Position numbers and translations under genes: made by a program
From: Syntrophomonadaceae bacterium
GTDB taxonomy: Bacteria > Bacillota > Dethiobacteria > SKNC01
Direction of reading: 5' to 3'
Length of the DNA stretch: 39,435 bases
NCBI GenBank assembly: GCA_003560915.1
Contig: PWJM01000169.1
Span: 1-39,435, forward strand
The notes under the pieces: model-generated
Databases searched by the model: none
Told to the model about the DNA's origin: nothing
What the model saw: only the letters and a program-made list of their open reading frames with translations
In this document: in pieces, positions 1 to 39,435 of the stretch
Numbering within the stretch: position 1 is the first letter of the stretch
Layout: each line of letters begins with the position of its first letter

Positions 1-2
1 AA

Positions 3-113
3 AAATTAAGTAAGGTGTCCCCAGAATTCAGAATTCCCCAAGGGAAAAAGCTCCTTGAAGAACAATTATTAAATAGAATTATACCGGGTCCAAATTTTAA
101 ACTAATTTTCTAA
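3..113 (+). CDS. C-terminal end of a CDS that starts before the window (…KLSKVSPEFRIPQGKKLLEEQLLNRIIPGPNFKLIF*), product unknown
   Basis: Open frame from the window edge to TAA at 111-113; too short to assign. Confidence 0.35.
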   Translation, partial: KLSKVSPEFRIPQGKKLLEEQLLNRIIPGPNFKLIF

Positions 114-239
114 AACATCTTGCTAAAAAGAAAAACTTATACTAAAATAGAAATAGATTCTCTGTCTCAATATGATAAGACATAATAAATGACTTTTTAA
201 AAGCTTTTTCAAAAATCTCTCAGAAAGGACTCATACTTT

Positions 240-983
240 ATGGATTATATTTATCAAATTACCTTGATTGGTTTCTTGGCCGGGATTATTGGAACCGGTT
301 CCGGAGGATTAGTTGCCCTGGTGTTAAAAAAACCAAAAATTGAACTGCTCAGTTTTTTCCTGGGCTTTGCAGGAGGCATTATGCTGGCCATTGTTTTCGC
401 CGATCTCCTACCGGAGGCCGTGGAATTTGGAGGCATTATCCCGGCTACCATAGGACTGGTCATAGGAACACTGCTAATTTTGATGTTAGACCTTTATCTA
501 CCTCATACTCATTTTTTCCAAGGAACTGACGAACATTCCTGTTATGTAAGGACCGGTGCCATGCTGGGATTGGGTATTGCCATGCACAACCTGCCTGAAG
601 GAATTGCCATTGGAGCTGGCTACATGGCTTCTCCTACACTGGGCTTAGGCCTGGCTATAATCATCGCCATTCACAATATTCCCGAAGGCATGGCCATGGC
701 TGCCCCCATGTGTGCAGGAGGAGTAAGCATCAAAAGAGTTTTACTGTATACAGGAATGGCAGGCCTGCCTATGGGTGTTGGAGCCTTTATTGGTGCCTCG
801 GTAAGCAATATTTCACCTGTTGTTTTATCATTAGCCCTGGGCTTTGCCGGAGGAGCAATGCTTTATATTGTTTTTGACGAACTTATTCCCGACGCACAAA
901 AAATAGCTAAGGGACATTCAGGGACTTTTGGAGCCGTATTTGGCGCTATCTTTGGCACAATATTACTTTATTTATTACATTAA
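240..983 (+). CDS. ZIP family divalent metal transporter
   Basis: ZIP signatures HNLPEGIAIG and HNIPEGMAMAAP, multiple TM segments. Confidence 0.9.
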   Translation: MDYIYQITLIGFLAGIIGTGSGGLVALVLKKPKIELLSFFLGFAGGIMLAIVFADLLPEAVEFGGIIPATIGLVIGTLLILMLDLYLPHTHFFQGTDEHSCYVRTGAMLGLGIAMHNLPEGIAIGAGYMASPTLGLGLAIIIAIHNIPEGMAMAAPMCAGGVSIKRVLLYTGMAGLPMGVGAFIGASVSNISPVVLSLALGFAGGAMLYIVFDELIPDAQKIAKGHSGTFGAVFGAIFGTILLYLLH

Positions 984-1106
984 GCTTACCATTGACATTC
1001 CTCAGGGAAGACGTTTAATTAATTCCGAAGCAATTTTATCATTCCCTTGGAGGGTCAATAGACCTCGACGATTCCGCCAATTTCCCTTAATTAAATCGTT
1101 TATAAG

Positions 1107-1147
1107 TGCCGAAAAAATAAGAAACTTATTTTATCCGGCATTTTTTA
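1107..1147 (+). terminator. Rho-independent terminator downstream of the ZIP gene
   Basis: TGCCG…ATAAG-AAA-CTTAT…CGGCA followed by TTTTTT. Confidence 0.65.
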
Positions 1148-1237
1148 TTAATCAAGGTCCTTCATAGTGACATTTTCAAGATATTATTTTTATGGTGAGA
1201 TTATCACAAGATAAACACACACCCGACCCTATAACTA

Positions 1238-1266
1238 TTGACATTGATAAGATGATAAATTATAAT
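1238..1266 (+). promoter_or_regulatory. Consensus sigma-A promoter
   Basis: TTGACA (1238-1243), 17-bp spacer, TATAAT (1261-1266). Confidence 0.85.
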
Positions 1267-1276
1267 AAAACCAAGA

Positions 1277-1295
1277 TATACCCCTTGGGGGTATA
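1277..1295. promoter_or_regulatory. CsoR/RcnR/FrmR-type operator candidate
   Basis: TATACCCC-TTG-GGGGTATA, perfect 8-bp arms, just downstream of the -10 and over the expected start site. Confidence 0.65.
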
Positions 1296-1346
1296 TGGCA
1301 AAAAATTTAATTATTAGATTAATAATTGATACAGGAGGGAATAACC

Positions 1347-1862
1347 ATGACCAAAAAAACTATTTCATTAAAACACAAAATCTTGTGGGGAGCCATTGCC
1401 GGTATTGCTGCAGGCATGATTATGGGGGCTGTGGGTTATACTCTGCATGCCCTGGGTATTATGGCTGTATCCGGTATGAAGTTAAATGCCAGTATGATAT
1501 TACCCTTAGAATTAATGGATACTGGCTGGGTTTTTGCCGCAGGCATGCTGGTCCACATGGGCTTTTCTGCTTTTTTTGCCCTGGCATTCGTTTTCCTGGC
1601 AGATTTACTTAATTATAAAAACTATACTGTTTTGGGACTTTTGTACGGAGTGATTATATTTGTGGTCAATGCCGGGATTATGGCCCCCCTAATGGGCCTG
1701 CACGCACCATTCTGGAATATGCCCTTAAAAGGAATACTTTCTACATTATCCGTACGTTTAATTTACGGAGGTTTTTTGGGTTACTTTGCAGGCCGCTGGG
1801 CCTTTTCCGGAAAAATTGAAAACAAGGCTACCGTTGAAAAGAGATCCTCAAAAGTGAGCTAA
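1347..1862 (+). CDS. Multi-TM membrane protein, unknown function, Met/Gly-rich
   Basis: ATG at 1347 preceded by AGGAGGG; about four hydrophobic segments. The ORF-track start at 1326 (TTG) is less likely. Confidence 0.75.
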   Translation: MTKKTISLKHKILWGAIAGIAAGMIMGAVGYTLHALGIMAVSGMKLNASMILPLELMDTGWVFAAGMLVHMGFSAFFALAFVFLADLLNYKNYTVLGLLYGVIIFVVNAGIMAPLMGLHAPFWNMPLKGILSTLSVRLIYGGFLGYFAGRWAFSGKIENKATVEKRSSKVS

Positions 1863-1870
1863 AACTATTA

Positions 1871-1900
1871 AAAATCCCCCTTAATTAAGGGGGATTTTTT
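1871..1900 (+). terminator. Terminator, probably bidirectional between convergent genes
   Basis: AAAATCCCCCTTAATTAAGGGGGATTTTTTT. Confidence 0.85.
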
Positions 1901-3276
1901 TGCTCTGCCGAAAAAAGCAGGGAAAAGAAGAAAGTACTGCCGCCATTGGGCCTGTTCTCCGCCCAAATAGAGCCTCCGTGGGCTTCAACGAAACTTTTTG
2001 CTATGGCAAGCCCCAGGCCGCTGCCTCCATCTTTTTTGGGATATTCTTTTCTTGAACGATAAAACCGTTCAAAAATATAAGGCAGGTCCTCCGGTTTGAC
2101 TCCAGGGCCATTGTCGGATACATAAATAACAACCCTGCCTTCCTTAACTTGTGCCCCTAAAGTAATATTACCCTCCTCCGGTGTATAGCGAATAGCGTTT
2201 CCAACCAGGTTAATCAGAACCTGCATAATTTTATTCCGATCTATTTTTAGAATAATATCTTCCTCAGGAATGTTTTTCTCGAATTTAATTCTTTTTAACG
2301 CAATTTCATACTGAAAAGTCTGAGATACTTTATGAAAAAGTTCTTTTAAGTTTATCTTAAAAAATTTTAGGTTCAACCTTCCTGCTTCCGCCAGGCTGAT
2401 GTCTTGAAGGTCGTTAACCAGCATGGTTATTCGAATTATTTCATCATGAAGAGAAGAAATAATCTCCGGATTCGGCTTAATAATCCCCGCCTGTAGAGAC
2501 TCCAGGTTTCCCTGTAAGATTGATAAAGGAGTCCTGAGTTCATGGGCCACATCAGCAGTCATATTTCTTTTTAACTCTTCGCTTTTTTCAACACTTTCGG
2601 CCATTTTATTAAATGCTTCTCCCAGCTTACCGATTTCATCTTGAGAATCTACAATCACCCTGGCCTTAAAATTACCTCTTGTAAACTCCTCTACCCCAGC
2701 ATTCAGTCTATACAGAGGTGAAACAATTTTTCGGGCAAAAAAAAGGCTTAATACTACCGCTAATAATACAGCAATGACTCCCCCCCAGAAGATGGCATCA
2801 GTTAATGAACGGGAAAATTCCTCCTCCAGAGAAACTGTTCCCTGAGGTGAAACGGGATTTAAAAAAAGTGTACCCACCCTCATGTCTTCGACTTCTACAG
2901 GTAAACCTCCCGCCAGGGTGGCTTTTGATAGCACTCTATTCTCCAATGAAGGCTCCCCTGTATCAAGGATTACCTTTCCTTCAGCATCCGCTAGAATTAA
3001 CTGGTCTCCGGGAAGCAGCCTCCCCCCTCTACCCCTTCTATGGGCCAAATCTTCATAAATATCCTCAATACCCTCCCAGCCGTCTTTCTGCAAATAATGA
3101 ACCGTAAAAATATCTGCCCACTGTTCTAACCTGGCCGTACGATATTGAACTACAAAATCTTTGAAAAAAAAGTTGACGGAAAAATTAGCTATAATAATTA
3201 TTATCATGGCTGTAATAATAACTGTTGTAACAAAAGCAAAAGTAATTTTCGGATGAAGCTTCATATTTTTAAACAT
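1885..3276 (-). CDS. Sensor histidine kinase (2 TM, HAMP, HisKA, HATPase_c)
   Basis: DVAHELRTPLSILQGNLE H-box, N box (NLVGNAIRYT), G boxes DNGPGV and GGSGLGLAI. Confidence 0.95.
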   Translation of the reverse strand: MFKNMKLHPKITFAFVTTVIITAMIIIIIANFSVNFFFKDFVVQYRTARLEQWADIFTVHYLQKDGWEGIEDIYEDLAHRRGRGGRLLPGDQLILADAEGKVILDTGEPSLENRVLSKATLAGGLPVEVEDMRVGTLFLNPVSPQGTVSLEEEFSRSLTDAIFWGGVIAVLLAVVLSLFFARKIVSPLYRLNAGVEEFTRGNFKARVIVDSQDEIGKLGEAFNKMAESVEKSEELKRNMTADVAHELRTPLSILQGNLESLQAGIIKPNPEIISSLHDEIIRITMLVNDLQDISLAEAGRLNLKFFKINLKELFHKVSQTFQYEIALKRIKFEKNIPEEDIILKIDRNKIMQVLINLVGNAIRYTPEEGNITLGAQVKEGRVVIYVSDNGPGVKPEDLPYIFERFYRSRKEYPKKDGGSGLGLAIAKSFVEAHGGSIWAENRPNGGSTFFFSLLFSAEQKNPP

Positions 3277-3394
3277 TTATAATTGCACCTGGCCCTTATT
3301 ATAAATTTGTTACCTTCTCAGATGAAGCGATAGCGAAACTTGTGACGATTATGGCAAAAGGACACCTTTTTTAGAGAGATATCCTGCATAATAA

Positions 3395-4096
3395 TTAGTC
3401 AGAAATATCAAATTTATAACCCAGCCCGTATACTGTTTTGATGTATTCAGGTTCTGCAGGATTTTTCTCGATTTTGTGTCTTACGTTACTGATGTGAGTA
3501 TCAATAGACCTTTCATACCCTCCATAGGATTCCTCCAGGGCAGCGTTTAGGATCTGCAAACGGCTGTAAACCCGACCGGGGTTTTGTGCTAATAAAGCCA
3601 GTATTTTAAATTCTGTTGCCGTCAAAGGGATATCCTTCCCGTTCAACTTTACCTGGTAGCGTTCAATATTGATTTGTAAGTCACCCCTTATGATGGATTC
3701 TTCCTTTTCTAAACTGCCAAAGTCGCTTCTGCGTAAAGCGGCCCTTATTCTGGCCGATAATTCTGCCAGACTAAAGGGTTTTGTTATGTAATCGTCAGCT
3801 CCCATTTCCAAACCCAATATCTTATCTGTTTCCTGGGTTTTTGCCGTAAGCATAATGATGGGAACACGGCTGGTTTTCCTTATTTCCCGGCAGAGGTCCA
3901 AACCATTCATTTCCGGCAGCATTAGATCCAGTAAGATTAAGTCAGGATTATTATTTTTTAAAAATTCCCTGGCCTGATACCCACTCTCAGCCGTCAAAAC
4001 TTCAAAACTTTCCTGCTCCATATATTTTTTGACTAAAATTCGTATTTTTTCTTCATCCTCAATCAACAGGATTTTTTTATTAGACATTTCGGTCAC
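3395..4096 (-). CDS. OmpR/PhoB-family response regulator
   Basis: KILLIEDEEKI, DLILLDLMLPEMNG, KPFSLAELSARIRAALRR, C-terminal winged helix ending RHKIEKNP…IKTVYGLGYKF. Confidence 0.95.
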   Translation of the reverse strand: MTEMSNKKILLIEDEEKIRILVKKYMEQESFEVLTAESGYQAREFLKNNNPDLILLDLMLPEMNGLDLCREIRKTSRVPIIMLTAKTQETDKILGLEMGADDYITKPFSLAELSARIRAALRRSDFGSLEKEESIIRGDLQINIERYQVKLNGKDIPLTATEFKILALLAQNPGRVYSRLQILNAALEESYGGYERSIDTHISNVRHKIEKNPAEPEYIKTVYGLGYKFDISD

Positions 4097-4249
4097 CCCT
4101 GATTATTGTTGTAATTTAAAAGAAGAAAGCCTGAGTTAAACATTTATATATTAAAACATTTTATCAAAGTTAGTATACCATATCTATTATTCCCTGAAGA
4201 GTTACAATATGGACCTAATTTCTAGTATACCCGGACAATCTCCAGAACC

Positions 4250-4277
4250 TCTTAAGCAAATGTCAAGAAAATGTCAA
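4250..4277 (-). promoter_or_regulatory. 11-bp-periodic direct repeats, candidate OmpR/PhoP-type binding site upstream of the response regulator gene
   Basis: Minus strand reads TTGACATTTTC|TTGACATTTGC|TTAAGA; TATACT -10-like box at 4224-4229 (minus). Confidence 0.5.
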
Positions 4278-4287
4278 GAATTTAACC

Positions 4288-4327
4288 AAAAAAAAGTGCT
4301 GCCGGGTAATGCCCGGCAGCACTTTTT
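4288..4327 (-). terminator. Strong Rho-independent terminator after the small membrane protein gene
   Basis: GTGCTGCCGGGTAATGCCCGGCAGCAC, 11-bp-plus stem, minus-strand T tract. Confidence 0.85.
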
Positions 4328-4350
4328 AGGCTGGAGTTTCCCTGTTAATC

Positions 4351-4551
4351 CTAACCCTGGCCTTCCTGTTGTTTGGCATCTACGTTGCTTTTAACAAACA
4401 AGAAATACGCGTTATAAAGTGCGACTACAATACCTAAAACAACGTTATTCCCCAACAAAGTAGTCGGGGTGAGGATATTAGTAAAGTTTACGATTGCCAG
4501 CCACGCACCAACTACAATATGGATTAAGTGAAACGTAGTCATAAGCGCCAT
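4351..4551 (-). CDS. Small two-TM membrane protein, vaguely SPW-repeat-like
   Basis: Two hydrophobic helices (LIHIVVGAWLAIVNF / VVLGIVVALYNAYFLFV); AAGGAGG near the start. Confidence 0.6.
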   Translation of the reverse strand: MALMTTFHLIHIVVGAWLAIVNFTNILTPTTLLGNNVVLGIVVALYNAYFLFVKSNVDAKQQEGQG

Positions 4552-4624
4552 AACCTCCTTTTTACGCTTATACTTTCCCACTCAATCCTGTTTTATGCAC
4601 AAAATTTTTGTTTTTTTAAAAATT

Positions 4625-5926
4625 TTATCCAGTATATTCCTGCACATTTTTTCGTCTCAAAACAAATGACATCGCTGCTCCGAAAAAGGAAGTGAGGGAA
4701 GCTACAAAAAAAGGAAGGCTGAAATTAGCTGTAAAATCTACTAACAATCCTGAAATCCAGGGAGCAAAAACCTGGCCAATTCCAAACCCCAGGGTGATAA
4801 AACCCAAAGCAGCAGGTGCTCCTCTAGGGCCCATAGTATCCCCACATAAAGCAGCCATAATCCCGGGAATGCTCCAGGCAGTTAGACCGAATAACATGCT
4901 GGATAACAAAAACCCCGGATGGTTCTGAGCACCGCCCATGACACCAAAGGATACGGATTGAAGAAGAAAAACAACCCCAAGAGTCTTTTCCCGTCCGAAA
5001 TAATCAGAAACTGTCCCCCAAAGAAAACCGCTGAAAATACTTATTATTCCCACTAAAGACCACAAATTACCTGCTGCCGTTTCCTGCAGGCCTCTTCCGT
5101 TTACCAGGTAAGCAATAAAAAAAGTGGAATAAATAATATAGGAAAAACCAAAAAGAGAATATACTGCTGCCAGAATCCACAAATATTTTTCTGTGCAGAC
5201 CTGTTTTAAGCTAAATAAAACTGCTGTATTTTTTTCCGTATGTGAGTTAAGAAAGACAGAAACTTCTTCTTTTTCTTTCAGGTTACTTCCCAGGGCATTT
5301 AAACTTTTTTCTTTGGGGTGGTTGCGCAAAAGCAGATAGGCCGCGGCAGCAACGACAATAACAAGTCCACCTAAAACAAACCAGCTGTACCGCCACCCTA
5401 CCCCCTGATAACCGGTTAAAATTCTTGGCACCAAATATCCTGTGCTTAAGAGACCCAGCCCGGATCCCCCTACCATAAGACCCGTGGCCATTCCCCTACG
5501 ATTTCCCTTAAACCAGGAACTGGCCAGACCCATAACAGGAATATTGCTTCCTCCGCTCCCAATCCCCGTAATCACTCTAAAAATAAAAGCTGCATAAAAA
5601 GTATTAGAAAGTCCCGTGAAAAGCATGGCTGCTCCGGTAACCAGCAGAGAAAAAGAAACCACCAGCCTGGGTCCATATCTAACAGCCAGTACTCCTCCAG
5701 TAAGAGCAAATAACAAGTAGCCGATAAAATTCCCTGAAGCCAAAAGGCCCATCTGTGTATAATTAAGATCCAGTGCTTCTTTCATAGAGGGAAGAATCAC
5801 CGTATAACCAAAGCGCCCGTAGCCCAATGAAGCCATTACTGTAAAAATACTTACAGCAAGTATTACATAGGCATAATGAAAAGAGGAAAGCCTGGATGCT
5901 ATTTCACCTTTTATCCGTTTTCCCAT
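4625..5926 (-). CDS. MFS transporter
   Basis: About 12 TM segments, GRFGYTVILPSMKEAL, GTVSDYFGREKTLG loop motif. Confidence 0.88.
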   Translation of the reverse strand: MGKRIKGEIASRLSSFHYAYVILAVSIFTVMASLGYGRFGYTVILPSMKEALDLNYTQMGLLASGNFIGYLLFALTGGVLAVRYGPRLVVSFSLLVTGAAMLFTGLSNTFYAAFIFRVITGIGSGGSNIPVMGLASSWFKGNRRGMATGLMVGGSGLGLLSTGYLVPRILTGYQGVGWRYSWFVLGGLVIVVAAAAYLLLRNHPKEKSLNALGSNLKEKEEVSVFLNSHTEKNTAVLFSLKQVCTEKYLWILAAVYSLFGFSYIIYSTFFIAYLVNGRGLQETAAGNLWSLVGIISIFSGFLWGTVSDYFGREKTLGVVFLLQSVSFGVMGGAQNHPGFLLSSMLFGLTAWSIPGIMAALCGDTMGPRGAPAALGFITLGFGIGQVFAPWISGLLVDFTANFSLPFFVASLTSFFGAAMSFVLRRKNVQEYTG

Positions 5927-5943
5927 GAATATCTTTTTCTCCT

Positions 5944-7074
5944 TTAATCCAAAGAACCAAACATAGTTTTTATTTTAATCACCCTCATCATATCCGTATT
6001 GCTTAAAATCCCTGTAAGCCTGTCCTCCTGAACTACCAGGGCCCTTCCTGCTCCCTCCGAGGCCATTTTCATCATGGCTTCCACTGCTTCAGAATCCGGG
6101 TGTACTATCAGGCAGTGCTCCAAAGGGACCATGACCTCGCCCACCTCTGTTCTTGCCCATTGTGATTTTGGAATATCTTTCAGCCTGTTCATGGTTATGA
6201 GCCCTTTTAAATTAGAATCCTCCATCACCGGAAAAGCGCCAAATTTATAACGATAAAATTCTTCAATAAGTTCTTCAATGCTCATTCCAATATTAACCAC
6301 CTGGACCTGCTCACTCATAACATCTTTGACTTTGATTCCGGAAAGGGATTCTTTGAGTGCCACCTGGCTGTAGCTGGACTGGCCCGCTTGATAAAGCAGC
6401 CACCCTAAAAATATATACCAGAGACCCCAAACAGTTCCGGCCATAAACAGCATTACAAAACCAATCCCCATGGCAAAAAAAGCAAAATAACTTCCTGCCA
6501 ACACCGCAATTCGGGTGGCATTTAAAAGATTACCTTTCCACAACCATAAAAATGCCCTTAACAGCCTCCCACCATCCAGTGGAAAGGCTGGAATTAAGTT
6601 CAAAATACCTACCAGCAGGTTCATTCTGGCTAAAAACCAGACCCCTTCACTAATTGGGATTCCCCTGGGGAGAACCAGATAAATTATTCCAAACATCGCC
6701 GACAAAACAAGGCTGGATAAAGGCCCTACCACTGTTATTTTTAACTCTGCAGCGGGAAGCTCAGGTTCCTTTTTCATTTGAGCTACCCCACCAAAGATAA
6801 ATAAAGTAATTTTATTAATGGGGATCCCCTCTTTAATGGCCATAAGGGAATGGGCAAGTTCATGAATCAGTACAGATATAAAAACAAGAATTGTGGTGCT
6901 TATACCCAAAATCCAATGAATAGTATCCTCCGTCTCAGGAAGCACCTGAGGATAGTAATGCCTGGATAAAGTATAACTGAAGAGGAAAAACACTAAAAAC
7001 CAGCTGATATCCAGTTCCACATCTATTCCAAAAATTTTTAATATTTTAATGGCATTTCTGAACAAATTTCTCAT
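5944..7074 (-). CDS. Site-2-protease family (M50) metalloprotease with C-terminal CBS pair
   Basis: HELAHS zinc motif, NLIPAFPLDGGRLLRA, CBS-like repeats; start probably MRNLFRN (7074). Confidence 0.9.
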   Translation of the reverse strand: MRNLFRNAIKILKIFGIDVELDISWFLVFFLFSYTLSRHYYPQVLPETEDTIHWILGISTTILVFISVLIHELAHSLMAIKEGIPINKITLFIFGGVAQMKKEPELPAAELKITVVGPLSSLVLSAMFGIIYLVLPRGIPISEGVWFLARMNLLVGILNLIPAFPLDGGRLLRAFLWLWKGNLLNATRIAVLAGSYFAFFAMGIGFVMLFMAGTVWGLWYIFLGWLLYQAGQSSYSQVALKESLSGIKVKDVMSEQVQVVNIGMSIEELIEEFYRYKFGAFPVMEDSNLKGLITMNRLKDIPKSQWARTEVGEVMVPLEHCLIVHPDSEAVEAMMKMASEGAGRALVVQEDRLTGILSNTDMMRVIKIKTMFGSLD

Positions 7075-7175
7075 CTCCCTTTTTTTAATCAGGCTATGCA
7101 AAACCACTTTAATAATTAATCTGATGATTTTAAAAATGAATTCTCCATTTTTGTGGCACTATCCTGCCTGGGCAT

Positions 7176-7206
7176 AAAAAAAGAAAACACCGAAACAAAT
7201 CGGTGT
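7176..7206 (-). terminator. Terminator downstream of the Spo0E-like gene
   Basis: Minus: ACACCGATTTGTTTCGGTGTTTTCTTTTTTT. Confidence 0.7.
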
Positions 7207-7264
7207 GTATAAATTATCTTTTGTGTTATAAAAATATAATTTTATATATATCCTTTTATATATC

Positions 7265-7435
7265 TTAAGAATAGTTCATCAGTCTAAGAAAACTATAGTA
7301 ATCCTCCTGCAGGGTCTCCAGTTCCCTGGTCTTTTCCAAAACTTCATCATCAATACAATCTTTTTCAACAACCATCTCCTGCAGCTCATCCCTTACCTTT
7401 TTAATTTCATCCAGTAATACTTCTATATTAGCCAC
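7265..7435 (-). CDS. Spo0E-like small protein (about 56 aa), absent from the ORF track
   Basis: VANIEVLLDEIKKVRDELQEMVVEKDCIDDEVLEKTRELETLQEDYYSFLRLMNYS*; AAGGGG upstream of GTG; resembles the Spo0E helix pair with degenerate SQELD (TRELE) then DYY. Confidence 0.65.
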   Translation of the reverse strand: MANIEVLLDEIKKVRDELQEMVVEKDCIDDEVLEKTRELETLQEDYYSFLRLMNYS

Positions 7436-7526
7436 ACTGTTCACCCCTTAAGCAGTGTGCCCTGATATAAAATTTTTATTACCTATGATATGAATACCGG
7501 TCAGAAGTTCCTTTTCCGTCAGGCAG

Positions 7527-7545
7527 ATGATATTATTAATATCAT
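7527..7545. promoter_or_regulatory. 19-bp perfect palindrome, possible operator
   Basis: ATGATATTA-T-TAATATCAT. Confidence 0.4.
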
Positions 7546-7591
7546 TGGAAATTTATAAATTAAAAGCCGGCTCCCACTGCATATCTGATAA

Positions 7592-7621
7592 TAAAAAGCC
7601 CTCTTTTCGTTATGAAAGAGG
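7592..7621 (-). terminator. Terminator of the tRNA operon
   Basis: Minus: CCTCTTTCATAACGAAAAGAGGGCTTTTT. Confidence 0.75.
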
Positions 7622-7661
7622 ACAAATTTAGAAGGATTTTACTAAATCCAGTTATAATCGA

Positions 7662-7750
7662 TGGTGCCGGAGACCGGAATTGAACCGGTACGGGCGTTAA
7701 AGCCCGAGGGATTTTAAGTCCCTTGCGTCTGCCATTTCCGCCACTCCGGC
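7662..7750 (-). tRNA. tRNA-Leu (UAA), CCA encoded
   Basis: GCCGGAG…GGACTTAAAATCC…long variable arm…GGTTCAATTCC…CTCCGGCACCA. Confidence 0.95.
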
Positions 7751-7755
7751 AGATT

Positions 7756-7829
7756 TGGAGGCGACACCCGGATTTGAACCGGGGATAAAGGATTTGCAGT
7801 CCTCTGCCTTACCACTTGGCTATGTCGCC
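7756..7829 (-). tRNA. tRNA-Cys (GCA), CCA encoded
   Basis: Anticodon loop GGACTGCAAATCC; GGCGACA/TGTCGCC acceptor; TCCA 3' end. Confidence 0.95.
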
Positions 7830-7838
7830 TTAATAAAA

Positions 7839-7913
7839 TGGAGCGGAAGACGGGATTTGAACCCGCGACCCTCGCCTTGGCAAGGCGATGCTCTACCACT
7901 GAGCTACTTCCGC
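7839..7913 (-). tRNA. tRNA-Gly (GCC), CCA encoded
   Basis: Anticodon loop GCCTTGCCAAGGC; GCGGAAG acceptor; TCCA 3' end. Confidence 0.95.
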
Positions 7914-7914
7914 A

Positions 7915-7990
<76 letters not shown>

Positions 7991-8066
7991 TGGCGGAGCT
8001 GACGGGGATTGAACCCGCGATCTCCGGCTTGACAGGCCGGCATGTTAACCGCTACACCACAGCTCC
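7991..8066 (-). tRNA. tRNA-Asp (GUC), CCA encoded
   Basis: GGAGCTG…GGCCTGTCAAGCC…GCCA; directly abuts tRNA-Phe. Confidence 0.95.
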
Positions 8067-8074
8067 ATATATTA

Positions 8075-8150
8075 TGGTGGGCGAAACAGGGCTTGAACCT
8101 GTGACCCCCTGCTTGTAAGGCAGGTGCTCTCCCAACTGAGCTATCCGCCC
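8075..8150 (-). tRNA. tRNA-Val (UAC), CCA encoded
   Basis: GGGCGGATAGCTCAGTTGGGAGAGCACCTGCCTTACAAGCAGG…ACCA. Confidence 0.95.
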
Positions 8151-8161
8151 GACACTTCATT

Positions 8162-8190
8162 AGTATACACAAATAATTTTTAAAAGTCAA
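8162..8190 (-). promoter_or_regulatory. Sigma-A promoter of the tRNA operon
   Basis: Minus: TTGACT-17 bp-TATACT. Confidence 0.8.
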
Positions 8191-8274
8191 TAGCCCTTCA
8201 TTGCCTTAATTAATTGACCTGTTCCTCAATTATAGCAGAGAGCCCCTTAAAAAACAAGAATTCAATGACCTTAC

Positions 8275-8919
8275 TTAAATCAAATCTTTTTCTTCTTCAA
8301 AAACCGTGTAATAGAACAGACTCTGAAGCTCAATAGTAAGATCAATATTGTGTACATGCACATGTTCCGGTACATTTAGTTTAGTGGGTGCAAAATTCAG
8401 TATCGCTGTCACACCTGAATTTACCAACTGGTTAACTATTGGTTGAGCCTTTGCTGATGGAATAGTCAATATAGCTACCTTAACTTTATACTCCTCAACC
8501 ACTGCCGGCAGCCGGTCAATGTGCTCAATTGTCAAACCCTCAACCTTCTTTCCAATAACCTCATTGGAAACATCAAACATCCCAACTACACGGATATAAG
8601 GATTTTTCATAAGAATATATCGCCCAAAAGCCGTCCCCAAATGGCCGGAGCCAATCACTACAGTATGGTTTGTTTTATCTAATCCAATAATCTTCAGCAA
8701 TTTATCTCTTAAATAAACTGTATTGTAACCGGTCCCCCTGGTACCAAAAGCACCAAAGTAAGCAAGGTCTTTTCGTATTTGCTCCGCTGTAAAACCCGTT
8801 CTGCTGCTTAAAGTCCTTGAAGAAATGATATCCACATCTTTTTTTATTAAATTATCCAGTATCCTTAAATAGATGGGTAGGCGTCTGATTATTGAAAATG
8901 GCGCATTACGTCGCGGCAT
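8275..8919 (-). CDS. rex: Redox-sensing transcriptional repressor Rex
   Basis: N-terminal winged helix (TAEQIRKDLAYFGAFGTRGTGY) and Rossmann domain (VVIGSGHLGTAFGRY). Confidence 0.95.
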   Translation of the reverse strand: MPRRNAPFSIIRRLPIYLRILDNLIKKDVDIISSRTLSSRTGFTAEQIRKDLAYFGAFGTRGTGYNTVYLRDKLLKIIGLDKTNHTVVIGSGHLGTAFGRYILMKNPYIRVVGMFDVSNEVIGKKVEGLTIEHIDRLPAVVEEYKVKVAILTIPSAKAQPIVNQLVNSGVTAILNFAPTKLNVPEHVHVHNIDLTIELQSLFYYTVFEEEKDLI

Positions 8920-8983
8920 ATCATCAAGGCCTCCTTACTCCTTGAAGAGTGCAAAATTATTGTCAAATCTGATTTCTTATTGA

Positions 8984-9952
8984 TTAGTAAAACCTCTTTA
9001 GTATATATCGAGCTAAAAATTCCAACGTCTGTCTGTTAGAATCCTCCGGAAAAACTTTCAATTCATTTATGGCCTGGCCAATAAAATCTTCTGCCATGCG
9101 ATAAGTGCTCTCATAGGCACCCGTACTTTTGATTTCCCGGGCAATTTCTTCCAAAAGCGGCTGATCTACCTGCCGTTCCAAAATTTTGTTCTTAAAAAAG
9201 TCTCCCTTTGAAGACTTTTTCAGCATATAGATGACCGGCAGAGTAATGGTACCATACCTCAGGTCATTTCCAACGGGCTTACCTGTTTTATCCGCTTCTC
9301 CTAAAAAATCTAACAGATCATCGGTAATTTGAAATGCCATTCCCAAATTATGGCCATATCTGGTCATAGCTTCAATTTCCTTTTCACTGGCTCCCGTTAC
9401 CACTCCACCGCTCTGACAGCTGGCCGAGATAAACAAAGCCGTTTTTTTCTTCACCCGATCCAGGTATACTTCCTCGGTTAAATCAGCTTCAAAGATTTCG
9501 TCCAACTGCTGTATTTCTCCTTCAGACATCTTTTCCACAACATTTGACATGATATTTATCAGAGATAATGACCTGAATTCTGTCAGTATGGCAAAAGCCT
9601 TTGCAAACAAGTAATCTCCCATTAAAACAGAAACCTGGTTTCCCCATCTTGAATTAACTGAAGGCAGCCCCCGACGGAAATCAGAGTTATCAACTACATC
9701 ATCATGTACCAGGGTAGCAGAATGAATTAATTCTATAGCTACTGCTACAGGAATGTAGTTTTCCAGTTCCATACGCTTTAATTTTGCACATAAAAAGAAT
9801 AATGCTGGCCTAAGTCTTTTACCAGCAGAACTCAATAAATGAGAAGAAATATCTGCTACTAATCTGTCTTGAGAGTTTAATGCCGTTTCCAAGCTAATTT
9901 CAAATTTTTCCAGTTCTCTTTCTATTCCGGCAAACACTTCATTTACCCTCAT
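8984..9952 (-). CDS. Polyprenyl synthetase (heptaprenyl-diphosphate synthase component II-like)
   Basis: LVHDDVVDNSDFRRG and DDLLDFLG Asp-rich motifs; likely start MRVNEVF. Confidence 0.9.
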   Translation of the reverse strand: MRVNEVFAGIERELEKFEISLETALNSQDRLVADISSHLLSSAGKRLRPALFFLCAKLKRMELENYIPVAVAIELIHSATLVHDDVVDNSDFRRGLPSVNSRWGNQVSVLMGDYLFAKAFAILTEFRSLSLINIMSNVVEKMSEGEIQQLDEIFEADLTEEVYLDRVKKKTALFISASCQSGGVVTGASEKEIEAMTRYGHNLGMAFQITDDLLDFLGEADKTGKPVGNDLRYGTITLPVIYMLKKSSKGDFFKNKILERQVDQPLLEEIAREIKSTGAYESTYRMAEDFIGQAINELKVFPEDSNRQTLEFLARYILKRFY

Positions 9953-10131
9953 CCAATCACCACCCTGGTCGTTAAACATACAGCTGATTTTTTTGCTTAT
10001 TAAGGTTTATGGAGAGTGCTAAAACCCGGATCATTGGATTAGAGCCTAATCAGTATTTAAACAATCAATGACAGCCCTATCCAGAAAAAATAGATCTGTA
10101 TAGAGTAACATAATTCCTTCTTATAATTATT

Positions 10132-11001
10132 TTAGGCTAATTTTTTCTCTTTTAAGAAAGCATCATTGTTGACAAAATGCTTATTAATACCTAGTTCCTT
10201 TGGACTGAAACCGAAACTTAAGCCAACCAGCTCCGTAATTTCAAAGACCGGCATATTGTATTTAACGTTGTATTCCTTTTCAGTGGCCTTCTGACGTAAT
10301 TCCAGGTTCAGCTGGCACATGGGGCAGGCAGTCACCAGACAGTCCGCTCCGCTGGCCACGGCCATTGAGAATATTTCGTTGGTCAACTTTAAGATTACTT
10401 CGGTCTTAGAAATAGCCAGGCCACCGCCACAGCATTCAGTCTTATAAGGCCATACGATAGTTTCAGCACCTAACGCGTCTACTATCCTATCCATGGACTG
10501 GGGATTTTCAGGATTATCAAATTTTGTTAATGCCGGGGGTTTCACTAAAAGACAACCGTAATAACAGGCTACCTTTAAACCGGAAAGCTTTTTTTGTATC
10601 TGCGCAGTAATTTTCTCTATCCCAATTATGTCATGCAGAAACTGTACCATGTTAATAGCGGTATTGGTTCCCCTGTAGTTACGTCCAATAGCCTCATTAA
10701 TTTTTTCCCTCATATCCTCATCCGTATTCACTGCTTCCACTGCAGCCAGCATTCTGTTATAGCAGGCCGCACAGGGAGCCAACACATCCAGGCCTTCCTC
10801 TTCTGCAATGGCCAGGTTACGGGCATTGAGAGCATTGGGTAAAAAGAGGTCTGACTGGTGAGCTGGTGATGCTCCGCAGCAGTTCCAGTTGGGAATTTCC
10901 CAAAGTTCAACTCCAAGCTTTTTCGCTACTAACTTGTTGGAAAGGTGATATTCGATACCTGTTGATTCCAAAGAACAACCGGGATAATATGCTATCTTCA
11001 T
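10132..11001 (-). CDS. hdrB: Heterodisulfide reductase subunit B-like protein (two CCG domains)
   Basis: YYPGCSLE…NWNCCGA and CYYGCLL…TECCGGGLA. Confidence 0.88.
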   Translation of the reverse strand: MKIAYYPGCSLESTGIEYHLSNKLVAKKLGVELWEIPNWNCCGASPAHQSDLFLPNALNARNLAIAEEEGLDVLAPCAACYNRMLAAVEAVNTDEDMREKINEAIGRNYRGTNTAINMVQFLHDIIGIEKITAQIQKKLSGLKVACYYGCLLVKPPALTKFDNPENPQSMDRIVDALGAETIVWPYKTECCGGGLAISKTEVILKLTNEIFSMAVASGADCLVTACPMCQLNLELRQKATEKEYNVKYNMPVFEITELVGLSFGFSPKELGINKHFVNNDAFLKEKKLA

Positions 11002-11573
11002 TATTTGGCTCCTTTCATTTCCCGCATTTTCTTAAAGATATTGGCTACTTCTTTTCTACCTTTAATCAGATGGGGGAAAGGACTGATTTTCCCTAACATA
11101 AACATTCCAGGGGCTACATCCATACCGGCCATAAAATTCCTTGAACGGGTATTATACAGCATGGTCAACCCTGCTTCATAAAGCCTGCCGGTATACTCCA
11201 CCGTTTTGAGGAAAGAATCGTTAAAGATATCTACATTCTTTTCAGCACACGGATACCCTTTTTCCTTGGAAAGAATCCGTAAAGTGTCATGCAGATGGGG
11301 AATATTTAAGTTGCGCGGACAGCGGGTAACACAGTTGCCGCATCCGACACACAGCCAAATCATATGAGACTTGTAAACTTCATCAACCAATCCAGCCTGC
11401 AGCATTTTTACAACCTGACGGGGACTGTAATCACTGGTATAAGAAACTGGGCAACCAGCGGCACAGGTTCCGCACTGATAGCATTTTTTAACATCCACAT
11501 GGCTTTTTTGTTCTATCTCTGAGAGCATAGGTTCAGATGCTTTTAATGCTGTGTTCATTACTACCTGTTCCAT
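11001..11573 (-). CDS. hdrC: Heterodisulfide reductase subunit C-like 4Fe-4S protein
   Basis: CYQCGTCAAGCP and CVGCGNCVTRCP; stop/start overlap with hdrB. Confidence 0.87.
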   Translation of the reverse strand: MEQVVMNTALKASEPMLSEIEQKSHVDVKKCYQCGTCAAGCPVSYTSDYSPRQVVKMLQAGLVDEVYKSHMIWLCVGCGNCVTRCPRNLNIPHLHDTLRILSKEKGYPCAEKNVDIFNDSFLKTVEYTGRLYEAGLTMLYNTRSRNFMAGMDVAPGMFMLGKISPFPHLIKGRKEVANIFKKMREMKGAK

Positions 11574-11798
11574 AAAATTCCTCCTTTTAATTAATTTAGA
11601 AGATACTTAAAGAAATACTCACCTCTTTACCATGTATGTACATTAAAAATAGAATAATAACTTTAATTTACCATTTAAAAGAGGTTTGAGCATAACGTTC
11701 CTCTAGTATTTTATTAATAATTATAGTTCGACATATTTTTAAGTTTCCCTTTTTAATAAGTGATTTTTTATTTTAATTTTTATAAAAATCCATCTTAA

Positions 11799-13073
11799 TT
11801 ACCTGTTTTTTAATTTTTCGACCATCTCTACCGTCTTCTTATAAACCGCCTCGGGACTAATCTGCCGCCGGGCTGCCCCTGTCTCCAGTGCAGCAGCAGC
11901 CACCGCTGCGGCTACATTTGGAGCTACTCTGGGGTCAAATACCTCCGGCACAATGTTACGGGAATTCAAGTCCTGTTCTGTAATCAAATTTGCAATTGCT
12001 TTTGCAGCGCTGACCTTCATCTCATCATTAATATCCTTAGCCCTGACTTCCATGGCCCCCCTTAAAACTCCTGGGAAAGCCAAGACATTATTAATCTGAT
12101 TAGGAAAATCAGACCGACCGGTGGCCACTACTTTCGCTCCCAGGGCCCAGGCTTCCTCCGGCATAATTTCCGGAACAGGATTGGCCAGGGCAAAAATAAT
12201 AGGCTCCTGAGACATTAACTGTACCATTTCTTTGGTTAATGCCCCTGCCACAGACACTCCCACAAAAACATCGGCATCTTTTACCGCCGCCTTCAGTGTT
12301 CTATGTTCCTCCGGTATATTTTTATACTTATCTTCAGAGAAGGTTAATCGGGCAATTTCCTCTTTATATGAATTCATCTCCCGTGAACGTCCGAAATAAA
12401 TGATCCCTGCGGAATCACAGAGAGTAATATTTTTAACTCCCAAATACAGCAAAAGCTTAGTAATGGCTATCCCTGCCGCACCAGCTCCGTTTATTACCAC
12501 CTTAATAGAATTCATCTTTTTTCCGGTTACCTTAAGAGCATTATAGAGTCCGGCTGTTACCACTATGGCTGTTCCATGCTGATCATCATGAAAAACCGGT
12601 AATTCTGTTTCTCTTTTCAGGCGTTCTTCAACGTAAAAGCATCTGGGAGCAGATATATCCTCCAGATTTATTCCGCCAAATGTAGGAACAAGAAGTTTAA
12701 CGGCTTCTACTATAGCATCTGCATCCTGGGACTTCAAACAGATGGGGAAAGCGTCCAACCCACCAAAACACTTAAATAAAATAGCCTTCCCCTCCATTAC
12801 GGGAAGAGCTGCTTCCGCACCAATGTTTCCCAATCCTAAAACTGCAGAGCCGTCCGTAATGACAGCCACCATATTCCCCTTAGATGTATATTCATAAATT
12901 TTTTCCACATCCCGATAAATTTCTTTGCAGGGTTCAGCTACACCGGGAGTATAGGCCAGGCTTAAGTTTTTTTTATTTTCTAAATTAATTTTACTAACCA
13001 CTTCAATTTTACCTTTATTTTTACTGTGCAGTTCTAAAGACTCCTGTGCATAAGTCTTATTCTTTGAAGTCAA
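11799..13073 (-). CDS. NAD(P)-dependent malic enzyme
   Basis: LAYTPGVAEPC, FHDDQHGTAIVV, VVINGAGAAGIA, ALANPVPEI. Confidence 0.95.
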   Translation of the reverse strand: MTSKNKTYAQESLELHSKNKGKIEVVSKINLENKKNLSLAYTPGVAEPCKEIYRDVEKIYEYTSKGNMVAVITDGSAVLGLGNIGAEAALPVMEGKAILFKCFGGLDAFPICLKSQDADAIVEAVKLLVPTFGGINLEDISAPRCFYVEERLKRETELPVFHDDQHGTAIVVTAGLYNALKVTGKKMNSIKVVINGAGAAGIAITKLLLYLGVKNITLCDSAGIIYFGRSREMNSYKEEIARLTFSEDKYKNIPEEHRTLKAAVKDADVFVGVSVAGALTKEMVQLMSQEPIIFALANPVPEIMPEEAWALGAKVVATGRSDFPNQINNVLAFPGVLRGAMEVRAKDINDEMKVSAAKAIANLITEQDLNSRNIVPEVFDPRVAPNVAAAVAAAALETGAARRQISPEAVYKKTVEMVEKLKNR

Positions 13074-13225
13074 TCTTTTCCCTCCCCAATGACAATACCC
13101 TTTTTCTTTTAGTTAATATGTTTTTGACAAATAATAAGGAAATCCTGCCTGGCCAGTGCATTATTCTATTTTTATCATATGAATTTATTTTGGCCTTCAT
13201 TCCCACACCTGACAAAATATACATT

Positions 13226-13786
13226 TTACCTCTTTTCAACAGCCACCATAAAAGGAGACTTATCTGTGTTTAAAAATTTATACAAAAGGACCCGATAATT
13301 ATTTTTGGCCAGGCTCTTAACATAATGTTCTATAAAAGGCCATTCTTCTTGTCCCCCGGGATGCCCGGTATATACCACCAGGGTAATAACGCCACCGGGA
13401 GAAAGCATAGTTAATGCAGCTTTTACCCCTTTAATGGTGGTTTCAGGTTGGGTTACAATACGGTGGTCCGAGCCGGGGAGATAACCAAGATTAAACATAA
13501 CCGCGGATACTTCTTCTTTTACATACTCTTCAATATGTTCATGTCCATCTCGTATTAACTGAACTCGGGGGAACAGCCCCTGCTCCCGCAGCAGGCCTTC
13601 AGTACTTTGGATTGCTTTTTGTTGAATATCAAAAGCAAACACCTTACCCCTTTCCCCCACCAATTCGGCCAAAAAGAGAGTATCGTATCCATTCCCTGCC
13701 GTGGCATCTATGACCGTATCTCCAGCATTTACGAATTCCTTCACAACAAAGTGGGTAAAATCCAGGGTCTTTAATAACTGCTTCAT
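13226..13786 (-). CDS. Class I SAM methyltransferase, YtqB/MnmM-like
   Basis: VIDATAGNGYDTLFLAELVG, NLGYLPGSDH, YTGHPGG. Confidence 0.85.
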   Translation of the reverse strand: MKQLLKTLDFTHFVVKEFVNAGDTVIDATAGNGYDTLFLAELVGERGKVFAFDIQQKAIQSTEGLLREQGLFPRVQLIRDGHEHIEEYVKEEVSAVMFNLGYLPGSDHRIVTQPETTIKGVKAALTMLSPGGVITLVVYTGHPGGQEEWPFIEHYVKSLAKNNYRVLLYKFLNTDKSPFMVAVEKR

Positions 13787-13874
13787 AAAATCACCTTCTC
13801 TCCCCGAGAAATAATGTTATTACTAAATATTTCTCTCCAAATTTATTATATCAAAAAAACCCTGGTAACAGGGT

Positions 13875-14558
13875 TTAAGGGCTGCTTTTTTTACTTACAT
13901 AAAGATTTCCCTCTGAATCCAGGGTTGCCAGAAGGACCTCTCTAAAATCCTCTATGTTATGATTCTTTTTTAATTCTTCTTTCAGCCAGTTGGCATCCAA
14001 TTTCGTTCTTTTTATATTGTCGTAATTTACTTTGCCATCCACGATTAAAGGATGAGACAAACCCTCATAACTGGTAGTGAGGTTCAGGTCTTCCGGCGTA
14101 ACCGGCCTATGCTGGGATTTAAGGACCAAACTGATTTTTCCAGATGTTTCTAATATCGCAAATTCCACATCAGCAATATTAAATACATCTTTTTCCCTCA
14201 ACTGTCTTAGAAGGTCATTCACATTATATCTTAACTTCTTCAATTCGCTTTCTAAAATTTTACCGTTTTCAATAAGTACCGAAGGCACCCCGGTAATCAC
14301 CGACCTGGCCAACTGGCTCTTTAAGCTCAACTTGGCCAGGAGTACCTCCAGCAGTGCCAGGGCCAGTATAGGCAAAAGCCCAATATATATTGGAATCTCC
14401 ACCTTGTCCATAGGCATCGCCGCCAGTTCAGCGATCATGATGGCTACCACCAGGTCAAAGGAGGACAACTGGCCGACTTCCCTCTTGCCCATGAAACGAA
14501 TGACAACCAGTACCGTAAAATAAAAAATAACAGTTCGTAAAACTACTTGAAGGGCCAT
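13875..14558 (-). CDS. DUF421 (YetF-like) membrane protein
   Basis: RFMGKREVGQLSSFDLVVAIMIAELAAMPM and the C-terminal cytosolic domain. Confidence 0.88.
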   Translation of the reverse strand: MALQVVLRTVIFYFTVLVVIRFMGKREVGQLSSFDLVVAIMIAELAAMPMDKVEIPIYIGLLPILALALLEVLLAKLSLKSQLARSVITGVPSVLIENGKILESELKKLRYNVNDLLRQLREKDVFNIADVEFAILETSGKISLVLKSQHRPVTPEDLNLTTSYEGLSHPLIVDGKVNYDNIKRTKLDANWLKEELKKNHNIEDFREVLLATLDSEGNLYVSKKSSP

Positions 14559-14748
14559 ACCTTTCCTTCCTTTACGAATACTCCATAAACATAAATTTTA
14601 AATTTTATCCCTCTTACTTAACTCAATTTCTTTACTATCATTGGAATAATAGAAAAAATTTATGCGGCCTTTTATTAAAAGACATTGGAGAGTTTACAAT
14701 TATTTGATATAATCTTAATTGAACTTATTCATAAAGGGGTTAATTATA

Positions 14749-15063
14749 TTGAGGCGCTTTATTACTGTATTAATTATATCCTGTCTTTTGGTTTTAATTA
14801 TTCCTTCGGTGGATTATTACTACCTGTCCCAGGGAAACCTCTTCGGTCTTTGGACTGGGATATTCGGGGCTTTTGTGGGGGCAAGCTTAATATTAATTGG
14901 ACTGTTTTTTATTCTTTTTTCCGGGTTCATCGTTTTTTTTAAAAAACCGCTGGCCAAGAATATTTCTTTAAACGGACTTTCCATTATTGGAATCGGTGTT
15001 CTTACAGCTCTTTCCACCATCGCTTTCTGGTTTATACTGGGACAACCTATGCTGGTTTTATAA
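14749..15063 (+). CDS. Small membrane protein, unknown
   Basis: Hydrophobic ORF; TTG start preceded by AAAGGGG. Confidence 0.6.
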   Translation: MRRFITVLIISCLLVLIIPSVDYYYLSQGNLFGLWTGIFGAFVGASLILIGLFFILFSGFIVFFKKPLAKNISLNGLSIIGIGVLTALSTIAFWFILGQPMLVL

Positions 15064-15069
15064 AAAAGT

Positions 15070-16293
15070 TCACACCTCAATTTTTTTATCCCCCGTTTGA
15101 TCTATGCCAACCGTAGAGGTTTCTCCTGCTCCTACCAGGGCATAACGGGTGGCCATAGGCCCAATTATTTCATAAAAGGTTACTGCAGCCAGCTCTATGG
15201 CTGTTACCACCGCCGCCAGTTCCGTGCCAGGGAATCTGGACTGCACAAAAAGAATTAGGCCAATACTAACCCCCGCTTTGGGGAGCATAGCAAACCCTAG
15301 ATATTTCTTAGTGACATTGTCTGCCCCGGAAATAATTGCTCCGTAATAACAGCCGGATATCTTCCCCACTGCCCTGGCGACTATGTAGACTAAAGCCGGC
15401 AGCCAGTTGGCCGCCAACAGGTCTAATTGTAAACTGGCACCTGCCAGGGTAAAAAATATGACAAAGATGGGCAGGTCAATATCATCAAAAACATTAATAA
15501 TAAAGGGGCTCTTTACAAAAAAATTAGCCACAGCAGCTCCACTTACCATATTTACCAACAGTGAAGAAAGGTCAAAGTATACGGCAATGCCGCTGTTAAT
15601 CAGGACAAAACCCAGTAAAACTACGATGGTCTCAGAACGGTCCTTTATGTATTTTAAAATAAAACAAAGAATCAGTCCTGTAGCAAACCCTACTCCCAAA
15701 GAACCTACCAGCTCCCAGGCAGGATGAGCCATATCTGCCATTTCAAAGGTAGCCCCTATTTGGGTTAGTCCTTTGGCAATGGCCAGAGCAAAACCTACCA
15801 ATATAATACAAAGAGCATCATCCAGGGCGATAACCCCCAGCAGGGTAGTTGAAAAATTCCCCTTGGCCTTGTACTCCCTCATAACAGCCACGGTAGCTGC
15901 CGGAGCTGTAGCCACGGCCATGGAAGCCATAATCAAAGAAATGCTAAGATCTTTCCCAAGGAGAAAAAACATTCCCAGAAAGACGGCCAGCACTGTAGTG
16001 AAAATCTGCATAAAAGTAATTACTACAATACTTTTACCTATTTTTTTTATAGTCTTGTAACGCAGTTCCCCTCCGATAATCATGGCAATTATACTTAAGC
16101 CCAGTATCTTCAAAGCATTCAGCTCCAGGCTTAAATCATAAGGGATAATATTAAAAATTGATGGGCTCAGCAAAATTCCCATCAAGCAATAACCGGCTAC
16201 AGCCGGCAGTTTAATCTTCTTGGCCAACTGCCCCCCTGTATATCCCAGAATGAGAAGTACCCCTACACCCATGATTTGATCCGTAATACCCAT
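15070..16293 (-). CDS. Cation:proton antiporter (CPA2-like)
   Basis: About 12 TM segments, GYTGGQLAKKIKLPAVAGYCLMGILLSPSI, AVATAPAATVAV, ALDDALCIILV. Confidence 0.85.
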   Translation of the reverse strand: MGITDQIMGVGVLLILGYTGGQLAKKIKLPAVAGYCLMGILLSPSIFNIIPYDLSLELNALKILGLSIIAMIIGGELRYKTIKKIGKSIVVITFMQIFTTVLAVFLGMFFLLGKDLSISLIMASMAVATAPAATVAVMREYKAKGNFSTTLLGVIALDDALCIILVGFALAIAKGLTQIGATFEMADMAHPAWELVGSLGVGFATGLILCFILKYIKDRSETIVVLLGFVLINSGIAVYFDLSSLLVNMVSGAAVANFFVKSPFIINVFDDIDLPIFVIFFTLAGASLQLDLLAANWLPALVYIVARAVGKISGCYYGAIISGADNVTKKYLGFAMLPKAGVSIGLILFVQSRFPGTELAAVVTAIELAAVTFYEIIGPMATRYALVGAGETSTVGIDQTGDKKIEV

Positions 16294-16391
16294 ACCCCTA
16301 TTTCCTCCGGAAAAAAAGCTTTTCCTTCTGAAACCAATCTTGTCATAATCATATCCAAACCTATTAGTGTTGTCAAACCAACCAAATTAAA

Positions 16392-16436
16392 AAACTTTAA
16401 AAGCTCCGGAATATTCTCCCGGGGCTTTTAAAGTTT
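16392..16436 (-). terminator. Terminator after the glutaredoxin gene
   Basis: AAACTTTAAAAGC…GCTTTTAAAGTTT, 13-bp perfect arms plus an inner GC stem. Confidence 0.75.
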
Positions 16437-16439
16437 CCT

Positions 16440-16673
16440 TTAGTGTAAAAGACTATCTATTTTTTCCTGGTCAAAACCGACAACTACCTCACCGTCAATG
16501 ACCACGGTCGGAACAGCCATTCGCCCTGATTTATCCATCATCTCACGACGGGCATTTTCATCATCGGCAACATCATATTCATCATAGGGCACTCCTTTTT
16601 TTGAAAGAAACTCTTTCACTGTATCACAGTAAGGACAGGTAGGAGTGGTATAAACAATCACTTTTTCACTCAT
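16440..16673 (-). CDS. Glutaredoxin-family protein
   Basis: TTPTCPYCDTVKEFL, AVPTVVIDGEVVVGFD. Confidence 0.92.
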   Translation of the reverse strand: MSEKVIVYTTPTCPYCDTVKEFLSKKGVPYDEYDVADDENARREMMDKSGRMAVPTVVIDGEVVVGFDQEKIDSLLH

Positions 16674-16841
16674 TGGATCATCCCTCCAAAAATTTTTCAC
16701 CAAAAATAGGTTACTTATAAGTTATGGATTTTAACAGTTATTATTCTCTTTCCTTCATTTTGGTTAAAATAAAAAAAAGAAGGAAATATTCTTTAACTGC
16801 CGAAAATATCCATGAAGGTTTGTTCTGGAAGGAGAAATATT

Positions 16842-17795
16842 ATGGCACTGATCACTTTATCCCGAGAATTTGGAAGTTGGGGAGAAGAAATCGCCCGGGT
16901 AACCGCTGAAAAGTTAGATTTTCTTTTAATTAATAAAAAAATAATTGAAGAAGAACTATCTCCTTCACCGGAGACCCATGACCAGATGGAATTAGAGGAA
17001 AAAGCCCTTGGGAAAAATGAGCATCAGTCCCTTCTTCGAAAGGAACGTATTTTTTCGCTGCACCGTTATCTCAATCAGCTGTCTGAAGAAAACAACCTGG
17101 TAATCCTGGGAAGAGGGGGGCATCTTCTTTTTAAGGATTACTGCCCCGCTCTGCATGTGAAAATAATTTGCCCTCTGGAGAAGAGAATTCTTCGGGTCAT
17201 GGAACTTTATTCGTTGGGTAAAAAAGCAGCCCATACCCTGATTTCTGAACAAGACAGAGATAGGAAAAAATACATAAAAGATATCTTTAATGAAAACTGG
17301 TTAAACTTAAATCTCTATGACCTGGTTATTAACACAGATAAGATCTCGGTAAATAGAGCCGCTGAAATTATCGTAAACTCATTTATCATCATGGGAAAAT
17401 CCAACGATTTAACTACTGCCCCCCAGGAAGAATTACCAAAAGCCAATTTGGTGCTCTCATCCCCGGAAAAGAGTAAAGAGATTCGCTTCATGCATCCCAG
17501 CGAAGAAGAATTTGCAAAAATGCTTGATTTCTACCGTATAAATTGGAAATATGAACCTAGAACTTTTCCCCTGGAGTGGGACAGCGAAGGGAGTATCACT
17601 GAGGCATTTGCTCCAGACTTTTATCTGCCGGATCATGACCTTTATGTAGAAATCACTACTCAGAGGCAAAAATTGGTTTGGAAAAAAAATAAAAAAGCGC
17701 GCAGATTAAAGGAACTATATCCAGATGTCAATTTAAAAATTATTTATAATAAAGACTATAAAAGCCTTTTAACAAAATTCGGATTGGATAACTAA
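16842..17795 (+). CDS. Cytidylate kinase-like protein fused to a C-terminal PD-(D/E)XK-like domain
   Basis: MALITLSREFGSWGEEIARVTAEKL, VILGRGGHLL; C-terminus FAPDFYLPDHDLYVEITTQRQKLVWKKNKKARRLKELYP; upstream GAAGGAG. Confidence 0.75.
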   Translation: MALITLSREFGSWGEEIARVTAEKLDFLLINKKIIEEELSPSPETHDQMELEEKALGKNEHQSLLRKERIFSLHRYLNQLSEENNLVILGRGGHLLFKDYCPALHVKIICPLEKRILRVMELYSLGKKAAHTLISEQDRDRKKYIKDIFNENWLNLNLYDLVINTDKISVNRAAEIIVNSFIIMGKSNDLTTAPQEELPKANLVLSSPEKSKEIRFMHPSEEEFAKMLDFYRINWKYEPRTFPLEWDSEGSITEAFAPDFYLPDHDLYVEITTQRQKLVWKKNKKARRLKELYPDVNLKIIYNKDYKSLLTKFGLDN

Positions 17796-17874
17796 CCTTT
17801 ATTCATCGCAATTCTGACCAAGCTAGTCCAGTAACTTTATTTAAAAAATGTAATAAAAATTGAAAGGGGATTCC

Positions 17875-18399
17875 ATGGATAACAAGTTAAAAGTCATTCT
17901 CTCCCGGGAGGAGACCTCAGCCAGAGTAAAAGAATTGGGAGAGATGATATCCAATGATTATCGAAAAAAAGAATTGGTGCTGATCAGCGTGCTCAGGGGA
18001 AGTGTTTTTTTTGCCGTGGATCTCAGTCGTTCCCTTACTGTGCCCTTTTCCATCGACTTTATCAGCATTTCTAGATACGGAGAAAAAACCGATTCCACCG
18101 GTGTGGTTCGGATTACAAAGGACCTTGACGTAAACATTGCCGACAAGGATGTCCTGGTGGTAGAAGACATTTTAGATACAGGGCTCAGTCTCAGTTATCT
18201 GCTGCGCAACTTAAAGACCCGCAATCCCAAAACACTGAAAGTCTGTACTTTTCTAAATGTGGAGTCCCGCCGTATTGTGAATGTTCCGGTAGATTATAAA
18301 GGTTTTGACCTGCCGGATATTTTTGTGGTGGGTTACGGCCTGGATTATAATGAGAAATACCGAAATTTGCAGTACGTAGCTGAATACATCAAAGATTAA
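17875..18399 (+). CDS. hpt: Hypoxanthine phosphoribosyltransferase
   Basis: LISVLRGSVFFAVDLSR, VLVVEDILDTGLSLSYL PRPP motif. Confidence 0.93.
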   Translation: MDNKLKVILSREETSARVKELGEMISNDYRKKELVLISVLRGSVFFAVDLSRSLTVPFSIDFISISRYGEKTDSTGVVRITKDLDVNIADKDVLVVEDILDTGLSLSYLLRNLKTRNPKTLKVCTFLNVESRRIVNVPVDYKGFDLPDIFVVGYGLDYNEKYRNLQYVAEYIKD

Positions 18400-18427
18400 T
18401 TCTTGCAGGTTGATCAAAGTAAAAATG

Positions 18428-18510
18428 GAAGACAAGGGGACGGTTTTCTTGTCTAATCTAAGATATGTAAGGTAATTAAAAGAAGACAAGAGAACCGTCC
18501 CCTTGTCTTC
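18428..18510. repeat. 83-nt REP/MITE-like long palindrome
   Basis: 27-nt arms GAAGACAAGGGGACGGTT(T/C)TCTTGTCT, 26/27 complementary, 29-nt loop. Confidence 0.8.
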
Positions 18511-18839
18511 TAAAAAACATAATAAAACCAGATCCCAACAGACCTTCCAACTCTCCGTCCCGGCCCTCTCGTCCTTCCCTGACTGGCCTCCACCCCTTCA
18601 ATTAGAATCGGGTTTCACTCAGCCTCCAGACAGTTCAACGGGCCAGTTCCACGGCTCCCGGTGCTTCCCGGTAACGTCCCCAACGCCTAAACATTGAGTT
18701 TACCTTTCCACTCCGGACCTACTAGCGATACGACTCTTTTGGACGCCCCAGGAACGATTCAAACTTACGTCATCCTCAATTCCCTTTTACTTCCACCCGA
18801 GCCGCACCCGGATTGTTTTTTTGCCTCTCGGAATCTGGT
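18511..18839 (-). ncRNA. Candidate structured non-coding RNA, family not identified
   Basis: GC-rich, non-coding, purine-rich on the minus strand; own promoter upstream; internal complementary segments such as ACTGGCC/GGCCAGT, CGTCC/GGACG, TCCGG/CCGGGA, GAGT/ACTC. Confidence 0.55.
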
Positions 18840-18845
18840 AATACT

Positions 18846-18874
18846 ATTATGCCATGGACTGATTTATTTGTCAA
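18846..18874 (-). promoter_or_regulatory. Sigma-A promoter for the candidate ncRNA
   Basis: Minus: TTGACA-17 bp-CATAAT. Confidence 0.7.
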
Positions 18875-19034
18875 TACGTTTATCAGAATTTTTTAAATAT
18901 TTTTTATTCGAACCTTACTATTCTTGTGTACTTTATTTATTGTCCGAAGGGAGCAACCATTCTGAGTATATCATTAGTAATTCTCCTATCTCCTTACCTC
19001 TAAACTTAAATAGCATAGGTGAAGGAGGTTCACG

Positions 19035-20201
19035 CTATTCTTCCAGCCTCTGTATCTCCTTTGCTCTTCCTTTTTGTGGCTTCGGCCCGTAATATTGGTA
19101 ATAGTGTACCTTGATGTTCCCATTATAAAGCTTCCTTTTTTTGGTAGCTCTCTCCCCGAACAATTTTTCGAACTCAGGATGGGATGTAAGGATATAATAA
19201 GACCAGGTATCAAATTCCCGGAATACTTTTCCCATATCTTTATACATTTTTTCTACATCTTTCAGCTCCCCCAGACGTTCTCCATAGGGAGGGTTACAGA
19301 TAAATTTACCATACTTTTTCCTGGAACGAAATTCTTTGAAGGACATTTTTTGAAAATGAATTCCCTGATCTACTCCAGCTTCAAAGGCATTTCTCCGGGC
19401 TAACTTCAAAACCTTATCATCAATGTCTGTCCCAATAATTTCTAAGGGCTGTTCAAAATTTGCTGCGTCATGAGTTTCTTTTCGTGCCCGTCTCCATAAG
19501 CTTCGAGATATGTTGGGCCAACTTTCAGAGATAAACTCCCTGTTCATTCCAGGAGCCGCATTTTGTCCAATTAGGGCTGCTTCAATAGCAATGGTCCCCG
19601 AACCACAGAAAGGGTCCACCAGAACCATGTCAGGCCTCCAGCGGGCCAATTTTACCAGGGCAGCAGCCAGGGTTTCTTTTAATGGAGCATAACTGGCTGA
19701 TTCCCGGTAGCCCCTTTTATGAAGCCCGGCACCGCTGGCATCCACAGTCAGGGTGGCTGTGTCCTTTAAGAGGGCCACCTCAATTTTATAAAGGGGTCCC
19801 TTTTCCTCAAACCACTGCCTTTTATATTTTTTCTTCATACTCTCCACTACAGCTTTTTTCACGATTGCCTGACAGTCCGGCACACTAAAAAGCCCCGACT
19901 TTACTGATTTCCCCTCCACGGGAAATTCCGCATCCACAGGAATCAGTTCAGCCCAGGGAAGTGCTTTGGTCTGTTCAAAGAGCTCATCAAAGGTAACCGC
20001 TTTAAACTCCCCCACCTTTAGCCGCACCCTGTCTGCTACCCGCAGCCATAAATTAGCACGGCACAGTGCCTCCCAGTCCCCCACGAAGGTTACTTTACCA
20101 TTTTCCACGGTCATGTCTTGATATCCTAATTCCTTTACTTCCTGGGCTACAATGGCCTCCAGCCCAAACGTAGAAGTTGCGATCAGTTCCAGGTATGACA
20201 T
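19035..20201 (-). CDS. THUMP-domain class I SAM RNA methyltransferase (RlmL/YpsC-like)
   Basis: LVDPFCGSGTIAIEAALIG, FICNPPYGERLG, N-terminal THUMP-like region. Confidence 0.92.
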   Translation of the reverse strand: MSYLELIATSTFGLEAIVAQEVKELGYQDMTVENGKVTFVGDWEALCRANLWLRVADRVRLKVGEFKAVTFDELFEQTKALPWAELIPVDAEFPVEGKSVKSGLFSVPDCQAIVKKAVVESMKKKYKRQWFEEKGPLYKIEVALLKDTATLTVDASGAGLHKRGYRESASYAPLKETLAAALVKLARWRPDMVLVDPFCGSGTIAIEAALIGQNAAPGMNREFISESWPNISRSLWRRARKETHDAANFEQPLEIIGTDIDDKVLKLARRNAFEAGVDQGIHFQKMSFKEFRSRKKYGKFICNPPYGERLGELKDVEKMYKDMGKVFREFDTWSYYILTSHPEFEKLFGERATKKRKLYNGNIKVHYYQYYGPKPQKGRAKEIQRLEE

Positions 20202-20342
20202 CTTTGTTTCACCTCTGATTTTGCCTGTAAAGATTGGCTTAAACTATGTACTAAAGTGCTGCCGCTAAAATTTTATCATTCTCTTTTACGCTCTGCTGCT
20301 TTTGCTGCATAATTCACACCGGCTGGAAATGTAAGGGCCGCT

Positions 20343-21776
20343 CTATTTTGGCGTTAGAAGGTTCTCATACAATTCATGGTATTCGGCAGCGGAATTGTTC
20401 CAGCTGTAGTCTGCTTTGACAGCATTATTTATAATTTGAACCCAGATTTTCTTTTGGTGGTAGAAATGGACCGCCCTTTTTATAGTATGAAGCATGTCAT
20501 GGGCATTTATGTTGGAAAAACTGAAACCATTGCCTTCTCCCGAATACTCATTGAAGGAATGGACGGTATCCTTAAGCCCTCCTGTTTCCCTGACAATAGG
20601 TATGGTACCATACCTCAAAGCAATTAACTGCCCGATTCCACAAGGCTCAAAAATAGAAGGCATAAGAAACATATCGGACCCGGCATAAATTTTACGGGCC
20701 AGAGAATCGGCAAACATAATATTCACAGACATTTTCTCAGGATAAAGACGGGACTTTTCCAACAGATATTTTTCATAACCACATTCTCCCGTGCCCAAAA
20801 CTACCAGCTGGACATCCATGGCCAATAAATCATCCAAAACCCTCATAATCAGATCCAAGCCCTTCTGCTCTACTAACCGAGAGACAAAAGCAATAACCGG
20901 TGTTTCCGGCTTTTGAGGAAGATTTAATAGTTTCTGAAGCTTACACTTGTTTTTTTGTTTTTTAATAGTGGACCTGCGGTAAGGGAAAAACACCTCGGGG
21001 TCGGTCATGGGATCATAGTCTTCATAGTCAATACCATTAATAATTCCAAACAAGTCATGACTCCTTTTCTGCAGTACGCCCTCCATCTTAGCCCCATAAA
21101 AAGGAGTTTTTATCTCCAGGGCATAAGTGCGGCTTACTGTAGTAAGGAAGTCAGAGAAAACCAGGCCGGCTTTCAAAAAGTTAATCTTCCCGTAAAACTC
21201 CATTCCCTCCAGGGTAAAATATTCATCACCCAGATCCAATATTTCGTTTAATATTTTTTTGGGGAAAATCCCTTGATAATTTAAGTTATGTATGGTGAAA
21301 ACACTGTGGATATCCGTATAGCGCTGGTTGCCTGCAAAATGGGATTTTAGGAACAAACTGATCAAGCCCGTGTGCCAGTCATGGCAGTGAATGATCTGTG
21401 GAGAAAACTCCAGATAAGGAAGAGCTTCTAAAACACCCCGGCAGAAAAATGCGTAACGCTCCGCTTCATCCCAATAGCCATATAGCCCTTCCCGGCCAAA
21501 ATAGTATTCATTATCTATGAAATAAAAAGGGACTCCTTCACAATTTGTCTCCTCAATTCCACAGTACTGACTTTTCCATCCCACAGGGACACTGAGCATT
21601 CTTTTAAATATGATGTCTTTCTTTACGCTGGGAGAAATGCTCCTGTATTTGGGCATAATTACTCTAACATCCACACCCCTCTTAATCAGTTCCTTAGGCA
21701 ATGAGCCTACCACATCGGCCAGCCCGCCTGTTTTTGCAAAAGGCACAGCCTCAGCAGCGACATGCAGTATCTTCAT
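20343..21776 (-). CDS. glgA: Glycogen synthase
   Basis: KTGGLADVVGSLP, PSIFEPCGIGQLIALRYGTIPIVRETGGL. Confidence 0.96.
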   Translation of the reverse strand: MKILHVAAEAVPFAKTGGLADVVGSLPKELIKRGVDVRVIMPKYRSISPSVKKDIIFKRMLSVPVGWKSQYCGIEETNCEGVPFYFIDNEYYFGREGLYGYWDEAERYAFFCRGVLEALPYLEFSPQIIHCHDWHTGLISLFLKSHFAGNQRYTDIHSVFTIHNLNYQGIFPKKILNEILDLGDEYFTLEGMEFYGKINFLKAGLVFSDFLTTVSRTYALEIKTPFYGAKMEGVLQKRSHDLFGIINGIDYEDYDPMTDPEVFFPYRRSTIKKQKNKCKLQKLLNLPQKPETPVIAFVSRLVEQKGLDLIMRVLDDLLAMDVQLVVLGTGECGYEKYLLEKSRLYPEKMSVNIMFADSLARKIYAGSDMFLMPSIFEPCGIGQLIALRYGTIPIVRETGGLKDTVHSFNEYSGEGNGFSFSNINAHDMLHTIKRAVHFYHQKKIWVQIINNAVKADYSWNNSAAEYHELYENLLTPK

Positions 21777-21812
21777 TTCCGGTTACCTCCCTTTATCCCC
21801 TGCCATCTATCT

Positions 21813-22928
21813 TCAAATCATACTTTTTTTGCTCATAAGCAGCGGCTGCTTTGTGTCTCCTATTAACTCTTTCCCTTCCGACACGAATACTTCCTTATCC
21901 AGGATTGTATTTTCAATTATTGCATTTTTCCCAATCACATCTCGCTGCATTACGATACTGTTTTTTATATAAGCCCCCTGATGAACCTTTACTCCCCTGG
22001 ATAAGATGCTGTTTTCCACCCTGCCTTCAATCAAACAACCGTTAGAAATTAAACTATTCGTAACCCTGGCCAGGTCCAGATATTTAGTGGGAGGCTCATC
22101 TTTTACCTTGGTATAGATTAATCCGGGTTTGTAAAACAGTTCCTGCCACACTTCCCTTTTTAAAAGGTCCATACTATGTTTAAAATAATTAGTGACAGAA
22201 TTGATAATGCCCAGGTAACCAGTATAATGAAAACCATACATGTTCAGTCGGTTCATATTTCGAATTAACCCATCCCTAATAAGGTTAGCATACTCCAGTT
22301 TATTGCTGTCTTCTATAATTTTTATAAAAAGAGACTTTTTCATAATAAATATTTCGATGAGGACTTTATTTGAGTTTAACCTGCCCGGTTTATCCTCCAT
22401 ATCCAGCACCCGGCTGTTTTCCCCCACTTCAATTCTTCTGCACTGGGCAAAAACTTCTTCTTCCCTTTCAATCTCCTTATAAAAAACAGTGATATCGGCC
22501 TCCGTTTCCTGATGAAAACGAAAAGCTTCATTAAAATTAATGTTACAGACAATATTGCTTCCGGTAATAATAACATATTCCTGTTTACTTCTGTGAAAAT
22601 AATCTATATGACTGAAGAAGTTTTGAAGGTCTCCCCGGTAATATCCCAAGGGGTAATGTATGGGTGGCGGTAGGATAAAGAGACCATCCCTCTTTCTGTT
22701 TAAATCCCACTCTTTGCCAAACCCAAGATGATCCATAAGAGATCGATATTTATTTAAAGTAAAAACCCCAACGTTATAAATTCCGGAGTTCACCATGCTG
22801 GAGAGCACAAAGTCTATCAGGCGGTACCTGCCTCCAAAGGGCACGGATGCGATGCACCTTAGTGAAGTGAGGTCTCTTAAAAGCTCGTCTCTTCTGCTGA
22901 CATTGATAATTCCCATAACGTTCTTCAT
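21813..22928 (-). CDS. glgD: Glucose-1-phosphate adenylyltransferase subunit GlgD
   Basis: [39 protein letters not shown]; hexapeptide C-terminus. Confidence 0.92.
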
Positions 22929-24145
22929 GCCATATTCTGCTCCTCTCCACTCACCTGCAGGTCTCTTATACTAACAATGGTACTTTTTACTACGGAATTA
23001 ACAGGTATGGTGATATCACCCTTTAGCAGAATAATCTCAGGTTTTTTTGCATCTGAAACTATTTGACAGTTGTCTTCAATAATGGCACCTTCCCCGATGA
23101 TGGCCTTTTTAATTTTTACATTCCTGCCAATTTTGACATTGGACATAATTATGGAATCTCTAATATCCGACCCCTCCCCCACATGAACCCCTGTAAAAAG
23201 AACAGAGTGATGTATGGTGCCAAAAATCATACAGCCTTCGTTTACCATAGAACGGTGAACGTGGGCGGACGCTCCCATAAAATGCGGCGGGAGGTTGGAG
23301 TTTACAGAGTAAATTCTCCAGTTACGGTCATATAAATCCAGTGCAGGGTCATCGGACAGTAAATCCATATTGGCCTCCCAAAGGCTTTCAATGGTTCCTA
23401 CATCCTTCCAGTAACCGTCGAAAGGATAAGCAAACATCCTGCACTTTTCTTTTAACATCATAGGAATTATATCTTTACCAAAATCATTGCTGGATTTTGA
23501 ATTGTCGTCGTCCTTATACAAATATTTTTTCAAGGTGGACCAGCAAAAAATGTACACCCCCATGGAAGCCATATTGCTTCTGGGTTTTGAGGGTTTCTCT
23601 TCAAATTCAATAACACTGCCATTCTCCCCTGTATTCATAATGCCAAAGCGGTTGGCTTCTCCCCAGGGAACTTCGATTACGGCAATGGTAACATCCGCAC
23701 CTTTTTCCTCATGGAATTCCATCATCAAGGAATAGTCCATCTTATATATGTGGTCCCCGGAAATCACCAGGACATATTCTGGATTATATCTTTCTATAAA
23801 ATAAATATTTTGGAAGATTGCATTGGCAGTCCCTTTGTACCACTTTCCTTTTTCTCCTTTCAGCACGTAGGGCGGTAAAATACTGACTCCGCCATTTTTC
23901 CGGTCTAAATCCCAGGGAATACCGGTGCCAATATGAGAATTTAATATTAAGGGCTGGTATTGGGTCAGGACACCTACAGCATAAATGCCGGAATTGGTAC
24001 AATTGCTCAAGGTAAAATCGATAATACGAAATTTGCCTCCAAAAGGTACTGCAGGCTTAGCCATATCCCTGGTAAGTATCCCCAACCTTTTTCCTGCTCC
24101 CCCTGCCAAAAGCATGGCCATACACTTTCTTGATGTCATATCCTC
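22925..24145 (-). CDS. glgC: Glucose-1-phosphate adenylyltransferase
   Basis: [44 protein letters not shown] overlap with glgD. Confidence 0.95.
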
Positions 24146-24211
24146 CTCACCCACTTTCCTAAAAATCATTATCCTTCTCAAATAATGATACTTTTTTTCA
24201 TTAGTTGTTCT

Positions 24212-26107
24212 TTAACTCTGTTGAACCAGTTTTAAAAAAATAACTGCCAACGGAGGGATTTTAATTTTCAGGCTGTAAGGCCGGTTATGATTAGATTGGT
24301 TTAAAGCATTCAAGTTTCCGGTGTTTTCCTGGCCGGACCCTCCGTAAATACCTAGATCACTATTAAAAACTTCTCTGTAATCACCTGGCACAGGAACCCC
24401 TACCCGGTATCCTTCATACATTACCGGTGTAAAATTGCATATGATGATTACAAAATCCCTGGAACCTTTCCCTCGGCGGATAAAAGATATAACACTCTGA
24501 CGGTAATCATGAGGATCAATCCATTCAAATCCATCATGGCTGTAATCTATTTCCCACAGCGCATTTTCTCTGCGATAAAAATGGGTAAGGTCCCGTAGAA
24601 ACCGGTTTAAATTTCTGTGCATATCGTATCCTAAAAGATTCCAATCCAGGCCGGCCCCGGACCTCCATTCAATAAATTGGCCAATATCTCCCCCCATGAA
24701 CAAAAGCTTTTTCCCCGGATGCCCCAACATATAACCATATAAAAGCCTCACATTGGCAAACTTCTGCCAATAGTCTCCAGGCATTTTTTCCAGCAGTGAA
24801 TTCTTACAATGGACTACTTCATCGTGGGAAAGTGGTAAAACAAAGTTTTCAGTAAAAGCATACCAGAAAGAAAAAGTCAAAAGATTGTGATGCCATTTAC
24901 GGTTGATTGGGTCCTGTTCCATGTACTTTAGTGTGTCATTCATCCAGCCCATGTTCCACTTAAAGTTGAAGCCAAGGCCCCCCACATATGTTGGGGCGCT
25001 CACCAGGGGCCAGTCTGAAGACTCTTCTGCCATCATTAGCACGTGGGGAAAAAGACGAAAAACATTTTCGTTTAACTTACGAAGAAAAACAATGGCCTCC
25101 AGGTTCTCCCTCCCTCCATAGATGTTGGGAGTCCACTGTCCGGGTTCTTTGGCATGATCTAGATAGAGCATACTGGCCACAGCATCAACCCTCAAACCAT
25201 CAATGTGGAATATCTCCATCCAAAAAACGGCATTGGATATGAGAAAACTCTGCACCTCAGGCCTTCCCAGGTCAAAATTCATGGTTCCCCACTGAAAATT
25301 TTCGCCCTTTAGGAAATCCTGATATTCAAAAAGAGGCGAACCATCAAACCTTCTCAGTCCGTGAGCATCCCGACAAAAATGTCCCGGTACCCAATCCAAT
25401 ATGACCCCGATTCCCTTCTGGTGACAGCAGTCCACAAAATACATAAAATCATGGGGCGTACCGTATCGACTGGTCACCGAAAAATAGCCGGTAGCCTGGT
25501 AACCCCAGGAATCGTCATAGGGATGTTCCGTTAAAGGCAGCAGTTCCACATGAGTAAAGCCCATATCCACCACATAATCAACTAAATCTCCAGCCAGTTC
25601 CCGATATGTATAATAATCTCCTCCGGCCTTCCTTTTCCATGAACCCAGATGCACTTCGTATATAAACATCGGGCGATTATAAACCGGTTCACTTTTACTC
25701 CTCTGCCATTCCATATCCTGCCATTCATATCCCTCCAGGGAATATACAATAGAAGCAGTTTCCGGCCTCTTTTCTGAATAGAAAGCATAGGGGTCTGACT
25801 TTAACAACACTTCCCCTTCGTGAGTATAAATCTCATACTTATAAAGCTCTCCGGCCCCCAAACCTGGTATGAATAATGACCAGACTCCCGATTCCCCTAC
25901 TCTGCTCATGGAATGGGAATACCCCTGCCAGTGATTAAAATTTCCAACTACCCTTACTTCCCTGGCATTGGGTGACCAGAGGGAAAACCTTACTCCTTTG
26001 ATTCCATTCTCCTCATGAGGATGAGCTCCCAGCACTCGATAACTGTGGAAATGATTACCTTCATGAAAGAGATAAAGGTCAAAGTCGCCGGGTGCATTCT
26101 CAGACAT
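24212..26107 (-). CDS. glgB: 1,4-alpha-glucan branching enzyme
   Basis: CBM48 domain and GH13 motifs DWVPGHF, DGLRVDAVASML, LSHDEVVH. Confidence 0.96.
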   Translation of the reverse strand: MSENAPGDFDLYLFHEGNHFHSYRVLGAHPHEENGIKGVRFSLWSPNAREVRVVGNFNHWQGYSHSMSRVGESGVWSLFIPGLGAGELYKYEIYTHEGEVLLKSDPYAFYSEKRPETASIVYSLEGYEWQDMEWQRSKSEPVYNRPMFIYEVHLGSWKRKAGGDYYTYRELAGDLVDYVVDMGFTHVELLPLTEHPYDDSWGYQATGYFSVTSRYGTPHDFMYFVDCCHQKGIGVILDWVPGHFCRDAHGLRRFDGSPLFEYQDFLKGENFQWGTMNFDLGRPEVQSFLISNAVFWMEIFHIDGLRVDAVASMLYLDHAKEPGQWTPNIYGGRENLEAIVFLRKLNENVFRLFPHVLMMAEESSDWPLVSAPTYVGGLGFNFKWNMGWMNDTLKYMEQDPINRKWHHNLLTFSFWYAFTENFVLPLSHDEVVHCKNSLLEKMPGDYWQKFANVRLLYGYMLGHPGKKLLFMGGDIGQFIEWRSGAGLDWNLLGYDMHRNLNRFLRDLTHFYRRENALWEIDYSHDGFEWIDPHDYRQSVISFIRRGKGSRDFVIIICNFTPVMYEGYRVGVPVPGDYREVFNSDLGIYGGSGQENTGNLNALNQSNHNRPYSLKIKIPPLAVIFLKLVQQS

Positions 26108-26250
26108 AGATGATCTTCCCTTCTTTTATTTGCAAGTATATTATTATAAATTCTTCATTTTTCCAGGATTTCCTTTGTAATCCTGTTCGTTTGGTTTAAT
26201 TATTGAGAAAATTTAAACACTTCCCGCTTCCCCTGTTTTATAGGAAGGGT

Positions 26251-27369
26251 TCAGTCCTTGAACAACCGAAAACTTCTCTTCAACCGTATGGCTTCATGAG
26301 GACAGAGTTCCTGGCAGCAGTAACAGCGAATACACCCGTTCTGATTTATATATGCTTTCTTTTCCATACTTATGACTCCTGGCGGACAGCGGTCAGCACA
26401 AACGCTGCAGCCTCTACATTTTTCAGGAATAATATCAGGGATAGGAACAAAAAGATTCCTTAAAATCCTGGCCACTAAAGGGTGATTAAACCCTTTTACA
26501 ATAATTGAAGTACCGGAAGCCTGCTTAAAATTTTTAACTTTTAATTCCAGGGGAGAATCCCCCACCAGCTCCAGCTGATTAATTTTATGTATACCATACC
26601 CCATTTCCCCGGCATATTTCAAATGCAGTATTTTTTCAGGATCTATACCTACCAAACTGCAGGCAGCGGCATCTGCCGCTACCGCATCTTCGCTAATCAC
26701 CATGAAACCTGTAAAGCGGGGGTTCCCGGCACGGGGCCCGGGACCTTCCATGGAAACTATCCCGTCCACCACGGAAAGGGCCGGTGGAATCAGGCCCAGC
26801 AGGTCAGCCAGCATTTGACTAAAATGTTCCACACTATTGTAACGAAGGTGAAATGCGGCTTTATGCCTTCCGCTAATACAGCCATAAAGATTTTTTACCG
26901 CTCCAGTGTAACGGGTTAGATTGTGAGTCTTTAACCGGGCAAGGCTGATAATCATATCTGTCTCCACCACCGGCCGGGCCAGAGGAAAACTTCTACAAAT
27001 CCGCCCCTGGGGAAATTTCACTTCCACCGGTTCCTCAAAGGAAACAAGGGGGACCCCCAGGTTTTCCAGTACCTGGGATGCACCGCATGATTGGGCCACT
27101 TTAAAAACGGAACCCAATCCGGGACTGTCCCCTGCCTTAACCACTCCACCCATTTCTGCTGTAGTGGCTGCCACTGCCCCTATTACAGCCGGATGACTGC
27201 ATACCGCCCTTTCAACAGGAGATGGAGCTAAAAAGTTAGGCTTTAATAATACCTGCTTATCTTTAAAAAAACCTTCCTTGAGGCCCAAAAGCCTCATCCC
27301 TTTTATTATAGCTTCCTTTACGCTTTCCTCCTGATAATCTTCCACTTTTATGACTGCTACTCGGCTCAT
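26251..27369 (-). CDS. DUF362 protein with C-terminal 2x[4Fe-4S] ferredoxin domain
   Basis: VLLKPNFL, CRGCSVCADRCP, CIRCYCCQELCP. Confidence 0.88.
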   Translation of the reverse strand: MSRVAVIKVEDYQEESVKEAIIKGMRLLGLKEGFFKDKQVLLKPNFLAPSPVERAVCSHPAVIGAVAATTAEMGGVVKAGDSPGLGSVFKVAQSCGASQVLENLGVPLVSFEEPVEVKFPQGRICRSFPLARPVVETDMIISLARLKTHNLTRYTGAVKNLYGCISGRHKAAFHLRYNSVEHFSQMLADLLGLIPPALSVVDGIVSMEGPGPRAGNPRFTGFMVISEDAVAADAAACSLVGIDPEKILHLKYAGEMGYGIHKINQLELVGDSPLELKVKNFKQASGTSIIVKGFNHPLVARILRNLFVPIPDIIPEKCRGCSVCADRCPPGVISMEKKAYINQNGCIRCYCCQELCPHEAIRLKRSFRLFKD

Positions 27370-27554
27370 TTTTTTCACTCCTGATACTGCCAATGTCAGC
27401 TGCTCTCTTTGAATGCTTTTTTTGATAAAAAAATAAACCCCCTGGTTTACCTTTCTATCCCAAAATTCAAACATATTATGAGAGTATGGACATATTTAAA
27501 GTATGGATATATTTTAACAAAACCGCACAATAGTAGCAAACCTTTTCTTTTTAA

Positions 27555-27920
27555 CCTTTTCTTAAAGCTTTATTATTACTTTTTCTTGCCAAACGTTATA
27601 AAGATATCGATGCCTGGGCGGATAGCCCCATTTTTACAGAGGAATCCTTCGAGCGCCTTCAGGATGTCATGGAAACGGCAGGGGAGTTGGATCAAAGGGC
27701 GCCCTACGAAAAATTAGTTACCAATAATTACGCTGAGAAAGCCATAGAGGAAGTAAAGAAAGCTAATTATAAGTTCAAGGGAAGGAGAGGAACGGGGAAG
27801 AGGTATTATTTTATCACATCGGAATAACTGTTTTAGAGATTGTAGTGGGATTTGTCCTGGGAACGATCATCGGAACTGTTATTTCCATCGTTCTCCTATT
27901 ATTAAATGGCATTAAAAAAT
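27555..27920 (+). pseudogene. Decayed ABC importer remnant: solute-binding-protein C-terminus (to TAA at 27825-27827), then a permease N-terminal fragment in another frame
   Basis: …KRYKDIDAWADSPIFTEESFERLQDVMETAGELDQRAPYEKLVTNNYAEKAIEEVKK… then YHIGITVLEIVVGFVLGTIIGTVISIVLLLL; no intact start. Confidence 0.65.
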
Positions 27921-27923
27921 GTT

Positions 27924-30900
27924 TTACCCTTTTTGAATTTCCAACATCACTTTGGCCAGATCCTCAATTCTATAAGGTTTGGGAACAAACCCCTTAAAAC
28001 CGAATTTTTCATATTGAAAAATCACCGGGTCATCAAAGTAACCACTGGTAACAATGGCCTTCACTTTGGGGTCAATTTCCAGAAGTTTTTGAACCGTCTG
28101 TTTCCCCCCCATCCCTCCGGGGATGGTTAAATCAATAATCACCGCATCGAAAACATGGCCAATTTCCAGATTTCTCCGGTAGAGTTCCACTGCTTCTGCT
28201 CCATCCCGGGCAAAGACCGCCTCAAAACCAATCAGGGAAAGCATTTCCCCCACCACATCCCTGAGCATCTCCTCGTCATCCATCACCAGAACTCTGCCCT
28301 TACCCTGGAAATTTTTTTGTTTCTTGCCATATCCCTCCTCCACACCGGGAGAAGCGGGAAGATAAATATAAAAAGTAGTACCCTCACCCACCTGGGAATC
28401 CAAAGTAATGTAACCCCCATGCCTCTTAACGATGGAGTATGAAGTAGCCAGCCCTAAACCGCTTCCCTTTTCCTTGGTGGTAAAGAAGGGGTCAAAAATG
28501 CTCTGCCTGTATTCCTTGGGAATGCCCGCCCCTTCATCCCCAATAAAAACCCGGACATAATGCCCCTTATCTAAGGGGACCTTGCTTTCCATGTCGCTGT
28601 TGCTAATCACTAGATTCTCTGCACCAACACGAATTGTCCCCCCCTCGGGCATGGCCTGTAAAGCATTGATAATTACGTTATTAATTACCTGCCTGATCTG
28701 ACCGGCATCCACCTCCACGGAATAAAGGTCCTCGGGAAAAGAAAACTCGCTTCGCACGTTGGAACCGCTGAGGATTAAGGAGGTGGTGTCCTGGACCAGT
28801 TCCTTCACCGAAACCGTCTGGGTCACCGGCTCACCGCCCCGGGCAAAGGTATGAAGCTGGTGAGTCAGGTCCTTGGCCATGATAGCAGCCTTCTCAATTT
28901 CTTTTAATTTTAAAGAAAATTTTTCCTTCTGATCCTGGTACATCCGGGCCAAAGATATATTGCCCAGAATGATGGCCAGGATATTGTTAAAATCATGAGC
29001 AATTCCCCCGGCCAACAATCCCAGGGACTCCAGTTTGCTGGCTTTAAAAAATTCCTCCTCCATTTTGTTGCGTTCCGTTATATTTCTTAAAACTACCAAT
29101 ACTGAGGGGCTTCCTTTATAAATGATTGGATTCAACACCATCTCCACATCAAGAACATTTCCATTGTGAAGGGTAACCTGTTCTTTTATGATGGAGATTT
29201 CTCGTCCCTTTGACAAAGCTTTGCGAAAATCTTCCCTGTTTTCTTCCCAAAAATCCAAAGAAAGAAAATCCTTCACCTCTTTATCAATCAAATCATCGAA
29301 GCTATTTACTCCAGCCAAACCAACGGCTACCTGGTTGGCAAAAACGATTTTTTTCTCCTGCAGAATGAGAACCGCATCGGGTAAACGTTCTACCAGCAGG
29401 CGGTACTGTTTTTCACTATCCTGCAGCGCCTCATCCGTTACCTTCTTCTCCGTAATATCTTCCACCATCGCAGTGACAAATTGAGGACTGCCCTCACGAT
29501 CCCGGGCCAGGGCCACCGACAACCGCACCCAGACCGGGCACCCCTCCTTATGGATATAACGCTTTTCCATGCTGAAATAATCCCTTCTGCCTGCCACCAG
29601 TTCCTGGATTAGATCCAAATTCTTTTCCACATCTTCCGGGTGAGCAAAAACTTTCATTGCCTTTCCCATAAGCTCTTCTTCCTTATAACCCAACATTCTC
29701 TGAAGAGCCGGATTTGAGACCATGATTTTTCCCTCCAGGTCACAAATGGTGATTCCCATTGCCGACTTATCAAATATAGTCATTAAGCGGGTTTCACTTT
29801 TACACAGCTCCTCCTCCGTCCGCTTCTGTTGAGTAATATCTCTTAATTGTTCAACAATAAATTTCACCTTACCATGTTCATCCAAGATAGGGTGAGCTCG
29901 ACATTCCAGGTAGACATTCAACTCAGGAACATATTTTTCTCTCTCCTTTGATTTTTTGCTTTTTAAAATATCAGGAATTATACAATCCTCACATTTAATT
30001 TCACGCCCCAAGAGCTGATAACATTTTTTCCCCATTACCTGCTCCTGAGTTAAATCAAGCCAATCATATCCTGCCTGGTTATACATTATAACAGAATGAT
30101 CCGGTTTTAATACCGCCACCATATCGCTAATCCCATCGAGAACACCCTCCATAAGCGTGGTTGCCGCCTTCAGCTCAGATTCCATAGAGTATTCACTGGT
30201 AATATCCCGGGCTACGGAAATCACCTTTTCTTCAGAATGCTCTTTTAACAGCTTGCAGTTCCACTGAAAAAGCTTTTCCCGGCCGTCTGCACTTTTCAGC
30301 CAGGTTTCCAGCTTAACCGTTTCTGCTTCTCCCCGAAAAAGGGGCAGCAGCGCCTCCTGGAAACTCTGTGCTTTCTTTTTAGGTACATAGTACTCATGGA
30401 AGCTTTTTTGTAAGATTTTTTCCCCGAAAAATTCGCTCCCCAGTTGATTCACCCAGGTAACTTTTCCTTCCTTGTTAATCAGGGCAATAATTTCCGGTAC
30501 CGTCTCCACCAGGGTGCAGTACTGGCTTTCCCTTTCTTGCAGTGCTTTCTCTGCCTGCTTCTGCTCGGTAATATCCGCTCCGGTACATATAAAATATTTT
30601 ACGGAACCGCTTCTGTCCCGAAAAGGGGTGGATGACCACTTAACCAGGTGCTTTTTACCTTCTTTGGTAACCCAATGATGCTCTATTTTTACCGATTTTC
30701 CGGCCTTTAAATCTTCAAAAGCTCCCCTGGCCAGGTCTAAATCTTCCTGGGGAATGGGAAGTACCTGCCATAAATTCTTGCCTTTTACTTTATCCTGCGA
30801 GCTGCCAATCAAACGTTCACAGGGCAAATTAATCCTTGTAATTGCTCCCAGGGCGTCCAATATAAGCACCGGGTTGTCAAAAGTATCTACAATGGCGGCA

Positions 30901-31535
30901 CAGAACTTCTTTTCTTCCTCCAGCTGTTCCTCCAGGTCCTGCAATCCGTAACTTTGGAACAACTCCCACATCCCTTTACACTTTAAAAGCACCCTATGAT
31001 GTTTAAAAGCGGTCTGCACAATTTCTGGGGCATCAAACCGTTCCAGGGAATAACTGCAAATCCCCTTGACTTTGCATTGGCCTGCAGACTCCCGGAAAAA
31101 CCTCTCAAATTCCCTGCCCTCTTTATTCAGCTGTTTTTCCGAAGAATTAAAAACTACAGCGATCCGCGCTCCAATATAACTGCCCTCAGTGCATTTTTTT
31201 AACCCGGCTTTTAAACCATGTATTGCCTTGTTAAAAGAATTGACCCCATCTTTGAAATCCCACGTATCATAAGAGACAATTATCATCTGGCCCCGTTCTA
31301 AATACTTGGGAAAATCCCGCACAGCCTGTCCCATTTCCCTTTCTGCTTCTTTCATGCTTATTAAAGGGGAAATCACCCACAGACATAATTCATTGTTTTT
31401 TAACCCTGTCGTAAAGTAAGGAATCAATATTTCAAATAGTTCCTCTTTGCTGCGAAAATAGTGACAGAGCTGTGCCCCCCAGGAAATCTGACCGGTCAAA
31501 CTGTAAGATATATGGTTGTTATATTTATTCATTCT
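27924..31535 (-). CDS. Hybrid histidine kinase: N-terminal MEDS-like domain, multiple PAS, HisKA/HATPase, C-terminal receiver
   Basis: SWGAQLCHYFRSKEELFEILIPYFTTGLKNNELCLWV, repeated PAS/PAC, GGIAHDFNNILAIILGN, GSGLGLATSYSIVKRHGG, VLVMDDEEMLRDVV…KPYRIEDL. Confidence 0.92.
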   Translation of the reverse strand, partial: RMNKYNNHISYSLTGQISWGAQLCHYFRSKEELFEILIPYFTTGLKNNELCLWVISPLISMKEAEREMGQAVRDFPKYLERGQMIIVSYDTWDFKDGVNSFNKAIHGLKAGLKKCTEGSYIGARIAVVFNSSEKQLNKEGREFERFFRESAGQCKVKGICSYSLERFDAPEIVQTAFKHHRVLLKCKGMWELFQSYGLQDLEEQLEEEKKFCAAIVDTFDNPVLILDALGAITRINLPCERLIGSSQDKVKGKNLWQVLPIPQEDLDLARGAFEDLKAGKSVKIEHHWVTKEGKKHLVKWSSTPFRDRSGSVKYFICTGADITEQKQAEKALQERESQYCTLVETVPEIIALINKEGKVTWVNQLGSEFFGEKILQKSFHEYYVPKKKAQSFQEALLPLFRGEAETVKLETWLKSADGREKLFQWNCKLLKEHSEEKVISVARDITSEYSMESELKAATTLMEGVLDGISDMVAVLKPDHSVIMYNQAGYDWLDLTQEQVMGKKCYQLLGREIKCEDCIIPDILKSKKSKEREKYVPELNVYLECRAHPILDEHGKVKFIVEQLRDITQQKRTEEELCKSETRLMTIFDKSAMGITICDLEGKIMVSNPALQRMLGYKEEELMGKAMKVFAHPEDVEKNLDLIQELVAGRRDYFSMEKRYIHKEGCPVWVRLSVALARDREGSPQFVTAMVEDITEKKVTDEALQDSEKQYRLLVERLPDAVLILQEKKIVFANQVAVGLAGVNSFDDLIDKEVKDFLSLDFWEENREDFRKALSKGREISIIKEQVTLHNGNVLDVEMVLNPIIYKGSPSVLVVLRNITERNKMEEEFFKASKLESLGLLAGGIAHDFNNILAIILGNISLARMYQDQKEKFSLKLKEIEKAAIMAKDLTHQLHTFARGGEPVTQTVSVKELVQDTTSLILSGSNVRSEFSFPEDLYSVEVDAGQIRQVINNVIINALQAMPEGGTIRVGAENLVISNSDMESKVPLDKGHYVRVFIGDEGAGIPKEYRQSIFDPFFTTKEKGSGLGLATSYSIVKRHGGYITLDSQVGEGTTFYIYLPASPGVEEGYGKKQKNFQGKGRVLVMDDEEMLRDVVGEMLSLIGFEAVFARDGAEAVELYRRNLEIGHVFDAVIIDLTIPGGMGGKQTVQKLLEIDPKVKAIVTSGYFDDPVIFQYEKFGFKGFVPKPYRIEDLAKVMLEIQKG

Positions 31536-31721
31536 GCACCCCGTTTTTGATAGCCGCCCCAATATAACATGGAATTTGGTAATAATTACTATAAATATTT
31601 TGTGTGTTATTATAACTATAAGTTTCGATGCAAGCAAATGAATATCCTGTTAATTGCTGTATGAATTAACAAAAAAAACTAGTGTTATATTTGTATGAAC
31701 AAAAATAAAAAAAGGGTTGTA

Positions 31722-32792
31722 TCATGGATAAAAAGCCAAGAGCTGACAAGCTATAATTAAATCTCCCCGTTGAACCACTCCAAACCCCAGGGAATTAAAA
31801 TCTTTGGATAAAATATATTCTAAATTTTGTTTCTGGGAGGTCAATTCATTAAATATCTCCTCCGGAGCGGCCGGTTGGAAACCCCAGTAAACATATACAT
31901 TGGCTGAAAGGGTTGAAACCCGATGGCTTTTTGCGTTTAATCTTTTCATAGAAGTATTTAGGTCAAGAGACCAGTCCAGTTGGGCAATCACTTTATCCGC
32001 TGCTTCTTCCGCCAGGCGGCGGGCTTCTTTTTTTAAATCATCTTTATGGGAAAGCTCCCCTGCATTTGACTGTCGACGTTTGGAATTCACCAGAGTAGAT
32101 AATTTTTCTTCGTGCCCCGAAAGAAATTCAGGTGCAGCTTTCCGGGCTTCTATCTTCATTAACTCCTGATGCTGTTCTTGAAGATAATCCGGGTTTCGGT
32201 GCATTTTTTGTAATTCCTCCGGTGATGTGAGAAAAAGCCGGGTAGGCCTTCTTATGAATTGGTTCACGTCAGGAGATAAAAAACCAGCCCCCCAGGTGGC
32301 ATCCAGGGCATAAAGAACCCCGTCTGCCGAAACCTCATTCCAGGCATGGAGCTCACTCCCGGAAGCTGTGATTACTTTTCCCGTTTTCACCTGCGCATCA
32401 ATCCCTGAGGCCAACAGAAGCTGTTGGGTAAGCTGTGCATAATCCTGGCAGATACCCTTTTTCGTCTGAAGAGTTTTTACAGGGTCAACATGATAAGGCA
32501 TTTTTAATTTGTATTTCTCAATATCATAATCTATATTATGAATTACCCAATCATACACTCTTGCCATGGCTTCATACTGGTTTTCGCTGCCGGCGGTAAG
32601 ATCTTCTGACTTCTTAAGAATAATAGGGTCTATCTGGGTTGAATCCAACCTCTCCTGAGTACCTTCAATCACCCTATCCAAAGTCTCCCGATATGTACCG
32701 GGGGAAACCTGAGGCAGAGAAAGGCAGCCCGTTAAATGACTTACTATGAAAAATAATAAAATAAAATAACCGATATATTTATTAAATGTCAT
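31722..32792 (-). CDS. Transglutaminase-like domain lipoprotein
   Basis: Lipobox SHLTGC; KKGICQDYAQLTQQLLLASGI…ELHAWNEV…LDATWGAG (Cys-His-Asp). Confidence 0.85.
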   Translation of the reverse strand: MTFNKYIGYFILLFFIVSHLTGCLSLPQVSPGTYRETLDRVIEGTQERLDSTQIDPIILKKSEDLTAGSENQYEAMARVYDWVIHNIDYDIEKYKLKMPYHVDPVKTLQTKKGICQDYAQLTQQLLLASGIDAQVKTGKVITASGSELHAWNEVSADGVLYALDATWGAGFLSPDVNQFIRRPTRLFLTSPEELQKMHRNPDYLQEQHQELMKIEARKAAPEFLSGHEEKLSTLVNSKRRQSNAGELSHKDDLKKEARRLAEEAADKVIAQLDWSLDLNTSMKRLNAKSHRVSTLSANVYVYWGFQPAAPEEIFNELTSQKQNLEYILSKDFNSLGFGVVQRGDLIIACQLLAFYP

Positions 32793-32990
32793 GATTGAAT
32801 CCTCTCAGCTCTGTTTTTTTGACTTGAAATCTATTCATATAATGGCACTAATCATCTATCTAAAAGAATATTAATTTTTAATGTCAATAAAAATAGAATA
32901 CATTGGCAGTCTAGGGGATACCTGAATTTACTAAATAAGGATTGACGTATAAAATATTATGTGAAAAAATAAGTAAATAGACTGCAATTA

Positions 32991-33457
32991 TTGTTACATC
33001 ATGAGGTGAAAAAGATGAAAAGCAAAAAAAATAATAAACCGTGGCTCCGTTGGCTGGCTAACTTTTCGTTGTTGATTATTGCCCTTGTCTGGGGACTGAC
33101 CTTTGTAACCGTTAAAAACGCAATAAACATCCTGCCTCCCTACAGCTTTAACTTCCTAAGATTTACTATGGCTTCCCTGGTAATGCTGGGTTTTGCCCTG
33201 CCTTACAGAAAAAAATGCAGTTGGAAAACCATAAAAGCCGGTTTATTAATTGGATTCTTCCTTTTCTCCGGTTATACCTTCCAGACCATCGGACTGCTTT
33301 ATACCTCTGCCTCCAATGCCGGGTTTATCACCGGACTTTCTGTGGTTCTGGTACCGTTAATGGTTACCGTCAGCAGCCGGGAACTTCCCCGTTTGGGGGT
33401 ACTGCTGGGTGTAATCAGTGCAACCATAGGACTGGGCCTGCTCACCATAAAAGAATC
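32991..33457 (+). pseudogene. EamA/DMT family transporter, 3'-truncated
   Basis: ALVWGLTFVTVKNAINILPPYSFNFLRF…GLLYTSASNAGFITGLSVVLVPL; ends after the first half of the fold. Confidence 0.75.
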
Positions 33458-33770
33458 TTTATCCTTTTCTTCATCCTCCTGGCGCATGGCAATACCGTAA
33501 TATTCTTTCTCAAAGCCAGGATCTCCAAAAGACCTCAAATTGGACTGCGGATTGTTCTTAATGTATTCAAGAACAACCGGGGAATCGGCAACCACCGCAT
33601 CAACTCCACCGTTTACCAGTTCAGTAAGTGCGGTGAGAGTATCCTCGAACCTTAGTATTTCAACTTCAATCTTTTCATCTCCCCCTCCGCATCCTGCAAA
33701 AGATGCGGTCATCAACAGAACCACAATTAAAGTAAGGCTCTTTAACCAAAACTTTTCATGCTTTTTATTA
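33457..33770 (-). pseudogene. Amino-acid ABC transporter solute-binding lipoprotein with internal deletion and truncated C-terminus
   Basis: SLTLIVVLLMTASFAGCGGG signal/lipobox joined directly to RFEDTLTALTELVNGGVDAVVADSPVVLEYIKNNP…EEYYGIA-like segment, then runs into antisense EamA sequence. Confidence 0.72.
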
Positions 33771-33941
33771 CCCCCTCAGGTCTTATTTAAACAAGCAATA
33801 AAATTCTATATAATTGTGTTTATTCCCTTCTTTTTGCCTCAGAAAGATATTTTTACTCTTACTAAACTTATTAAGTCAGCCGTCATATATATTCTGGCCA
33901 ACATTAGTTGCAATTCCGTAAGTAATGCAAAGAAATGTGAA

Positions 33942-35471
33942 TTACCATAAACATTTATCCACAGGGCGGTACTGCAGGGCTTCTCCTACATGTTCCGGTT
34001 GAATCTTCTCACAACCTTCCAGATCAGCAATGGTCCGGGCCACTTTCACCAGGCGGTGATAAGCCCTGCCGCTTAGTTTAAAGGACTGGAAAGCATTTTT
34101 GAGAAGTTTTTGACTGATATTGTCCAGTGCACAATATTTTTTCAAATGAACTGCTTTCATCTGAGAATTATAATAAATGCCTATCTCCTTAAACCTCTTA
34201 TTTTGTATTTCCCGGGCCAGGGTTACCCTGTCCCGGATGTCTTCCGAGCTTTCCACGACACGGCTTTCGGTAAGTTCCTCGTAAGAGGGCCTGAAAACCT
34301 GGATATACAGGTCCATACGGTCCATCAAGGGGCCGGAAAGCTTTTTTTGGTACCGCTTTAGCTCCAGGTGAGAACATCTGCATTCCCGGTGAGGGTCGTT
34401 ATAATACCCACAGGGACAGGGATTCATGCTGGAAATAAAGGTGAAACGGGCTGGGTAAGTAAGGGTGGCATTCATCCGGGAGATAGTAACCTCACCCTCC
34501 TCAAGGGGCTGCCGTAACAACTCCAGGGCTTCCTTCCGAAACTCTGTAAGTTCGTCTAAGAACAGCACTCCGTGATGTGCCAGGCTCACCTCCCCCGGTT
34601 TGGGAAATCGCCCTCCTCCAATGAGCGCTGCATTGGAGATAGTATGATGAGGGCTTCTGAATGGCCTTCTTTTAATCAATAAGTTATCCTTGAGGTAACC
34701 GGAAATGCTGTAAATTCTGGTTACCTCAAGGCTTTCCTCAAAAGTCATCTCCGGCAAAATAGAAGGAAACCCTCTGGCCAGCATGGTCTTTCCCGATCCC
34801 GGGGGGCCTACCATGAATACATTGTGCCCACCGGCTGCAGCGATTTCCAAAGCCCGCTTGGCATGTTCCTGGCCCTTCACTTCAGCATAATCAAAAACTG
34901 ATTCCTCCGTATTTCCTTGTCCCCCCAAGGCCTCTTTAAATTCTACCCTCAGAGCAGCCCCATTATCTGTTAACAGGCCTACAACCTCCTGCAGAGTACC
35001 GGCGGCCAGCACTTCAATTTTTTTAACTAATACTGCCTCCTGGGAATTATCCCGAGGCACCAACAATCTATCCCTGGAATCTTCCAGGGCTCCCAGGGCT
35101 ATAGGAAGGACTCCCTTCACCGGTTTGACCCGTCCGTCCAGGGAAAGCTCCCCAATCACAATAAGGCCCTCTAGTTTAGCCTTCTCCATTTGTTCTGTGG
35201 CTGCCAAAATACCCAGGGCGATGGGAAGGTCAAAAAGCGGAGCTTCTTTTTTTACATCAGCCGGGGCCAGGTTAACGATGATTCTCCGGTTAGGAAATTC
35301 AAAGCCGCTGTTTTTTATGGCGGCCCTTACCCGCTCCCGGGATTCCTTTACGGTAGAATGAGCAAACCCTACCAATTCAAAAGCCGGAAGCCCTTTGGAG
35401 ATGTCCACTTCAACCTCAACTGGAAAACTGTCAATTCCCAATATAGTTCTGCTTTTTACTTTAGCCAGCAT
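33942..35471 (-). CDS. YifB/ComM family Mg-chelatase-like AAA ATPase
   Basis: VNLAPADVKKEAPLFDLPIALG, MVGPPGSGKTMLA, FLDELTEF, SMNPCPCGYY. Confidence 0.95.
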   Translation of the reverse strand: MLAKVKSRTILGIDSFPVEVEVDISKGLPAFELVGFAHSTVKESRERVRAAIKNSGFEFPNRRIIVNLAPADVKKEAPLFDLPIALGILAATEQMEKAKLEGLIVIGELSLDGRVKPVKGVLPIALGALEDSRDRLLVPRDNSQEAVLVKKIEVLAAGTLQEVVGLLTDNGAALRVEFKEALGGQGNTEESVFDYAEVKGQEHAKRALEIAAAGGHNVFMVGPPGSGKTMLARGFPSILPEMTFEESLEVTRIYSISGYLKDNLLIKRRPFRSPHHTISNAALIGGGRFPKPGEVSLAHHGVLFLDELTEFRKEALELLRQPLEEGEVTISRMNATLTYPARFTFISSMNPCPCGYYNDPHRECRCSHLELKRYQKKLSGPLMDRMDLYIQVFRPSYEELTESRVVESSEDIRDRVTLAREIQNKRFKEIGIYYNSQMKAVHLKKYCALDNISQKLLKNAFQSFKLSGRAYHRLVKVARTIADLEGCEKIQPEHVGEALQYRPVDKCLW

Positions 35472-35991
35472 CTCCGTTTCCCACCCGTCCCTCTCCAGCC
35501 AGGGATAAAATCATCTCCACCGCCTCTTCCGCCTGTTTCGCCAGCGGGATGATGTTTTCTCCCCGGGGATTTTTAATATCCCAGGTCTTCAACCCCACCA
35601 CCGGAACTCCTGCCTTTAACGCCAGGCCAATTTCCGAAAGGGTGCCGTACCCCCCGCAGACAGCGATGATTCCATGGGAAGACCGGGCAATGATTGCATT
35701 TCTGGCATCGTTCAGGCCCGTAACGATAGAATAGGTCAGGTAGGGGTTTTCCTCCCGCCTGTCAATACCCGGCAGAATGCCAATGGCCACTCCCCCCTCT
35801 TGGCTGACCCCCAGGGAGGCCGCCTCCATTACGCCCCCCCTGCCGCCGCACAAGAGCACCGCCCCTTTTTTTGCCACCTCCCGGCCCACTTCCTCAGCCA
35901 AACGATATACCTCCGGAGTGCAGTCCGCCGCTCCAATTACACCTATGTAGTACAAGGTTTTACCTCCTTCACAAAATAATGTCCTCGGCAT
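35461..35991 (-). CDS. TIGR00725-family (SLOG/LOG-like) nucleotide-binding protein
   Basis: IGVIGAADCTPEVYRLAEEVG, GGRGGVMEAASLG, CGGYGTLSEIGLAL. Confidence 0.88.
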   Translation of the reverse strand: MPRTLFCEGGKTLYYIGVIGAADCTPEVYRLAEEVGREVAKKGAVLLCGGRGGVMEAASLGVSQEGGVAIGILPGIDRREENPYLTYSIVTGLNDARNAIIARSSHGIIAVCGGYGTLSEIGLALKAGVPVVGLKTWDIKNPRGENIIPLAKQAEEAVEMILSLAGEGRVGNGDAG

Positions 35992-36009
35992 ATTTCCTGA
36001 TTATGGTTA

Positions 36010-36570
36010 TTATGTATATATATTCATTATACCACACGTATGTTCGATATGCAATAAAGGCCAAAATATTTCTATAAGCATTTTGTAAAGTGGTGATATT
36101 AAATTAATCAATATCACTATAAGCGGAGAAATAATTAACCGCAGCAAAGCTCTAAAGCCCCTGCGGTTTTTTTCTGGAATATTTTTAATACTAACTTTTT
36201 CCATGGCCCTGGTGGCTTCTCCCCGCTTTAATTCCCGTGGCCTTACCCGATGTGCCCCTAACTCTATATCATCCAGGGCTTTTAACTTTTCCCAGTTCGT
36301 TTTTAAATGGTGCCAGACAGTTCTCCAGGAAACACTGCCCTTCAAGCGTTTCACTTTTTTTATAAAGTCAAGGGGGGTTTTTAAGGGCGGCCAGAAAAAA
36401 ATCATCTCCGGGTCATATCCCAGGTCCCGAAGAATACGGACATGTAATTCCCCATAATATCCCGCTCTGCAGGGGCCCTTTTCTCCGCCGCTTACAATCA
36501 TATCCACTCCTCTAGGGAGTGTTTCCAGGTAATTGCCCAACACTATTTTAAAAGGTATACAGGCAAACTA
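36010..36570 (-). pseudogene. Fragment of a CoA-dehydratase-activase-related (DUF2229-like) protein
   Basis: In-frame FACIPFKIVLGNYLETLPRGVDMIVSGGEKGPCRAGYYGELHVRILRDLGYDPEMI; in-frame TAG just before FACIPFK; C-terminus unlike the family and overlapping a hairpin at 36137-36173. Confidence 0.6.
36137..36173 (+). terminator. Terminator-like hairpin
   Basis: AACCGCAG-16 nt-CTGCGGTT followed by T tract on the plus strand. Confidence 0.45.
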
Positions 36571-36997
36571 CCCTTTCATTGTATAAAAAATGCAGACAGG
36601 CCCAGGTGACCTGATTGCTGTAATACCAGAACAGGTCCACCGGTAAACGGCGCTTTGCCCGTTTTAGATTACAGGGGATAATATGTATAAAAATATAAAG
36701 TCCTGGCAATGCCAATTTTGGTTACTTCCGACATACCAATCACCTTCTATATATAACCATTTACTGACCTGAAAACTTTTTTTAACTAATTTTCTATAAG
36801 TAACTTTCAATGGGATTTTACCACAACTGGTAATATATTTATAGATATATCTTAAAAAATATTGTTTTAAGGGGTTATAAAAAATGATTATTCAGTTGTA
36901 GTTTTACAGAGCTTCAGCTGTTTTTTACCTGACCGGTAACGTATCCAAAATTTTGTATTCCCTATGTTGTATTATTAAAGTTAACTGTTTATGAAAG

Positions 36998-37022
36998 AAA
37001 AAAACTACCAGAGGTAGTTTTA
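36998..37022 (-). terminator. Terminator downstream of clpB
   Basis: Minus: AACTACCTCTGGTAGTTTTTTTC. Confidence 0.75.
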
Positions 37023-37047
37023 AATAAATTTTTTTGCTTTTTAACAT

Positions 37048-39435
37048 TTAATTTACCTTTAATGTAAGTTCTTTTTCTGCCCGGTCTACCTGAATACGGC
37101 TTCCCTCCCCGAAATCTCCCCTCAAGATGCTCTTGGCTAAAGGATTTTCCAGCTCTTTTTGTATCGCCCGCTTTAGAGGCCTTGCTCCGTAAAGGGGGTC
37201 ATAACCGGCATCCGCCAAATATTTCTTTGCACCGGCTGTCAGTTTAATTTCAATGTTTTGGTCCCTCAACCTTCGGGCCAACCGCTCCAGCTGGATGTCC
37301 ACAATCTGTACCAGATGGTCCCGATTTAAGGGGTGAAATACTACTATATCGTCTACCCGGTTCAGGAATTCAGGCCGGAAAAAGGTTCTAAGTTTTTGAA
37401 TCACCTTCTCCTTAGCATGTTCAAAGGACTCTTCTCCTTTACCCACTTCTTCCATGATAATTTCACTTCCCAGGTTGCTGGTCATAATAATAACCGTGTT
37501 TCTGAAGTCCACCGTCCTGCCCTGGGAGTCAGTAAGCCGTCCTTCGTCCAAGATCTGCAGCAGCACGTTAAACACATCGCTGTGAGCTTTCTCAATTTCA
37601 TCAAATAGAATCACCGAAAAAGGACGGCGGCGAATGGCGTTAGTCAACTGCCCTCCTTCTTCATACCCCACATATCCCGGAGGCGCTCCGGTCAACCTGG
37701 CCACCGAGTGCTTCTCCATATATTCGGACATATCCATTCTTATCATGGCGCTTTCATCATCAAATAAAAGATGAGCCAGGGAACGGGCCAGTTCTGTCTT
37801 ACCAACCCCGGTAGGCCCCAGAAAGATGAAAGAACCGATGGGCCGTTCGGGATCCTTGATTCCTGAGCGGGCCCTGATTACTGCATCGCTGACCAGTTGG
37901 ACCGCCTCCTCCTGGCCCACCACCCTTTGATGCAGCCGTTCCCCCAAATTTAAGAGTTTCTGCCGCTCCCCTTCCATCAGCTTGCTAATGGGGATTTTAG
38001 TCCACCGGGAAAACACCAGGGCAATATCTTCCTCGTCTACTTCTTCTTTTAAAAGCCGGGATTCTCCAGAATGTTTTTCAGCAATTTTATTTTCCGCCTC
38101 TGCCAGCTGACTTTCCAATTGAGCCAGGCGGCCGTATTTTAACTCCGCCAGGCGGTTTAAATCATAGGTCCTTTCCGCCTGTTCTATTTCCATTTTGGTC
38201 TCCTCAATCTGCTCCTTCAGTTCCCTGAGCCGGGTGATATAGCTTTTCTCTACCTCCCAACGGGCCCGGAGGTGATCCGCTTCTTCCTTCAGCCTTTGAA
38301 GCTCCTCATCAATTTTCCTCAGCCTTTCCCGGGAGGCATCATCCACTTCTTTTTTCAAGGCTTCCTTCTCTATCTCCAACTGTAGGACTCTTCGGGAAAC
38401 CTCGTCCAAATCCGAAGGCATGCTGTCAATTTCCGCCCGGATTAAAGCTGCCGCCTCATCCACCAGGTCTATGGCTTTATCAGGGAGAAAACGATCGGTG
38501 ATATAACGATTGCTCAAAGCCGCCGCAGAGACCAGGGCAGAGTCCTTAATCCTTACTCCGTGGTGCACTTCATACCTTTCCTTCAAGCCCCGCAGGATAG
38601 AAATAGTATCGGAAAGGCTGGGCTCTCCCACCACTACCGGTTGAAAACGTCGTTCTAATGCAGCATCCTTTTCAATATGTTTCCGGTACTCACTGAGGGT
38701 GGTGGCCCCGATACAGTGCAGTTCACCCCGGGCCAGCATGGGCTTTAAGAGGTTGCTGGCATCCATAGCCCCCTCCGCAGCCCCGGCCCCCACAACGGTG
38801 TGCAGTTCGTCAATAAAAAGGATAATTTCTCCCTGGGACTCCTGAATCTCTTTAAGCACCGCCTTCAGCCTTTCCTCAAACTCACCTCTATACTTGGCAC
38901 CGGCAATCAAAGACCCCATATCCAAAGCAAATATCAGTTTGTTCTTCAGGCCTTCCGGCACATCGTTTCGGGCAATCCGCTGGGCAAGGCCTTCTACGAT
39001 GGCTGTTTTCCCTACTCCCGGCTCCCCAATCAGCACAGGGTTATTTTTGGTGCGCCGGGAAAGTACCTGAACAATCCTCCTGATTTCTTCATCCCGGCCA
39101 ATGACCGGGTCCAGTTTACCGGAGCGGGCGGATTCCGTGAGGTCCCTCCCATATCGTGTCAGGGCTTCAAAAGTCCCTTCAGGATCCTGGCTGGTAACCC
39201 TCTGATGTCCCCTTATTTTCTGCAGCACCTCCAAAACCTGGGTCCTTTCCAGTCCCTCCTGCCGCAAAATTTTGGCCGCATCACCGGCATCCATGGAAAG
39301 CAGCGCTAAAAATAGATGTTCCACACTGATATATTCATCTTTAAAAGCCTCTGCTTCGCTTTTGGCCTTTTCAATAATCCTGCCCACCTTGGGGCTCATA
39401 TATATTTGTTCCTGACCGGTTTTTGAATAAACCTG
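37048..39435 (-). CDS. clpB: ATP-dependent chaperone ClpB, 5' end beyond the window
   Basis: [15 protein letters not shown], coiled-coil middle domain, [12 protein letters not shown]; frame continues upstream of the listed Met as …[18 protein letters not shown]. Confidence 0.96.

Follow-up and report, generated by a model that had tools for sequence, protein, structure and literature searches.

An uncatalogued structured RNA gene of Bacillota associated with a kinase/T7-endonuclease-I-like fusion protein and an HPRT paralogue: a candidate ribonucleoprotein

Large structured RNAs of a new class are seldom found in bacteria, and for most of them there is no lead to a partner. Among the closest described systems, the Ornate Large Extremophilic (OLE) RNA forms a ribonucleoprotein (RNP) (PMC10898510, PMC9723947) and GOLLD, ROOL and OLE form homo-oligomers (PMC12286853). 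The raiA motif, or ModT RNA, is a conserved structured non-coding RNA of Bacillota (PMC11706538). In this paper we looked at a 39,435-nucleotide stretch of DNA (the window; contig PWJM01000169.1) from a Syntrophomonadaceae bacterium of the class Dethiobacteria. It carries a structured RNA gene in the neighbourhood of hpt2, c0, a glutaredoxin gene and an RlmL-like methyltransferase gene. The features of this locus, in window coordinates, are:

16839 to 17795, plus strand: c0, a PF13189 cytidylate-kinase-like domain followed C-terminally by a T7-endonuclease-I-like one, with hpt2 directly downstream
17860 to 18399, plus strand: hpt2, an HPRT of a lineage distinct from the housekeeping hpt (TIGR01203, 195 bits), convergent with the RNA
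18428 to 18511: REP-like long inverted repeat with GGGGACGGTTCTCTTGTC arms, distinct from the RNA
18509 to 18526, minus strand: T-rich tail after P1, TTTATTATGTTTTTTAGA, a T-rich tail being present in most homologues too
18527 to 18839, minus strand: structured RNA gene of ~313 nt (type I, subfamily A), based on fold, covariance model (CM) R1, covariation and 88 members
18527 to 18545, minus strand: 3' strand of the terminal helix P1, AGGTCTGTTGGGATCTGGT, from homologue comparison, covariation and P1 pairing in 88 members
18823 to 18839, minus strand: 5' strand of P1, ACCAGATTCCGAGAGGC, from P1 pairing across 88 members
18846 to 18851, minus strand: -10 box CATAAT, extended with TG before it, at near-constant spacing to the RNA 5' end among homologues
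18869 to 18874, minus strand: -35 box TTGACA

A preliminary description of this DNA had placed an RNA gene of about 330 nt at 18500 to 18880. The gene and its strand stand, and its extent is corrected to the ~313 nt listed above by a full-length match to CM R1 (E 1.1e-55, with the window copy itself in the training set of 28); many sequences outside the R1 training also match R1. The sigma-A promoter TTGACA-17-CATAAT (18874 to 18846, minus strand), which had been recognised there, agrees with the consensus in 11 of 12 positions and ends 7 nt upstream of the predicted RNA start at ~18839, and the gene is presumably transcribed from this promoter of its own. Both RNA ends pair (ACCAGATTCCGAG with CTGTTGGGATCTGGT), giving the long terminal helix P1, which together with the T-rich tail is a plausible candidate for the transcript end. 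The RNA strand folds at -124.9 kcal/mol, compared to -98.8 +/- 4.4 for shuffles (z = -5.9; 0 of 100 shuffles as good). Of the complementary segments proposed earlier, the predicted fold includes TCCGG/CCGGGA, whereas ACTGGCC/GGCCAGT and CGTCC/GGACG are not favoured partners. The reported richness in GC and purines relative to the flanks was also found, with a GC content of 0.53-0.59 across 18500-18750 versus 0.27-0.40 in the AT-rich near flanks and 63% purine on the RNA strand. As had been stated, the RNA holds no credible coding sequence: the sense ORFs of aligned homologues span only 20-67 aa and homologue lengths vary by non-multiples of 3, which rules out a coding gene and excludes a conserved protein. 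The palindrome at 18428-18511, to whose adjacency the same description gave weight, proves irrelevant. It lies just outside the RNA and is absent beside the RNA of the closest relative, and the window holds no second copy of it.

Same-genus copies of the RNA were found by blastn at 91% and 80% identity, with short matches to both RNA ends in many further genomes of the class. A 3'-motif scan of genome contigs pointed mainly to soda-lake metagenome-assembled genomes (MAGs) filed under Syntrophomonadaceae, plus Dethiobacter; matches scattered in Proteobacteria, Actinobacteria and others lack a convincing 5' partner and look like chance. Judged by these matches, the RNA family is present in many soda-lake and related Bacillota bacteria. 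We collected 88 distinct members (the window copy and 87 others), each chosen for its P1 core motifs together with a site resembling a promoter, so that the presence of a promoter in all of them is by construction. The exact -35 sequence TTGACA was not among the selection criteria and is found in 83 of the 88; an earlier search, in which a promoter was not required for the best matches, also gave TTGACA in nearly all. Across the 88 members 99.3% of the outer five P1 pairs form, versus 85.7% when partners are swapped between members, and a reversed-pattern control for the 5' motif gave no match. Subfamily A, which includes the window copy, is ~312 nt long, subfamily B ~290 nt (promoter GATCAATAAT) and subfamily C ~240-410 nt. 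CM R1, built from subfamily A, detects B, C and more distant members, with matches (E up to 0.01) in 57 of the 98 genomes of the class.

RNAalifold analysis of 28 subfamily A members gave 78 base pairs, 40 of them with two-sided compensatory change. Counting over the same structure, 96.1% of cells are paired, and the 40 two-sided pairs compare with 17.4 in shuffles (0 of 500). When the 3' partners were slid, 26-47% were paired, a control that favours the structure because the structure was derived from these 28 sequences. Subfamily B gave 71 pairs, 30 with two-sided change. The window copy has the type I hallmarks, namely the P1 core CCGAGAGR / YCUGUUGG and an upstream sigma-A promoter, although the same features served as selection criteria. 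This core, which contains a single G-G mismatch and a G-U pair, is nearly invariant and the outer P1 pairs covary, whereas the interior diverges fast, with strong differences between families, yet stays structured. It is well supported that 18527-18839 is a real structured RNA gene that is uncatalogued in Rfam 15. The earlier suggestion of an independently transcribed RNA of an uncatalogued family is thus upheld by homologues, covariation, a conserved promoter and negative Rfam scans, with transcription itself deduced from the promoter.

Other sequence types exist. Type II RNA (5' AGCTCCAAGGAATTCCTAAG, 3' ATAAAGGTTCGTTGGAGC, ~330 nt) lies beside c0-hpt2 in other Bacillota families (L223, L226-L228, L230, L232, L237, L239, L277), either divergent from c0 or convergent with hpt, and has no Rfam match in the members scanned. 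The type II model R2 matches one type I RNA of family f5 (E 2e-4), which links types I and II weakly. A short type III RNA of ~160 nt (AGCCCCGAGAGGTCGG ... CACTCGGGGCT, then a T run) adjoins c0-hpt2 in family f38 (L224, L225, L231). Genomes may hold several RNA paralogues. The complete relative G002 has two more copies, 1.5 kb apart and far from c0-hpt2 (L190, G002:C1:2916000-2927000), and a 412-nt form with an internal duplication of ~100 nt (L004:1367-1778). Two P1-closed units stand in tandem in L187 and L140; those of L187 share one promoter, and the second unit has its own compensated P1.

The hpt gene next to the RNA had been taken as an ordinary one. Family score and PRPP motif both identify Hpt2 as an HPRT, and it belongs to a separate paralogue lineage: in the tree Hpt2 and the housekeeping hpt split on one branch (support 100/99). 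Many housekeeping copies adjoin tilS or ftsH motifs, and c0 adjoins hpt in 28 of 28 loci. Among 25 genomes, all 17 c0-positive genomes other than the window's have two or more hpt genes and each of the 7 c0-negative genomes has one; the window's own MAG (92% complete) holds the c0-linked copy only. c0 matches PF13189 with 117 bits, and its C-terminal domain matches a T7 endonuclease I profile (E 6.4e-5). The acidic active-site positions are kept, but a Thr replaces the catalytic Lys, and catalysis by this domain is therefore doubtful. A fold search with an AlphaFold model of the isolated domain returned restriction-endonuclease folds, at weak E-values, and the whole-protein search gave only kinases and other P-loop proteins among the best 50. 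In Thermomicrobium roseum one protein fuses the nuclease-like domain (61% identity) to HPRT (L299:3447-4448; NC_011961.1, WP_012643103.1).

Most subfamily A and C copies in the class converge on the 3' end of hpt, followed by c0, a position also seen in two families outside the class; in f5, RNAs flank the c0-hpt2 operon on both sides. With R1 alone, 47 of the 98 class genomes have both RNA and c0, 9 have c0 only, 8 RNA only and 34 neither (Fisher p 1e-10). Including motif-found RNAs the counts become 54, 2, 9 and 33, the added RNAs having been found mostly by looking near c0, not blind. In a phylum sample of 399 genomes 22 are RNA-positive, and 21 of these 22 hold c0, versus 38 of 399 overall (p 1e-23). 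For R1 this table counts eight matches at E < 1e-6 and leaves out five partial ones at E 0.01-0.05. Since the sequences used to build R2 came from the vicinity of c0, R2 matches in those source genomes are expected, and the informative matches are those in other genomes together with the low count elsewhere. These p-values, uncorrected for phylogeny, overstate the case because the genomes are related. In G176 and G375 type II RNA and c0 lie on separate contigs, so that adjacency alone does not suffice to explain the link. Some genomes hold RNA without a detected c0 (e.g., G038 and G071, 96-97% complete), and the c0-positive families f100, f84 and f129 have no recognisable RNA. The RNA-c0 association is nevertheless well supported.

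Based on these data we can suggest, with somewhat more confidence than doubt, that the RNA is a component of an undescribed RNP with c0 and Hpt2. A strongly promoted, ~313-nt non-coding RNA would act in trans and form one conserved module with the adjacent c0-hpt2 operon, in which it would be the core of the RNP. The near-invariant P1 helix is the putative docking site of a protein, with the T7-endonuclease-I-like domain of c0 as the probable partner, whereas the fast-evolving, structured interior may serve as scaffold or sensor. An RNP core fits best because it accounts for the conserved terminal helix, the strong promoter, the variable scaffold-like interior, the trans paralogues and the loyal protein pair. 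Hpt2 and the c0 kinase may couple purine chemistry (base + PRPP to NMP, then perhaps NDP) to this RNP. We regard as evenly balanced the wider reading, in which a widespread RNA family, comprising two or more sequence types whose terminal helices are similar, a kinase/T7-endonuclease-I-like fusion and a dedicated HPRT paralogue make up an RNP that links purine-nucleotide metabolism to an RNA machine. We infer both the binding of c0 and Hpt2 to the RNA and its biochemical role from co-occurrence, synteny and domain fusion. The divergence of the interior between families could alternatively reflect several functions, and as a counterweight to the module, adjacent genes tend to be lost together.

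Several other explanations can be considered. That the RNA belongs, in divergent form, to a known family (HEARO/omega-RNA, OLE, 6S, Y RNA or RNase P), as its size, promoter and closed terminal stem would recall, is very improbable. Rfam gave no gathering-level match at the RNA in the window or member loci, and low-threshold scans were negative too; the sub-threshold matches in 18200-19100 (miRNAs, plastid hairpins) come nearly all from the palindrome and are chance. RNase P, tmRNA and SRP RNA are without an Rfam match, in line with the lack of such signatures, and of a 6S one, noted before. The 6S model does not match this RNA, and canonical 6S is present in 87 of 98 class genomes, including the window's, which argues against a 6S RNA or substitute, and the Ro60 (TROVE) protein is found in 1 of 98, against a Y RNA/Ro RNP. 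OLE and HEARO/omega-RNA covariance models have no match in window or members. The orphan HEARO/omega-RNA thought possible in the preliminary description is further disfavoured by stable synteny, by the absence of IscB, IsrB or TnpB genes near the RNA (the recurrent neighbours elsewhere being hpt2, c0 and atp genes), and by the lack of RNA matches in phages and plasmids (blastn) and of viral contigs holding both RNA ends. A phage or plasmid origin of the RNA was rejected on the same blastn and viral-contig results. The RNA ends are imperfect inverted repeats, as in a mobile element or MITE, yet this reading was rejected because the promoter, which lies outside them, and the neighbouring genes show conservation while the interiors differ.

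Another hypothesis, which we hold to be unlikely, is that the RNA is a trans-acting regulator, sponge or scaffold for other proteins, and that its place beside c0-hpt2 is genomic inertia with no contact with c0 or Hpt2. B-type copies at other sites (adjoining aminotransferase, hydrogenase-type or proline genes) and the few genomes with RNA and no detected c0 would fit it, but the link is seen again in several families beyond the class, on either operon side and in either orientation, and G176 and G375 retain RNA and c0 unlinked. Still less likely is a nuclease-control module of the RNA-antitoxin or defence type, in which c0 is an effector checked or guided by the RNA and Hpt2 is accessory. A PD-(D/E)XK-like domain does adjoin a strongly promoted RNA, the distribution is patchy, and PADLOC weakly matched the domain to PDC-S69 (E 2e-4). 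However, phages and viral contigs gave no matches, plasmids hold none to the nuclease-like domain other than the T. roseum megaplasmid fusion, no repeat array is present, the surroundings are stable and housekeeping (atp, glgA and rRNA methyltransferase-like genes), and the catalytic Lys is absent. A type III toxin-antitoxin was rejected, there being no tandem repeat array and the c0 domain being of T7 endonuclease I type, not ToxN-fold. Cis regulation of hpt2, through convergent transcription or an antisense 3' element, appears quite improbable: the window copy converges on hpt2 and ends ~130 nt from its stop (0-450 nt in relatives), and in f38 an RNA sits between c0 and hpt2, yet copies elsewhere run divergently from c0 or are unlinked, antisense action needs no extensive covariation, and the RNA start has its own promoter.

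Our search of the literature, incomplete in coverage, turned up neither this RNA nor the c0-hpt2 pair, so that a prior description is possible; we regard the RNA-c0-hpt2 system as new, with a putative function. Like OLE, the RNA is large, structured and carried by anaerobic or extremophilic Bacillota, but OLE RNA is ~600 nt long, whereas the RNA here measures ~313 nt, has no Rfam match, has other neighbours and occurs as several paralogues per genome. It shares with GOLLD and ROOL the character of an ornate bacterial RNA, and differs in being shorter, in lacking an Rfam match, in not being seen in viral contigs and in its tie to c0-hpt2. From raiA/ModT it is set apart by the lack of an Rfam match and a narrower distribution. 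The c0 C-terminal domain resembles T7 endonuclease I in profile and acidic positions, and differs by its Lys to Thr change and its fusion to a kinase-like domain, or to HPRT in Thermomicrobium. Hpt2 shares family score and PRPP motif with the housekeeping HPRT beside tilS/ftsH, but it is a separate lineage that occurs with c0 and outside the tilS-ftsH context, and a second HPRT is present only where c0 occurs in the genomes tested. If the proposed RNP is real, it would to our knowledge be the first in which a structured RNA and a purine-salvage enzyme are tied in this way. The RNA described here brings with it two specific proteins that can be tested as partners, as well as a naturally occurring domain fusion, and the question of its function is now open to direct testing.
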